From the NCBI RefSeq assembly GCF_032918005.1, contig NZ_CP136628.1:3829501-3893500 (forward strand): a stretch of DNA of 64,000 bases, read 5' to 3'. Both the position numbers and the translations under genes were made by a program. This DNA is from Bradyrhizobium sp. NDS-1 (lineage in GTDB: Bacteria > Pseudomonadota > Alphaproteobacteria > Rhizobiales > Xanthobacteraceae). The notes beneath the pieces are model-generated. The model saw only the letters and a list, made by a program, of their open reading frames with translations. It had not been told where the DNA came from and ran no database searches. Below are positions 1-64,000 of this stretch, in pieces. The first letter of the stretch is position 1, and the number at the start of each line of letters is the position of its first letter.

Positions 1-717
1 GACAGCAAGTTCAGCGGGCGGGCCGGGCTGATCTACAATTTCGACAACGGCATCGCGCCCTATATTTCCTATGCGACGAGCTACAATCCGGTCATCGGTC
101 TCAACGCCAGCAACCAGCTCTTCCTGCCGGAGACCGGGCAGCAGACCGAAATCGGCGTGAAGGTCGCGCCGAAGGGGTTCGACGGCTATTTCACCGCCTC
201 GGTGTTCGACCTGAAGCGGCAGAACGTGGCGACGACCGCCGGTACGCCGATCCTGCTGAACCAGACCGGCGAGGTGACCTCGCGCGGTATCGAGCTCGAA
301 GCGGTGGCCAATGCCACCAAGGAACTCAAGCTGATCGGCGCCTTCACCGCCTATCATCTCTTCAACAGCCGGGATCTCGATCCGTCGTTGGTCGGCAAGG
401 CGCCGACCAATACGCCTCAGCTCCTGGTCTCCGGCTGGGCCGACTACACCTTCAAGGATGGGCCGCTCGAAGGCTTCGGTTTCGGCGGCGGCGTGCGCTA
501 CGTGGGCTCGTCCTGGGCCGACCCGGCCAACACCCTCGAGGTTCCCGCGGTGGTGCTCGGCGATCTCGCGCTTCATTACGAATGGCAGAACTGGCGTACG
601 GCGCTCAACGTGGTCAACCTGACCGACAAGATCTATGTCGCGAGCTGTTCGTTCCCGACCTCCTGCTTCTACGGCGACCGCCGGCGCGTCACCGCCAGCG
701 TCTCCTACAAGTGGTAA
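1..717 (+). CDS. TonB-dependent siderophore receptor, C-terminal part (5' end outside window)
   Basis: The reading frame is open from base 1, so only the last 238 codons of an outer-membrane TonB-dependent receptor are present. The visible part is the end of the beta-barrel: alternating hydrophobic strands, a TSYNP-type strand near residue 25, and the typical close GDRRRVTASVSYKW ending in an aromatic residue, as needed for BAM recognition. The pattern resembles ferric-siderophore (FhuA/FpvA-like) receptors. The plug domain and TonB box lie upstream and cannot be seen. The next gene, a PepSY membrane protein, is a common partner of such receptors and supports an iron-uptake role. The substrate is not determinable. 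Confidence 0.88.
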   Translation, partial: DSKFSGRAGLIYNFDNGIAPYISYATSYNPVIGLNASNQLFLPETGQQTEIGVKVAPKGFDGYFTASVFDLKRQNVATTAGTPILLNQTGEVTSRGIELEAVANATKELKLIGAFTAYHLFNSRDLDPSLVGKAPTNTPQLLVSGWADYTFKDGPLEGFGFGGGVRYVGSSWADPANTLEVPAVVLGDLALHYEWQNWRTALNVVNLTDKIYVASCSFPTSCFYGDRRRVTASVSYKW

Positions 718-739
718 GCGCCGGCGAGGGGAGGGCTTC

Positions 740-2107
740 GTGAAGGCGCGCGCGGTCAGGCTCTGGTCCGTGGTCCACACCTGGACCAGCCTGATCTCGA
801 CCGTCTTCCTGCTGCTGCTCTGCCTCACCGGCCTGCCGCTGGTGTTCCACCACGAGATCGATGAGCTCCTGGGCTATGCCCCCCAGCCCGAAGCTCATGC
901 GAGCGCGGCGCGCGCGAGGCCGCAAGCCATCGCCGACGCCGCGCTCGCCGCCGATCCGGGCCGGGTGATGCAATATATCTCCTGGGACAAGGACGAGCCC
1001 GGGATCGTGATGGCGTTCACCAACAATGCGCCTGACGGGCTTCCCGACAATGCGACGGTGCGGGCCTTCGACGCCGTCTCGGCAAAACTGCTCGGGCCGG
1101 TCGGCGTCGGGCCGATGCTGATCGTCCTCAAGCTGCACACCGACATGTTCGCAGGCCAGGCCGGAAAATTGTTTCTCGGTGCGATGGGGCTGCTATTCGC
1201 CGTCGCCATCGTCTCTGGCGTGGTGCTGTATTGGCCGTTCACCCGCCGCCTGCGCTTTGCCACGATCCGTGATCATGCGTCCCGACGCGTGCGCTGGCTC
1301 GATTGGCACAATCTGATCGGGGTGGCGACGGTGGCCTGGGCGCTGGTGGTCGGACTGACCGGCGTCGTCAACACCTGGGCCGAGCTGATGCTGAACCAGT
1401 GGAAGGCGACCGAACTCGCCAGCATGGTCGCACCCTATGCCGGCAAGCCGCCGCCCGTGCATCTGGCCTCGCTCGATGATGTCGTCTCCCGCGCGAAAGG
1501 GGCGGCCCCCGGCATGGAGATCGCGTTCATTGCTTTTCCGGGCACGCCGTTCACGTCCTCGCATCATTTTGCCGCCTTCATGCGAGGCGACTCGGCGCTG
1601 ACATCGCGGCTGCTCAAGCCAGTCCTGCTGGACGGCGAAAGTGGGGAGGTCGCCGACAGCAGGGCACTGCCGCTCTATCTCCAGGCCCTGCTGATCTCGC
1701 AGCCGCTGCATTTCGGCGATTACGGCGGCATGCCGCTCAAGGTGATCTGGGCCGCACTCGACCTGCTTACCATCGTCGTGATCGGCAGCGGCCTCTATCT
1801 CTGGCTGGCCCGGCGGCGGAAGCGAACGTCCCCCCCGCGCCGACGCATTCGCCGGACGAGCCCCGGTCCCGTCGTGATGCATGGCTGGTCCGATCGCTCG
1901 CGCCTGTGGATACGTGTCTTTGCTGCACCTATCATGCTCGCGGGTGCGACCATCACCGGTCTCCTGGCTGCGCTCCTCTGGGGGACGGCCGGCCAATATG
2001 TCGCCTGGCTGACGGTGGGGGCCCCCGTGCTGGTCATCGCCTGGGTTTGGGTGCGCTGCCGCACTCAAAAAACCGGGCAATTTTCACGGCCGGCACGCGA
2101 TCAGTAG
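740..2107 (+). CDS. PepSY-associated TM helix protein (iron-regulated membrane protein)
   Basis: This is a 455-residue inner-membrane protein of the PepSY_TM family. I chose the GTG at 740, preceded by GAGGGGAGGG at 725-734; the open frame upstream overlaps the receptor. Visible features are a first membrane segment at about residues 15-37 after an HTW motif, the HHEID motif just behind it, further segments around GLLFAVAIVSGVVLYWPF and GVATVAWALVVGLTGVVNTW, one near residue 345, and two more at the C-terminus. Proteins of this family often follow siderophore receptors and are proposed to help release or reduce iron in the periplasm. That role is inferred from family and position. Confidence 0.82.
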   Translation: MKARAVRLWSVVHTWTSLISTVFLLLLCLTGLPLVFHHEIDELLGYAPQPEAHASAARARPQAIADAALAADPGRVMQYISWDKDEPGIVMAFTNNAPDGLPDNATVRAFDAVSAKLLGPVGVGPMLIVLKLHTDMFAGQAGKLFLGAMGLLFAVAIVSGVVLYWPFTRRLRFATIRDHASRRVRWLDWHNLIGVATVAWALVVGLTGVVNTWAELMLNQWKATELASMVAPYAGKPPPVHLASLDDVVSRAKGAAPGMEIAFIAFPGTPFTSSHHFAAFMRGDSALTSRLLKPVLLDGESGEVADSRALPLYLQALLISQPLHFGDYGGMPLKVIWAALDLLTIVVIGSGLYLWLARRRKRTSPPRRRIRRTSPGPVVMHGWSDRSRLWIRVFAAPIMLAGATITGLLAALLWGTAGQYVAWLTVGAPVLVIAWVWVRCRTQKTGQFSRPARDQ

Positions 2108-2281
2108 CTGACGCAGCCTGCGCGCAGCAAATCCGGACGTGCTGCCGGCCCTGCAGTTCTGCAAAACGCGGGCGCCCTTGCTGGGCCCAGCGATCTGCTC
2201 CATACCACCCGCGGGGTGATTCCGGGATTTTCACCGTTCTGGGGGCGGCAAAGGGCCTAAAAAGAGCGTGTCTTGCGCCCA

Positions 2282-2311
2282 TTGGTGCACTGCGCTAAGG
2301 CTCAGAATAAT
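2282..2311 (+). promoter_or_regulatory. Candidate sigma-70 promoter for the nuo operon
   Basis: TTGGTG (2282-2287) and AATAAT (2306-2311) are separated by 18 bp and lie 56 bp before the nuoA start. The -10 box matches five of six consensus bases and the -35 box is weak. The rest of the 259-bp gap between the PepSY gene and nuoA shows no other clear signal. Confidence 0.3.
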
Positions 2312-2366
2312 TCCAAATCGGACGAATCCGTGGCTGTCCCGAGGCTGCGGGAAAAAGGGCTCGCCA

Positions 2367-2732
2367 ATGAGCGGCATTCTGCAGAACTATCTTCCACTCG
2401 TCGTCTTTATAGGGGTAGCGAGCCTGATCGGCCTCGTGCTGCTGATCGCGCCCTTCGTCGTGGCGTTCCAACAGCCGGACCCGGAAAAGCTGTCGGCGTA
2501 TGAGTGCGGTTTCAACGCGTTCGACGACGCGCGCATGAAGTTCGACGTGCGCTTCTACCTGGTCGCCATCCTCTTCATCATCTTCGACCTCGAGGTGGCG
2601 TTCCTGTTTCCCTGGGCGGTGGCGTTCGGCAAGCTTGGCGCGACCGGCTTCTGGTCCATGGTGGTGTTCCTCGCCGTGCTGACGGTCGGGTTCGCCTATG
2701 AATGGAAGAAGGGAGCACTCGAATGGGATTGA
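2367..2732 (+). CDS. nuoA: NADH-quinone oxidoreductase subunit A
   Basis: A 121-residue membrane subunit of complex I and the first gene of the nuo operon. The start at 2367 ([10 protein letters not shown]) gives the family length; the longer open frame upstream is not needed. Three membrane helices are visible, at about residues 9-32, 62-85 and 90-112. The conserved YECGF motif sits at about residues 46-50, and the [10 protein letters not shown] and [10 protein letters not shown] segments follow. It borders the quinone site with NuoH and NuoJ. The reading frame overlaps the start region of nuoB, as is usual in tight nuo operons. Confidence 0.95.
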
Positions 2733-3310
2733 ACCCTGCATCGTCCACGGGTCCGGTTCTCGCGCCGGCCCCCAAGGGCATCCTGGATCCGTCGACCGGC
2801 AAGCCGGTCGGCGCCAATGATCCGTTCTTCCTCGAGGTCAATTCCGAGCTGTCCGACAAGGGCTTCTTCGTGGCCGCGACCGACGACCTCATCACCTGGG
2901 CGCGCACCGGCTCCCTGATGTGGATGACCTTCGGTCTCGCCTGCTGCGCGGTCGAGATGATGCAGGTGTCGATGCCGCGCTACGACGTCGAGCGCTTCGG
3001 CTTCGCGCCGCGTGCCTCGCCGCGCCAGTCCGACGTGATGATCGTCGCGGGCACGCTGACCAACAAGATGGCGCCCGCGCTGCGCAAGGTCTACGACCAG
3101 ATGCCGGAGCCGCGCTACGTCATCTCGATGGGCTCCTGCGCCAATGGCGGCGGCTACTATCACTATTCCTACTCGGTCGTGCGCGGCTGCGACCGCATCG
3201 TGCCGATCGACATCTACGTGCCGGGCTGCCCGCCTACGGCGGAAGCGCTGCTCTACGGCGTGCTGCTGCTGCAGAAGAAGATCCGGCGTACCGGCACCAT
3301 CGAACGCTAA
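2723..3310 (+). CDS. nuoB: NADH-quinone oxidoreductase subunit B
   Basis: A 195-residue peripheral subunit carrying the terminal 4Fe-4S cluster N2, which passes electrons to quinone. The start at 2723 is supported by an AAGGGAG ribosome site about eight bases upstream; an ATG at 2702 would add seven residues. Cluster ligands are visible in [22 protein letters not shown] and VPGCPPTAE, the family pattern with tandem cysteines. The N-terminal 30-odd residues are a proline- and glycine-rich extension of the mitochondrial/alphaproteobacterial type. It starts ten bases inside nuoA and is followed 11 bases later by nuoC. Confidence 0.95.
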
Positions 3311-3321
3311 GGTTTTACGTC

Positions 3322-3936
3322 ATGGACGACGCCAAGCTCGACGCCCTGGGGCAGACGATCGTTAGCGCGCTTCCGGGCGCCGCCACCGGTCATTCGGTGG
3401 CCTTCAACCAGCTCACGGTCGATGTCGAGGCAAGCAAGATCGTCGAGGTGGTCAAGTACCTCCGCGACGACCCGAACTGCCGCTTCATCAACTTCACCGA
3501 CATCACGGCCGCGGACTATCCGTCGCGCGAAAAGCGCTTCGACGTGATTTATCACTTCCTGTCGCCGACCCTGAACACCCGCATCCGGCTCAAGGCCCAG
3601 GCCGACGAGACCACGCAGGTGCCGTCGCTGATCGATGTGTTCCCCGGCGCCGACTGGTTCGAGCGCGAGGCCTACGATCTCTACGGCGTGTTCTTCGTCG
3701 GCCATCCCGACATGCGCCGCATCCTCACCGACTACGGCTTCGAGGGTCATCCGCTGCGCAAGGATTTCCCGACCACCGGTTTCGTCGAGGTCCGCTACGA
3801 CGATCAGGAGAAGCGGGTGGTGTACGAGCCCGTCCGGCTCAACCAGGAATTCCGCAAGTTCGATTTCCTCTCGCCATGGGAAGGGGCGGACTATCCGGTC
3901 CTTCCGGGAGATGAAAAAGCGGGGCCGAAGGTCTGA
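3322..3936 (+). CDS. nuoC: NADH-quinone oxidoreductase subunit C
   Basis: A 204-residue peripheral-arm subunit corresponding to the mitochondrial 30-kDa protein. The start at 3322 ([11 protein letters not shown]) gives the usual length. Conserved blocks are the [16 protein letters not shown] segment, the [35 protein letters not shown] core and the C-terminal [18 protein letters not shown] motif typical of the family. It is a separate protein here and is not fused to NuoD as in enterobacteria. The gap to nuoD is two bases. Confidence 0.95.
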
Positions 3937-3938
3937 TC

Positions 3939-5135
3939 ATGAACGAGCAACCCGAACAGCTTCGCAATTTCACCATCAACTTCGGGCCGCAGCATCCGGC
4001 GGCGCACGGTGTGCTGCGCCTCGTGCTGGAGCTTGACGGCGAAGTCGTGGCCCGCGTCGACCCGCATATCGGCCTGCTTCACCGCGGCACCGAGAAGCTG
4101 ATCGAGCAGAAGACCTATCTCCAGGCGATCCCGTACTTCGATCGCCTCGACTACGTCGCGCCGATGAACCAGGAGCACGCCTTCTGCCTCGCGGCGGAGA
4201 AGCTGCTCGGCATCGAGGTGCCGCGCCGCGGCCAGTTGATCCGCGTGCTCTATTGCGAGATCGGCCGCATCCTGTCGCACCTGCTCAACGTCACCACGCA
4301 GGCGATGGACGTCGGCGCGCTGACCCCGCCGCTGTGGGGTTTCGAAGAGCGCGAGAAGCTGATGGTGTTCTACGAGCGCGCCTCGGGCAGCCGCATGCAC
4401 GCGGCCTACTTCCGCGTCGGCGGCGTGCATCAGGACCTGCCGCAGAAGCTGGTCGACGACATCGAGGCCTGGTGCGATCCGTTCCTCAAAGTGGTGGACG
4501 ACCTCGACCGGCTCCTCACCGCCAACCGCATCTTCAAGCAGCGCAACGTCGACATCGGCGTGGTGCCGCTGAAGGAAGCGTGGGAGTGGGGCTTCTCGGG
4601 CGTGATGGTGCGCGGCTCGGGCGCGGCCTGGGATCTGCGCAAGTCGCAGCCCTACGAGTGCTACGCCGAGATGGATTTCGACATTCCGATCGGCAAGAAC
4701 GGCGACTGCTACGACCGCTATCTGATCCGCATGGAAGAGATGCGCCAGTCCGTGCGCATCATGAAGCAGTGCATCCAGAAGCTGAACGCGCCTGACGGCA
4801 AGGGCCCCGTCGTCGTCGAAGACAACAAGGTCGCGCCGCCGCGCCGTGGCGAGATGAAGCGCTCGATGGAAGCGCTGATCCACCACTTCAAGCTGTACAC
4901 CGAAGGCGTTCACGTGCCGGCCGGCGAGGTCTACGCCGCGGTCGAGGCGCCCAAGGGCGAGTTCGGCGTCTACCTGATCTCCGACGGCACCAACAAGCCT
5001 TACAAGTGCAAGATCCGCGCGCCGGGCTTTGCGCATCTGCAGGCCATGGACCACATCTGCCGCGGCCATCTGCTGGCCGACGTCTCGGCGATCCTCGGCT
5101 CGCTCGACATCGTGTTCGGAGAGGTCGATCGCTGA
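3939..5135 (+). CDS. nuoD: NADH-quinone oxidoreductase subunit D
   Basis: A 398-residue 49-kDa-type subunit that forms the quinone pocket with NuoB. The N-terminal [15 protein letters not shown] and [14 protein letters not shown] motifs carry the conserved histidines that contact quinone. The family ending DIVFGEVDR is present. Its TGA overlaps the ATG of the following FkbM methyltransferase gene (TGATG at 5133-5137), so translation of the two is probably coupled. Confidence 0.96.
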
Positions 5136-6100
5136 TGGGGCAGCAGGCGCCAATCCAGTTCGACCGCGCCTCGGGGGCCCTTGAAGGGGCCAACCTGTGG
5201 GAGCGGACGGCTGCCTTGGCGCTGATGACGGGATCCAAGATCTCCTCGCACTTCTCGCATATGGGCTACATCGCCTGCGCCAATCTGCTGCGGAAGACGC
5301 TGCCCGAGCGCAACATCGCGATCAGGCTCAATCCCGACGCCGTGTTCGAATTCCCCTATGGCGACGGCTATTGGAGCAAGCTGCTCAACCGCTCCTATAA
5401 TTACGAGGACGAACTCGAACTCTTGTTCGCCGACTCCATCGACGTCGACTACACCTTGCTCGATTGCGGCGCCAATTACGGCTACTGGTCCGTGCTGGTC
5501 TCGAGCGAGCCGTTCGGTTCGCACAAGGCCATCGCAATCGAGCCGTCGGGGCAGAACTACCCGAAGCTCGCCAACAACGCCCGTGTCAACGGCGGCCGCT
5601 TCGAGACCATGAAATGTGCGATCGGCGCCACCCGCGGCACGGCGCGGCTGTCGGGCACCAAGCACGAAGCCTTCAGCATCGCCGGCGATCCGTCGGCCGG
5701 CGGTGAGGACGTGCCGGTCATCTCGCTCGACAATCTGATCGAGGACGGCAAGGTCGCGGCCACCGGCAAGTACCTGATCAAGCTCGACGTCGAGGGCGTC
5801 GAGATCGAGGCGATCAAGGGCGGCGCCCGGCTGCTCCAGGCCGACAGCGTCATCATGTGCGAGGAGCACGGCAGCGACCGCTCTCATGCGGTGTCGCGCT
5901 TCATCCTCGAGCAGACCCCGCTGAAGCTGATCGTGTTCGATCCGCGCAGCAACCGAATGGAGACCGTGACCGAGCTGTCGATCCTAGACCGCATCAAGGT
6001 CTCGACCCACGTCGGCTACAACGTTTTCGGCACCGCAAGCGCATTTTGGCAGGACAGGATCGAAGCCCTGAATGCGAAAACAGCGCGCCGCATGCAGTGA
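5135..6100 (+). CDS. FkbM family SAM-dependent methyltransferase inside the nuo operon
   Basis: A 321-residue protein starting at the ATG that overlaps the nuoD stop. The class I SAM-binding motif I is clear (YTLLDCGANYGYWSV, about residues 108-122), followed by an acidic end of strand 2 (AIAIEPS) and the FkbM-type KLDVEGVEIEAIKGG block at about residues 215-229, then MCEEHGSD. The N-terminal 100 residues have no clear domain. FkbM enzymes methylate oxygen atoms on sugars, polyketides and other metabolites; nothing here shows the substrate. The position between nuoD and nuoE with overlapping start and no reverse-strand break says it is co-transcribed with complex I. It is not a known complex I subunit; NDUFAF7-like methylation of the NuoD homologue is done by a different family. 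Confidence 0.8.
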   Translation: MGQQAPIQFDRASGALEGANLWERTAALALMTGSKISSHFSHMGYIACANLLRKTLPERNIAIRLNPDAVFEFPYGDGYWSKLLNRSYNYEDELELLFADSIDVDYTLLDCGANYGYWSVLVSSEPFGSHKAIAIEPSGQNYPKLANNARVNGGRFETMKCAIGATRGTARLSGTKHEAFSIAGDPSAGGEDVPVISLDNLIEDGKVAATGKYLIKLDVEGVEIEAIKGGARLLQADSVIMCEEHGSDRSHAVSRFILEQTPLKLIVFDPRSNRMETVTELSILDRIKVSTHVGYNVFGTASAFWQDRIEALNAKTARRMQ

Positions 6101-6112
6101 GAGATTGAAGAG

Positions 6113-6724
6113 ATGTCCGTTCGCCGATTAGCACCGAAGGAAGTCCAGCCCGCGAGCTTCGCGTTCACGGAGGAGAACCTCGCGTTCGCCAAGCAGCAGA
6201 TCGCGAAATATCCGGCCGGCCGCCAGGCCTCCGCCGTGATCGCCATCCTCTGGCGCGCGCAGGAGCAGCACGACGGCTGGGTCTCGGAAGCCGCGATCCG
6301 CGTCATCGCCGACATGCTCGACATGCCCTATATCCGCGTGCTGGAAGTGGCGACCTTCTACACCATGTTCCAGCTCGCGCCCGTGGGCAAGAAAGCCCAC
6401 GTCCAGGTCTGCGGCACCACGCCGTGCCGGCTGCGCGGCGCCGAGGATCTGATCCACGTCTGCGAGCACCGCATCCATCACGAGCCCTTCCATCTCTCCA
6501 AGGACGGCAATTTCAGCTGGGAAGAGGTCGAGTGCCTGGGCGCCTGCGTGAATGCGCCGATGGTGCTGATCGGCAAGGACACCTATGAGGACCTGACCAA
6601 GGAGAGCTTCGGCAAGGTGCTCGACGGTTTCGCTTCGGGCAATCCGCCCAAACCCGGTCCGCAGAACGGCCGCCAGTTCTCGGCGCCGATCACCGGGCCG
6701 ACAACGTTGAAGGAGATCACCTGA
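6113..6724 (+). CDS. nuoE: NADH-quinone oxidoreductase subunit E
   Basis: A 203-residue 24-kDa-type subunit with a thioredoxin-like fold that binds the 2Fe-2S cluster N1a. The ligands are visible in [16 protein letters not shown] and [12 protein letters not shown]. The C-terminal tail after the fold is rich in glycine and proline. The start at 6113 follows the FkbM stop by 12 bases with GAAGAG in front. The stop overlaps the next small gene (TGATG). Confidence 0.95.
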
Positions 6725-6924
6725 TGCGTGATCTCATCGCAATGGGAGGGACCGCGGCCGTGAAGAGATGGGGCTTTGTCGCCATGCACGCCGCGATCGC
6801 GGCTGCCTTCATGTTCCTGCTGCAGCGTTTCTTCATGAACGCGTCGCAGGAGACCAGTTTGCTCTGGGCGCTGTTCTTCGCTGTCTGCGCCGCCGGACTT
6901 GCCTACAAGCAGTCCATTCGTTGA
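6724..6924 (+). CDS. Small hypothetical membrane protein between nuoE and nuoF
   Basis: A 66-residue protein whose ATG overlaps the nuoE stop codon, giving translational coupling. Two hydrophobic helices are visible, at about residues 16-36 (GFVAMHAAIAAAFMFLLQRF) and 46-60 (LLWALFFAVCAAGLAYK), with a basic end KQSIR. No cofactor motif is present and I recognise no family. Its location suggests a role in complex I assembly or simply co-expression. It could also be a lineage-specific accessory subunit, but nothing in the sequence proves this. Confidence 0.7.
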   Translation: MRDLIAMGGTAAVKRWGFVAMHAAIAAAFMFLLQRFFMNASQETSLLWALFFAVCAAGLAYKQSIR

Positions 6925-6939
6925 TCGGAAAGCACTGAT

Positions 6940-8265
<1,326 letters not shown>

Positions 8266-8270
8266 GAAGA

Positions 8271-10346
8271 ATGACCAAGCTCATCATCGACGGCAAAGAG
8301 ATCGATGTCCCCGCCGAGTACACGCTGTTGCAGGCGTGCGAAGCGGCCGGCGCCGAGATTCCGCGCTTCTGCTATCACGAGCGGCTGTCGATCGCCGGCA
8401 ATTGCCGGATGTGCCTCGTCGAGGTGAAGGGCGGCCCGAAGCCGGTCGCGAGCTGCGCCTGGGGCGTGCGCGATTGCCGTCCGGGTCCCAAGGGCGAACC
8501 GCCGGAAATCTCGACACGATCGCCGATGGTGAAGAAGGCGCGCGAAGGCGTGATGGAATTCCTTCTGATCAACCATCCCCTGGACTGCCCGATCTGCGAC
8601 CAGGGCGGCGAGTGCGACCTGCAGGACCAGGCGATGGGCTACGGTGTCGACACCAGCCGTTTCGCCGAGAACAAGCGCGCGGTGGAGGACAAATATCTCG
8701 GCGCGCTGGTCAAGACCTCGATGAACCGCTGCATCCAGTGCACGCGCTGTGTCCGCTTCTCGGCGGAAGTGGCGGGCGCCCCTGAGATGGGTGCGACCGG
8801 TCGCGGCGAGGACATGGAGATCACGACCTATCTCGAGCACGCGCTGACGTCTGAATTGCAGGGCAATCTCGTCGACATCTGCCCGGTCGGCGCGTTGACC
8901 TCGAAGCCTTATGCCTTTGCGGCGCGCCCGTGGGAGCTCGGCAAGACCCAGTCGATCGACGTCATGGACGGCGTTGGATCTGCGATCCGCGTCGACACCC
9001 GCGGCCGCGAGGTGATGCGCATTCTGCCGCGCATCAACGAGGCGGTGAACGAGGAGTGGATCTCCGACAAGACCCGCCACGTCGTCGACGGCCTGCGCAC
9101 CCAGCGCCTCGACCGGCCCTATATCCGGGAGGCCGGCAAGCTGCGCGCGGCGAGCTGGAGCGAGGCCTTTGCTGCGATCGCGGCCAAGGCGGCGCGCACC
9201 GACGGCAAGCGCATCGGCGCGATCGCGGGCGATCTCGCCGGCGTCGAGGAGATGTTCGCGCTGAAGGACCTGCTCGCCAAATACGGCTCGGCCAATCTGG
9301 CGGTGCAGGGCGGCGACGCCTTCGATCCCGCGCTCGGCCGCGGCTCCTACATTTTCAACCCGACGCTGGCAGGCGTGGAGCAGGCGGATGCGCTGCTCAT
9401 CATCGGTGCCAATCCGCGGAAGGAGGCGGCCGTGTTCAACGCCCGCATCCGCAAGCGCTGGCGCGCCGGCGGTTTCAAGGTCGGCGTGATCGGCGCCAAG
9501 CCAGATCTGACCTACGACTACGATCACCTCGGTGCGGGCACCGAGACGCTCGGTGAGCTGGCGGCCGGCAGGCACTCCTTCATGGACGTGCTGAAGAACG
9601 CCAAGAACCCCATCATCCTGGTCGGCGGGGGCGCGGCCTCGCGCCACGACGGCGCGGCCGTTCTCGCGGCCGCTGCCAAGCTCGCGCTCGACGTCGGGGC
9701 GGTCAAGGACGGCTGGAACGGCTTTGGCGTGCTGCACGAGACCGCCTCGCGCGTCGGCGCGCTCGATATCGGCTTCTCCGCAACCGGCGGCGGGCTGAAC
9801 GCTGCGCAGATGACCACGTTCGGCACGCTGGACTTGCTGTTCCTGCTCGGCGCCGACGAGATCAACGCGCCTGACGGCACCTTCGTCGTCTATATCGGCA
9901 CCCATGGCGACCGCGGCGCACACCGCGCCGACGTCATCCTGCCTGCGGCGGCCTATACCGAGAAGTCGGCGATCTACGTCAACACCGAAGGCCGCGTGCA
10001 GATGACCGGCCGCGCCGCGTTCCCGCCGGGAGAGGCCCGCGAGGACTGGGCGATCATTCGCGCGCTGTCGGAAGCGCTCGGCAAGAAGCTGGGCTACGAC
10101 TCGCTTGCGGCCCTGCGTCAGGCGGTGTTCAAGGCGGTGCCGCACCTGATCCGTCTCGATCAGATCGAGGCCGGCTCGGCCGACCAGATCAAGAAGCTGG
10201 CAGGGAAGGGCGGCTCGCCGGAAAAGGCGCCGTTCAAGCCGCTGGTCGAGGACTTCTACCTGACCAACCCAATCGCGCGTGCCTCCGCCGTGATGGCGGA
10301 ATGCTCGCGCCTCGCCTCCGGGCATATGCTGACCGCAGCGGAGTGA
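8271..10346 (+). CDS. nuoG: NADH-quinone oxidoreductase subunit G
   Basis: A 691-residue 75-kDa-type iron-sulfur subunit. The N-terminal ferredoxin domain holds cysteines in [18 protein letters not shown]. The HxxxC-type N5 cluster is in [20 protein letters not shown], and the N4 cluster is in [12 protein letters not shown] with a distal [13 protein letters not shown]. The rest is a molybdopterin-oxidoreductase-like domain that no longer binds molybdenum in complex I. The length fits the alphaproteobacterial form, which lacks the extra N7 domain of E. coli. Spacing from nuoF is five bases. Confidence 0.96.
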
Positions 10347-10356
10347 GCGTGATCTG

Positions 10357-11424
10357 ATGGAATTTTTCGAAAGCGCATTCTGGACCGGGTTCCTCTGGCC
10401 GCTGATCATCATGGTCGCGCAGAGCGTCCTCGTGCTCGTCGTCCTCCTGGTCGCGATCGCCTACATCCTGCTCGCCGACCGCAAGATCTGGGCGGCGGTG
10501 CAGATCCGGCGCGGCCCGAACGTGGTCGGCCCCTGGGGGCTGCTGCAATCCTTCGCGGACCTGCTCAAGTTCGTGCTGAAGGAGCCGATCATCCCGGCCG
10601 GCGCCAACAAGGGCGTGTTCCTGCTGGCCCCGCTGGTGTCGTGCGTGCTGGCGCTCGCGGCCTGGGCGGTGATCCCGACCAATCTCGGCTGGGTGATCGC
10701 CGACATCAATGTCGGCGTTCTCTTCATCTTCGCGATCTCGTCGCTGTCGATCTACGGCATCATCATGGCCGGCTGGTCGTCGAACTCGAAATACCCGTTC
10801 CTCGCCGCGCTGCGCTCGGCGGCGCAGATGGTGTCCTATGAAGTCTCGATCGGCTTCGTCATCATCACCGTGCTGCTCTGTGCCGGCACGCTGAATCTCT
10901 CGGCCGTGGTCGAAGCCCAGCACGCGCGCGGCCTTGCCAGCCTGATCGGGCTGCCGCAGCTGACCATCCTGAACTGGTATGTCTGGCCGCTGTTCCCGAT
11001 GTTCGTGGTGTTCTACGTCTCGGCGCTGGCGGAAACCAACCGCCCTCCGTTCGACCTCGTGGAAGCTGAATCCGAGCTCGTCGCCGGCTTCATGGTCGAG
11101 TACGGCTCGACGCCGTACCTCCTGTTCATGCTCGGCGAGTATGTCGCGATCGTCACGATGTGCGCGCTGGCGACGATCCTGTTCCTCGGAGGCTGGCTGC
11201 CGCCGGTCGACCTGCCGCCCTTCAACTGGGTGCCGGGGATCATCTGGTTCTCGCTGAAACTGTTCTTCATGTTCTTCCTGTTCGCGATGGCAAAGGCGAT
11301 CGTGCCGCGCTACCGCTACGATCAACTGATGCGCCTCGGCTGGAAGGTGTTCCTGCCGCTGTCGCTGGTGATGGTGATCGTGGTGGCCGGCGTGCTGCAT
11401 TTCGCCGGCATCGCGCCGAAGTGA
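10357..11424 (+). CDS. nuoH: NADH-quinone oxidoreductase subunit H
   Basis: A 355-residue membrane subunit with eight predicted helices that anchors the peripheral arm and lines the quinone channel. Family motifs are [20 protein letters not shown] after the first helix, [12 protein letters not shown] with its conserved glutamate, and the cytoplasmic loop [20 protein letters not shown] containing the acidic residues of the E-channel. The C-terminus ends in FAGIAPK. It starts 10 bases after nuoG. Confidence 0.96.
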
Positions 11425-11432
11425 GGGCCGTC

Positions 11433-11927
11433 ATGGGTATCAACATCAACGCCACTGCTCGCTCGCTTCTGCTGTCGGAATTCGTCTCGGCGTTCTTCCT
11501 CGCCATGCGCTATTTCTTCCAGCCGAAGCCGACGCTGAACTATCCGTTCGAGAAGGGCCCGATCTCGCCGCGCTTCCGCGGCGAGCATGCGCTGCGCCGC
11601 TATCCGAACGGCGAGGAACGCTGCATCGCCTGCAAGCTCTGCGAAGCGGTCTGCCCGGCGCAGGCCATCACCATCGAGGCCGGCCCGCGCCGCAACGACG
11701 GCACTCGCCGCACCGTGCGCTACGACATCGACATGGTGAAGTGCATCTATTGCGGCCTCTGCCAGGAGGCCTGTCCGGTCGACGCCATCGTCGAAGGTCC
11801 GAACTTCGAGTTCGCGACCGAGACCCGCGAGGAACTGTTCTATGACAAGGCCAAGCTGCTCGCCAACGGCGATCGCTGGGAACGCGAGATCGCGAAAGCG
11901 ATCGAGCTCGACGCGCCGTACCGGTGA
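11433..11927 (+). CDS. nuoI: NADH-quinone oxidoreductase subunit I
   Basis: A 164-residue subunit with two 4Fe-4S clusters (N6a and N6b). The ligands are in [16 protein letters not shown] and [16 protein letters not shown], the classic double ferredoxin pattern. I used the ATG at 11433 ([17 protein letters not shown]), eight bases after the nuoH stop; the open frame upstream lies over nuoH. The N-terminal amphipathic stretch and the [14 protein letters not shown] linker agree with alphaproteobacterial homologues. Confidence 0.95.
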
Positions 11928-11936
11928 GGTGAGGGC

Positions 11937-12575
11937 ATGATCCTTCCCGCGCTCTTCTTCTATCTCTTCGCCGGCGTCTGTGTCGCCTCGGCGGTGATGG
12001 TGATTGTCTCGCGCAATCCCGTGCACTCCGTGCTGTACCTGATCCTGGCCTTCGTCAACGCATCCGGCCTGTTCGTGCTGATGGGCGCCGAATTCCTCGG
12101 CATGATGCTGATCGTCGTCTATGTCGGCGCGGTCGCTGTGCTGTTCCTGTTCGTGATCATGATGCTCGACGTCGATTTCCTCGAGCTGCGCGAGGGCTTC
12201 ATCGAGTATCTGCCGGTTGGCCTCGTGATCGGCGGCATCTTCCTGTTCGAGCTGCTGCTCACCGTCGGCTTCTGGGTCATCAACCCCGGCGTCGCCAAGA
12301 CGATCACGGCGGCGATCCCGGCGAACGTCTCCAATACCGAGGCGCTCGGGCTCGTGCTCTATACGAAGTACATCCACTACTTCCAGCTCTCTGGCATGGT
12401 GCTGCTGGTCGCCATGATCGGCGCCATCGTGCTGACGCTGCGCCACAAGGCGAGCGTCAAGCGGCAGGACATCAACGTTCAGAACGCGCGCACGCCCGAG
12501 ATGGCGATGGCGATGCGCAAGGTGGCGCCGGGGCAGGGGCTCTCGGACGCCGATGCGGCGGAGTGGGTGAAATGA
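11937..12575 (+). CDS. nuoJ: NADH-quinone oxidoreductase subunit J
   Basis: A 212-residue membrane subunit with five hydrophobic helices. The third helix carries the [19 protein letters not shown] motif, which holds the pi-bulge seen in ND6/NuoJ. The C-terminus ends in a charged cytoplasmic tail. Its stop overlaps the nuoK start (ATGA at 12572-12575), so the two are translationally coupled. Confidence 0.94.
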
Positions 12576-12880
12576 CGATCGGGCTCGGGCACTATCTGGC
12601 GGTCGGCGCGATCCTGTTCACGCTGGGGATCCTCGGCATCTTCCTGAACCGCAAGAACATCATCGTCATCCTGATGTCGATCGAGCTTATCCTGCTCGCG
12701 GTCAACATCAACCTCGTGGCGTTCTCGACCTTCCTCGGCGACATCGTCGGCCAGGTCTTCGCGCTTTTGGTGCTGACCGTCGCAGCCGCTGAAGCCGCGA
12801 TCGGTCTCGCCATCCTGGTGGTCTATTTCCGCAACCGCGGCTCGATCGCGGTTGAGGACGTCAATCTGATGAAGGGCTGA
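12572..12880 (+). CDS. nuoK: NADH-quinone oxidoreductase subunit K
   Basis: A 102-residue antiporter-like small subunit with three membrane helices. The ATG at 12572 overlaps the nuoJ stop and gives the standard family length; a GTG at 12563 would add three residues. The buried glutamates needed for proton transfer are visible in [19 protein letters not shown] and in [19 protein letters not shown]. Confidence 0.95.
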
Positions 12881-12882
12881 TC

Positions 12883-12927
12883 GCATGATCCGGAAAAGTG
12901 GACACCGGTTTTCCGACCAGATCATGC
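12883..12927. repeat. Palindromic intergenic repeat between nuoK and nuoL
   Basis: The outer arms GCATGATC (12883-12890) and GATCATGC (12920-12927) are perfect inverted copies, and the inner arms CGGAAAA (12891-12897) and TTTTCCG (12909-12915) extend the stem. From memory, this GCATGATCCGGAAAAG...CGGTTTTCCG...GATCATGC unit is a dispersed intergenic element in Rhizobiales genomes. In RNA it would form a stable hairpin in the nuoK-nuoL spacer of the operon transcript. Confidence 0.8.
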
Positions 12928-12941
12928 GGAAAGAGTAAGTC

Positions 12942-15020
12942 ATGGTTCAGGCAATTGTCTTTCTGCCTCTGCTGGGCGCCGTTCTGGCCGGCCTGATCGC
13001 GCTATTCGGCGCGCATGCCCGCAACCCCTCGGGCGACGAGCTCGATCATCACGGCGACCATGGCCATGGCGATGCCCACGCGTCGGCGGCCCACGACTCT
13101 CATGGGCATGACGACCATGGCCACGACGATCACGGCCATGGCCCGACCGAGCCCGCCGCGGCGGGCTCGCGCGGCGCCGAGCTGATCACGACGGCTTTGC
13201 TGTTCGTCTCGGCGGCGCTGTCCTGGATGACGCTGGTCGATGTCGGCTTCATGCACCACGACTACAGGATCCAGATGCTGCCCTGGATCTTCTCGGGCGA
13301 CCTCCAGGTCTGGTGGACGCTGCGCGTCGACACGCTCACGGCCGTGATGCTGGTGGTGGTGACCACCGTCTCCTCGCTCGTGCACCTCTATTCCATCGGC
13401 TACATGGACGAGGATCCGAACCGGCCGCGCTTCTTCGGCTATCTCTCGCTGTTCACCTTCGCCATGCTGATGCTGGTGACGGCGGACAACCTCGTGCAGT
13501 TGTTCTTCGGCTGGGAAGGTGTGGGTCTGGCCAGCTATCTGCTGATCGGATTCTGGTACCAGAAGCCGTCGGCGAACGCCGCCGCAATCAAGGCCTTCGT
13601 CGTCAACCGTGTCGGCGACTTCGGTTTCGCGCTCGGCATCTTCGCGGTCTTCATGCTGGCCGGCTCGACCGATTTCGAGACCATCTTCCATGCCGCGCCT
13701 GGCCTAACCGGCAAGACCATCAACTTCCTCGGCTGGCATGCCGACGCGCTGACGCTGACCTGTCTCCTCCTGTTCATGGGTGCGATGGGCAAGTCGGCAC
13801 AGTTCCTGCTGCACACCTGGTTGCCGGACGCGATGGAAGGCCCGACCCCGGTCTCCGCGCTGATCCACGCCGCGACCATGGTCACCGCCGGCGTGTTCAT
13901 GGTGGCGCGCCTGTCGCCGCTGTTCGAACTCGCCCCGAACGCGCAGGCCGTCGTGATGTTCTTCGGCGCCACCACGGCGTTCTTCGCCGCGACCATCGGC
14001 CTCGTCCAGAACGACATCAAGCGCATCGTCGCCTATTCGACCTGCTCGCAGCTCGGCTACATGTTCGTGGCGATGGGAGCAGGGGCCTACTCGGTCGGCA
14101 TGTTCCATCTGTTCACGCACGCCTTCTTCAAGGCGCTGCTGTTCCTGGGTTCCGGCTCGGTGATCTACGCGATGCACCACGAGCAGGACATCCGCAACAT
14201 GGGCGGCCTCTGGAAGAAGATCCCCTACACCTATGCGGTGATGGTGGTCGGCACGCTGGCGCTGACCGGCTTCCCGCTTACCGCGGGCTATTTCTCCAAG
14301 GACGCGATCATCGAAGCGGCCTACGCCTCGCATAATCCGTTCGGAGTGTACGGCTTCCTGATGACGGTCGTCGCGGCCGGCCTGACCTCGTTCTACTCCT
14401 GGCGCCTGATCTTCAAGACCTTCCACGGAGAGCCGCATGACGAGCATCACTATGAGGCCGCGCATGAGGCTCCGATCTGGATGCTGATCCCGATCGGCGT
14501 GCTCGCGGTCGGCTCGTTCGTCGCGGGCCTGCCGTTCAAGGAGCTGTTCGCCGGTCACGGCATCGAGGAGTTCTTCCGCGAGTCCGTGAAGATGAATCCG
14601 CACATCATCGAGGAGATGCACCACATCCCGCAGGCCATCGCGTTGCTGCCGACCGTGATGATGGTGCTGGGCTTCCTGGTGTCGTACTTGTTCTATATCC
14701 GCCGGCCCTACCTGCCGGTCGAGCTCGCGAACACGCAGCCGATGCTGTACCAGTTCCTGCTCAACAAATGGTACTTCGACGAGCTCTACGACATCATCTT
14801 CGTCCGTCCGGCGAAGTGGATCGGTTACCAGCTCTGGAAGAAGGGCGACGGCTTCATCATCGACGGCCTCGGTCCCGACGGCGTTTCGGCCCGGGTCCTG
14901 GACGTCACCCGCAACGTCGTGAAGATCCAGACCGGCTATCTCTATCACTACGCGTTCGCCATGCTGATCGGCGCCGCCGGCCTGATCACCTGGTTCATGT
15001 TCGGCTTTGGAGGCCAGTAA
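12942..15020 (+). CDS. nuoL: NADH-quinone oxidoreductase subunit L with a histidine-rich insert
   Basis: A 692-residue Mrp-antiporter-like proton-pumping subunit. Family motifs include [18 protein letters not shown] (with the essential glutamate), [29 protein letters not shown] and [21 protein letters not shown]. The lateral-helix region lies at the C-terminus. The unusual part is the loop after the first helix. Between residues 36 and 66 there are 12 histidines alternating with glycine and aspartate ([25 protein letters not shown]), followed by an Ala/Gly linker before helix 2. The gap to nuoK is longer (61 bp) because of the palindromic repeat. Confidence 0.95.
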
Positions 15021-16529
15021 ATGACAACCTGGCCCATTCTTTCGGTCACGACGTTCCTGCCGCTGGTCGGCGCGCTGATCGTCTATCTCAGCCGCGGCGA
15101 TGACGAGGCGGCCAAGCGCAACTCGCGCTGGATCGCGCTCTGGACCACGCTGATCACCTTCGCGGTGTCGGTGATCCTGGTCATGCGCTTCGACCCGTCG
15201 AATCCCGACTTCCAGTTCGTCGAGAAGGCGAACTGGCTCGCCACAGGCATCACCTACCACATGGGCGTCGACGGCATCTCGCTGCCGCTGGTGATCCTCA
15301 CCACCGCGGTGATGCCGTTCTGCATCATCGCGAGCTGGAAGGCGATCACCAACCGCGTCCGCGAATACATGATGGCGTTCCTGATCCTGGAAACGCTGAT
15401 GATCGGCACCTTCTCCGCGCTCGATCTCGTGCTGTTCTATCTGTTCTTCGAGGGCGGCCTGATCCCGATGTTCCTGATCATCGGCGTCTGGGGCGGTCCG
15501 CGCCGGGTCTACGCGTCATTCAAGTTCTTCCTCTACACGCTGCTCGGCTCGGTCCTGATGCTGCTCGCCATCATGGCGCTGTACTGGAACGGCGGCACCA
15601 CCGATATCCCGACCCTGATGCACACCGCCGTGCCGCGGTCCCTGCAGACCTGGGCCTGGCTCGCCTTCTTCGCCTCCTTCGCGGTGAAGATGCCGATGTG
15701 GCCGGTACACACCTGGCTTCCCGACGCGCATGTCGAGGCGCCGACGGCGGGCTCGGTGGTCCTCGCCGCGATTCTGCTGAAGATGGGCGGCTACGGCTTC
15801 CTGCGCTTCTCGCTGCCGATGTTCCCGCTAGCCTCGCACGACTTCGCGCCGCTGGTCTTCACGCTCTCGGCCATCGCCATCATCTACACCTCGCTGGTTG
15901 CCTTGATGCAGGAGGACATGAAGAAACTGATTGCCTACTCGTCGGTGGCGCATATGGGCTTCGTCACCATGGGCATCTTCGCGGGCACCATGCAGGGCGT
16001 CGCCGGCGGCGTGTTCCAGATGATCTCGCACGGCATCGTCTCCGGCGCGCTGTTCCTCTGCGTCGGCGTCGTCTACGACCGTCTGCACACCCGCGAGATC
16101 GCGGCCTATGGCGGCCTCGTCAACCGGATGCCGCTCTACGCGATGACATTCATGGTCTTCACCATGGCCAATGTCGGTCTGCCCGGCACGAGCGGCTTCG
16201 TCGGCGAGTTCATGACGCTGCTCGGCACCTTCAAGGTTTCGATCCCGACGGCGTTCTTCGCCAGCTTCGGCGTGATCCTGTCGGCGTGCTACGCGCTGTG
16301 GCTCTACCGCAAGGTCGTGTTCGGAGCGCTGGTCAAGCCGCAGCTCGCGAGCATGAAGGATCTCACTTTCCGCGAGTGCCTGACGCTGTTCCCGATGATC
16401 GCGCTGACGATCCTGTTCGGCGTCTACCCGAAGCCGGTGCTCGACATGTCGGCCGCCTCGGTCCAGCAACTCGTCAACAACTACAACACCGCTGTGACGG
16501 CCGTGAAGGCCGCCGCACTGCTCCAGTGA
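15021..16529 (+). CDS. nuoM: NADH-quinone oxidoreductase subunit M
   Basis: A 502-residue antiporter-like proton-pumping subunit with about 14 membrane helices. Motifs include the glutamate-bearing [22 protein letters not shown], the lysine-bearing [29 protein letters not shown], and [15 protein letters not shown]. It begins directly after the nuoL stop with no spacer. Confidence 0.96.
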
Positions 16530-16551
16530 TCGGGCAGGTCAGGATATCGCC

Positions 16552-17988
16552 ATGAGCTTTGAGACTGCAGGTTATCAACTGGCGCCGGTGCTGCCCGAGA
16601 TCGTGCTCGCGGTCGGCGCCATGGCGCTCCTGATGCTGGGAGCCTATCGCGGGCAGGGGACGACCGGCGCAATCACCTCGCTGGCGGTCGTGCTCTTGGG
16701 GGTGGTCGGCATGCTCGAATACATGCTGCCCGCGGGCAAGCATGTGACCTTCGGCGGCAGCTTCATCGTCGACGACTTCGCCCGCTTCATGAAGATCCTG
16801 GCCCTGATCGGCTCGGCGGTGACGCTGGTGCTGTCGACCGAGTTCCTGTCCGACCCCTCGCGCCGCATCTTCGAATACGCCATCCTGGTGCTGCTCTCGA
16901 CCCTCGGCATGATGGTGCTGATCTCGGCCGGCGACCTGATCTCGCTCTATCTCGGCCTCGAACTGATGTCGCTTGCGCTCTACGTCGTGGCGGCCTCCAA
17001 CCGCGACAACGCCAAGTCGACCGAAGCCGGTCTGAAGTACTTCGTGCTCGGCGCGCTGTCGTCGGGCATGCTGCTCTACGGCTCCTCGCTCATTTACGGC
17101 TTTACCGGAACTGTCAGCTTCACCGGCATCGCTGCGGCGGCGACGGTCTCGAATGTCGGCCTCGTGTTCGGCCTCGTCTTCCTGCTCGTCGGCCTCTGCT
17201 TCAAGGTCTCGGCCGTGCCGTTCCACATGTGGACGCCTGATGTCTATGAGGGCGCGCCGACCCCGGTCACCGCCTTCTTCGCCTCGGCGCCGAAGGTGGC
17301 CGCGCTCGCGGTTTTCACCCGCGTCACACTGACCGCATTCCCGGGCATCGTCTCGCAGTGGCAGCAGATCCTGGTGTTCGTGGCGATCGCCTCGATGGCG
17401 CTGGGTTCGTTCGCCGCGATCGGCCAGAGCAACATCAAGCGCCTGATGGCGTACTCCTCGATCGGCCACATGGGTTTTGCTTTGGTCGGCCTTGCCTCGG
17501 GCACGGTCGAGGGCGCGCAGGGCGTCTTGATGTACATCGTGATCTATGTCGCGATGACGCTGGGCTCGTTCTCGATCATCCTCGCCATGCGCCGCAACGG
17601 CCAGGCCGTCGAGCAGATCAGCGATTTCGCTGGTCTGTCGCGCACCAATCCGCTGCTTGCCTTCATGTTCGCGATGCTGCTGTTCTCGCTCGCCGGCATC
17701 CCGCCGCTCGCCGGCTTCTTCGCCAAGTGGTATGTCTTCGTCGCCGCCATCAAGGCGAATTTGTTCACGCTCGCCGTCGTCGGCGTGCTGACCAGTGTGG
17801 TCGGAGCCTACTACTACCTCGCCATCGTCAAGACGATGTATTTCGACGAGCCGGCCGGGCAGGTCGATCCGGTGCGCGTCGAGGTGAAGACGGTGCTGGC
17901 GGTGTTCGGCCTGTTCAACATCCTGTTTGCGCTGTTCGCAGGTCCGGTGGTGAGCGTCGCGTCCGCCGCCGCAAAGTCGCTGTTCTAG
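16552..17988 (+). CDS. nuoN: NADH-quinone oxidoreductase subunit N
   Basis: A 478-residue antiporter-like proton-pumping subunit and the last nuo gene. Motifs are YLGLELMSLALYVVAASNR (essential glutamate), KVSAVPFHMWTPDVYEGAPTPVTAFFA and MAYSSIGHMGFALVGLA. About 14 helices are visible. birA begins one base after its stop, so the operon probably runs on into birA and rnj. Confidence 0.96.
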   Translation: MSFETAGYQLAPVLPEIVLAVGAMALLMLGAYRGQGTTGAITSLAVVLLGVVGMLEYMLPAGKHVTFGGSFIVDDFARFMKILALIGSAVTLVLSTEFLSDPSRRIFEYAILVLLSTLGMMVLISAGDLISLYLGLELMSLALYVVAASNRDNAKSTEAGLKYFVLGALSSGMLLYGSSLIYGFTGTVSFTGIAAAATVSNVGLVFGLVFLLVGLCFKVSAVPFHMWTPDVYEGAPTPVTAFFASAPKVAALAVFTRVTLTAFPGIVSQWQQILVFVAIASMALGSFAAIGQSNIKRLMAYSSIGHMGFALVGLASGTVEGAQGVLMYIVIYVAMTLGSFSIILAMRRNGQAVEQISDFAGLSRTNPLLAFMFAMLLFSLAGIPPLAGFFAKWYVFVAAIKANLFTLAVVGVLTSVVGAYYYLAIVKTMYFDEPAGQVDPVRVEVKTVLAVFGLFNILFALFAGPVVSVASAAAKSLF

Positions 17989-17989
17989 G

Positions 17990-18796
17990 ATGGCTTTCGC
18001 GCTCGGTCCTCGCGCATCGGCCGCGGGCTACAAGCTCGCGGCGTTCGAACGGATCGGCTCGACCAATACCGAGGCGATCGAGCGGGCGAGGGCCGGCGAG
18101 CGTGGCCCGATCTGGTTCGTCACGTCGGAACAGACCGCCGGCCGCGGCCGCCGCCAGCGCGCCTGGATCGCGCCGCGCGGCAATCTCGCCGCCAGCATCC
18201 TCGAAGTCATGGACGTCGCCCCTGCCGTCGCCGCCACGCTCGGCTTTGCCGCGGGGCTCGCCGAAGAGGCGGCGCTGGAAAAGGTCAGCCTCGAGGCCGC
18301 GCTGCGGCTCGGCGAGGGCCGCCCCCGCTACGCCCTGAAATGGCCGAATGACGTGCTCGCCGGTGGCAAGAAGCTGGTCGGCATAGCGCTCGAAGCCGAG
18401 GCCATCGGCGATCGCCTCGCTGTGGTGGCGGGCATGGGTACCAATGTCGTCGCCGCGCCTGAGGGTACGCCGACGCCTGCGGTGTCCCTGGCTGCGCTCG
18501 GCGTCCAAATCAGCGCGGAGGAGCTGTTCTCGGCGCTCTCCGACGCCTGGGTCGAGTTCCGCGGCATCTGGGACAATGGCCGCGGCTTCGCCGAGATCCG
18601 CAGGCTGTGGCTGGAGCGCGCCGCCGGTCTCGGGGAGAAGGTCGCGATCCACACGGGAACGACGACGCTGGAAGGCATTTTTGACACCATCGACGACACC
18701 GGCTGCCTGATCGTCCGTACCGCGGAGGGCCGCCGCGTACCGGTCGCCGCGGGCGAGGTGTTCTTCGGCCCGGTCGCCTCCGTGGGAGCTGCGTGA
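17990..18796 (+). CDS. birA: Biotin--[acetyl-CoA-carboxylase] ligase
   Basis: A 268-residue biotin protein ligase that attaches biotin to the BCCP subunit of acetyl-CoA carboxylase. The catalytic loop TAGRGRRQRAW is at about residues 48-58 and the KWPNDVLAGGKKLVGI motif at about 118-133. A C-terminal SH3-like domain follows. There is no N-terminal winged-helix DNA-binding domain, so it is a monofunctional ligase and not a repressor. It lies one base after nuoN and its TGA overlaps the rnj start codon, so the gene is co-translated with RNase J. Confidence 0.92.
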   Translation: MAFALGPRASAAGYKLAAFERIGSTNTEAIERARAGERGPIWFVTSEQTAGRGRRQRAWIAPRGNLAASILEVMDVAPAVAATLGFAAGLAEEAALEKVSLEAALRLGEGRPRYALKWPNDVLAGGKKLVGIALEAEAIGDRLAVVAGMGTNVVAAPEGTPTPAVSLAALGVQISAEELFSALSDAWVEFRGIWDNGRGFAEIRRLWLERAAGLGEKVAIHTGTTTLEGIFDTIDDTGCLIVRTAEGRRVPVAAGEVFFGPVASVGAA

Positions 18797-20466
18797 TGGC
18801 GAAGCCCGAGGAACTGGTATTTGCGCCGCTTGGCGGCGTCGGCGAGATCGGCATGAACCTGTCGATCTACGGCCTCGGCAGCCGCCAGCAGCGGGCCTGG
18901 CTCGCGGTCGATCTCGGCGTCTCCTTCGGCGACGAGGAGCATCTGCCGGGCATCGACCTGATCATGCCCGACATCAGCTTCCTGGAGAAGGAACGCAAGA
19001 ACCTGATGGGGCTGGTGCTGACCCACGCCCATGAGGACCATTTCGGCGCCATCATCGACCTCTGGCCCAAGCTGAAATGCCCGATCTATGCGACGCAGTT
19101 CAGTGCCGCTTTGTTCGAGGCCAAATGCGCCGCCGAGCGCAACGCGCCGAAGATCCCGGTGACGGTGGTGCCGTCGGGCGGCCGCGTCGATGTCGGCCCG
19201 TTCAACGTCGAGTTCATCCCCGTCGCGCACTCCATTCCCGAGGCACACGCGCTGGCGATCCACACCTCGGCCGGCACGGTGCTGCACACCGGCGACTGGA
19301 AGATCGACCCGACGCCGACCCTCGGACGTCCGACCGACGAGAAGCGGCTGCGCGAACTGGGCGATGAGGGCCTGATCGCCCTGATCGGCGATTCCACCAA
19401 CGCGGTGCGCGACGGCCGCTCGCCTTCGGAAGCGGACGTCGCCCAGACCATCATCGACCTCGTGAAGGCGGCCAAGGGCCGCGTCGCCGTCACGACCTTC
19501 GCCTCCAACGTCGCCCGCATCAAGGCGGTGGCCGCCGCTGCGAAAGCTTCCGACCGCGAAGTCGTCGTGGTCGGCCGCGCCATGGAGCGCGTGGTTCAGG
19601 TCGCGCGCGAGACCGGCTATCTCGACGGCGTGCAGAATTTCCGCTCGCCCGACATCTACGGCCACCTTCCGCAGGACAAGGTGCTGGCGCTCTGCACCGG
19701 CAGCCAGGGCGAGCCGCGCGCCGCGCTGGCGCGCATCGCCAATGACGACCATCCCGAGATCACGCTCAACCGCGGCGACAGCGTCATCTTCTCCTCACGC
19801 ACCATCCCGGGCAACGAGAAGGCGGTCGGCTCGATCGTCAACAATCTGGTCCTGCAGGGCGTCGAGATCATCACCGACCGCGACGCTCTGGTCCACGTCT
19901 CCGGTCATCCCCGTCGCGACGAATTGCGCGACCTGATCGCCTGGACCAGGCCGCCGCTCCTGATCCCCGTCCATGGAGAGGCCCTGCATCTGCACGAGCA
20001 CGCCAAGCTGGCGCGCGCTGCCGGCGTGCCGCGCGTGCTGGTCTGCCGCAACGGCGACCTCGTCAAGCTCGGCCCCGGCGATCCCGGCATCATTGGCGAG
20101 GTGCCGTCGGGCCGTCTGTACAAGGACGGCACGATCCTGGAGGATTCCAAATCCCGCGCGGTGGTCGAGCGTCGGCGCATGGCCTTCTCCGGCTGCGCCT
20201 TCGTCGCGATTGCCATGACCGAGCAGGGCGAGCTTGCCGACGATCCCGAGGTGGATCTCGTCGGCATCCCCGAGAAGAACAGGGCGGGCGAGCCCTTCGA
20301 CGACCTCGTCTTCGATGCCGTGATGTCGACCATCGAGGGACTGCCGAAGGCGCGCCGCCGCGATGCTGACGCTCTCGCCGAGTCGGTGCGACGCGCTGTC
20401 CGGGCCGTCATCAACGAACATTGGGGCAAAAAGCCCCCCTGTCTGGTACACGTACTGACAGTCTAA
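18796..20466 (+). CDS. rnj: Ribonuclease J
   Basis: A 556-residue metallo-beta-lactamase/beta-CASP ribonuclease that processes and degrades RNA in the cytoplasm. The zinc-binding HAHEDH motif is at residues 77-82, a further histidine is in PVAHSIPEAHAL, and an HTGDWKIDP segment follows. The beta-CASP part includes ATFASN-like TFASNVARI and the C-terminal VHVSGHPRRDEL motif. The start could also be the GTG three bases upstream. Its place after birA is common in Rhizobiales. Confidence 0.93.
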   Translation: MAKPEELVFAPLGGVGEIGMNLSIYGLGSRQQRAWLAVDLGVSFGDEEHLPGIDLIMPDISFLEKERKNLMGLVLTHAHEDHFGAIIDLWPKLKCPIYATQFSAALFEAKCAAERNAPKIPVTVVPSGGRVDVGPFNVEFIPVAHSIPEAHALAIHTSAGTVLHTGDWKIDPTPTLGRPTDEKRLRELGDEGLIALIGDSTNAVRDGRSPSEADVAQTIIDLVKAAKGRVAVTTFASNVARIKAVAAAAKASDREVVVVGRAMERVVQVARETGYLDGVQNFRSPDIYGHLPQDKVLALCTGSQGEPRAALARIANDDHPEITLNRGDSVIFSSRTIPGNEKAVGSIVNNLVLQGVEIITDRDALVHVSGHPRRDELRDLIAWTRPPLLIPVHGEALHLHEHAKLARAAGVPRVLVCRNGDLVKLGPGDPGIIGEVPSGRLYKDGTILEDSKSRAVVERRRMAFSGCAFVAIAMTEQGELADDPEVDLVGIPEKNRAGEPFDDLVFDAVMSTIEGLPKARRRDADALAESVRRAVRAVINEHWGKKPPCLVHVLTV

Positions 20467-20478
20467 GGGGAGAGAACC

Positions 20479-20883
20479 ATGCTGGGCCGGCTCAACCATG
20501 TCGCGATCGCGACCAAGGATGCCGTCAAGGCCGCCAGGATCTATGGCGCGGCGTTCGGTGCCGAGATCTCGGAGGCCGTTCCGCTGCCCGAGCACGGCGT
20601 CATCACCGTGTTCGCCACGCTCCCCAACACCAAGATCGAGTTCATTGAGCCGCTCGGCGAGGCCTCGCCGATCGCAAAATTCGTCGAGCGCAATCCCGAC
20701 GGCGGCATCCACCATGTCTGCTACGAGGTCGTGGATATCATCGCCTCGCGCGACACGCTGGTGAAGGAGGGGGCTCGCGTGCTCGGCGACGGCGTGCCGA
20801 AGATCGGTGCCCACGGCAAGCCGGTGTTGTTCCTGCACCCGAAGGATTTTTCCGGGGCGCTGGTCGAAATCGAGCAGGCGTAA
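20479..20883 (+). CDS. mce: Methylmalonyl-CoA epimerase
   Basis: A 134-residue protein of the vicinal oxygen chelate superfamily that interconverts (R)- and (S)-methylmalonyl-CoA in propionyl-CoA degradation. Metal ligands are in LNHVAIATKD near the N-terminus, HHVCYEV in the middle (about residue 76) and the glutamate in ALVEIEQA at the end. A GGGGAGAG ribosome site precedes the ATG. It follows rnj by 12 bases. Confidence 0.9.
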   Translation: MLGRLNHVAIATKDAVKAARIYGAAFGAEISEAVPLPEHGVITVFATLPNTKIEFIEPLGEASPIAKFVERNPDGGIHHVCYEVVDIIASRDTLVKEGARVLGDGVPKIGAHGKPVLFLHPKDFSGALVEIEQA

Positions 20884-20892
20884 GGCCGTCCC

Positions 20893-21168
20893 ATGGCCAT
20901 CCAGATATCGACCGCGATCGCGATCTACTTCGTCATCTGGTGGGTCGCGCTGTTCCTGACGCTGCCGTTCGGCGTGCGCAGCCAGCACGAGGACGGCGTC
21001 GGCGCGCCCGGCACCGACCCCGGTGCCCCGATCCTGACCCGGATGGGCCGCAAGCTGATCTGGACCACGATCATCTCTGCGATCATCTATGGCCTCGGCA
21101 TGATCGCCTTCAACGCCGGCTATCTCTCGATCGAGCGCCTGTCGAAACTGATGGGAATGCCGTTTTAG
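20893..21168 (+). CDS. DUF1467 family small membrane protein
   Basis: A 91-residue protein with two membrane helices, at about residues 7-26 (IAIYFVIWWVALFLTLPFGV) and 55-75. The middle holds the GVRSQ.E.G....GTDPGAP.....RK segment that defines DUF1467 in alphaproteobacteria. Its function is unknown. It follows mce by nine bases, the usual neighbourhood for this family. Confidence 0.85.
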   Translation: MAIQISTAIAIYFVIWWVALFLTLPFGVRSQHEDGVGAPGTDPGAPILTRMGRKLIWTTIISAIIYGLGMIAFNAGYLSIERLSKLMGMPF

Positions 21169-21200
21169 TCGCCTTTGCTGACGACATTTTTGGGGGACAC

Positions 21201-21548
21201 ATGACTTTTCAGAGGATCGTCATTGCGCTTCTGGTGCTGATCGTCGCAGGGCTCGGCGCCGTCGGCTATATCGAATGGAAGATGGCCGTGCAGGTGCGGA
21301 CGCTGAAGGCATTCGTCGAGGGCTATGTCTTCAACGAAGCCGTGATGGCCTGCGAGCAGACCAAGAGCTCGACGCCGTTCAAATGGAACGGCGGCAAGAG
21401 CACCTCGGTGATCGGCCTGAACTCGGTCAAGACGGACAAATACACCGTCAGTGCCAGCTACACGCTGGTGGCGGACCTCGTTTATTGTGATTACGATCCC
21501 ATCAAGAAAAAGGCCGAGATCGGCTCGAGCTTCCTGGAGCGCGAGTAA
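21201..21548 (+). CDS. Hypothetical protein with N-terminal membrane anchor
   Basis: A 115-residue protein starting at 21201 after a GGGGGAC ribosome site. The first 22 residues form one hydrophobic helix (IALLVLIVAGLGAVGYIEW), so it is probably anchored with its remainder in the periplasm. The rest contains two cysteines, in VMACEQ and LVYCDYD, that could form a disulfide. I do not recognise the family. It may be the last gene of the nuoN-birA-rnj-mce run or an independent gene. Confidence 0.65.
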   Translation: MTFQRIVIALLVLIVAGLGAVGYIEWKMAVQVRTLKAFVEGYVFNEAVMACEQTKSSTPFKWNGGKSTSVIGLNSVKTDKYTVSASYTLVADLVYCDYDPIKKKAEIGSSFLERE

Positions 21549-21554
21549 CGGTTC

Positions 21555-21584
21555 GGCCTCGCCGGGCGTGAACTCGGCAAGGCC
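21555..21584. terminator. Weak hairpin between convergent genes
   Basis: GGCCTCGCCG and CGGCAAGGCC form a stem of nine pairs with one mismatch and a ten-base loop, in the gap between the convergent genes ending at 21548 and 21638. No U-tract follows on either strand, so it is at best a weak or factor-assisted terminator. Confidence 0.25.
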
Positions 21585-21637
21585 TGCACGATTCTCGCGC
21601 GAGGGCGTCCCTGCAAGGGAGGCTTTACGCGCGGCGG

Positions 21638-21901
21638 TCAGATGGCTCGGCGTTGCCGGCCTGCAACCATGCCATAGACGAACAGCACGATGATCGCCCC
21701 GACGACCGCACCGATCAATCCCGCGCCTTCTCCGGGACGATACCAGCCGAGTGACTGGCCGAGGTAGGTCGCAACGAAAGCGCCAACGATTCCGAGGATG
21801 GTCGTCAGGATGAAGCCCGACGGCTCGTTGTCCCCGGGCATGATGAACTTGGCTATGACGCCGGCGATGAAGCCGATGATGATCGTCCAGAGAATGCTCA
21901 T
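21638..21901 (-). CDS. GlsB/YeaQ/YmgE family stress-response membrane protein
   Basis: An 87-residue transglycosylase-associated family protein. I chose the ATG at 21901 (MSILWTIIIGFIAGVIAKFIMPG), the family start; a TTG two codons upstream is less likely. Three short glycine-rich membrane segments are visible: residues 3-19, 30-48 and 58-80. The PGDNEPSGFILTTILGIVGAFVATYLG pattern is typical. Members are induced by envelope or general stress, but their biochemical role is unknown. Confidence 0.88.
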   Translation of the reverse strand: MSILWTIIIGFIAGVIAKFIMPGDNEPSGFILTTILGIVGAFVATYLGQSLGWYRPGEGAGLIGAVVGAIIVLFVYGMVAGRQRRAI

Positions 21902-21929
21902 GTCCAAAACCTCTTCACGTTGAGCAGAT

Positions 21930-22397
21930 TCAAGCCTGGGGCAGGCGCCCGTCCGGCGTGTACTTGTCGACCGCTGCGGGCAATTCCCGGGACAGCCTTG
22001 CGAGGATCTCGTCCTGCGAGAGCCCCGTCTGCTGTTCGAGTTGCTCGAGCAGGTCGGCGCCGACGGCAGTTTTCAGCTCAGGCGGAGAGATTTCTTTGTT
22101 GGGGCCGGGCTTTACCCAGGAATCGGCGATCTCGCCCTTGCCATTCTGGTTAAACCTTTCCAGGAGCTCGCCAATTCCGCCATTGAGCAGACCCCCGATC
22201 CCGCCTGCGCCGAGCATGCCGCCGAGGTTGCCGAGCAGCCCCCCGAGCGGCTCCTGAGCATTCGCGCCGGCAGGTCCTCCGCCAGCAGATCCCGCGCCTG
22301 AACCTTTGAGCATTTCGGCCAGCTTGTCGCGGTTTTGGTAGCCAGCTATTGCCAGCATCGCCAGCAGGGCAGTCATGGAAGGCATTCCGCGGGCCAT
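21930..22397 (-). CDS. YidB/DUF937 family protein
   Basis: A 155-residue protein starting at 22397 ([19 protein letters not shown]) after a GGAG ribosome site; the longer open frame upstream is non-family sequence. The glycine-rich middle ([31 protein letters not shown]) and the C-terminal [22 protein letters not shown] and ...[37 protein letters not shown] blocks match the YidB family. Its function is unknown. It lies 28 bases upstream of the GlsB-like gene in the same direction, so the two may be an envelope-stress pair. Confidence 0.85.
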
Positions 22398-22616
22398 TGA
22401 CGTCTCCGTGAGATCCAAGACAAGCGAAACTGTCTCAGCCCGCTTGAGTTCCCGAAGTCGCCAACGCTCATGCGCGGCGAAGCGTCCCGGCCCGCGCGGC
22501 CGTAGAAGCGCGCGCTGCAACGGCCGGCCGGGGACAGCGCGCCAGGACGTGGTAGATCGTCTTGAAACGGACCGGAGCCGGAGGAGCCCGGGACGAAGCA
22601 CCGCGCGAGAACGAAA

Positions 22617-23249
22617 ATGACATCATCCGACGCCGCCGACCGAATCGTCGATCTCTACCAGCGCCATGCATCGGACTGGATCGAGCGGCGTGCCCGGAGC
22701 GGCCTGTTCGAACGCGCCTGGGTCGACCGCTTCCGAGCGCTGCTGCCTCCGGGCGGCGCGGTGCTCGATTTGGGCTGCGGTTCGGCCATGCCGATTGCCG
22801 GATACCTGATCGGTTGCGGTCTCAGCGTCGCCGGCGTGGATTCTGCGCCGGCGATGATTGCAGCCTGCCGACGTCGTTTTCCGGAGCAGGAATGGATCGT
22901 CGGCGACATGCGGCGGCTTGCATTGCAGCGCCGCTTTTGCGGCATCCTGGCCTGGGACAGCTTCTTTCACTTGTCCTTTGATGACCAGCGCCGCATGTTT
23001 TCGCGCTTTCGCGAGCACGCCGCACCAGGCGCGGTGCTGATGTTCACGAGCGGTCCGGCGCATGGCGAGGCGACCGGACAATTGGGGGGTGAGACGCTGT
23101 ATCACGCGAGCCTGGATGCAAGCGAATATCGCGCGCTGCTCGATCGGAACGGTTTTCGCGTCGCGGCGCATGTGGTCGAGGACCCCGCTTGCGGGGGCCA
23201 CACCGTCTGGCTGGCACAGCTCATCGACGCGCCCGGTCGAGCTGAATGA
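22617..23249 (+). CDS. Class I SAM-dependent methyltransferase
   Basis: A 210-residue protein with the Rossmann methyltransferase core. Motif I is [17 protein letters not shown] at about residues 48-64, the acidic residue after strand 2 is in [10 protein letters not shown], motif II/III is WIVGDMRRL, and [18 protein letters not shown] is the motif IV region of the Methyltransf_25 type. Nothing shows the acceptor. It lies 115 bases upstream of mtnK in the same direction, so it may share regulation with it, but a functional link is only a guess. Confidence 0.8.
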
Positions 23250-23364
23250 TCGTCGCGATAGGCGATGGCGTCCTTTGCGACTATGATGGCCTGAAAACAA
23301 GGCCGGCCTGAATCCTGACATGGGAGTGCACGATTGCTTCCGCCGGCAGAGGGGGGAGACCGGC

Positions 23365-24675
23365 ATGAGTTCATCGCCTCGAACGTTGGCCGATCCGCGG
23401 CGCCAGGATTATCGGATTCTCCAGGAAGCCGATCTGCGGGACTACATTGCGGATGTCTTCGATGTCGCAGCCCGACTGGGCGGCCCGCCGGCATCCTGGG
23501 CGATCACCGAGGTCGGCGACGGCAATCTCAATCTCGTCTTCATCGTGAAGGGTGCACGTGGCGGCATCGCGGTGAAGCAGGCGCTGCCTTATGTCCGTCT
23601 CGTCGGCGAGAGCTGGCCGTTGCCGCTGTCGAGGGCCCATTACGAATATTTGGCGCTGTCCAGGCACGCCCGGTTCGCGCCCGGCCTCGTCCCGGTAGTG
23701 CTGCATCATAACGAGGCGCTGGCGCTGACGGTCATGGAGCTGCTCGAGCCCCACATCATCATGCGCAAGGGGCTGGTCGCGGGAACGCGCTATCCGCGCT
23801 TCGTGGACGACATCACCACGTTCATGGCGCGGACCCTGTTCTTCACCTCCGACCTCGCATTGTCGGCGGCAGAGAAGAAGGAGGGGATCGCCGCCTTCGC
23901 CGGCAACCACGCGCTCTGCAAGATCACCGAGGACCTGATCTTCACAGATCCCTACCGTATTGCCGAGCAGAACCGCTGGACCGCGCCCTATCTCGACGGC
24001 CTGGCTGCCGAGCTGCGCGACGACATGGAGCTGCACGTTGCGGTCTCCCGCCTCAAGCTTAAATTCATGGCGAGCCCGGAAGCTCTGCTGCACGGCGACC
24101 TCCACACCGGCTCGATCATGGTTACGGACAGCCAGACGCGGGTGATCGATCCGGAATTTGCTTTCTACGGCCCGATGGGGTTCGACGTCGGCGCCGTGCT
24201 GGCCAACCTCTTGATGGCCTTTTTCGCCTCCGCCGGCCACGAGCGCTCGCCGGGCGAGCGGGCCGCGTTCGAGACCTGGGTGCTGGAGACGGTCGAGCAG
24301 GTCTGGCACGGGTTCGTCCGGAAATTCCTCGAACTCTGGCGCGCGGGCGGAGCAGGCGACGCCTATCCGGCCTCGCTCTTCGCGGGGGAGCCGGGCGCAG
24401 CACGGCTGGAGGCCGAACGGCAGGCCTACATGCAGCGCCTGTTCACTGATGCCGTCGGCTTCGCCGCCGCAAAAATCATCCGCCGCATCTTCGGTCTCGC
24501 CCACAACATCGATTTCGAGCTGATCGAGGATCCGAAGAAGCGCGCCATCAGCGAAGCCCGCGCCGTGCGGCTCGCACGGGCGATGATGATGGAGACGGGG
24601 ACATTTCGGACAATCGCCGACGTCACGAGCGCCGCGCGAAGACTGCGCGATTGGCAAGCGGAGCTATCCGGCTGA
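23365..24675 (+). CDS. mtnK: S-methyl-5-thioribose kinase
   Basis: A 436-residue kinase of the methionine salvage pathway that phosphorylates 5-methylthioribose. The start at 23365 follows a GGGGGGAG ribosome site. Motifs are the ATP-binding GDGNLNLVFIV loop (about residues 52-62), the catalytic HGDLHTGSIMV (about 241-251) and metal-binding IDPEFAFYGPMGFDVG. These match MtnK rather than other aminoglycoside-kinase-like proteins. The usual partner mtnA (methylthioribose-1-phosphate isomerase) is not adjacent here; the next gene is on the other strand. Confidence 0.9.
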   Translation: MSSSPRTLADPRRQDYRILQEADLRDYIADVFDVAARLGGPPASWAITEVGDGNLNLVFIVKGARGGIAVKQALPYVRLVGESWPLPLSRAHYEYLALSRHARFAPGLVPVVLHHNEALALTVMELLEPHIIMRKGLVAGTRYPRFVDDITTFMARTLFFTSDLALSAAEKKEGIAAFAGNHALCKITEDLIFTDPYRIAEQNRWTAPYLDGLAAELRDDMELHVAVSRLKLKFMASPEALLHGDLHTGSIMVTDSQTRVIDPEFAFYGPMGFDVGAVLANLLMAFFASAGHERSPGERAAFETWVLETVEQVWHGFVRKFLELWRAGGAGDAYPASLFAGEPGAARLEAERQAYMQRLFTDAVGFAAAKIIRRIFGLAHNIDFELIEDPKKRAISEARAVRLARAMMMETGTFRTIADVTSAARRLRDWQAELSG

Positions 24676-24755
24676 AGACGTCGCGAAAAGCGACCTCGCA
24701 GACTCCGTCATGGCGAGGAGCTCTTGCGACGTTGCCATCCAGCACAGACGCGCGC

Positions 24756-25640
24756 TCAATAAAGCCGCATCGGGAGCGGTGTGCCATCGGGGCCGACCAG
24801 CAGGCCCCAGGTCTCGTCGGCCGCGACCTCGAACTCCCGCTTCTGCGCCGCGCCGCCTTCGAGCTTGAGGGTGACCTTGTACCTGCCCGGCGGCAGATCG
24901 ATCTTCTGGTTCTCGGGCAGCTTGTCTGCGGCGGCGTCGGTGTCCATCAGTTTCTCTCCGGCGCGAGCCGCCAGTCTGATGGTTCGCTCATTGATGGTGA
25001 TGTCCGCCGCTTCATCCGTCTTGTTGCCGAGCAGCAACGTCACTTGTCCCGACGCCGGGCGAATACCGGCTGTGGCAGCCAACGGCTTGCGCAGCGAAAG
25101 GTCGGCGATCGTCGTGTTGTCCTGACGGACAAGCCGGAGCAGCCCCGGCCCATCCGACGTCGTGAAGGCGACAACGGCTCTGTCAGGCTCGACGACTGCA
25201 CCGCCGTTTTCAGTCCAGCCGCGCTTTTCAAGGGCGGCGCGATAGACGCCGAGCACGGCCTCGAGACCGAGCGGCGTCTCGACGTGAGCCGACCTGATGT
25301 AGGGTGAATTCTTCGCGGTCATCAGGCTCCAACGGTCGGCGAGCGGCAGGCCAATGTCGTCGGACATCCTGGCTTCGAACGTCCGGCTCGTGGCCCGTGC
25401 CAGAAGCCCGACGGCATCGCAGAGCAGGCGCTCGCCAAGATAGTCCGGGGCGCAACGGTCCCTCAGTGCCCACCATGTATTGTCGACAAAACCGTTCGTC
25501 CGCGTGGTGCGGGACCAGTTGATCTGGATGGTGTTCGTCGGGCTGTCGCGAACAGGGTCTGGCGTGACAGGGATCGCCATTGCCGCCGTCGCGGCGACCA
25601 GGCTGCCGGCCAGCAGGATAGCCAGTGTTCCGCGTCTCAT
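24756..25640 (-). CDS. Hypothetical exported protein
   Basis: A 294-residue protein starting at 25640 (MRRGTLAILLAGSLVAATAAMA), which gives a good signal peptide with likely cleavage after AMA. The central part has a CAPDYLGERLLC segment with two cysteines. The last 90 residues alternate in beta-like strands (QVTLLLGNKTDEAADITINERTIRLAARAGEKL ... LPPGRYKVTLKLEGGAAQKREFEV), suggesting an Ig-like or PEGA-like domain ending in TPLPMRLY. I do not recognise the family. It is convergent with mtnK and stands alone. Confidence 0.7.
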   Translation of the reverse strand: MRRGTLAILLAGSLVAATAAMAIPVTPDPVRDSPTNTIQINWSRTTRTNGFVDNTWWALRDRCAPDYLGERLLCDAVGLLARATSRTFEARMSDDIGLPLADRWSLMTAKNSPYIRSAHVETPLGLEAVLGVYRAALEKRGWTENGGAVVEPDRAVVAFTTSDGPGLLRLVRQDNTTIADLSLRKPLAATAGIRPASGQVTLLLGNKTDEAADITINERTIRLAARAGEKLMDTDAAADKLPENQKIDLPPGRYKVTLKLEGGAAQKREFEVAADETWGLLVGPDGTPLPMRLY

Positions 25641-25745
25641 TTTTCGGCGGTCCTTGGGGCCCAGATAACGATCCTGAGCTTGGTCGCGTCGATCACGAAA
25701 AATGTTCAGTGCTTCTGGCTGGGCGACGACGCACCGCAAGGCGCC

Positions 25746-26375
25746 TCAACGTCCGCTGATGCCGACCAGGCGAGGGCGGTGGTGGCTTGCGCGCGGGTTC
25801 TCGGCCGGTAGAGCGCGTAGCCATTCACGGAAGCTGACGACTTCCGGGCAATCCGCCGTGCCTTCGGGCGCAATCAGCCAATCGCCTGGACCAGATCCCT
25901 CACTGATCCGATCGCAGCGATAGCCCGGATGGTGGCCAAGTCCGCGAGCTATCAGCAGGTCGACCTTGCCCTCGACCAGCTCGTGCAGGCCGGCAGGCTG
26001 CAGCACCCGCAGACCGATGTCCGAGTGTGCGCTGCGAAACTCCGCGAGATCGAGGCGGCGCAGGTCGATGGTGCCATGGACCCCCAATTGCAGCAGCACC
26101 GCACCTGCCGGCTTCAGATGCGAGGTCGCCTCGGCAATGTGACGAAAGCCCTCGGATATCCCGGGCAGATAGGCCCGGCCTGCTGGGGTGAGGATGAGCT
26201 GCTTGTGCAGCCGATCGAACAGGCGCACGCCGAGGCGCGCCTCCAGCGCCTTCACCTGCTGCCCCACGGCGGCGGGCGTGACGTGGAGCTCGTGCGCGGC
26301 CAGTTTGAAGCTGAGGTGTCGCGCGGCGGCCTCGAAGGCGCGCAGCGCGTTGAGCGGGGGAAGGGCGTAGGTCAT
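25746..26375 (-). CDS. LysR family regulator (GcvA-like), internally shortened
   Basis: A 209-residue protein starting at 26375. The N-terminal winged helix is complete and GcvA-like (PPLNALRAFEAAARHLSFKLAAHELHVTPAAVGQQVKALEARLGVRLFDR). The effector-binding region is far too short; typical members have about 300 residues. The sequence runs from the DLLIARGLGHHPGYRCDRIS segment straight to DWLIAPEGTADCPEVVSFREWL, which in GcvA homologues lies near the C-terminus. About 80-90 residues of the middle are therefore missing in frame. It is divergent from the ridA-like gene (128-bp gap), the usual LysR arrangement for a target. It may be a DNA-binding but effector-blind regulator or a decaying gene. 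Confidence 0.8.
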   Translation of the reverse strand: MTYALPPLNALRAFEAAARHLSFKLAAHELHVTPAAVGQQVKALEARLGVRLFDRLHKQLILTPAGRAYLPGISEGFRHIAEATSHLKPAGAVLLQLGVHGTIDLRRLDLAEFRSAHSDIGLRVLQPAGLHELVEGKVDLLIARGLGHHPGYRCDRISEGSGPGDWLIAPEGTADCPEVVSFREWLRALPAENPRASHHRPRLVGISGR

Positions 26376-26503
26376 CGCGCCGCACTTTGACACCGATGGA
26401 GCCCGGCCTTGCAATAGATTTTCTTGCGCTGAACCGCAGGAATGATGCTTTGCGCCGCGGCGCCGCCTCCGGATACGGTCATCCCGCAATCTGGAGAAAC
26501 AAC

Positions 26504-26896
26504 ATGGCGCCAGCCCAAATCGTCACTCACAATCCCGCAACGATCCATGCTCCGGCCAGCGGCTACAGCATGGGACTTGAACTCAGTCAGCATCGTCGCC
26601 TGCTGTTCATCAGCGGACAGGTGCCGGCGACATCGGACGGCAGCGTGCCGGACGGTTTCGAGGCACAATGCGAGCAAGCCTGGCGCAATGTCATCGAGGT
26701 ACTCGCCGCTGCCGGCCTCGATGTAACGAATCTGGTGAAGGTCACCACGTTCCTGACCGACCTCAGTCAGGTCGTGCCCAATCGTGGCGTGCGCCGCAAG
26801 ATGCTGGCGGGACACGAGCCCGCGCTGACCGTCATGATCGCGCAAACCGTCGACAGCAAATGGCTGCTGGAGATCGAGGCGATCGCCGCGGCATGA
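26504..26896 (+). CDS. RidA family protein (enamine/imine deaminase-like)
   Basis: A 130-residue YjgF/YER057c/UK114 fold protein. It starts at 26504 after CTGGAG. Family features are the LLFISGQVPATSDGSVP strand pair, QCEQAWRNVIEVLAAAGLDVTNLVKVTTFLTDL, and the C-terminal LEIEAIAA. The substrate-binding arginine usually found around position 105 in RidA (in xxARxxV) is not evident: the equivalent stretch reads GHEPALTVMIAQ, so it belongs to a non-canonical subgroup. Its stop overlaps an ATG of the ATC hydrolase frame. Confidence 0.85.
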   Translation: MAPAQIVTHNPATIHAPASGYSMGLELSQHRRLLFISGQVPATSDGSVPDGFEAQCEQAWRNVIEVLAAAGLDVTNLVKVTTFLTDLSQVVPNRGVRRKMLAGHEPALTVMIAQTVDSKWLLEIEAIAAA

Positions 26897-26943
26897 AGCC
26901 AGCTCGGCGAACGCGCAATAAGTCAACTGCGTCAGGTGTACCC

Positions 26944-27648
26944 ATGGCTGAGACCATCCATCCCTTTTACGAGGTCCATCGTGCGGCAATGGAAGCCGCA
27001 ATGCGCCACCGGCTCGACCTCGCCGAACCAATGCTGCGCGAGCGCGCGGACCTGCCCGATTTCGATGCGATCCGGCAGGAGGTGATGAACGAATTCGCGC
27101 TTGTGCTTGCCCAGACGCCCTACGTTGGAGGAGCAGCAAACCGCATGAGCGATTTTTTCATGCGTCTCCTGGGCTTCATGGCCATCAGCCGCGTGCTCCG
27201 GCGACATGGCGTGCCGATGCCGGTGATCGGCGACATCGAGCGGGAAACCTACAAGGCGCAGTTGCTCACGGTGCCCGAGGCGGAACGTCTCGCCGCGGGA
27301 CGCCAATTCATGTCGTCGGAAAACAAGAATTTGCTGCGCGAGCAAGCCGCGAAAAGCGTCACGAAAAGCCACAGGGACGCGTTCCCGGGCGATTTCGTCT
27401 ACGATTTCGTCGAGCCGGGCCCGAATGACGATTTCGAATTCGGCATCAACTACAAGGCCTGCGGCTTCTGCAAATTCGCCGCACGCCACGGCGACAAGGA
27501 TATCCTGCCGAACATCTGCGGGCTCGATTTCGACGCATACGCGACGCGCGGTATCCGTCTGGAACGGACGCAAACGCTGGCCGGCGGCGCCAGCCATTGC
27601 GATTTCAGGTTTTCGCAGCTGCCGCCGCACGGGAAGGAGGGAAGCTAA
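26944..27648 (+). CDS. L-2-amino-thiazoline-4-carboxylic acid hydrolase family protein
   Basis: A 234-residue protein. The ATG at 26944 (MAETIHPFYEVHR) is my choice; an ATG at 26893 overlapping the RidA stop would add 17 residues and would be translationally coupled. The family signature is in the last 70 residues: GINYKACGFCKFAARHG, LPNICGLDFDAYATRGIRLERTQTLAGGASHCDFRF. Characterised members open the ring of L-ATC in bacterial cysteine production from D,L-ATC. Most genomic homologues have no tested substrate. The RidA neighbour suggests handling of a reactive imine or enamine intermediate. Confidence 0.82.
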   Translation: MAETIHPFYEVHRAAMEAAMRHRLDLAEPMLRERADLPDFDAIRQEVMNEFALVLAQTPYVGGAANRMSDFFMRLLGFMAISRVLRRHGVPMPVIGDIERETYKAQLLTVPEAERLAAGRQFMSSENKNLLREQAAKSVTKSHRDAFPGDFVYDFVEPGPNDDFEFGINYKACGFCKFAARHGDKDILPNICGLDFDAYATRGIRLERTQTLAGGASHCDFRFSQLPPHGKEGS

Positions 27649-27732
27649 CGGCGTTCTCGAGGTTCTTCCGCTCTCCGCCGCCGTGCAATGACAGAGGTAC
27701 CCGGGGCATTCCACCATTCACGTTCGAGGTGA

Positions 27733-27755
27733 CCGCCATGGAGACGGCATGGCGG
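27733..27755 (+). terminator. Hairpin downstream of the ATC hydrolase gene
   Basis: CCGCCATG (27733-27740) and CATGGCGG (27748-27755) form a perfect eight-pair stem with a seven-base loop, followed by TGTTTTG. It lies 85 bases after the hydrolase stop, in the gap before the convergent ABC permease gene. It is a plausible intrinsic terminator, although the T-run is short. Confidence 0.4.
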
Positions 27756-27838
27756 TGTTTTGCCCGACGCGTCAAACGGATTGCGTCAAATCAGAAGTCG
27801 TCCGGCGGTTGCCGCAACCCATTGATATCGCTAGCCCC

Positions 27839-27867
27839 GGCTACTGTGCATGGGGTTGTTTTCGCAC
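27839..27867. repeat. Dispersed 29-bp repeat, copy 1
   Basis: This 29-base stretch beginning GGCTACTGTGCATGGGG is identical to the reverse complement of 41411-41439. It lies just downstream of the ABC permease stop codon; on the gene strand it reads in the same orientation as copy 2 does after lolD. Confidence 0.75.
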
Positions 27868-27887
27868 TTTTTGATGCGCGGGGCGCC

Positions 27888-28916
27888 TTACTCCGCGGCT
27901 TTCTCCCTCAAGCGCTGCGCATAGACGTTGATGACCAGCGCCGCCAGCAGGATCAGGCCGCGGATCAGGATCTTCAGGAAGCTGTCGATGTTGACGTGGT
28001 CGAGGCCGTTGTTGAGGACGCCGAGCACGAACAGGCCGACGATGGTGTTGCCGATGCCGCCGCGGCCGCCGAACAGGCTGGTACCGCCGACGACGACGGC
28101 GGCGATGGAGTCGAGCAGATAGGTGTCGAACTCGTTCTGCTGCGCGCTGCCGAAATGGGCGACGCCGAGCATGCCGCCGATGCCCGAGCAGACCGCCGAG
28201 ATCACCATGACGGCGCCGAGGATGAGCTTGACGTTGAGGCCGGAATATTCGGCCGCCTCGCGATTGCCCCCGACCATGTAGACGTAGCGGCCGAAGCGCG
28301 TGTAGGTCAGCACCAGATGGCCGGCGAGCAGCATGATGGCGGCGACGATGACGAGCCAGGGGATGCCGCCGATCGAGCCCGAGCCGAGCGTCGTGATCAG
28401 GCTCGGCACCTTGTAGGCGATCTGGCCGCGCACCAGGAGCGCCGAGACGCCGGCGGCGATCTGCATCATCGCCAAGGTCATGATGAAGGAGGGGATTCCG
28501 ATCACGGTCAGCCCCAGCGCATTGACGAGGCCGAGCAGGGCGCAGAGCAGGATCGAGAGGAGAATTGCGACCGCGCCGGGCAGCGGCACATTGGCGATGT
28601 TGACGTAGGATTCCTGGAGCGTGAAGTAGGCGACCGCGATGCCGGTGACGTTGGCGATGGCCGCGATCGAGAGGTCGATCTCGGCGCAGAGGATCACGAA
28701 GGTGAGGCCGACCGCGATGATGCCGGTGATCGACACTTGCGTGAGGATGTTGCCGAGATTGTCCAGCGTCGCGAAGGAGGGGCTGGCAAAGGCGAAGAAG
28801 GCGGTCAGGAAAATCAGCGTCAGGAACGGCGCAATGTTGCGCATCTGCGAGCGCAGGAAGGGCGCGAGCCCCCGCGCCCGCGCACCCGCCGCTGGAACCG
28901 TGTCACTGCTCGCCAT
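27888..28916 (-). CDS. Sugar ABC transporter permease (RbsC-like)
   Basis: A 342-residue inner-membrane permease of the BPD_transp_2 family with about ten hydrophobic segments. Motifs include GLTFVILCAEIDLSIAAIANVTGIAVAYF and the conserved TYLLDSIAAVVVGGTSLFGGRGGIGNTIVGLFVLGVLNNGL loop typical of ribose/xylose-type permeases. It is the last gene of a three-gene operon transcribed leftward (binding protein, ATPase, permease), 12 bases after the ATPase gene. Confidence 0.92.
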   Translation of the reverse strand: MASSDTVPAAGARARGLAPFLRSQMRNIAPFLTLIFLTAFFAFASPSFATLDNLGNILTQVSITGIIAVGLTFVILCAEIDLSIAAIANVTGIAVAYFTLQESYVNIANVPLPGAVAILLSILLCALLGLVNALGLTVIGIPSFIMTLAMMQIAAGVSALLVRGQIAYKVPSLITTLGSGSIGGIPWLVIVAAIMLLAGHLVLTYTRFGRYVYMVGGNREAAEYSGLNVKLILGAVMVISAVCSGIGGMLGVAHFGSAQQNEFDTYLLDSIAAVVVGGTSLFGGRGGIGNTIVGLFVLGVLNNGLDHVNIDSFLKILIRGLILLAALVINVYAQRLREKAAE

Positions 28917-28928
28917 AATGCTTCTCCG

Positions 28929-30431
28929 TCACGCCGCTTCCAGCAGGCGGTCCTTGCTGACCGGCTCGTTCCTGAATTCCCGCACCAAAGCGCCGCGCTT
29001 GAGCACGAGGATGCGGTTTGCCAGCGACAGCACCGTTTCCGGCTCGGTCGACAGCACGATGATCGCAAGCCCCTTGGCGCGGAGATCGCGGACGATGTTG
29101 ATGACGTCGTTCTTGGCGCCGACATCCATGCCGCGGGTCGGCTCGCACAGCACCAGAAGCTTGGGCGGGTAGGTCAGCCATTTCGCTAGCGCGACCTTCT
29201 GCTGGTTGCCGCCCGAGAGCATGCCGAGGTCGAGACCGACCACCGGGGGCCTGATCTGCAACTGCTCGACCTGACGCTGAGCAATGTCGCGCTCCTGGGC
29301 CGGCTTCAACAGCAAAGACGAGATGCGATCCAGGATGCTGATCGAGATGTTCTTGTAGACCGGCTCCTGGTGAAACAGCATGTCGCGCCGGCTCTCGGGC
29401 ACCAGCGCCACGCCGGCACGCCGTGCCGCCGCCGTGCTGGCGAAGGTCTTTGGCTTGCCATCGACGAGAAGCGTGCCGCTGTCCGGCTTCAGCTTGCCGA
29501 ACAGGATGCGCGACAGCTCCTGCTGGCCGCAGCCCATGAAGCCGTAGATGCCGAGCACCTCGCCGGCGCGGGCCTCGAACGAGACGGCCCGCAAGCTGCG
29601 GGCCAGGGACAGCTGGTCGACCTTCAGGACGACCGGGCTCTCACTTGGGCGCGGCAGCAGCAGATCGTCGGTGTAGCTGTGCTCGAGCGCTTCGCCGCCG
29701 CGGCCGATCATGGCCTCGATCAACGCGCCCTTGCTGGTGGCAGCGCTCGCCGTCTCCGCGACCTTCCGCCCGTTGCGGAACACGGTCACGGTGTCGGAGA
29801 CGCGTAAAATGTCCTCGATGAAGTGCGAGATGAAGACGATGGCAGTGCCTTCCTCGCGCAGTCGCCGGAGCGTGGCGAACAGGCGCTCGACCTCCGGCGG
29901 GGAGAGGGCGGAGGTCGGCTCGTCCAAGATGACGATGCGGGCGCCGGAGAACAGCACGCGGGCGATCTCGATCAGCTGCTGCAGCCCGATGGGTAAGTCG
30001 CCGAGTCTCGACATCGGATTAACGTCGATGCCGAAGCGGGCGAGCTGTTCGCCCGCTTCGCGCGCCATCCGTCGCCACTGCACGAGGCCGAGGGCGTTGG
30101 TCGGCTGGTTACCCAGGAAGACGTTCTCGGCGACGGTCAGGTCCGGTGCGACAGAGAGCTCCTGATGCACCATGGCGATGCCGGCCGCGTGTGCATCACG
30201 CGCCGAACGGAAATGCGTCTCCGCGCCGTCGATCAGGAAGCGGCCGGAGAACTCGGTGTGCACGCCGGCGATGATCTTCATCAGCGTGCTTTTTCCGGCG
30301 CCGTTCTCGCCGACGAGACCGTGGATCTCGCCGGGAAGGAGCGCCAAATCGACACCACGAAGCGCTTCGACACCGCCGAAGCTCTTCGTGATGCCCTGCA
30401 GTTCAAGGATGGGCGAGCGACCCTCTGACAT
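28929..30431 (-). CDS. Sugar ABC transporter ATP-binding protein (RbsA-like)
   Basis: A 500-residue protein with two fused ABC domains. The first has a proper Walker A (GENGAGKSTLMKI, about residues 38-50), Walker B IVILDEPTSAL and a Q-loop. The second has the degenerate Walker A usual in RbsA-type proteins (YGFMGCGQQELSRILFG), an intact signature LSGGNQQKVALAKWL and CEPTRGMDVGAK. The substrate is not determinable from the ATPase. Spacing to the binding-protein gene is 21 bases. Confidence 0.92.
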   Translation of the reverse strand: MSEGRSPILELQGITKSFGGVEALRGVDLALLPGEIHGLVGENGAGKSTLMKIIAGVHTEFSGRFLIDGAETHFRSARDAHAAGIAMVHQELSVAPDLTVAENVFLGNQPTNALGLVQWRRMAREAGEQLARFGIDVNPMSRLGDLPIGLQQLIEIARVLFSGARIVILDEPTSALSPPEVERLFATLRRLREEGTAIVFISHFIEDILRVSDTVTVFRNGRKVAETASAATSKGALIEAMIGRGGEALEHSYTDDLLLPRPSESPVVLKVDQLSLARSLRAVSFEARAGEVLGIYGFMGCGQQELSRILFGKLKPDSGTLLVDGKPKTFASTAAARRAGVALVPESRRDMLFHQEPVYKNISISILDRISSLLLKPAQERDIAQRQVEQLQIRPPVVGLDLGMLSGGNQQKVALAKWLTYPPKLLVLCEPTRGMDVGAKNDVINIVRDLRAKGLAIIVLSTEPETVLSLANRILVLKRGALVREFRNEPVSKDRLLEAA

Positions 30432-30452
30432 GAAAGTTGAGATCTTGGAGGC

Positions 30453-31475
30453 TCAGATCAGGTAGTGATCCTGCATCCACTGCATCCCCGCGGCGTTGGC
30501 CTTGGTCACGACGGGGCCGTCGGTGACCACGTTCTTGGGAATGCCCTGACCGCTCTTCTCGCCGCCGACCACAGCCGAGACGCCCGCGATGATGGCGCCG
30601 CCGTGGATGCGGCAGGAAGGATTGCGCACGGTCGCGAACATGCGGCCTTCGCTCACTGCCTGGATCGCCGGCGGCATGGCGTCGACGCCGCCGATCAGGA
30701 TGTTGGTGCGGCCCCGCGCCTTCATGATGTTGGCGGCGGCGAGCGCCATGTCGTCATTGTGGAAGAACGCCGCATCGATCTGCGGATATTTGGTCAGATA
30801 CGTTTCCCACAGACGCGCCGTCTTGGAGACGTCCCAGTCGGCCGGCTGGGTGTCGAGCACCTCGATGCCCGGGAATTGCTTGACCACCGAGGTGAAGCCC
30901 TTGGCCCGTCCTTGCGCGCCGGTATGGCCGAGCGCGCCTTGCGTCATGATGATCTTGCCCTTGCCGCCCATGGCATTGCACAGCGCCTGGGTCACCGAGG
31001 CGCCCATGAACTCGTTGTCGGGAGCGAGGAAGGAGTGGACGTTGATCTGATCGAGCGGCGCGATCAGCGTGTCCATGTCGATCACAGGCGTGCCGGCGTC
31101 GATCATCTTCTGCACGGGCTGGGTGAGGGTGCCGATGCCGAAGGCCTGGATCGCGACGAAGTCCCATTTCTGCGAGGCCATGTTGTCGATTGCCGCGCGC
31201 TGCTTCACCGCGTCGAGCTGACCGTCGAACCAGGTCACCTCGACGTTGAACAGCTTGCCCCAGAATTCCGCGGCCTTCTTGCCTTGGGCGCACCAGGTGG
31301 CCTGGAGGCCCGCATTGGAGAACGCCGCCTTCAGCGGCTTCTCGCTGCGTCCGACTTCGGCGGCCAGTGCTGGATTGATACCCATGCTGCCGAACAGGGC
31401 AGCTCCGGCGCCGGCGGTCGCTGCCGCCTGAAGAAGATCGCGCCTCGTCGTCGAGAAATCTTTCGTCCCGGACAT
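30453..31475 (-). CDS. Sugar ABC transporter substrate-binding protein (Tat signal)
   Basis: A 340-residue periplasmic binding protein of the Peripla_BP_4 (ribose-binding-like) class. The start at 31475 gives a twin-arginine signal peptide: TTRRDLLQAAATAGAGAALFG, with cleavage likely after ALA near residue 40. Two alpha/beta lobes follow, with AFSNAGLQATWCAQGKKAAEFW at the front and FFHNDDMALAAANIMKARG and ILIGGVDAMPPAIQAVSEGRM in the hinge-proximal part. It is the first gene of the operon. The ligand is unknown; a sugar or sugar alcohol is the family expectation. Confidence 0.9.
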   Translation of the reverse strand: MSGTKDFSTTRRDLLQAAATAGAGAALFGSMGINPALAAEVGRSEKPLKAAFSNAGLQATWCAQGKKAAEFWGKLFNVEVTWFDGQLDAVKQRAAIDNMASQKWDFVAIQAFGIGTLTQPVQKMIDAGTPVIDMDTLIAPLDQINVHSFLAPDNEFMGASVTQALCNAMGGKGKIIMTQGALGHTGAQGRAKGFTSVVKQFPGIEVLDTQPADWDVSKTARLWETYLTKYPQIDAAFFHNDDMALAAANIMKARGRTNILIGGVDAMPPAIQAVSEGRMFATVRNPSCRIHGGAIIAGVSAVVGGEKSGQGIPKNVVTDGPVVTKANAAGMQWMQDHYLI

Positions 31476-31611
31476 CGCTCGCTCCCATGTATTTTGTCGT
31501 CGGTGCGTCATTGATAGCGCTACCGATCTCCGAAAGTGTCTCACAAGAGTTGATGCCACTCAATCCGCAATCACTCGCGCGCGGCGAGCTGCGTTGGTGC
31601 AGCGCAAAGCG

Positions 31612-32016
31612 TCAGCGTGCTGCGCCGCTGAGTGTGTCGATGCCCACGAGCAACGTGTCCCAAGCCTGTGCGATCCCGGTTGACCATTCATCGCCCAGCA
31701 GATCGCGTAACGTATCCCTGATCACGGTGAAGAACGCGACGAACAGCTCCCGCGACGTGCCGTAGGCGTCGTGGGAGGCGGCCTCGCAGGCGATCAGCCG
31801 GAAGTGCCCATGGCGCTCACCGGCGAAATCGAGGATAGCCTCGATCGTCAGCGCGAGCATCGACCCCTTCACGAGGTCAGCGCCGCCCGAGCGGAACATC
31901 GCCTGCGTTTCGGGATGCGCGTCGAACAGGCGTTGGTAGACGAGGGGCGTGAGATCCGCACAGCGCGAGGCCGCGAGTTCGAAGCTGATTTCGATCGGAT
32001 TGGACGACGCCTTCAT
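31612..32016 (-). CDS. Single-domain globin family protein
   Basis: A 134-residue protein of the flavohemoglobin-type globin fold without a reductase domain. The B/C region PLVYQRLFDAHPETQAMF, the E helix VKGSMLALTIEAILDFAG and the putative proximal histidine in ASHDAYGTSRELFVAFFTVIRDTLRDLLG (HxxYG pattern) are visible. Such proteins bind heme and oxygen or nitric oxide. The overall match is weak compared with canonical globins, and the distal residues are unusual. A terminator-like hairpin lies 22 bases ahead of the start codon (see below). Confidence 0.65.
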   Translation of the reverse strand: MKASSNPIEISFELAASRCADLTPLVYQRLFDAHPETQAMFRSGGADLVKGSMLALTIEAILDFAGERHGHFRLIACEAASHDAYGTSRELFVAFFTVIRDTLRDLLGDEWSTGIAQAWDTLLVGIDTLSGAAR

Positions 32017-32489
32017 CGGCGCTTCAGCCTCGCGGACAAAAAAAGAGCGGGGCCCTAGCCCCGCTCGAAAATTGTGTCGACCCTATTATCCCCGATTCTA
32101 AGATTTGCTCTTGATTGACGGGGCGACGCTGCGTTTTGCGCGCCAGGGGCTCCTCCCGAGACTTGGACCACCAGGCCTCGACCTTGCGGTCAGCGCCTGA
32201 GCAAGAGGGATGCTAGTTCAACTTTTCTCACTTGTCATCATTTTCAGCAACGAATGTTCAAAATTCGATCAGTAGACGAAACGATTGGGTTTCATCCCGT
32301 GCCAAGTATATGACAAACATAAGAAATCTGTGGAGGGGCCGGGGCGGTTGATGTGCCTCAAATGCCCCATCGGGGTGCCGTGCAGGGTTACCCGGGCACG
32401 GTTTTCGGCAGATTTGCGCTGGGCCAAGCAGGCGGCTGAACTGACCTCGACTTGGGGCCGGGTACCGTGTTTAGTCGGCAGGCGAACGA
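32017..32489. other. 473-bp intergenic region between divergent globin and pcuA genes
   Basis: It contains the minus-strand terminator at 32038-32066, a possible minus-strand -10 box (GATAAT, reverse of 32085-32090), and the leader of pcuA on the plus strand. The pcuA-proximal part has a GC-rich hairpin (GTGCC...GGGTTACCC...GGCAC around 32370-32400). No convincing coding region is present; short open frames have no start or family features. Confidence 0.5.
32038..32066 (-). terminator. Rho-independent terminator ahead of the globin gene
   Basis: On the minus strand a perfect nine-pair stem (GAGCGGGGC / GCCCCGCTC, four-base loop) is followed directly by seven T residues. It is the strongest intrinsic terminator in the window apart from the porin one. 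It ends only 22 bases before the globin start codon, with no annotated gene upstream on that strand. Confidence 0.8.
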
Positions 32490-32876
32490 ATGGTTCGGCG
32501 GATGCGCGCACGGCTACAGAAATTCCTACCCCTGGTCCTGCTCGCCCTGGTGATGCAGGTGCTGGCGCCGATTGCCGCCTGCGCTGCGGCCGGCCTGGCC
32601 GTTGCCGATCCGCTGTCCGCCGGAATCATCTGCCACAGTGCGAGCGATCAAGGCGGGCTGAGCGACCAAACCGGCGCGCCGATCGCGCATGCCGGCGCGT
32701 GCGCGCTGTGTTGCTTGGCCCAGGCCAACGCGTCGCTCGATTCGCCCGCACACGCGGCGCTCCCGATTCCCTTCCGTCATGCCGAGCGCGTGGTGTGGCA
32801 TCCGGCGGATGCGCTCGCCATCGCCGTGCACGAGGGCTCGAGCGCCCGGGCGCGCGCGCCCCCTCACATTTCCTGA
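32490..32876 (+). CDS. pcuA: DUF2946 family protein, PcuA-like, first gene of copper cluster
   Basis: A 128-residue protein starting at 32490 (or the ATG at 32502). The N-terminal hydrophobic stretch FLPLVLLALVMQVLAPIAACAAA is a signal peptide or membrane anchor. The DUF2946 core HAGACALCCLAQA has closely spaced cysteines, and a further cysteine lies in IICHSAS. Members sit beside copper-uptake genes. The gene order here matches the five-gene pcuABCDE copper-starvation operon described in Bradyrhizobium japonicum, and I assign the symbol on that basis. The molecular role of this first protein is unclear. Confidence 0.72.
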   Translation: MVRRMRARLQKFLPLVLLALVMQVLAPIAACAAAGLAVADPLSAGIICHSASDQGGLSDQTGAPIAHAGACALCCLAQANASLDSPAHAALPIPFRHAERVVWHPADALAIAVHEGSSARARAPPHIS

Positions 32877-32958
32877 CGTAGCGACGAATCTGCCCCGGCG
32901 GCTGCTGCACGGGGATTCGCAATGCACCGGCGCTCGTGCCGGCATCAGGAATTGTTAT

Positions 32959-35166
32959 ATGTCTCGCTTTGGTTTGTTCCAGCACGCTTCCGCGCGCGGA
33001 ATCGTGCTTGCTTCTCTCTCTGCTCTCTCCCTCCCACAGCTTGCCGATGCGCAGGAAAGTCGGGGCGAACTTCCTCCGGTGATCGTGGACTCGCCGCGGG
33101 AGAAGCGCGCCGCGCCCGCCCACCCGCGGCGGACTCCCGTGCGGTCGACGCGCGCGCGCAGCTCGGCTCCGCAACATGAGGCGCGTCCGCAAGGGGAGGG
33201 CGCCAGCGGTCCGGGTGCGTTGACCGTCCTGACGGCGCAGCAGGCCCTTGCGGAAATCAACCAGACGCCGGGCGGCGTGGCGCTGGTGACGGCCGAGGCT
33301 TACCGGAATTCCACGCCCGCGAGCACAATCAAGGACGTTCTGGATTACGTGCCCGGTGTGTTTGCCCAGCCCAAATGGGGCGACGACACCCGGCTCTCGA
33401 TCCGCGGCTCCGGGCTGTCGCGCAATTTCCATCTGCGCGGTGTGCAGCTTTATATGGACGGCATCCCGATCAACACTGCGGACGGTTACGGCGATTTCCA
33501 GGAGATCGACCCGACCGCCTACAAATACGTTGAGGTCTACAAGGGCGGGAACGCGCTCCAGTTCGGAGCGAACTCGCTTGGCGGAGCGATCAACTTCGTC
33601 ACGCCGACCGGCCGCGATCCGTTTCCGAACGGGGTATCCGTCGATATTGGCGGCTTTGGATACAAGCGCGCCCAGGCCAACGCTGGCGGAACGAACGGTC
33701 CTTGGGACGGCTTCGTCACGGCCTCGACGCAGGCCGCGGATGGTTTTCGAGACCACAGCTTTGGCTCGAGCAACCGTCTCAGCGCCAATGTCGGCTATCA
33801 GTTTTCGCCGGACTTCGAGACACGCTTCTATCTCAATGCCAACGAGGTGCGCCAACGCATTCCCGGCACGGTCACCAAGACGTCTGCGCTGACCAATCCC
33901 GAGGCTGCAGTTCCGGCAAATGTTGCCATGGATCAGCAGCGCAATATCGACACGGTCAGGCTCGCAAACAAGACGACGATCCGTTTCGACGAGACCAAGG
34001 TTGAATTCGGCGCCTTTGGCGTCGATCGCCATCTGATGCATCCGATTTTCCAGTGGCTCGACTATCGCTACAGGGACTACGGGGGCTTCGCGAAAGTTAC
34101 CGACGAGCGCTTCATCGGCGGCTTCCGCAACAGGCTGGTCGCGGGTGTCAACGTGCTGAATGGGAGCATCGACAATCAGCAATTCGCCAACATTGCCGGA
34201 CAAAAGGGAGCTCTGCGCTCATCGTCGATCGATCGATCGAGGAACACGTCCGTCTACGTCGAAGACAGCTTCTATTTCCTTCCCAGCGTTGCAGCGATCG
34301 CGGGGACGCAGTTTCTCTATGCAACCCGTAGCCGGCAGGACCGTTTTCTCAGCGACGGCGATCAATCGGGGACAACCCGCTTCAATCTGTGGTCGCCGAA
34401 AGCGGGCTTGCTGTGGCAAATCGATCCGACATGGCAGGCTTTCGCCAACGTCTCGCGGAGCGCCGAGGTGCCGAGCTTCGGCGAGAGCTCAAATGGTCCG
34501 GGCATTCCGACGATTCCGTTCACCAGCATCCACGCCCAGCTCGCGACGACCTACGAGATCGGGACGCGCATGCGGCGGCCGGACTACTCGTGGGAGCTGA
34601 CGGCCTATCGCGCCAACATCCGCGATGAACTGCTATGCCTCTATAGCGCCTTCGGCAATTGCAACGTGACCAATGCGGATCGGACCATCCACCAGGGCAT
34701 CGAAGCCGGCGCAGGGGCCGCGATCTTCCGCGATATCTTCGTGGCGGGAAGCGCGCCGGACAAGGTGTGGCTCAACCTGGCCTACACCTACAACGACTTT
34801 CGCTTCGACAATGATGCCATGTTCCGCAACAATCAGTTGCCGGGAGCGCCTCGTCATTATCTGCGCGCCGAATTGCTCTACAAGCATCCGACCGGCCTCT
34901 ATATCGGACCTAACGTCGAATGGGTGCCGAAGGCCTATTTCGTCGACAGCATGAATACGCTGACGACGGAGCCTTATGCATTGTTGGGACTGAAGGCCGG
35001 TTTTGACAACGGCGGTCCGTTCTCGGCCTACGTCGAGGGCCGCAACCTCACCAACCGAACCTATATTGCGAGCGCCAGCATCATCGATCGTGCGACTGCG
35101 GCGTCGACTTTGTTCGAACCCGGAACGGGGAGGGCAGTTTACACCGGAATGAGGTATCGATGGTGA
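32959..35166 (+). CDS. pcuB: TonB-dependent receptor, probable copper uptake (PcuB-like)
   Basis: A 735-residue outer-membrane receptor. The start at 32959 gives a signal peptide ending at about LADAQ (residue 32). An unusual basic, proline-rich linker (residues 48-75, many Arg, Ala and Pro) precedes the plug domain, which has STIKDVLDYVPGVFAQPKWGD, RLSIRGSGLSRNFHLRGVQLYMDGIPIN and YVEVYKGGNALQFGANSLGGAINFVTPTG. The 22-strand barrel ends in a typical aromatic close, TGMRYRW. The substrate call comes from the downstream PCuAC, YcnI and CopCD genes, not from ligand residues. Iron-type receptors look similar, so copper is an inference. Confidence 0.85.
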   Translation: MSRFGLFQHASARGIVLASLSALSLPQLADAQESRGELPPVIVDSPREKRAAPAHPRRTPVRSTRARSSAPQHEARPQGEGASGPGALTVLTAQQALAEINQTPGGVALVTAEAYRNSTPASTIKDVLDYVPGVFAQPKWGDDTRLSIRGSGLSRNFHLRGVQLYMDGIPINTADGYGDFQEIDPTAYKYVEVYKGGNALQFGANSLGGAINFVTPTGRDPFPNGVSVDIGGFGYKRAQANAGGTNGPWDGFVTASTQAADGFRDHSFGSSNRLSANVGYQFSPDFETRFYLNANEVRQRIPGTVTKTSALTNPEAAVPANVAMDQQRNIDTVRLANKTTIRFDETKVEFGAFGVDRHLMHPIFQWLDYRYRDYGGFAKVTDERFIGGFRNRLVAGVNVLNGSIDNQQFANIAGQKGALRSSSIDRSRNTSVYVEDSFYFLPSVAAIAGTQFLYATRSRQDRFLSDGDQSGTTRFNLWSPKAGLLWQIDPTWQAFANVSRSAEVPSFGESSNGPGIPTIPFTSIHAQLATTYEIGTRMRRPDYSWELTAYRANIRDELLCLYSAFGNCNVTNADRTIHQGIEAGAGAAIFRDIFVAGSAPDKVWLNLAYTYNDFRFDNDAMFRNNQLPGAPRHYLRAELLYKHPTGLYIGPNVEWVPKAYFVDSMNTLTTEPYALLGLKAGFDNGGPFSAYVEGRNLTNRTYIASASIIDRATAASTLFEPGTGRAVYTGMRYRW

Positions 35167-35234
35167 GTGCTGCGGGTTCGCTGAGACAACCACGACCTTA
35201 CGCGGTCGGTCAGATCAACCATGAGGAAACTAAA

Positions 35235-35768
35235 ATGAGCAAGAGCCTGCAAACACTTTTCGCAATCGCCATTCTTCTGAACGGCAGCGCGGCCGCATTT
35301 GCCGACGACATCAAGGCCGGCGATCTCGTCATCTCGCAGGCATGGAGCCGCGCGACGCCGGGCGGCGCGAAGGTCGCCGGCGGTTATCTGACCATCGAGA
35401 ACAAGGGCGCGGCAGCGGACAGGCTGGTCAGCGTGTCCGCCGATATCGCAGGCAAGGCCGAGATTCATGAGATGGCGATGGACAACGGCGTCATGAAGAT
35501 GCGTGCGCTCGACAAGGGGCTCGCGATCGACCCCGGCAAGACGGTGAAGCTCGCGCCCGGGGGCAATCATTTAATGCTCCAGGAACTGAAAGGCGCGTTC
35601 AAGCAGGGCGACAAGGTGCCGGTGACGCTGCAATTCGAGAAGGCCGGCAAAGTCGCCGTCTCCCTCGATGTTCAGGGCGTCGGTGCGCAGGCGCCGGGTG
35701 GTGATGGACATTCAGGTCATATGGACATGAAGAAGATGCCGGATCATTCGGGAATGAAGATGAAATGA
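35235..35768 (+). CDS. pcuC: Periplasmic copper chaperone PCu(A)C
   Basis: A 177-residue protein starting at 35235 with a signal peptide cleaved near AAAFA-DD (residue 24). The copper-binding motif of the family is present: KAEIHEMAMDNGVMKM (His followed by Met ligands) and, about 30 residues later, GGNHLMLQ. The C-terminal tail is rich in His and Met (HSGHMDMKKMPDHSGMKMK), a second copper-binding segment seen in several homologues. PcuC delivers copper to cytochrome oxidase assembly in Bradyrhizobium. It lies between the receptor and the YcnI-like gene. Confidence 0.9.
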   Translation: MSKSLQTLFAIAILLNGSAAAFADDIKAGDLVISQAWSRATPGGAKVAGGYLTIENKGAAADRLVSVSADIAGKAEIHEMAMDNGVMKMRALDKGLAIDPGKTVKLAPGGNHLMLQELKGAFKQGDKVPVTLQFEKAGKVAVSLDVQGVGAQAPGGDGHSGHMDMKKMPDHSGMKMK

Positions 35769-35797
35769 GACCGATCTGGGTTTTCGGGAGACTGAAC

Positions 35798-36313
35798 ATG
35801 AAGCGATCCTGCCTGTTCCTGATCACCGCGTTCGCCGCCTCGCCGGCGGCGGCGCATGTCTCGCTCGAGACCAAGCAAGCCGCGGTCGGCACGTCGTACA
35901 AGGCTGTGTTCACTGTGCCGCACGGTTGCTCGGGCTCGCCGACGGTGAAGATCCGCATTCAGATCCCGGAAGGGGTGATTGCGGTGAAGCCGATGCCGAA
36001 GGCGGGCTGGAATGTCGACGTCGTCGAGGGCAAATATGCCGGCGAATATGACTATCACGGCAACAAGCTGGCCTCCGGCGTCAAGGAGGTGGCTTGGTCC
36101 GGCGGCAAGCTGCCGGACAAGAACTATGACGAGTTCGTCATGCACACATTCCTGACCGACAAGCTCAAGCCGAACACGACGCTGTACTTCCCCGTCGTCC
36201 AGGAATGCGAAACCGGCATCAGCCGCTGGATCGAAATTCCGGCGGCGGGGGCAGGGCATTCGCATGAGGGCAAGTCGCCGGCGCCCGGCGTGAAATTGTT
36301 GCCAAAACCCTGA
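35798..36313 (+). CDS. pcuD: YcnI-like DUF1775 copper-binding protein
   Basis: A 171-residue protein. The ATG at 35798 follows a CGGGAG ribosome site; an ATG at 35765 overlapping the pcuC stop is in frame but would spoil the signal peptide. Cleavage after SPAAA would put His at the mature N-terminus (HVSLETKQAAVG), the residue that binds Cu(II) in YcnI proteins. The DUF1775 fold follows, with VPHGCSGSPTVKIRIQIPEGV, MPKAGWNVDVVEG and VAWSGG. The C-terminus has a short HSHEG segment. It overlaps the next gene by one base. Confidence 0.87.
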   Translation: MKRSCLFLITAFAASPAAAHVSLETKQAAVGTSYKAVFTVPHGCSGSPTVKIRIQIPEGVIAVKPMPKAGWNVDVVEGKYAGEYDYHGNKLASGVKEVAWSGGKLPDKNYDEFVMHTFLTDKLKPNTTLYFPVVQECETGISRWIEIPAAGAGHSHEGKSPAPGVKLLPKP

Positions 36314-37875
36314 TGCGCCTGCTCGCCGCGCTTGCGACGCTGCTCCTCGCTGCCGGCTTCGCCAGCGCGGCGTGGGCGCACGCCGCGCTGGTCTCGGTCG
36401 AGCCGGCGAGCGGCAGCATGCTCGATACTGCACCCAAGACGGTGGAGCTGCGCTTCAACGAGGCGGTGACGCCCGGCGCGATCCGGCTGATCGACGGTGC
36501 GGGCAGGACGCGGAACGATCCACGCGTCAGCGCATCGGGCGAGACGATTTCTGTCGCGATGCCGGCCGACTTGCCCGAGGGGACCGCGGTCGTCAGCTAT
36601 CGCGTGATCTCGCAGGACGGCCATCCCATTACGGGATCGATGACCTTCTCGATCGGCATGCCGACGGCGACGAAACCGCCGGCCGCCGTGGATAACGGGT
36701 TGGCCGTGCTGATCTGGCTGACGCGGGTCGGCCTCTATGTCGGGCTGTTCGTCGGGGTCGGCGGCGTGTTCTTCGCGCGCTGGGTTGCGTGGTCGATGAT
36801 CGGGATGGCTGTTCCGCGCCTTGCGCTCGGCCTCGGTTTTCCGAGCGCGGTAGCGTCCGTTGGCACGTTGGGGCTAGATCTCCTCGGGCTGCCCCCAGAT
36901 GCTCTCTGGACGGCTGGTCCCTGGAAGGTCGCATTCGCGACCAGTGCGGGCCCTGCCTTGATGGTTGCCCTCGCGGCCATGCTGTCCGCATGGATGGCGC
37001 TGCGCAGCGCATGGTACGCGCGCGCTCTTGCGATGATCGCCTTCATCGGCGTCGGTCTGTCGCTCGCCATGACCGGGCATGCCGCAACGGCGCCGCCGGA
37101 GACGCTGACGCGGCCGGCGATCTTTCTCCATGGCCTCGGTGTTGCCTTCTGGATCGGCGCGCTGGCTCCACTCGTGGCGTTGGTGTCCAAGCCGACGACT
37201 GCGACGCTTCCGATCGTGAACCGCTTTTCCCGCATTGCCGCGCTCGCGGTCAGCGTGCTGGCCCTGACTGGCCTCGCACTCGCGATCGTGCAACTCGAAA
37301 AGCCGGGAGCGCTGGTCGCGACGAGTTATGGGCTGATCCTCTCGACCAAGCTCGTCCTGGTCACAGGATTGCTGGCGCTGGCCGCGCTCAATCGGTTCCG
37401 GCTGACTCCGGTTCTGGCCCGGAACGAGAACGGGACGCCCGCCCTCAAGCGATCGATCCTGCTCGAAAGCGTTGTCGCTCTCGCCATTCTCGCCGTGGTG
37501 GCCGGCTGGCGCTTCACGCCGCCGCCGCGGACGATCGTTCCGGAGGCACCGCTGGCGATCCACATCCACAGCGACAAGGCGATGTTCCAGGTCCTGGTCT
37601 CTCCGGGCAAGCCGGGGCTCGACGATTTCGTGCTCCAGCTCATGACCGGCGAGGGGATGTCGCTCAAGGCCAAGGAGGTGACGTTGACGCTGAGCCTGCC
37701 CGAACGCGGCATCGAGCCGATGGAGCGGAAGGCCACGCTGGGGCCGGACGGCTATTGGCATGCGCGCAAGGTGGAGCTTCCCTTTGCCGGCCGCTGGCGC
37801 GTGCGGATCGACGCGCTGGTGACCGACTTCGAGCAAATCACGCTCGAAGACGAACTCGACGTCCCATCGCCATGA
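36313..37875 (+). CDS. pcuE: CopC-CopD fusion copper resistance/import protein
   Basis: A 520-residue fusion. Residues 1-23 are a signal peptide, and the CopC domain begins with AHAALVSVEPASGS, whose N-terminal His is a copper ligand. The closing DGHPITGSMTFSIG supplies a second His. From about residue 130 a CopD domain follows with eight or so membrane helices and a final periplasmic region of about 110 residues (IHIHSDKAMFQVLVSPGKPG onward). CopD proteins move copper across the inner membrane. The ATG lies in the last codons of the YcnI gene (TGATG), so the two are coupled. In this cluster import is more likely than resistance. Confidence 0.88.
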   Translation: MRLLAALATLLLAAGFASAAWAHAALVSVEPASGSMLDTAPKTVELRFNEAVTPGAIRLIDGAGRTRNDPRVSASGETISVAMPADLPEGTAVVSYRVISQDGHPITGSMTFSIGMPTATKPPAAVDNGLAVLIWLTRVGLYVGLFVGVGGVFFARWVAWSMIGMAVPRLALGLGFPSAVASVGTLGLDLLGLPPDALWTAGPWKVAFATSAGPALMVALAAMLSAWMALRSAWYARALAMIAFIGVGLSLAMTGHAATAPPETLTRPAIFLHGLGVAFWIGALAPLVALVSKPTTATLPIVNRFSRIAALAVSVLALTGLALAIVQLEKPGALVATSYGLILSTKLVLVTGLLALAALNRFRLTPVLARNENGTPALKRSILLESVVALAILAVVAGWRFTPPPRTIVPEAPLAIHIHSDKAMFQVLVSPGKPGLDDFVLQLMTGEGMSLKAKEVTLTLSLPERGIEPMERKATLGPDGYWHARKVELPFAGRWRVRIDALVTDFEQITLEDELDVPSP

Positions 37876-38019
37876 GTCGCAGCTCAAGCTGAACCTGAAG
37901 CCCGACGGAGAAATGACAGGAATTCCGTTGCCTTAGCGGGTTTTCCTCATTCCCGGTCTTGTGTTTTCGCTCTCAATCCGGTTTCACTGCACCCGGTCAC
38001 TGATTCCCAGAGTATTGCC

Positions 38020-39339
38020 ATGCGGTTGTCGCGGTTCTTTCTGCCCATTTTGAAGGAAAATCCGAAAGAGGCGGAGATCGTCTCGCATCGGCTGATGCTG
38101 CGCGCGGGCATGATCCGGCAGGAGGCGGCCGGCATCTATGCCTGGCTGCCGCTCGGATTCCGCGTGCTGAAGAAGATCGAGCAGATCGTGCGCGAGGAGC
38201 AGGACCGCTCCGGCGCGCTGGAACTGTTGATGCCGACGCTCCAGCTTGCCGACCTCTGGCGCGAGAGTGGCCGCTACGACGCCTATGGCCCCGAGATGCT
38301 GCGCATCGCCGACCGCCACAAGCGCGAGCTGCTGTACGGGCCGACCAACGAGGAAATGATCACCGAGATCTTCCGCGCCTATGTGAAGTCCTACAAGAAC
38401 CTGCCGCTCAATCTCTATCATATTCAATGGAAATTCCGCGACGAGCAGCGTCCGCGCTTCGGCGTGATGCGCGGCCGCGAGTTCCTGATGAAGGACGCCT
38501 ATTCGTTCGACCTCAACGAGGCCGCCGCGCGCGTCGCCTACAACAAGATGTTCGTGGCTTACCTGCGCACGTTCGCGCGGATGGGGCTGAAGGCGATCCC
38601 GATGCGGGCCGAGACCGGCCCGATCGGCGGCGACCTCAGCCACGAGTTCATCGTGCTGGCCGAGACCGGCGAATCCGGCGTGTTCATCAATCGCGACGTG
38701 CTGGATCTGCCGGTGCCCGGCGAGGATGTCGATTATGAGAGCGACCTGACGCCGATCATCAAGCAATGGACGTCAGTCTATGCGGCGACGGAGGACGTGC
38801 ACGACGCCGCGCGCTTCGAGCAGGAAGTGCCCGCAGATAAGCGGGTGAACACCCGCGGCATCGAGGTCGGCCAGATTTTCTATTTCGGCACGAAGTATTC
38901 CGAACCGATGAAGGCGCTGGTCGCCGGCCCCGATGGCGTCGACGTGCCGATCCATGGCGGCTCATACGGCGTCGGAGTCTCGCGCCTGCTCGGTGCCATC
39001 ATCGAGGCCTGCCATGACGATGCCGGCATCAAATGGCCGGAGGCCGTTGCCCCGTTCCGCGTGTCGATTCTCAACCTCAAACAGGGGGATGCCGCGGTCG
39101 ACGCAGCCTGCGAGAAGCTCTATGCCGAGCTCACCGCCAAGGGCGTCGACGTGCTCTATGACGACACCGACCAGCGCGCCGGCGCCAAGTTCGCCGCCGC
39201 CGACCTGATCGGGATCCCCTGGCAGATCATGATCGGCCCGAAGGGGCTCGCCGACGGCAAGGTCGAGATCAAGCGGCGAAGTGACGGCTCCCGCGAGACC
39301 ATGTCGCCTGCCGACGCAGTCGCCCGGTTGGTCGGCTGA
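38020..39339 (+). CDS. proS: Prolyl-tRNA synthetase, short alphaproteobacterial type
   Basis: A 439-residue class II aminoacyl-tRNA synthetase that charges tRNA-Pro. Class II motif 2 is [30 protein letters not shown], and motif 3 is [18 protein letters not shown]. The C-terminal anticodon-binding domain includes [25 protein letters not shown]. The protein is well short of the 570 residues of E. coli ProRS because the editing insertion between motifs 2 and 3 is missing, as usual in this group. Editing of Ala-tRNA-Pro must therefore be done in trans if at all. Confidence 0.95.
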
Positions 39340-39411
39340 ATAGTGTTCATCGCGCGATAGCGGGTCGGTAATCCGGCCACATTTGACCCCGAATCATGGG
39401 ATTATCGAGCG

Positions 39412-40692
39412 ATGGATGAGACCATGACCGAAACCGTGCAGACCGCGCCTTTTGCGCCATTCGAGTGGATGCTGTCGGGGCGCTATTTGCGGGCGCGCCG
39501 CAAGGAGGGATTCATCTCGGTCATCGCCGGATTCTCCTTTCTCGGCATCATGCTGGGCGTGGCGACACTGATCATCGTGATGGCCGTCATGAACGGCTTC
39601 CGCAAAGAGCTGCTCGACAAGATCCTGGGGCTGAACGGCCATATCCTGGTCCAGCCGTTGGAATCGCCGCTGACGGACTGGAAGGACGTCGCCGATCGCC
39701 TCAGTCAGGTCCAGGGCATCCGGCTCGCCGCGCCCGTGGTCGATGGCCAGGCGCTGGCATCGTCGCCCTGGAACGCCTCGGGCGTGCTGGTGCGCGGCAT
39801 TCGCTCCGACGACCTCAACAACCTCACCTCGATCGCCAAGAACGTGAAGCAGGGCTCGCTTGAGGGCTTTGACGACGGGCAGGGCGTCGCGATCGGCCGG
39901 CGCCTCGCCGATCAGCTGTCGCTGCATGCCGGCGACAGCATCACGCTGGTGGCGCCGAAGGGCGCGGTCACGCCGATGGGCACGACGCCGCGCATCAAGC
40001 CGTACAAGATCGTTGCCGTGTTCGAGATCGGCATGTCCGAGTACGATCTCGGCTTCGTGTTCATGCCGCTCGCCGAAGCGCAGGCCTATTTCAACCGGAG
40101 CAACGACGTCACCTCGATCGAGGTGTTCACCGCCAACCCCGACAAGATCGACGCCTTCCGCAAGGCGGTGACGGAGGCCGCGGGGCGGCCGGTGTTCCTG
40201 GTGGATTGGCGACAGCGCAACTCGACCTTCTTCAACGCGCTCCAGGTCGAGCGCAACGTGATGTTCCTGATCCTGACCATGATCGTGCTGGTCGCGGCGC
40301 TGAACATCGTCTCCGGCCTGATCATGCTGGTGAAAGACAAGGGCAGCGACATCGCGATCCTGCGCACGATGGGCGCCTCGCAGGGATCGATCATGCGGAT
40401 CTTCCTGATCACGGGCGCCTCGATCGGCGTCGTCGGCACGCTGGTCGGCTTCTTCGTCGGTCTCGTGATTTGCCTCAACATCGAATCGATCAGGCAATTC
40501 CTGTCCTGGCTGACCAGCACCGAGCTGTTCTCGCCGGAACTCTATTTCCTGTCGAAACTGCCTGCCGAGATCGACGTCGGCGAGACCACGGCCGTCGTCA
40601 TCATGGCGCTGACGCTGTCGTTCCTGGCGACGCTGTATCCGTCGTGGCGCGCCGCACGCCTCGATCCCGTCGAAGCGCTCCGGTACGAGTGA
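39412..40692 (+). CDS. lolC: Lipoprotein-releasing ABC transporter permease LolC/LolE family
   Basis: A 426-residue inner-membrane protein that releases lipoproteins to LolA. There are four membrane helices: one at about residues 35-60 ([28 protein letters not shown]) and three in the C-terminal third ([52 protein letters not shown], and [21 protein letters not shown]). Between them lies a large periplasmic domain. A single LolC/E-type gene precedes lolD, suggesting a homodimeric permease as in many alphaproteobacteria. It ends with [10 protein letters not shown]. Confidence 0.92.
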
Positions 40693-40699
40693 GGGGCTG

Positions 40700-41404
40700 A
40701 TGGATCAGCAGCAGGGGGCTGAAGATGTACCGGTCATTTATCTCCACGAGATAAAGCGGCAGTACTTGCAGGGCGAGGTGCCGCTGACGATCCTCGACGG
40801 CGCCAAGCTGGCGCTGTGGGCCGGTCAATCGGTCGCGCTGGTGGCGCCGTCCGGCTCGGGCAAATCGACCCTGTTGCACATCGCAGGGCTATTGGAAGCG
40901 CCCGATTCCGGCGAGGTCTATGTCTCGGGCGCGCCGACCTCGCAGCTGCCCGACATCGAGCGCACGCAGCTGCGCCGTACCGATATCGGCTTCGTCTACC
41001 AGTCGCACCGGCTGCTGCCGGAGTTCTCCGCGCTCGAGAACGTCATGATGCCGCAGATGATCCGCGGCCTCAAGAAGTCCGAGAGCGTCAAGCGCGCCAA
41101 GGAGATCCTTGGCTATCTCGGCCTCGGCGACCGCATCACCCATCGCCCCGCCGAGCTGTCAGGCGGCGAGCAGCAGCGCGTCGCGATCGCGCGTGCGGTT
41201 GCCAACGCGCCACGCGTGCTGTTCGCGGACGAGCCGACCGGCAATCTCGACCCGCACACCGCCGATCACGTCTTCCAGGCGCTGATGCAGCTCGTCAAGG
41301 CAACCAAGGTCTCGATGCTGATCGCGACTCACAACATGGAGCTCGCCGGCCGCATGGACCGGCGCGTCTCGCTGTCGAACGGCCAGGTGGTCGAGCTCGA
41401 CTAG
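40700..41404 (+). CDS. lolD: Lipoprotein-releasing ABC transporter ATP-binding protein
   Basis: A 234-residue ATPase of the MacB/LolD class. Walker A is [17 protein letters not shown] (about residues 51-67), the Q-loop is [21 protein letters not shown], the signature is [14 protein letters not shown], and Walker B is [15 protein letters not shown]. It starts seven bases after lolC. The 29-bp repeat copy 2 lies six bases after its stop. Confidence 0.94.
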
Positions 41405-41410
41405 CAAAAT

Positions 41411-41439
41411 GTGCGAAAACAACCCCATGCACAGTAGCC
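41411..41439. repeat. Dispersed 29-bp repeat, copy 2 (inverted)
   Basis: It begins GTGCGAAAACAACCCCATGC and is the exact reverse complement of 27839-27867. It lies six bases after the lolD stop codon. Both copies have the same orientation relative to the gene they follow. Confidence 0.75.
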
Positions 41440-41499
41440 AAGTGCTTGGTTGGATTTAGGAAAAAATCGGCGACGGCGGCTCCGCCGCCGCCCGGATGC

Positions 41500-42579
41500 T
41501 CAAGGCTTGATCACCGTCATTTTGAACGGTCCGCCATTGGCGGCGGCATGGGCGACGGCCTCGTTGGCATGGTCGAGGTCGAAGGCCGTGGTCTCATATT
41601 CATCGAGCCGTAGCAGACCCGACCGCACCAGCGCGATCAGGCGGCTCGCGGCGTCCGGCGGATACATCCAGACGCCGTGGATGCTGATGCAGTTGCGCAT
41701 GATCCAGGGGTAGGGCAGCTCGAGCCCCGGGCCGCCTGCCATGCCGACACCGCCCATCAGCACGACGCGTCCATAGGGGCGCACCGTCATGACCGCCGCC
41801 CGCACCACGTTGGTGCCGACCGAAGGCGGCATGATGTCGAACACGCAATCGATCGGCCCTGATGCGGCGCGCTTCATGCTTTCGCGGTCGTCGTGCTCAT
41901 TGCCGGTGAGTTTCACCGGCTTCACGCGGGCGCCGAAGCGGCGGACGAGGTCGGCCAGGATCGTCTCGTTGCGGCCGGGGGCGACCACGCACGCCGCGCC
42001 CATCGCCAGCGCGACCGAGACGGCCGCGCTGCCGAAATTGCCGGTGGCCCCGCTCACCAGCACCGTCTCGCCTGCTTGCAGGTTGGCGGCGAGGAAGCCG
42101 CCGTAGGGCACCAGTAGCGTCCCAAGGGCACACCATTGCGTCGCTTGCTCCGATGTGATCGCGCCGAGGCGTTTGACGTTCTCGGTCGGCACGCGCATCT
42201 GCTCGGCGAAGGAGCCGTGGCGAAAATGCTGTTGCAGGAGCATGCCGCCGGGACCGGCGGCAGTCAGTCCTTGCAGCGCGATGTCGGGCGCAACGGCATC
42301 ATCGCGCGAGCGCACCGTCGGGTCGCAGAACACCCAGTCGCCGATTGCGAGCCTGGTTGCGTCCGGGCCGATCGCGCGCACGCGGCCAATGCCGCCCGGA
42401 CCCGGAATGATCGGCAAGTCGAGCGCGTAGTTGCGCTCTCCGCTGAAAACCTCGTTCATATAGGACAGCACGCGTGTGGCGACGACGTCGACGATGACCT
42501 CGCCGGTGCCGAGCACCGGTTCTGGGGCATTCTCGATCGCCAGCGGCGAACCGAAGGATTTGAGCACGGCAGCTTTCAT
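41500..42579 (-). CDS. MDR-superfamily alcohol dehydrogenase/quinone reductase-like protein
   Basis: A 359-residue medium-chain dehydrogenase/reductase starting at 42579 (MKAAVLKSFGSPLAIENAPEPVLGTGEVIV). The GroES-like domain lacks the catalytic and structural zinc cysteines of true alcohol dehydrogenases. The Rossmann glycine motif is VLVSGATGNFGSAAVSVALAMGA (about residues 168-190), which fits NADPH use. It is probably a zinc-independent quinone or enone reductase, but the substrate is unknown. It is divergent from the XRE regulator gene across a 110-bp gap, which suggests it is that regulator's target. Confidence 0.8.
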   Translation of the reverse strand: MKAAVLKSFGSPLAIENAPEPVLGTGEVIVDVVATRVLSYMNEVFSGERNYALDLPIIPGPGGIGRVRAIGPDATRLAIGDWVFCDPTVRSRDDAVAPDIALQGLTAAGPGGMLLQQHFRHGSFAEQMRVPTENVKRLGAITSEQATQWCALGTLLVPYGGFLAANLQAGETVLVSGATGNFGSAAVSVALAMGAACVVAPGRNETILADLVRRFGARVKPVKLTGNEHDDRESMKRAASGPIDCVFDIMPPSVGTNVVRAAVMTVRPYGRVVLMGGVGMAGGPGLELPYPWIMRNCISIHGVWMYPPDAASRLIALVRSGLLRLDEYETTAFDLDHANEAVAHAAANGGPFKMTVIKP

Positions 42580-42689
42580 GATGTTCACCTCAAAGTCGGG
42601 TGGAACCCATATGCGCTGGCTTGGAGGAGGCAAGAAGGCCTGGTATTATCCTAGTATTTCAGAGGCCCTCCATCGCGGGAGCGACAGCA

Positions 42690-43487
42690 ATGGCAGATCC
42701 GCGCCGCGTCGAATTCGGCGATTTCCTCAGGTCCCGCCGGCAGAAGCTTTCGCCGAAGACGGTGGGGCTTCCGGCGGGCCGCCGGAGGCGCACCGCAGGG
42801 CTGCGGCGTGAGGAGGTCGCGCAACTCGCCGGCATCGGCGTCGACTGGTACATCCGCCTCGAGCAGGGCCGCACCGTCAGTCCGTCCGTCACCACCATCG
42901 ACGCGCTGGCCCGCGCGCTCCGACTGAGCAAGACCGAGCACGCGCATCTGAAAGCGCTGGCTCGCGACGGGGCAAGAAGCCCGTTCACGCGCGAAATCGT
43001 GCCGCCGCCAATCCGGCGGATGATCGAGAGCCTGAAGCAGCCGGCCTATGTCACCGGCAGGCGCTGGGACGTATTGGCCTGGAACGACGCTGCCGATGAT
43101 GTCTTCGCTTTCGGGCAATTGCCCGAGCAGGATCGCAATACGCTGTTGCTGGTCCTGACCAACAGGCAGACGCGAAAGTTCTACGGCGCGAGCTGGACCG
43201 ACGTCGCCAAGAGCATGGTTGCGATGTTTCGCGCCACGCACGACGTTTGGGCCGGCGATCCCGCCTTCACGGAGCTGCTGACGCGGCTACGCCAGGGCAG
43301 TCCGGAATTCGTCAAATGGTGGGAAGCCCACGACATCCGCAGCACGATGTCCGGCCTCAAGACCATGAACCATCCGACCAGGGGCATGCTCCGGTTCGAG
43401 CACACCAGCTTCCAGGCCAACGACGACCCCGCGCTGAAGCTGGTGATCTACACGCCGGTGTCGGGCGTTGAGGCACCAAGCCGATAG
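42690..43487 (+). CDS. XRE family regulator with MmyB-like ligand-binding domain
   Basis: A 265-residue regulator starting at 42690. The N-terminal helix-turn-helix is EFGDFLRSRRQKLSPKTVGLP...RTAGLRREEVAQLAGIGVDWYIRLEQGRTVSPSVTTIDALARALRLS. The C-terminal part (PAYVTGRRWDVLAWNDAADDVFAF, ...RLRQGSPEFVKWWEAHDI) is the MmyB-like PAS-fold domain that binds a small ligand, reported to be a fatty acid in one structure. Such regulators usually sit beside a divergent oxidoreductase gene, as here. An upstream GTATT direct repeat at about 11-bp spacing (around 42640-42660) is a possible operator. Confidence 0.86.
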   Translation: MADPRRVEFGDFLRSRRQKLSPKTVGLPAGRRRRTAGLRREEVAQLAGIGVDWYIRLEQGRTVSPSVTTIDALARALRLSKTEHAHLKALARDGARSPFTREIVPPPIRRMIESLKQPAYVTGRRWDVLAWNDAADDVFAFGQLPEQDRNTLLLVLTNRQTRKFYGASWTDVAKSMVAMFRATHDVWAGDPAFTELLTRLRQGSPEFVKWWEAHDIRSTMSGLKTMNHPTRGMLRFEHTSFQANDDPALKLVIYTPVSGVEAPSR

Positions 43488-43667
43488 TATTGGTCGGCCC
43501 GGCTGGGCGCCCGGGAACCCAAAAGCCATCATGCTGTTAACGACGGGCAGCTTGCGCTCGCCGCCTGCATCTGGATGTCGGGCAGCCTCGCGCTGCTCGA
43601 TGCGTTATGTGGGTGAAGATCGTTTCATTGGCTCCTCGAGGAGACAGGAAGTGGCAGGGGAAGACCA

Positions 43668-46600
43668 ATGACAACGGCGGCCGGGGAGACCTCGACCGAT
43701 CGCAATGCCGTCCTGGCTGCACTTGGCGACTATATCCGAGAGATCAATAACCCTGACGATCTTGCCTACGCTGCGGCTGAGCTGCTTGGCCGGAGCCTGA
43801 GGGTCAGCAGGGCCGGCTACGGCACCGTCGATACGTCGGCCGAGACCATCACGATTGCGCGCGACTGGAATGCGCCGGGCATCAAGAGCCTGGCAGGGGT
43901 GCTTCGCTTCCGCGACTACGGCAGCTACATTGAAGACCTGAAGCGCGGCGAGACCGTCATCTGTGCCGATGCGGAGAAAGACCCTCGCGTCGGTGACCGT
44001 GCCCAGGCGCTCGAGGCCATCTCTGCGCGCGCGCTGGTCAACATGCCGATCTCCGAGCCCGACGGGGTCGTGGCGCTGCTGTACCTCAACAACGCTACGC
44101 CGCGAGAATGGAGCCCCGAGGAGCTCGAGCTCATCCACGACGTCGCCGAGCGCACACGGACCGCCGTCGAGCGGCGACGTGCCGAGGCGGCGGTGCGGGA
44201 GAACGAGGCGCGGCTGCTTTTTCTAGACGCCCTCAACAAGGAGACCGCGAGGACTCGTGATGCCGACGGGGTCATGGCGGTGACGACGAGGATGCTGGGT
44301 GAGCATCTCGGCGTCTCCAACTGCGCCTATGCCGACATGGATCCCGATCAGGACGGCTTCACCATTCGCGGTGATTGGGCTGCCCCAGGCGCGATGCATA
44401 TTCTTGGGCACTACAGTCTGGCCGACTTCGGCGAGAAGGCGGTGCGAGAACTCGGCGCCGGCAGGCCCCTCATCATCAACGACAATTTGAAGGAGATCGC
44501 GCCCGAGGAGGCCGCAACCTTCCAGAATATCGGCATAGGCTCGACGATCTGCATGCCCCTGGTCAAGGAAGGGCAGCTCACTGCCCTGATGGCCATTCAT
44601 CACCGCGGCCCGCATGGTTGGACGGCGCGCGAACTCGCCTTGCTCACCGAGGTCACCGAGCGATCATGGGCGCATATCGAGCGCGTCCGCTCGGAGCAGG
44701 CAGCCCGGGAAGCTGCCGAACGGCTGGTCCTGGCGAACAAGGCGGCCGGCATCGGCACCTGGGACTACGATCCGGTCAACGACGTCTTGCGGTGGGACAG
44801 TCGCTGCAAGGAGGTGTTCGGTCTCTCGCCGGACGCCGAGGTCAGCTACGAAGGGGCGTTCCTAAAGGGCATCCATCCCGACGACAGGCAGCGCGCCCAC
44901 GAAGCCGTATCCGCCGCGCTCAGTCCTCATGCTCCGACGAGTTACAACATCGAATATCGCACCGTCGGTATCGAGGATGGCGTCGAACGCTGGATTGCGG
45001 CAACCGGCCAGGCCATCTTCACCAATGGTCAGGCTGTTCGTTTCATCGGGACGGTCCTGGACATCTCTGCGCAAAAGAAAACCGAGCGTCATCTCAGGAT
45101 ACTGAACGACACAGGTGCATCGGTCGCCCGCGAGCGCAACCTCGAAAAGATCGTGCAGATCGTGACGGATGCCGGCGTCGAGCTGACGGGCGCCCAGTTC
45201 GGGGCCTTCTTCTACAATGTTCTGACCTCGGATGGCGGCAGCTACATGCTGTATTCGCTGTCCGGCGTGCCGCGATCGGCCTTCGAGAACTTCCCGATGC
45301 CTCGCAATACGGCCGTGTTCGAGCCGACCTTCAAAGGCACGAGCGTGGTGAGGTCTGACGACATCCTGCAAGACCCGCGCTATGGCAAGAACACACCGCG
45401 AAAGGGCATGCCCGAGGGTCATCTTCCGGTTCGATCCTATCTCGCGGTCCCCGTGATCTCGCGGACGGGCGAGGTGCTTGGAGGGCTTTTCTTCGGTCAT
45501 GCCGAGACGGCCATGTTCCAGCCCGAGCATGAAGCGGCGTTGCTCGGGATCGCCGGCCACGCCGCCACGGCCATCGACAACGCCCGGCTTCTGACCCGGC
45601 TCGAGACGCTCAATGCCGGGCTGGAGCAACGTGTCGCCGACGAGATCGCAGAGCGCATGAAGGCCGAGGAGCAATTGCGGCAATCCCAGAAGATGGAAGC
45701 CGTTGGGCAGTTGACCGGCGGGATCGCGCACGACTTCAACAACATGCTGGCCGTGATTCTCGGCAGCTTGAATCTCGCCAAGCGGCGGCTCGGCAAGGGA
45801 GAGGTCAACATCGACCGCTTCATCGAGGGCGCGATCGATGGCGCAAATCGCGCGGCCACGTTGACGCAAAGGCTGCTCGCGTTCTCGCGTCAACAGCCTC
45901 TGGCGCCCGAGGTCGTGGACCTCAACAAGATGGTCGGTGGGATGAGCGAGCTGCTGGAGCGCTCGCTCGGAGAGCTTGTTCGCCTCGAGGCCGTCCTGGC
46001 GGCCGGCCTTTGGCGCGTCAAGGCCGATCCGGCCCAGCTGGAAAGCGCTGTCATCAACCTTGCGGTCAATGCGCGCGACGCCATGCCGAAGGGCGGCCGG
46101 CTGACGATCGAGACGAGCAATGCTTCGATCGACCGGAAATACGCCCGCGAATATGCATTGTCGCCCGGGCAGTACGTTCTAATCGCCGTCACGGATAACG
46201 GCACTGGAATTCCGGCCGATGTGCTGGGGAAGGTGTTCGATCCGTTCTTCACGACCAAGGTCGTGGGCAAGGGCACTGGCCTCGGCCTCAGTCAGGTCTA
46301 CGGCTTCGTGCGGCAGTCGGGTGGCCACGTCAAAATCTACTCGGAAGTCGACGTTGGCACGACGGTGAAGATCTATCTTCCACGCTTCGCGGGCGAGGAG
46401 GCGCCTTCAACGTCGTCGCAAGGCGTGACCCATCCTGGTGCAAGCCTTCAGAGCGAGACCATTCTCGTCGTAGAGGACGATGAGCGGGTTCGCAGCATCT
46501 CATCCGAAAGCCTGCGCGAGCTTGGCTATACGGTGGTCGAGGCCGCGAGCGCCAAGGAAGCGGTCAGGACGATCGAAAATGGCTTCGTTCCGGATCTGCT

Positions 46601-46817
46601 GTTTACCGACGTCGTCATGCCCGACATGACCGGCGCGGAACTTGCGGCCGAACTGTCGAAGCGATACCCGGATCTGAAGGTGCTGTTCACCACCGGCTAT
46701 ACGCGCAACGCGATCGTTCACAACGGCATGCTCGATGCCGGCAAGCATCTGCTTTCCAAGCCCTTCGCGATCGAAGACCTGGCCGCCAAGGTTCGCAATC
46801 TGCTCGACGAGGGTTGA
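43668..46817 (+). CDS. Soluble hybrid sensor histidine kinase (GAF-GAF-PAS-GAF-HisKA-HATPase-REC)
   Basis: A 1049-residue kinase starting after a GGGGAAG ribosome site. GAF-like domains lie at about residues 15-165 and 190-345, a PAS domain at 355-475 ([20 protein letters not shown]), and a third GAF at 490-650. A short coiled coil leads to HisKA with the phospho-accepting His688 in [16 protein letters not shown]. The ATPase domain shows [17 protein letters not shown] and [13 protein letters not shown]. The C-terminal receiver domain has Asp981 in [13 protein letters not shown]. No membrane helix is present, so it senses something in the cytoplasm. No response-regulator gene is adjacent, so the output is unknown. 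Confidence 0.9.
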
Positions 46818-47503
46818 AGACGTTTTGGGCGAGGCCCACGAGGAGGAAAGCGCGGTTTCTCGGCCGCGCCGCCGCGGCATGCAATGCGCCGGATGTCGAC
46901 AGCAAGGCCAAGAGGAGCAGGATAGGGACGATCGTGGGATGTCGGACGCGCAGACGGAAGGTCTGCGCCGACGTTACGCCCGGCGGCTGTGCGCGCGACG
47001 ATTCTGATAGGCGTAGGGGTCGTCGCTCTGTCCTGCGAAATACGGATTCGCGATGCAGGTCAGCGCGTCCCGATGCGGCTGCCCGACACTGTGCGTAAGC
47101 GTCGAACCTTGCTCGGACCCGGCCATCATCGCCAGTGAGGCGGAGCGGATGCCGAACACGCGCGCCGGTGCGCTTGTGCTCGACACGAGTCCAAATGTGG
47201 CAAGCGCGAGCGAAAATGTGGCGACAATGGGGATCTGCCTCGTCTAGGCATTTCAATTCTTCATCACGCGAACGTGCGCGCGACGTCGTTACGCGTATAT
47301 GCACTTTATCTCGTCTCGCCTGGACGAGAACTACAGAAAACACTTGTTCCAAAGGGTTTCCAGCGCACGCTGAGAAATCTTCATTCATGAAGCGCGGGCC
47401 TTTGGAGCCAACTGTGTCGTCGAGGTTACAGCAATTCCGTCGATCGCTGTTATGACCACGGCACGGCCAGGGGGCCTAACGACGAAACTGGAACGGGACT
47501 CAA
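46818..47503. other. 686-bp intergenic region between the hybrid kinase and the porin gene
   Basis: No intact gene of convincing quality is visible. The minus strand carries a decayed small exported protein (46974-47264). The last 60 bases are the leader of the Omp25-like gene. No terminator with a clear T-run is seen after the kinase gene. Confidence 0.45.
46974..47264 (-). pseudogene. Remnant of a small exported protein
   Basis: From an ATG at 47264 the minus-strand frame reads MKN, then meets a TGA and shortly afterwards a TAG. It then continues in the same frame through a signal-peptide-like stretch (IPIVATFSLALATFGLVSS) and a mature-looking tail ending in DDPYAYQNRRAHSRRA. The only usable later start is a GTG at 47186, which would lack the signal peptide. 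I read it as a decayed gene for a small secreted protein. A functional short form from the GTG cannot be excluded. Confidence 0.3.
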
Positions 47504-48226
47504 ATGAAGAAGAATTTGTTGCTTGCCGCTGTGAGCCTTGTCGCGCTGAGCGCGACTGCGCCGGCGCTGGCTGCTGACCTCGCGGCGCGACCCTACACCA
47601 AGGCGCCTGCGATGGTCGCCGCGGTCTATGACTGGAGCGGCTTCTACATCGGTATCAACGGCGGCGGCGGTTCGTCGAGCGCGAAATGGGACCTGGTCGG
47701 TTTCGGCCGTGATGGTTCGCACGATGCGACCGGGGGCACCGTCGGTGGCCAGATCGGGTATCGCTGGCAGTCCGGCCAGTTCGTGTTCGGCTTGGAAGGC
47801 CAGGGCAACTGGGCCGACTTCTCCGGCAGCCATGTCGGCGCGATCTCCGGCTTCACCAACAACACCAAGATCGATTCGTTCGGTCTGATCACCGGTCAGG
47901 TCGGCTACGCCTGGAATAACGTGCTGCTCTACGTCAAGGGCGGTGCGGCTGTGGTCGGCACCAAGTACGACGCCTCTTTCGCGGGCGTGTCCCTGGCATC
48001 AGCCAACGACACCCGTTGGGGCGGCACGGTCGGCGCGGGCCTCGAGTTCGGTTTCGCCCCGAACTGGTCGGTTGGCGCCGAGTACAACCACATCTTCCTC
48101 GGTGGCAACGACCGCAACCTGACCGGCCCCATTGGTGTTTTGGCGGTCAACGTCAAGCAGGACGTCGACATGGGTCTCGTTCGCCTGAACTACAAGTTCG
48201 GCGGCCCGATGCTCGGCCGTTACTGA
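47504..48226 (+). CDS. Omp25/RopB-like outer membrane beta-barrel protein
   Basis: A 240-residue small porin-like protein. The signal peptide MKKNLLLAAVSLVALSATAPALA is cleaved before ADLAARPYTKAP. YDWSGFYIGINGGGGSSSAKWD is the classic first strand of the alphaproteobacterial Omp25/Omp31 family. GGTVGGQIGYRWQSGQFVFGLEGQGNWADF and GLVRLNYKFGGP at the end complete an eight-strand barrel. It probably stabilises the outer membrane. It is monocistronic and followed by a strong terminator. Confidence 0.92.
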   Translation: MKKNLLLAAVSLVALSATAPALAADLAARPYTKAPAMVAAVYDWSGFYIGINGGGGSSSAKWDLVGFGRDGSHDATGGTVGGQIGYRWQSGQFVFGLEGQGNWADFSGSHVGAISGFTNNTKIDSFGLITGQVGYAWNNVLLYVKGGAAVVGTKYDASFAGVSLASANDTRWGGTVGAGLEFGFAPNWSVGAEYNHIFLGGNDRNLTGPIGVLAVNVKQDVDMGLVRLNYKFGGPMLGRY

Positions 48227-48253
48227 TACCGATCGCTCTTTCAGCGTTCGTGG

Positions 48254-48285
48254 AAAGCCCCGGCCTTGCGCCGGGGCTTTTTTAT
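48254..48285 (+). terminator. Rho-independent terminator of the Omp25-like gene
   Basis: AAAGCCCCGGC (48254-48264) and GCCGGGGCTTT (48270-48280) form a perfect 11-pair stem with a five-base loop, followed by TTT. It lies 28 bases after the porin stop. Confidence 0.92.
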
Positions 48286-48335
48286 TGTGTCAATTCCGCG
48301 AGTTAACCATTCCGTCGCGGGATGGTGGAGATCAC

Positions 48336-48364
48336 TTGACTCCCGAGAACGAAATGAGAACAAT
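48336..48364 (+). promoter_or_regulatory. Candidate promoter overlapped by LexA boxes
   Basis: TTGACT (48336-48341, five of six consensus) and AACAAT (48359-48364, four of six) are 17 bp apart. The expected transcription start near 48371 falls inside the downstream LexA box, so LexA bound at either site would block RNA polymerase. Confidence 0.55.
48347..48361 (-). promoter_or_regulatory. LexA (SOS) box 1, reverse orientation
   Basis: GAACGAAATGAGAAC is GAAC-N7-GAAC, which on the other strand is the alphaproteobacterial LexA consensus GTTC-N7-GTTC. It lies between the -35 and -10 elements of the candidate promoter. Confidence 0.7.
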
Positions 48365-48379
48365 GTTCTTCATACGTTC
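48365..48379 (+). promoter_or_regulatory. LexA (SOS) box 2, forward orientation
   Basis: GTTCTTCATACGTTC is a perfect GTTC-N7-GTTC. It is separated by three bases from box 1, so the two boxes form one palindromic block with GAACAATGTTC at its centre. It ends 18 bases before the start codon of the small gene at 48398. Confidence 0.8.
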
Positions 48380-48397
48380 TAGCAAAGGAGCGAGATC

Positions 48398-48496
48398 ATG
48401 TTCAAGATTTTCGTGGAAGAAGCGGCTGCCCTGGCCTCGATCACGCTGTTCGTGGGGATGATTGCGATCTGGGCCCAGGTCATACCGCAGCTTTGA
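48398..48496 (+). CDS. 32-residue single-helix membrane protein under SOS control (SidA-like architecture)
   Basis: A short gene with a strong AAGGAG ribosome site (48384-48389, eight bases before the ATG). The product begins MFKIFVEEAAALAS, continues as one hydrophobic helix (SITLFVGMIAIWAQVI) and ends PQL. It thus has a short charged N-terminus and one membrane span. Two LexA boxes and a promoter lie directly upstream. In Caulobacter the LexA-controlled 29-residue inner-membrane peptide SidA halts division by acting on FtsW/FtsN. I infer an analogous role from size, topology and regulation only; sequence homology to SidA is not shown. Confidence 0.7.
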   Translation: MFKIFVEEAAALASITLFVGMIAIWAQVIPQL

Positions 48497-48721
48497 TTCC
48501 GCCCGTCTCGGGCAGGCGGTTTTGGAAACCTGTGCTCCTCCTTCGGTGGCCCTGGGGAAAAGCGGGAGGACGCGGTCAATCGGCCGCTGCGGCGTGGACT
48601 CTGACGCTGCGACACCTCACCATTGTGAGGCGAGTCGGCAGAGCAGGCAGATGGCGAGAGCATGATGCCTTGAAGAGCCGGCAACCGCTCCATCCCATCT
48701 GCAAGAGGCCGTCACGCGACC

Positions 48722-51700
48722 ATGCCGAGCGCCGGATTTGTTCACCTTCACGTTCACTCGGCCTATTCGCTGCTCAAGGGCTCGATCAAGATCGCCAAGC
48801 TCGCCGAGCTTGCCAAGAAGGATCACCAACCGGCCCTGGCGCTGACGGACACCGACAATCTGTTCGGTGCGCTGGAGTTCTCCGACAAGATGGCGGGCTC
48901 CGGTATCCAGCCGATCGTCGGCTGCGAGCTGGCGGTCGATTTCGGTGATCAGGATCCGAACGCGCGCAACGCGATGGGGCCCTCGCGCGTGGTGCTGCTG
49001 GCGGCGCAGGAGCGCGGCTATCGCAGCCTGATGCGGCTGAACTCGCGCGCGTTCCTCGAATCGCCGGACAGCCATGCGCCCTTCGTCAAACTCGACTGGT
49101 TCGACGGGGAGACAGAAGGCCTGATCGCGCTGACGGGCGGACCGGACGGGCCGGTCTCGCTGGCGCTGGCCGGCGGCCATGCCGAACTCGCCGCGCAGCG
49201 CTGCGAGCGTCTGGCCGGCCTGTTCGGCGACCGCCTCTACATCGAATTGCAGCGCCACAACACCGACAAGGAGCGGCGTGTCGAAAGCGGCCTGATCGAC
49301 ATGGCCTACGCCAAGGGATTGCCGCTGGTTGCGACCAACGAGCCGTATTTCGCCTCGACCGACGATTACGAAGCGCATGACGCGCTGCTGTGCATCGCCG
49401 GCGGTCGGCTGATCGCCGAGACCGAGCGGGAGCAGCTCACGCCCGATCACCGTTTCAAGACCCGCGCCGAGATGGCGGTGCTGTTCGCCGACATTCCGGA
49501 GGCGCTGGCCTCGACGGTGGAGATCGCCGAGCGCTGCTCCTTCCGCCCCATGACGCGCAAGCCGATCCTGCCGTTCTTCACTGTCGGCGCCGCGCAGAGC
49601 TCGGACGCTGCAGCGGTCGAGTCGGCGGAATTGAAGCGCCAGGCGGAGGCGGGGCTTGCCAACCGCCTCAGCGTCCACGGCCTGTCCCAGGGCACCACGG
49701 AAGAAGACTACAACAAGCGCCTGGCGTTCGAGCTCGACGTCATCATGCGCATGAAATACGCGGGCTACTTCCTGATCGTGTCCGACTTCATCAAATGGGC
49801 GAAGAGCCAAGGCATTCCGGTCGGGCCGGGCCGCGGCTCCGGCGCAGGGTCGCTGGTCGCCTGGGCGCTGACCATCACCGACCTCGACCCGATCAAGTTC
49901 GGCCTGCTGTTCGAGCGCTTCCTCAATCCCGAGCGCGTCTCGATGCCGGACTTCGACATCGACTTCTGCCAGGATCGCCGCGGCGAAGTGATCAGTTACG
50001 TGCAGCAGCGCTACGGCCGCGACCAGGTCGCGCAGATCATCACCTTCGGGACGCTGCAGGCGCGCGGTGTGCTGCGCGACGTCGGCCGCGTCCTGCAAAT
50101 GCCTTACGGGCAGGTCGACAAGCTCACAAAACTCGTGCCGCAGAATCCGGCCGCGCCGGTGACGCTGGCCGCCGCGATCGAGAGCGAGCCAAAGCTCCAG
50201 GCGTTTCGCGATGAAGATCCGGTGGTGGCACGCGCCTTCGACATCGCCCAGCGCCTGGAAGGCCTGACGCGCCACGCCTCGACCCATGCGGCCGGCATCG
50301 TGATCGGCGATCGTCCCCTGAGCGAGCTCGTGCCGCTCTACCGCGATCCCAAATCCGACATGCCGGTGACCCAGTTCAACATGAAATGGGTCGAGCCGGC
50401 CGGCCTCGTGAAGTTCGACTTCCTTGGCCTGAAGACGCTCACCGTGCTCGACGTCGCGTGCAAACTCTTGAAGCCGCGCAACATCCATGTCGATCTTGCG
50501 ACGCTGCCGATCGACGATGCCGAGAGCTACCAGATGCTGGCCCGCGGCGAGGTGGTCGGCGTGTTCCAGGTTGAAAGCCAGGGCATGCGGCGCGCGCTGG
50601 TCGACATGCGCCCGGACCGTTTCGAGGACATCATCGCGCTGGTGGCGCTGTATCGGCCGGGCCCGATGGCGAACATCCCGACCTATTGCGCGCGCAAGCA
50701 CGGCGACGAGGAGCCGGAATATCTGCATCCCGTGCTGGAGCCGATCCTGAAAGAGACCTTCGGCGTCATCATCTACCAGGAACAGGTGATGCAGATCGCG
50801 CAGGTGATGTCGGGCTACTCGCTCGGCGACGCCGACCTCCTGCGCCGCGCCATGGGCAAGAAGATCCGCGCCGAGATGGACAAGCAGCGCGACATCTTCG
50901 TCGCAGGCGCGGTCAAGAACGGCGTCCCGAAGGGACAGGCCGAGACCATCTTCGAGCTGCTCGCCAAGTTCGCGGACTACGGCTTCAACAAGAGCCACGC
51001 GGCGGCCTATGCGCTGGTGTCCTACCACACCGCCTACATGAAGGCGCATTATCCGGTGGAGTTCATCGCGGCGTCGATGACGCTCGATCTCAACAACACG
51101 GACAAGCTCTCCGAATTCCGCTCGGAGGCGCAGCGCCTCGGCATCAAGGTCGAGCCGCCGAACATCAACCGCTCCGGCGCGACATTCGAGGTCGGCGAGA
51201 AGACGATCTACTACGCGCTCGCAGCGCTCAAGGGCGTCGGCATCCAGGCGATCGAGCAGATCATCGAGGAGCGCACCAAGCGGGGATTGTTCACCTCGCT
51301 CGCCGACTTTGCCGCACGGGTCAATCCGCGCGCGATCAACAAGCGCATCATCGAAAGTCTCGCGGCCGCCGGCGCCTTCGACACGCTGGAGTCGAACCGC
51401 GCCCGCGTCTTCGCCGGCGCGGACTCGATCCTGGCCGCCTGCCAGCGCGCGCATCAAGCCGAAACCATCGGCCAGAACGACATGTTCGGGATGTCGGCGG
51501 ATGCACCGACCATCATGCTGCCGCAGATCGAGCCGTGGCTGCCGGCCGAAAAGCTCCGCCGCGAATACGACGCCGTCGGCTTCTTCCTGTCGGGCCATCC
51601 GCTCGACGATTACGCCACCGTGCTGAAGCGGCTGCGGGTGCAGAGCTGGGCGGAATTCTCGCGCGCGGTGAAAACCGGCGCCACCGCCGGCAAGGTCGCG

Positions 51701-52225
51701 GCCACCGTGGTCTCGCGCATGGAGCGGCGCACAAAGACCGGCAACAAGATGGGCATCATGGGACTTTCGGATCCCACGGGCCATTTCGAGGCGGTGCTGT
51801 TCTCCGAAGGCCTCGCGCAATATCGCGACGTGCTGGAGCCGGGCGCCGCCGTGCTGCTGCAGCTCGGCGCCGAGCTCCAGGGCGAAGACGTCCGCGCCCG
51901 CGTGCTGCACGCCGAACCGCTGGATGATGCCGCCGCCAAGACGCAGAAGGGGCTGCGCATCTTCCTGCGCGACACCAAGCCGCTGGACTCGATCGCCAAG
52001 CGTCTGGCGAATCCCGACATCGCGGCATCGAACGGCGCCGCGCCAAAGATCGGCAGTCCGGCCATCGCGCCGCGCTCCAATGGCGACGGCGAGGTCTCGC
52101 TGGTGATGATGCTCGACCTCGAGACCGAGGTCGAGATGAAGCTGCCCGGCCGCTTCAAGGTCTCGCCGCAGATCGCCGGCGCGATCAAGGCGGTCGCGGG
52201 CGTAGTGGACGTGCAGCAGATCTGA
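48722..52225 (+). CDS. dnaE: DNA polymerase III subunit alpha (replicative)
   Basis: A 1167-residue replicative polymerase. The N-terminal PHP domain begins FVHLHVHSAYSLLKGSIKIAKLAELAKK. The catalytic palm has GPGRGSGAGSLVAW (about residue 370) and PDFDIDFCQDRR with the metal-binding aspartates near residues 411-413. Further blocks are ARKHGDEEPEYLHPVLEPIL, GVIIYQEQVMQIAQVMSGY and the helix-hairpin-helix/OB regions in the last 350 residues. N-terminus and length fit DnaE1, not the SOS-mutagenesis DnaE2/ImuC. No imuA or imuB is nearby. The upstream gap (48497-48721) shows no LexA box of its own. Confidence 0.95.
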   Translation: MPSAGFVHLHVHSAYSLLKGSIKIAKLAELAKKDHQPALALTDTDNLFGALEFSDKMAGSGIQPIVGCELAVDFGDQDPNARNAMGPSRVVLLAAQERGYRSLMRLNSRAFLESPDSHAPFVKLDWFDGETEGLIALTGGPDGPVSLALAGGHAELAAQRCERLAGLFGDRLYIELQRHNTDKERRVESGLIDMAYAKGLPLVATNEPYFASTDDYEAHDALLCIAGGRLIAETEREQLTPDHRFKTRAEMAVLFADIPEALASTVEIAERCSFRPMTRKPILPFFTVGAAQSSDAAAVESAELKRQAEAGLANRLSVHGLSQGTTEEDYNKRLAFELDVIMRMKYAGYFLIVSDFIKWAKSQGIPVGPGRGSGAGSLVAWALTITDLDPIKFGLLFERFLNPERVSMPDFDIDFCQDRRGEVISYVQQRYGRDQVAQIITFGTLQARGVLRDVGRVLQMPYGQVDKLTKLVPQNPAAPVTLAAAIESEPKLQAFRDEDPVVARAFDIAQRLEGLTRHASTHAAGIVIGDRPLSELVPLYRDPKSDMPVTQFNMKWVEPAGLVKFDFLGLKTLTVLDVACKLLKPRNIHVDLATLPIDDAESYQMLARGEVVGVFQVESQGMRRALVDMRPDRFEDIIALVALYRPGPMANIPTYCARKHGDEEPEYLHPVLEPILKETFGVIIYQEQVMQIAQVMSGYSLGDADLLRRAMGKKIRAEMDKQRDIFVAGAVKNGVPKGQAETIFELLAKFADYGFNKSHAAAYALVSYHTAYMKAHYPVEFIAASMTLDLNNTDKLSEFRSEAQRLGIKVEPPNINRSGATFEVGEKTIYYALAALKGVGIQAIEQIIEERTKRGLFTSLADFAARVNPRAINKRIIESLAAAGAFDTLESNRARVFAGADSILAACQRAHQAETIGQNDMFGMSADAPTIMLPQIEPWLPAEKLRREYDAVGFFLSGHPLDDYATVLKRLRVQSWAEFSRAVKTGATAGKVAATVVSRMERRTKTGNKMGIMGLSDPTGHFEAVLFSEGLAQYRDVLEPGAAVLLQLGAELQGEDVRARVLHAEPLDDAAAKTQKGLRIFLRDTKPLDSIAKRLANPDIAASNGAAPKIGSPAIAPRSNGDGEVSLVMMLDLETEVEMKLPGRFKVSPQIAGAIKAVAGVVDVQQI

Positions 52226-52338
52226 CGCTTGCGCGCATTGCCGCAAACCAAAGCTTAACTAACAAGGTCACGCATGGTTTCGAAGTCTGCCGGCTACAGC
52301 TATCAGTTGTTCCCGGCGGGAACCAAGGAAGACGAATC

Positions 52339-53082
52339 ATGTGTGACAAATGCTCTGAAAATCTGGATCAATCGCTGGCGACGTCCCGGCGCTCGATGAT
52401 GCTTCTTGCCGCCTCGGCGCTGGGCGCAGCGGCCTTTGGCGGGGGCGCATCGGCCAAGGAGGCGAAGGCGCCGCCGAAGCCCCAGAACGTGCTGTCGCCC
52501 GATGCGGCGCTCAAGCGGTTGATGGAGGGCAATTCGCGCTATGTGTCGGGTGTGTCGCGCCGGCACGATTTCAAGCACGAGCGCGAGGCACTGGTCGGCG
52601 GTCAGAATCCGTACGCGGCCGTGTTGAGCTGCGCCGATTCGCGTATCGCGCCAGAATATGCCTTCGACAGCGGACGCGGTGATCTGTTCGTGTGCCGCGT
52701 CGCCGGAAACTTTGCCGGCGATGAGACCGTTGCGAGCATGGAGTACACCGTCGCCGTGCTCGGCACGCCCCTGATCCTGGTGCTCGGCCATGACAATTGC
52801 GGCGCCGTCGACGCGACGATCAAGTCGCTGAAGGACGACAAGCCGCTGCCGGGGCACATCCCGACGCTGGTTTCCGCGATCGCGCCGTCGGTGAAGGCGG
52901 CGGCCCAGCAGAGCGGGAACGCGCTCGACAACGCCATTCGTCAGAACGTCCTCGACAACGTCGCCAAACTGAAGTCGGCCGCCCCGATCCTCAACGCAGC
53001 GGTCGAGCAGGGCAAGCTCAAGGTGCTCGGCGGCATCTATCGTTTGAGCACCGGGACCGTCGAGTTGCTTGCCCAGAGCTGA
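52339..53082 (+). CDS. Beta-carbonic anhydrase with Tat signal
   Basis: A 247-residue exported zinc enzyme that interconverts CO2 and bicarbonate. The twin-arginine motif TSRRSMMLLAASALGAAAFGGGASA occupies residues 15-39, preceded by an odd CDKC pair at residues 2-5. The zinc ligands are Cys98 (in SCADSR, with the Asp100-Arg102 dyad), His151 and Cys154 (GHDNCGAVDATIK). The C-terminal GGIYRLSTGTVELL matches the family. A Tat signal implies that the folded, metal-loaded protein is exported to the periplasm, unlike the usual cytosolic form. Confidence 0.9.
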   Translation: MCDKCSENLDQSLATSRRSMMLLAASALGAAAFGGGASAKEAKAPPKPQNVLSPDAALKRLMEGNSRYVSGVSRRHDFKHEREALVGGQNPYAAVLSCADSRIAPEYAFDSGRGDLFVCRVAGNFAGDETVASMEYTVAVLGTPLILVLGHDNCGAVDATIKSLKDDKPLPGHIPTLVSAIAPSVKAAAQQSGNALDNAIRQNVLDNVAKLKSAAPILNAAVEQGKLKVLGGIYRLSTGTVELLAQS

Positions 53083-53348
53083 GCCCGACTCCCGGGCTAC
53101 CGGAGCCAGGCGGCCGCGCCTCTGCCGTTGAAGGGCGGCCGCCAGGGCGGGACTTGAAGGAGCCTCGCGCAGTTTCCAGGCTGCGCCGAGGCTGGCTTGA
53201 GGGTGGCACAAGGCTGACCTCGGGCCGACGCCGGTCGCGGCGTGGCCACGCCAACGCCTCAATCCGCGCCTTTCGTTCAACCGCCGTTCAGGCGGCCGAG
53301 CGCCTCATGCGCGGTGGCACCTCAACTGGAATAATGGGCAAGTAAACC

Positions 53349-56000
53349 ATGCGTGCGACGCTCAGGATCTTTATCTGCCTTTTCCTGCCGATCGTGATCG
53401 TTGCCGCCGGCGCGCCGGGACCAGTACGCGCCCAGCACCAGGAGAAGCGCATCGCGCTCGTGGTCGGCAACGGCGCCTACGCCAAGTCGCCGCTGGCGAC
53501 GACCGCGAACGATGCCGGCCTGATCGCCCAGACGCTGCAGGCGGCGGGCTTCGACGTGGTCGGCGCGCGCGATCTCGACGGCGACACGCTGCGCAAGAGC
53601 TTTCGCGATTTCGTCCAAAAGGCGCAGGCGTCCGGACCTGGCACGGTCGCGATGGTCTATCTGGCCGGCTACGGCGTGCAGCTTGCCGGCGAGAACTATT
53701 TCATCCCGGTCGATTCCAACATCACCCGCGACACCGACATCCCGACCGAGGCCCTGCGCATCAGCGACTACGCGCGCCAGCTCGCCGCCATCCCGCTCAA
53801 GGCCAACATCGTCGTGCTCGACGCCGCCCGAGCGCAGCCCTTCATCGAGGGTGGCCAGCCGATCGCCAGCGGGCTGGCGCTGGTCGAACCCGACGCGAAC
53901 ATGCTGATCGCCTTCAACGCCGCGCCCGGCACGGCGGCGCCGGAGGAGGCGGGGCCCTACGGCATCTACGCCCAGTCGCTGGCGGAGATGATCCGCACCG
54001 GCGGCCTGCCGTTGGCCGAGGTATTCGATCGCGTCCGCCTGCGCGTCAACGAGGCCAGCAAGGGCGCGCAAGTGCCCTGGAACGAGCAGAAGATCACGGC
54101 CCCGTTTTCGTTCTTCGAACGTGGGCCGGACGCGCCGCCGGAGGCCGCGAACGACCAGGTCGCCGCGATCCGGAGTAAGCCGATCCGCGATCTCGGCGTG
54201 CAGGATGCCTATGCCGCCGCGCTCGAGCGCGACACGCTGCCGGCCTATGAGGAATTCCTCGCGGCCTATCCCGGTGATCCGCTCGCCAAGCGCGTCAGGG
54301 CGATCGCGGCGGCGCGCCGCGAGGCGATCACGTGGCGGCGGACCTACCGCACCGACACGCCGGAGGCCTATTGGTCGTATCTGCGCCGCTATCCGCGCGG
54401 GCCCCATGCGGCGGATGCGCGTCGGCGCCTGGCGATCCTCACCGCGCCGCCCGAGCCCCCGCCAACCTTCGCGATGATCGATTACGACGTGCCGCCACCG
54501 CCGGCGGAGGAGGTCTTCTATGTCGATCGCCCCGTGCTGTATTTCGGCGATCCTGATTTCGGCTTCGCGCCGCCACCGCCGCCGCCGGTCTATTATCTGC
54601 CGCCGCCGCCGCCGGATTTCGTCGTGCTGTCGCCGCCGCTGCCCGTGATCGGCCTGTTCGTGCTGCCGCAGCCAGTGTTCGTGCCGATCCCTGTGTTCGT
54701 CAGGCCGCCGGTGTATGTCGCGCCGCCGCCGAACAACATCATCTACCAGAACATCCACAACACCACGGTCATCAACACCGTGATCAATCGCCCGCCGCCT
54801 CCGCCGACGGGCGCGGGGCCCGCGCTCGGCAATCTGGCGCCGGCCGTCGCCGGCCGCGCCAACCCGGCGGGTCCGGCGGTGCCGCAGGCCGTCGTCCAGC
54901 GCGCTACCCTGATCCAGCAGGGCAAAGCGCCGATGCCGCCGAGCTCGACCATTCAGCCGACGGCAAGGCCCGGTATCGCGGCACCGGGGCCGGCCAATGT
55001 CGCTCCCGCCGCAATTGCGCAGCCGCCGGTCGGAGCCAAGCCGCCGCAGGCCAATACCTTGCCGGCGCCAAGCATTCCTGGCGCGCCACCGGCCGGGGCA
55101 GGGGCGGCGCCCGGCGCTGTCACGCCCGGCGGTACACCGAGCCCGACCGCCACGGCCCCGGCCGGCAATGCTGCCGTGACCCCGCAAGCACCGGCACCTG
55201 CCAAGCTGCCGCAGGCCGATAAGCTGCCGCAGGCTAATACGTTGCCGACGCCCGGCACCCCGGGGGGGCCGCCGCCTCCGGCAAGGCCAGGGGGCGGGCC
55301 CGGCGCTGCACCGTCGCAGGGCAAGCCCGTTGCGACGACCACGCCGCCCGCCGGCACGATCCCCCCGGCGCAGCCAAACGCTGCAACAACTCCGGCGCCT
55401 AACCAGCCGGTCCCGGGAGGTGCGCCGGCGCCATCCGCTGGGCTGCCCAGGCCCGGTGCATCGCCGCCATCCGCGACTGATCCCCGCGGCCGGCCGGGCG
55501 GCGCCCAGCCGGGCGTTTTGCCGTCCCCGAGCACGGCCGGTAGACCGGCGATCCCGACGCCGGTCAGGCCGGCGACGCCTCCACCGCCGCCCGTAGCAGC
55601 GCGGGAGCCTTCCAGGATTCAGGATCACCGGCCCGCTCCGCCACCGCAGGCGGCCAGGCCCGCCTCGCCCGCAGCGCCTCCGCAAGCTCTGGCCAGACCG
55701 ACGCCGCCGCCACGCGTCGCACCACCTCCGCCGCCGCGTGCAGCGCCTCCGCCCGTAGCGGCGCGACCTGCAGCCCCGCCGCCTATGGCCCGGCCCGCAC
55801 CGCCGCCTCCAATGGCGCGGCCGGCGCCACCACCGCCGCCGCCGATGGCGCGGCCTGCGCCGCCGCCACCTCCCGTGGCACGGCCGGCTCCGCCTCCCAT
55901 GGCCGCCGCACCGCCGCGTATGGCAGCACCGCCGCCACAGCCAGCGCGACCGGCCGGACCGGCACCAAGGGGTTGCCCGCCCGGCCAGCCCAGGTGTTAG
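53349..56000 (+). CDS. Caspase-like (peptidase C14) protein lacking catalytic residues, with proline-rich tail
   Basis: An 883-residue protein with a signal peptide (cleavage near VRAQ, residue 29). Residues 33-265 are a caspase-like p20 domain: KRIALVVGNGAYAKSPLATTANDAGLIAQTLQAAGFDV and MVYLAGYGVQLAGENYFIPVD. The catalytic His of the GHG motif is replaced by Tyr108 (GYG), and the Cys of the LDACR motif by Ala160 (LDAARAQPF). It should therefore be proteolytically dead. A basic helical region follows (residues 275-370), then about 500 residues rich in Pro, Ala and Gly with runs such as PPPPPPVYYLPPPPP. It may be a scaffold in the periplasm. Family members with intact dyads are common in rhizobia. 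Confidence 0.82.
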   Translation: MRATLRIFICLFLPIVIVAAGAPGPVRAQHQEKRIALVVGNGAYAKSPLATTANDAGLIAQTLQAAGFDVVGARDLDGDTLRKSFRDFVQKAQASGPGTVAMVYLAGYGVQLAGENYFIPVDSNITRDTDIPTEALRISDYARQLAAIPLKANIVVLDAARAQPFIEGGQPIASGLALVEPDANMLIAFNAAPGTAAPEEAGPYGIYAQSLAEMIRTGGLPLAEVFDRVRLRVNEASKGAQVPWNEQKITAPFSFFERGPDAPPEAANDQVAAIRSKPIRDLGVQDAYAAALERDTLPAYEEFLAAYPGDPLAKRVRAIAAARREAITWRRTYRTDTPEAYWSYLRRYPRGPHAADARRRLAILTAPPEPPPTFAMIDYDVPPPPAEEVFYVDRPVLYFGDPDFGFAPPPPPPVYYLPPPPPDFVVLSPPLPVIGLFVLPQPVFVPIPVFVRPPVYVAPPPNNIIYQNIHNTTVINTVINRPPPPPTGAGPALGNLAPAVAGRANPAGPAVPQAVVQRATLIQQGKAPMPPSSTIQPTARPGIAAPGPANVAPAAIAQPPVGAKPPQANTLPAPSIPGAPPAGAGAAPGAVTPGGTPSPTATAPAGNAAVTPQAPAPAKLPQADKLPQANTLPTPGTPGGPPPPARPGGGPGAAPSQGKPVATTTPPAGTIPPAQPNAATTPAPNQPVPGGAPAPSAGLPRPGASPPSATDPRGRPGGAQPGVLPSPSTAGRPAIPTPVRPATPPPPPVAAREPSRIQDHRPAPPPQAARPASPAAPPQALARPTPPPRVAPPPPPRAAPPPVAARPAAPPPMARPAPPPPMARPAPPPPPPMARPAPPPPPVARPAPPPMAAAPPRMAAPPPQPARPAGPAPRGCPPGQPRC

Positions 56001-56100
56001 GCGATAGGTGTTAGGCGATGGGCGCTAGGCCATCGGTGCCAGCCATCGGGCGCCGGGAAGCGACCGAGGCTTTCAGGCGCCCGGATCGGCCGTTATTTCC

Positions 56101-56128
56101 TTGCTTCTGGCCGAAATGGCGCTATATA
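56101..56128 (+). promoter_or_regulatory. Candidate promoter of rpsB
   Basis: TTGCTT (56101-56106) and TATATA (56123-56128) are 16 bp apart and lie 113 bases before the rpsB start. The predicted leader of about 105 bases could hold the S2-binding site used for autoregulation in other bacteria. Confidence 0.5.
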
Positions 56129-56241
56129 GCGCGCCATCTCACACGGAAACATGGCTCGCAAGGCCGTCCGGTGGCAACCGGGGCGAGGACGCTCCGTCTT
56201 GCTCACACGTTTCCGGAGGAACCAACCGGAGAATTAGAACG

Positions 56242-57237
<996 letters not shown>

Positions 57238-57256
57238 TCAAAAAGAGCGATGGATT

Positions 57257-57277
57257 GGCCGGATAGGATCCGGCCAC
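57257..57277 (+). other. Hairpin in the rpsB-tsf spacer
   Basis: TGGCCGGAT and ATCCGGCCA form a perfect nine-pair stem with a three-base loop, 20 bases after the rpsB stop. No T-run follows, so it may slow RNA decay or partly attenuate between rpsB and tsf rather than terminate. Confidence 0.5.
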
Positions 57278-57368
57278 CGTTTCAGTTGACGCGAATCCCT
57301 GAGATGGACCGCGGCGAGGCGATCAGGCCGCGCCGCGGCGAACCGGCAGGCACAAAGGATTTTCAACG

Positions 57369-58292
57369 ATGGCAACGATCACAGCTGCGATGGTCAAGGA
57401 CCTGCGCGAGTCGACCGGCGCAGGCATGATGGACTGCAAGGCCGCGCTGACCGAGAACGACGGTAACATGGAAGCGGCGCAGGATTGGCTGCGCAAGAAG
57501 GGTTTGTCCAAGGCCGCCAAGAAGTCGGGCCGCGTCGCGGCCGAGGGTCTGATCGGCGCGCTCACCAAGGGCACCAAGGGCGTCGTGGTCGAGGTCAACT
57601 CCGAGACCGATTTCGTCGCGCGCAATGGTCAGTTCCAGGGCCTGGTCAAGATGATCGCCCAGGTCGCATTCGACGTCGGCGCCGATGTCGAGAAGATCAA
57701 GGCCGCCAAGGTCGGTGAGGTCACGGTCGAAGCCGCGATCAATGATGCGATCGCCACCATCGGCGAGAACATGACGCTGCGCCGCGCAGCTTCGCTCGAG
57801 GTGAGCCAGGGCGTCGTGGCCCATTACGTCCACGGTGCCGTCATCGACGGCGCCGGCAAGATGGGCGTGATCGTGGCGCTGGAATCGGCCGGCAAGGCCG
57901 ACGAGCTCGCGGCCCTCGGCCGCCAGATCGCGATGCACGTCGCCGCCGCCAACCCGCTGGCGCTCGATCCGTCCGGCCTCGACCCGGCGGTCGTCAAGCG
58001 CGAGAAGGACGTGCTCGCCGACAAGTATCGCCAGCAGGGCAAGCCGGAGAACGTGATCGAGAAGATCGTCGAGTCCGGCCTCAAGACCTACTACAAGGAA
58101 GTCTGTCTGCTCGAGCAGGCCTTCATCCACGACACCGGCAAGTCGGTGGCGCAGGCGGTGAAGGAGGCCGAGGGCAAGGTCGGCGGCGCTGTGAAGATCG
58201 CGGGCTTTGTGCGCTATGCTCTCGGTGAGGGAATCGAGAAGCAGGAAAGCGACTTCGCAGCAGAGGTCGCCGCGGCCAGCGGCAAGAAGTAA
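57369..58292 (+). CDS. tsf: Translation elongation factor Ts
   Basis: A 307-residue nucleotide-exchange factor for EF-Tu. The N-terminal motif [32 protein letters not shown] and the core [18 protein letters not shown] are canonical. The two dimerisation subdomains follow, with [37 protein letters not shown]. It lies 131 bases after rpsB. The 60-base spacer after it contains alternative hairpins before pyrH. Confidence 0.96.
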
Positions 58293-58293
58293 G

Positions 58294-58326
58294 CGCCGGA
58301 ACGTTCCTTCCGGCGTGCCGCCGGAA
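58294..58326 (+). other. Mutually exclusive hairpins between tsf and pyrH
   Basis: CGCCGGAA occurs at 58294-58301 and again at 58319-58326, and its complement TTCCGGCG sits between them at 58308-58315. The central arm can pair with either copy (loops of six or three bases), giving two competing eight-pair hairpins. No T-run follows. The structure ends 26 bases before the pyrH start. Confidence 0.6.
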
Positions 58327-58352
58327 GCGGCGCCCGGACAAGGAAAGTGCTC

Positions 58353-59069
58353 ATGACTGATCCGGTCTATCGTCGCGTCGTGATCAAGCTGTCCGGCGAA
58401 TATCTCGCGGGACAGCAAGGGTTTGGCATCGATCAGCCGACCGTCGACCGGGTTGCGGACGATCTGATCGCGGCTCGCAAGCTCGGCACCGAGGTTGCGG
58501 TCGTGATCGGCGGCGGCAATATCGTGCGCGGCGTCGAGGTCTCGGCCCGCGGCGTGTCGCGCCCGACCGGCGACACCATGGGCATGCTCGCCACCATGAT
58601 GAACTGCCTCGCGCTGGAAGCGGCGATCGAGCGCAAGGGCACGCCGGCGCGCACGCTGTCGGCCTTCGTCATGCCCGAGATTTCCGAGCTGTTCACCCGT
58701 ACTGCGGCGCACAAATATCTCGCCGAGGGCCGCATCGTTCTGCTTGGCGGCGGCACCGGCAATCCGTTCTTCACCACCGATACGACCGCCGTGCTGCGCG
58801 CCGCCGAGATCGGCGCTCAGGCGGTGCTGAAGGCGACCAATGTCGACGGCGTCTACTCGGCGGATCCGAAGAAGGATCCGTCCGCGACGCGGTTCGACCG
58901 GCTGAGCCATTCGCAGGCGATCGAGGGCGGCTACAAGGTGATGGATGCGACCGCCTTCGCGCTTGCCCGCGAGACGTCGCTGCCTATCATCGTATTCTCG
59001 ATCGCGGAGCCGGGGTCGATCGGCGCGATTCTGCGTGGCGGCGGCCACGGAACCATCGTCGCCGGCTGA
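58353..59069 (+). CDS. pyrH: UMP kinase
   Basis: A 238-residue amino-acid-kinase-family enzyme converting UMP to UDP. The ATG at 58353 ([20 protein letters not shown]) follows AAGGAAAG; a GTG two codons upstream is in frame. Motifs are [36 protein letters not shown] and [20 protein letters not shown]. The usual position between tsf and frr is kept. Confidence 0.95.
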
Positions 59070-59135
59070 CGGCTCACGGGCGCGCCCTTCGGGAAGGGTG
59101 CCGAGCGGTCGCCGGGATTTTGAAGGAGAAACGTG

Positions 59136-59699
59136 ATGCCCACGGGTAATTTCGACCTCAACGAAGTGAAGCGCCGCATGCAGGGCGCCGTCCAGTCCCT
59201 CAAACACGAACTCGGCGGTCTGCGGACGGGGCGCGCCTCCGCCTCGATGCTCGATCCGGTGCAGGTCGACGCTTACGGCACTCACATGCCGCTGAATCAG
59301 CTCGCCACCGTCAGCGTGCCGGAGCCGCGCCTGATCTCTGTGCAGGTCTGGGACAAGTCGATGGTCAAGGCGGTGGAGAAGGCGATCGTCGATTCCAATC
59401 TCGGCCTGTCGCCCGCGACCGAGGGCCAGGTGCTGCGTCTGCGCATCCCCGAGCTCAACGAGGAGCGACGCAAGGAGCTGGTGAAGGTCGCGCACAAATA
59501 TGCGGAAGCCGCAAAGGTCGCCGCGCGCCACGTCCGCCGCGACGGTCTCGACGTCCTCAAGAAGCTCGAGAAGAATCACGAGATGTCGGAGGACGACCAG
59601 AAGCGCCACGCCGACGAGGTGCAGAAGGCGACCGACGGCACTATCGCCGAAATCGACCAGCTGCTGGCCGCCAAGGAAAAAGAAATCCTCACCGTTTAA
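59136..59699 (+). CDS. frr: Ribosome recycling factor
   Basis: A 187-residue factor that splits terminated ribosomes with EF-G. The ATG at 59136 has an AGGAG site eight bases upstream; a GTG just before it is less likely. Conserved blocks are [71 protein letters not shown] and the helical C-terminus. Confidence 0.95.
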
Positions 59700-59709
59700 G
59701 GCCGCCTTC

Positions 59710-60468
59710 ATGTCCAACGCCGCCGCGCCCGCAACGGAAGGACCCGATCGGTCCGAGGCGCCCGCACATGTCGCCATCATCATGGATGGCAACGGGCGTT
59801 GGGCGGCCGCGCGCGGTCTGCCGCGTGCGGAGGGGCATCGCCGCGGTGTCGAGGCTCTGCGCCGCGTCGTGCGTGCCTCGCACGAGCTCGGCATCCGCTA
59901 TCTCACCATCTTCTCCTTCTCTTCGGAGAACTGGTCGCGCCCGGCGAGCGAGATCGGCGATCTCTTCGGTCTGCTCCGCCGCTTCATCCGCAACGACCTG
60001 GCGAGCCTGCATCGTGACGGCGTCAAGGTCCGCATCATCGGCGAGCGCGAAGGGCTGGAGAGCGACATCTGCGCGCTTTTGAACGAGGCCGAAGAGCTGA
60101 CACGCGACAACACGCGCCTCACGCTCGTCGTCGCCTTCAATTACGGCTCGCGGCACGAGATCGCGAAGGCGGCGCAGAAGCTCGCCCGTGAGGTCGCGGA
60201 AGGGAAGCGCGATCCTGATACGATCGACGCCGAGACGCTCGGGGCGCATCTCGATGCGCCCGATATTCCGGATCCCGATCTCATCATCCGCACCAGCGGC
60301 GAGCAGCGCCTGTCCAATTTCCTGATGTGGCAGGCCGCCTATAGCGAGCTCGTGTTCGTGCCGATCCACTGGCCCGATTTCGACAAGGCGGCGCTGGAAA
60401 GCGCGATCGCCGAATACGCCAGGCGCGAGCGCCGCTTCGGCGGTCTGGTCGCAAAGACCGCCTCGTGA
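59710..60468 (+). CDS. uppS: Undecaprenyl diphosphate synthase (isoprenyl transferase)
   Basis: A 252-residue cis-prenyltransferase that makes the lipid carrier for peptidoglycan and polysaccharide synthesis. The catalytic block is [22 protein letters not shown] with the essential Asp near residue 25. Later motifs are [10 protein letters not shown] and the C-terminal [27 protein letters not shown]. It starts ten bases after frr. Its TGA overlaps the GTG start of cdsA. Confidence 0.95.
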
Positions 60469-61307
60469 GCGAACAAGATTCCGCACCGGCGGGCGCCAAG
60501 CCTGCCCCAAGCAATCTCGTGATGCGGGTCCTCGCAGCGCTGGTGCTGGCGCCGCTGACCGTTGCGATCGCTTATGCCGGCGGCTGGCTGTGGGCGCTGC
60601 TCGTCACTTTGGTCTCGATCGGACTGTTCGCAGAATGGCTGATGGTGGTGGGCGCGGGATCGGCCGCGCTGACCGGGGCAGGGACGGTGGTCATCGCGAT
60701 GATGGGGGCCGCTGTCGCTTTTGGCGGGCTCAAGACCTCCCTCATCGTCGGCCTCGTCGGCGGCGCGGTCGTGACGCTGATCGCGCGCGGCAAGTTCATT
60801 TGGGCGGCGACCGGATTTGCTTATGCAGCGGCGGCGCTGCTCGCCTCGATCCTGCTGCGGAAGGATCTCGCCAACGGTTTCTCCGCATTGATGTTCGTGC
60901 TGCTCGTGGTGTGGGCGACCGATATCGGCGGCTATTTCGCCGGCCGCAGCATCGGTGGACCGAAGCTCTGGCCGCGCGTGAGCCCCAAGAAGACCTGGGC
61001 GGGCGCTCTCGGCGGCTTTGGCGCGAGCCTCCTGGTTGCGGTCGGCTTCGCCGCTTGCGGGCTCGGAAAGATGGCGCCATTGCTCCTCGTCAGCGCCATC
61101 CTCTCGGTGGTGTCGGCGCTGGGCGATCTGTTCGAATCCGCCGTGAAGCGGCGCTTCGGTGTCAAGGATTCCAGTCACTTAATTCCCGGCCATGGCGGGC
61201 TTATGGACCGTCTGGACGGCTTTGTCGCCGCCATCCTGGCGGCATGGATTATCGGCTTTCTCCGCCATGGTGTGCATAGCGCCGGAAGCGGTCTTATGGT
61301 TTGGTGA
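60465..61307 (+). CDS. cdsA: Phosphatidate cytidylyltransferase
   Basis: A 280-residue integral membrane enzyme forming CDP-diacylglycerol for phospholipid synthesis. It has a GTG start at 60465 overlapping the uppS stop. About seven membrane segments are visible. The CdsA signature lies near the C-terminus: [29 protein letters not shown]. The earlier [31 protein letters not shown] block carries the conserved metal-binding aspartate. Confidence 0.94.
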
Positions 61308-61311
61308 GGAT

Positions 61312-62535
61312 ATGAGCGCGGTCCCATTGCGTAATAACAGGCTTGCTGCGTCGTCCGTCCGCAGCGTCACGGTTCTCGGCGCCACCGGCTCGATCGGCGA
61401 CAGCACGATGGATCTGCTGCGCGCCTCGCCAGAGCGCTACCGCGTCGAGGCGCTGACGGCGAACGGCAACGTCGAAGCGCTGGCAAAGCTTGCGAAGGAA
61501 TTTTCCGCGCGTTACGTCGCTATCGCCGACACCTCCAAGCTCGCCGAGCTCAAGTCCGCACTGGCGGGAACGAGCACGGAATGCGGTGCCGGCGAAAGCG
61601 CGGTGATCGAGGCGGGCGCGCGTCCGGCCGATTGGGTCATGGCGGCCGTGAGCGGCGCCGCCGGATTGAAGCCGGCACTGGCTGCGGTCGATCGCGGCGC
61701 GCATGTGGCGCTCGCCAACAAGGAATGTCTGGTCTGCGCCGGTGATTTCTTCATGCAGCGCGCGGCCAAGGCGGGAGCCTGCATCCTGCCGGCCGATTCC
61801 GAGCACAACGCGCTGTTCCAGGCGCTCGCTTCAGGCAATCGCGACGAGCTCGTCCGCGTCATCATCACGGCCTCGGGCGGTCCGTTCCGCACCTGGAAGC
61901 CGGCGGATATCGAGCAGGCGACCCTCGCACAGGCCCTGAAGCATCCGAACTGGAGCATGGGCCAGAAGATCACGATCGATTCCGCCTCGATGATGAACAA
62001 GGGACTCGAGGTGATCGAGGCGTCCTATCTGTTCGCGCTCACGCCCGACGAGATCGATGTTCTCGTTCATCCGCAGTCGATCATCCACGGCATGGTCGAG
62101 TTTTCCGACTGCTCGGTGGTGGCCCAGCTCGGTGCGCCCGACATGCGCACCCCGATCGCGCACTGCCTCGGCTGGCCCGATCGCATCAAGGGGCCGGCGG
62201 CCAAGCTGGATCTCGCCAAGATCGGCCAGCTGACCTTCGAGGCCCCCGATTTCGAGCGCTTCCCCGGACTTCGGCTGGCTTACGATTCGCTCCGGACGGG
62301 GAAGGGGGCGACCACCGTCTATAACGCGGCCAACGAGGTTGCCGTCGCCGCGTTCATCGCCGGCAAGATCCGGTTCGGCGCGATTGCCCGGCTGGTGGAG
62401 GCGACACTGGACGACTGGATCCGCGGCGGGAACCCGGCGCCTCTGACCTCCGCCGACGATGCAATCTCTGTTGACCATGTTGCTCGAAATAGGGCTGCCG
62501 CCCTATTGCCTCAAATTGCCTTAAAGGCATCCTAG
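61312..62535 (+). CDS. dxr: 1-deoxy-D-xylulose-5-phosphate reductoisomerase
   Basis: A 407-residue NADPH enzyme of the MEP isoprenoid pathway. The start at 61312 ([13 protein letters not shown]) lies four bases after cdsA. Motifs are [19 protein letters not shown] (NADPH), [25 protein letters not shown] (metal and substrate) and [19 protein letters not shown]. The upstream products feed uppS, so the cluster joins isoprenoid and lipid-carrier synthesis. Confidence 0.96.
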
Positions 62536-62579
62536 ATGGTTCGCGGCCAGGGCCTTGCGGCGCTGGATGAGGGAATTCG

Positions 62580-63731
62580 ATGATCGATTTTTTTGCTCAT
62601 AGTTTCAATACGTTGAGCCATGGGGTCCTGGGCTACGCCATTCCCTTCCTGTTCGTCCTGACAATCGTCGTGTTCTTTCACGAGCTCGGCCACTTTCTGG
62701 TCGCGCGCTGGGCGGGCGTTCGCGTGTTAACTTTCTCGCTCGGTTTCGGACCCGAGCTGGTCGGTTTCAATGACCGCCACGGCACCCGCTGGAAGATCTC
62801 GGCCATTCCGCTCGGCGGCTACGTCAAGTTCTTCGGCGACGAGAGCGAGGCATCGACCCCGTCGGCCCAGACGCTCGAGGCCATGACGACCGAGGAGCGC
62901 GCCGGCAGCTTCCACCACAAGAAAGTCGGCCCGCGCGCCGCCATCGTCGCGGCCGGCCCGATCGCCAATTTCATTCTGGGTGCGCTGATCTTCGCGGGCA
63001 TGGCGCTGTACTACGGCAAGCCGAGCACGATCGCGCGCGTTGACGGCGTCGTCGCCGACGGCGCTGCGGCCGCGGCCGGCTTCAAGGTCGGGGACGTCGT
63101 TGTTCAGATCGACGGCAAGCCGATCGAGAGCTTTGCGGACATGCAGCGAATCGTTGCGATGAATGCCGGTTCGGCGCTTGCCTTCCAGGTGAAGCGGGAC
63201 GGTAGCATCGTCTCGCTGACGGCCACCCCGGCGCTGCTCGAGCGCAAGGATCCGTTCGGCAACAGCCACCGGCTCGGTGTGCTCGGCATCGAGCACAAGG
63301 CCCAGGCCGGCGAGGCCTCGACCGCGCCGGTCGGCGTCGGCGAGGCGCTCAAGATCGGCGTCGAGCAGGTCTGGTTCATCATCACCAGCACATTCAAGTT
63401 CCTGGGAGCGCTGTTCGTTGGTCAGGGCAATCCCAACGAGGTCAGCGGCGTCCTGGGAATCGCGAAGATGTCGGGGCAGGCGGCCAGCGCCGGGTTCCAG
63501 TTCGTGATCAATTTGTGCGCAGTGCTGTCGGTGTCGATCGGCCTGTTGAACCTATTCCCGATCCCGCTGCTCGATGGCGGTCACCTTATGTTCTATGCGG
63601 CCGAAGTGGCCCGCGGCCGGCCCCTGTCGGAGCGGACTCAGGAGATGGGGTTCCGAATCGGGCTCGGCCTGGTGCTGATGTTGATGGTGTTTGCGACCTA
63701 CAACGACATCCTGCGGATGGCGGCATCCTGA
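62580..63731 (+). CDS. rseP: RIP metalloprotease RseP
   Basis: A 383-residue site-2-type intramembrane zinc protease. The catalytic HELGH motif is at residues 34-38 in the first membrane helix, and the second zinc site NLFPIPLLDGGHLM is near residue 330. One PDZ domain (VDGVVADGAAAAAGFKVGDVVVQIDGKPIESFADMQRIV) lies between. It cleaves anti-sigma factors and leftover signal peptides. It precedes bamA as in many proteobacteria. Confidence 0.95.
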   Translation: MIDFFAHSFNTLSHGVLGYAIPFLFVLTIVVFFHELGHFLVARWAGVRVLTFSLGFGPELVGFNDRHGTRWKISAIPLGGYVKFFGDESEASTPSAQTLEAMTTEERAGSFHHKKVGPRAAIVAAGPIANFILGALIFAGMALYYGKPSTIARVDGVVADGAAAAAGFKVGDVVVQIDGKPIESFADMQRIVAMNAGSALAFQVKRDGSIVSLTATPALLERKDPFGNSHRLGVLGIEHKAQAGEASTAPVGVGEALKIGVEQVWFIITSTFKFLGALFVGQGNPNEVSGVLGIAKMSGQAASAGFQFVINLCAVLSVSIGLLNLFPIPLLDGGHLMFYAAEVARGRPLSERTQEMGFRIGLGLVLMLMVFATYNDILRMAAS

Positions 63732-63907
63732 TGGAGGCTTTTTTGTGGCGTTGCTGTTGAGCAACGTCTTGGAATGAAATTGAAATCACGACGCTTTCGG
63801 CCGTTTGCGGCGTCGGCGAAATTGGCTACAAGCGGCCTCGACTTGGGGAATCTCCAGACCGGCGTTGGGGTTGGGTCTGGCTCGGAATGATAAGGGCGCG
63901 TTGCGCG

Positions 63908-64000
63908 ATGAAGTTTGGACTGCGACTCCGGGGGGGCTTGCTCGCAACCCTGATCATGTTCGGCGCGCCGGTGGTTGCCCCGGTCGGGGCTGTTTTTGTG
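63908..64000 (+). CDS. bamA: Outer membrane protein assembly factor BamA, N-terminal fragment (cut by window end)
   Basis: Only the first 31 codons are present. They begin MKFGLRLRGGLLATLIMFG and form the start of a signal peptide, with the mature protein beyond the window. The call rests on position directly after rseP, where bamA is the conserved neighbour. An in-frame ATG at 63887 would add seven residues. Confidence 0.7.
   Translation, partial: MKFGLRLRGGLLATLIMFGAPVVAPVGAVFV

What the first reader, a model, noticed from the sequence alone, without database searches (positions are those of the whole stretch)
48336..48496. SOS-controlled 32-residue membrane peptide, a possible SidA-type division inhibitor
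A promoter (TTGACT, 17 bp, AACAAT) is overlaid by two LexA boxes, GAAC-N7-GAAC and GTTC-N7-GTTC, three bases apart. An AAGGAG ribosome site and a 32-codon gene follow. The peptide is one membrane helix with a short charged N-terminus. Known: alphaproteobacterial LexA binds GTTC-N7-GTTC, and Caulobacter SidA is a LexA-regulated 29-residue inner-membrane division inhibitor. Inference: this is the Bradyrhizobium counterpart. The gene is short enough to be missed by standard annotation.
Basis: partly seen in the sequence, partly recalled or inferred. Interest (0 to 1): 0.85.

Follow-up and report, generated by a model that had tools for sequence, protein, structure and literature searches.

The report
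SidA-type SOS division-inhibitor gene
A tiny membrane-protein gene behind two DNA-damage-repressor sites sits in the same chromosomal slot where the model bacterium Caulobacter keeps its emergency brake on cell division, which suggests that this brake is older and more widespread than the gene names let on.

Summary
At 48336-48496 a promoter (TTGACT-17-AACAAT) is covered by two facing GTTC-N7-GTTC boxes three bases apart, the only such site in the 7.6-Mb genome, followed by a ribosome site and a 32-codon gene. The peptide is in 36 of 36 same-genus genomes searched, the double box at 71 of 78 family loci examined, and the frame is under purifying selection (N/S per site about 0.10). Single boxes stand before lexA, uvrA and ssb of the same genome.
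New: the gene lies in a recurrent locus, LolD-like gene / LexA box / small membrane ORF / dnaE1. In Caulobacterales the ORF in that slot is the 29-aa protein that NCBI names SidA (19 of 19 loci with dnaE). The peptide resembles SidA weakly but mostly above shuffles, one helix face is conserved, and three FtsW positions tied to SidA resistance are kept.
Best reading: a sidA counterpart, an SOS-induced block of the septal FtsW/FtsI machinery with a double operator. Induction, FtsW binding and filamentation are untested.

The parts
48336..48364 (+). sigma-70-type promoter, TTGACT - 17 - AACAAT
   Evidence: 9 of 12 consensus bases; the only promoter-like site in 48150-48800; TTGAC lies within 16 nt before the double box at 71 of 71 double-box loci
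48347..48361 (-). LexA-type box 1, GAACGAAATGAGAAC read on +, over the spacer and the -10 hexamer
   Evidence: kept in 30 of 30 genus loci
48365..48379 (+). LexA-type box 2, GTTCTTCATACGTTC, over the expected start point
   Evidence: kept in 30 of 30 genus loci; start point inferred from the -10 position, not measured
48385..48390 (+). ribosome-binding site AAGGAG, 7 nt before the ATG
48398..48496 (+). sidA-like gene, 32 aa, one predicted membrane helix
   Evidence: no Pfam or NCBIfam model matches it
48722..52225 (+). dnaE1, DNA polymerase III alpha subunit, the constant downstream neighbour
   Evidence: TIGR00594 at 1218 bits; dnaE follows at 72 of 74 loci
40736..41398 (+). LolD-like ABC transporter gene (matched stretch), the usual upstream neighbour, here about 7 kb away
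   Evidence: 68% identical to the LolD-like ORF beside the gene in L031; best NCBIfam match TIGR02211 LolD, 251 bits, under its cut-off of 308
48252..48282 (+). terminator-like hairpin after the outer-membrane-protein gene 47504-48226, which separates the SOS promoter from it
   Evidence: PF13505 for the upstream gene

Best explanation
This is the counterpart of Caulobacter sidA. In undamaged cells LexA sits on two adjacent operators that cover the spacer, the -10 region and the start point, and keeps a near-consensus promoter shut. RecA-driven LexA cleavage opens it, and a 32-aa peptide inserts into the inner membrane as one helix. There it packs through a conserved helix face (A11, S14, F18, M21, W25) against the late divisome, most likely FtsW, and holds FtsW/FtsI/FtsN in the inactive state, so that septation waits for repair. 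Shown: sequence elements, coding constraint, conserved double operator, shared slot with sidA, conserved face. Inferred: LexA binding, induction, membrane topology, FtsW as target, the division block.
For: Double operator unique in the genome and kept at 71 of 78 family loci; LexA gene and boxes before lexA, uvrA, ssb in the same genome; coding constraint; same slot before dnaE as NCBI-named SidA, 19 of 19 Caulobacterales loci; order-level profile hits fall before dnaE in 27 of 36 fetched loci; similarity to SidA: hhalign P 7.6e-4 over 23 ungapped columns, window against OR37 SidA 1 of 2000 shuffles as good, a model without SidA scores four SidAs better than all but 10, 80, 1 and 1 of 5000 shuffles; helical periodicity of conservation, 30 of 20,000 permutations as strong; FtsW positions A31, F145, A246 identical in this genome's FtsW. 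SidA's action on FtsW and the suppressor positions: PMC4211646, passages.
Against: No experiment. Sequence similarity to SidA is weak: hhalign probability only 25%, some pairs no better than 330-336 of 2000 shuffles, and the class-wide profile search gave almost only chance hits. W25, strongly conserved here, is V in SidA, and A10 and L12 are conserved but off the proposed face. The FtsW check is weak, since those proteins are 46% identical anyway, and SidA binding to FtsW was reported unaffected by A246T. 49 of 60 class regions lack box plus small membrane ORF, and 44 of 248 family genomes lack a match.
Confidence: 0.75

Rival explanations
1. A sidA-descended or look-alike SOS membrane peptide whose target is a different membrane protein (another divisome part, or an envelope enzyme), so damage control is right but FtsW is not the partner.
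For: Peptides diverge strongly between families while position and box persist; Caulobacter itself has a second inhibitor, DidA, that binds FtsN and not FtsW (PMC4211646, passages).
Against: Shared slot and shared register with SidA; FtsW positions kept (weak).
Confidence: 0.13
2. A TisB-like SOS peptide: it depolarises the inner membrane and causes dormancy, without a divisome target.
For: Size, single helix and LexA boxes fit as well (TisB features recalled, from no call).
Against: The predicted helix carries no charged residue; one face is conserved, as expected for a specific partner; no RNA family above its gathering score at 48200-48900; the slot is that of sidA.
Confidence: 0.06
3. The boxes serve dnaE1: the ORF is a leader peptide or by-product, and the SOS promoter mainly raises replicative polymerase.
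For: dnaE follows at 72 of 74 loci; no convincing terminator between them in the window; at the 12 Caulobacterales loci measured the gap to the dnaE match is only 40-72 nt.
Against: Amino-acid-level constraint; in this family the dnaE match begins about 220-910 nt after the ORF start; a conserved block before dnaE in 26 of 30 loci may be its own start region.
Confidence: 0.05

Closest known systems
SidA of Caulobacter (29 aa, CCNA_02004)
   Same: Slot directly before dnaE (seen in 19 Caulobacterales loci), LexA box, about 30 residues with one membrane helix, shared register acid-xx-A-L-x-S-V-xx-F-V-x-M.
   Different: 32 aa; facing double box here, while Caulobacterales show one exact box (12 of 19) or only one-mismatch boxes (7 of 19), usually with further near-boxes in tandem; W25 instead of V; dnaE further away; no functional data.
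DidA of Caulobacter (71 aa)
   Same: Damage-induced small inner-membrane division inhibitor that acts on the same late complex (PMC4211646, passages).
   Different: Longer, not LexA-controlled, binds FtsN; sequence not compared here.
TisB of E. coli
   Same: Small SOS-induced membrane peptide of similar length (recalled).
   Different: Membrane-depolarising toxin with an antisense RNA (recalled); no shared locus known to me; not compared by sequence here.
SulA, YneA, SosA
   Same: SOS-induced block of division (papers listed; YneA and SosA seen as listing and abstract starts only, SulA in passages).
   Different: Unrelated by the description (sulA, yneA and sidA are called unrelated); not compared by sequence here.

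Membership tests
SidA | Chromosomal slot directly before the replicative dnaE | tested here: met
   dnaE1 starts 226 nt after the stop codon; NCBI-named SidA holds the same slot in Caulobacterales, 19 of 19 loci with dnaE
SidA | LexA-type operator over the promoter | tested here: met
   Two boxes in the window, kept at 71 of 78 family loci; sequence evidence only
SidA | About 29 aa with a single hydrophobic helix | tested here: met
   32 aa, hydropathy 2.08 against 2.06 for SidA; no structure model was obtained (searches failed, machine busy)
SidA | Sequence similarity to SidA | tested here: inconclusive
   Above shuffles in most but not all comparisons; hhalign probability 25%, P 7.6e-4
SidA | Binds FtsW and blocks division when induced by DNA damage | not testable with these tools
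   Only indirect: FtsW positions A31, F145, A246 are kept
Alphaproteobacterial LexA regulon | Genome has LexA, and the same box stands before core SOS genes | tested here: met
   LexA TIGR00498, 185 bits; boxes 100, 83 and 155 nt before lexA, uvrA and ssb
TisB | Antisense RNA next to the gene | tested here: inconclusive
   No Rfam family above its gathering score at 48200-48900; an unknown RNA cannot be excluded
TisB | Depolarises the membrane | not testable with these tools
   Needs an experiment

The most novel reading that the evidence does not exclude
SidA is not a Caulobacter speciality but an old, fast-evolving SOS checkpoint gene that sits before dnaE1 over much of the Alphaproteobacteria, largely without a functional name. 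In the window's family it gained a composite double LexA operator that makes it one of the most tightly held genes of the SOS response.
Probability: 0.62. Interest if true: 0.72.

Novelty: new member of a known kind. Interest (0 to 1): 0.62.

Why it matters
In the passages I read, an SOS-induced division inhibitor within this class is described only for Caulobacter. A LexA-boxed gene family in a fixed slot gives a ready candidate for rhizobia and their relatives, testable by one deletion and one over-expression. It also shows how very short genes escape functional annotation. Many natural variants around a constant helix face could map how a 30-residue peptide stops the septal cell-wall synthase.

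Tried and rejected
Single-box statistics: a lone GTTC-N7-GTTC is no evidence by itself in this genome. Pfam and NCBIfam: no family for the peptide. Class-wide profile search: 25 of 289 genomes at E<=0.1, apart from the own genome and G361 apparently chance, many inside long frames. Nine of 36 fetched loci are not beside a dnaE match, seven of them apparently chance. Terminator after the ORF: hairpin with z -0.75, not convincing. Rfam: only matches below the gathering scores, all overlapping the upstream hairpin region 48204-48346. One search read loci in the wrong orientation and was redone. could not place the ORF in five loci, which were added by coordinate. Paper searches showed in their listings no report of SidA counterparts outside Caulobacterales. 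The original SidA paper (Modell 2011, DOI recalled) and Erill 2004 are not held, so mention there cannot be excluded. Structure prediction was tried three times and never ran.

Full report
Observation. A single box is not informative in this genome (87 and 67 matches against 88 and 82 for the reversed pattern). The facing pair is: one place in 7.6 Mb, control 0. The upstream outer-membrane-protein gene (47504-48226, PF13505) is followed by a terminator-like hairpin at 48252-48282, so the promoter looks like a separate unit.

Conservation. All 36 same-genus genomes searched, own genome included, hold the peptide. The 30 best loci of that search were read, and 30 of 30 keep the double box. In the family, 204 of 248 genomes match the profile at E<=1 and 44 do not. 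I examined 78 family loci: those 30, 28 more among the 30 best, and 20 divergent ones that I picked. Of these, 71 have the exact double box, all 71 with TTGAC just before it; 6 have at least one exact box; 1 (L049) has none. The sample is weighted towards close relatives. The codon pattern shows a selected protein: 12, 3 and 28 variable sites of 31 at codon positions 1, 2 and 3, and N/S per site about 0.10.

SOS context. The genome has a LexA (TIGR00498, 185 bits). Exact boxes stand 100 nt before lexA, 83 nt before the uvrA frame and 155 nt before ssb. I looked at 12 other box sites picked from the listed part; uvrA and ssb are two of them, and most of the rest had no obvious SOS target.

Locus. 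dnaE1 (48722-52225; TIGR00594, 1218 bits) follows. Of 74 loci that the script could orient (73 of the family and L031), dnaE follows in 72; L040 and L073 show no dnaE match in the stretch held. In the window a LolD-like gene lies about 7 kb upstream (40736-41398), with a sensor kinase (43668-46817) and the outer-membrane gene in between. In the order, 56 of 297 genomes match a broader profile at E<=0.01. From the order and class searches I fetched 36 loci: 27 lie before a dnaE match, and 23 of these 27 have an exact box within 250 nt. Of the other nine, L094 (beside a LolD-like gene) and L107 (short contig) still carry a box; seven look like chance. The class-wide profile search itself gave almost only chance hits. 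From 267 of 289 class genomes with a dnaE match I took 60 upstream regions. 16 hold an exact box, and 11 hold box plus a 25-50-aa membrane ORF; reversed sequences, reverse complements and 50 shuffled sets gave 0. So 49 of 60 do not show the arrangement at this stringency.

Link to SidA. Papers, seen as passages: SidA is a 29-aa inner-membrane protein that acts through FtsW (PMC4211646); its gene is CCNA_02004 (PMC10769358); a Caulobacter dnaE is CC1926 (PMC1839093, table). The two numberings differ, so I looked directly. A scan with PopZ gave named Caulobacter and Phenylobacterium loci. In 20 genomes picked from these, dnaE was found in 19. In 19 of 19 an ORF like [29 protein letters not shown] stands right before dnaE, behind an exact LexA box (12) or only one-mismatch boxes (7). 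The copy in C. vibrioides OR37 (L266) equals P0023, which NCBI names cell division inhibitor SidA. The window gene therefore holds the sidA slot.

Similarity. In a combined alignment SidA and this family share a register: acid, A-L, S, V or I, F, V, M. Window against OR37 SidA: 1 of 2000 shuffles as good. Over the 24 pairs tested the figure ranges from 0 to 336 of 2000, worst for the L031 member. Profile against profile: 23 ungapped columns, 39% identity, probability 25%, P 7.6e-4. A model built without any SidA scores four SidAs better than all but 10, 80, 1 and 1 of 5000 shuffles. Sequence alone would be suggestive; position makes it strong.

Mechanism. Conservation along the helix peaks at 100 degrees per residue (30 of 20,000 permutations as strong) through A11, S14, F18, M21 and W25; E8, A10 and L12 are also conserved. 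That fits one packing face, though W25 is V in SidA. FtsW residues changed in SidA-resistant Caulobacter (A31, F145, A246) carry those letters at those numbers in OR37 FtsW and are identical in this genome's FtsW, against 177 of 382 positions overall. This is a weak check, and A246T was reported not to affect SidA binding. I infer that the peptide holds the FtsW/FtsI/FtsN complex inactive. The boxes cover spacer, -10 and expected start point, so one LexA dimer on each would shut the promoter tightly. In Caulobacter a lexA deletion causes extreme filamentation that depends on sidA (PMC12700426, passages), which is what a tightly held counterpart here would predict. These steps are inference.

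Verdict. Control by LexA: very likely from sequence. Counterpart of sidA by locus: very likely. Same action on FtsW: likely, untested. Among the 120 listed of 803 database relatives none shows a functional name, whereas Caulobacterales members are named SidA.

Noticed in passing
window 48554-48640 and L001-L030: Between the small gene and dnaE1 a conserved non-coding block (GGGGAAAAGC, then about 35 nt later CGTGGACTC, then CACCATTG) occurs in 26 of 30 genus loci; it may be dnaE's own start region.
   Followed up: partly
window 41400-48230: In this genome a hybrid sensor kinase (43668-46817; partial, below-cut-off resemblance to CckA-type kinases) and an outer-membrane protein gene lie between the LolD-like gene and the sidA-like gene; at L003, L031 and others the neighbours differ.
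   Followed up: partly
L071, L072, L076: In this subgroup the two boxes are pulled about 46 bases apart (starts at about -75 and -29), and the peptide ends in GVITGV.
   Followed up: no
L265, L266, L272, L275-L277: Caulobacter sidA promoters carry one exact and two one-mismatch LexA boxes in tandem 16-18 bases apart, and an in-frame upstream start gives a 40-aa reading.
   Followed up: no
L285 (own genome near 2295795), L287 (own genome near 4344308): Further exact boxes stand near a frame that looks by eye like a Ku-type protein, and before a 63-aa protein without an NCBIfam match.
   Followed up: no
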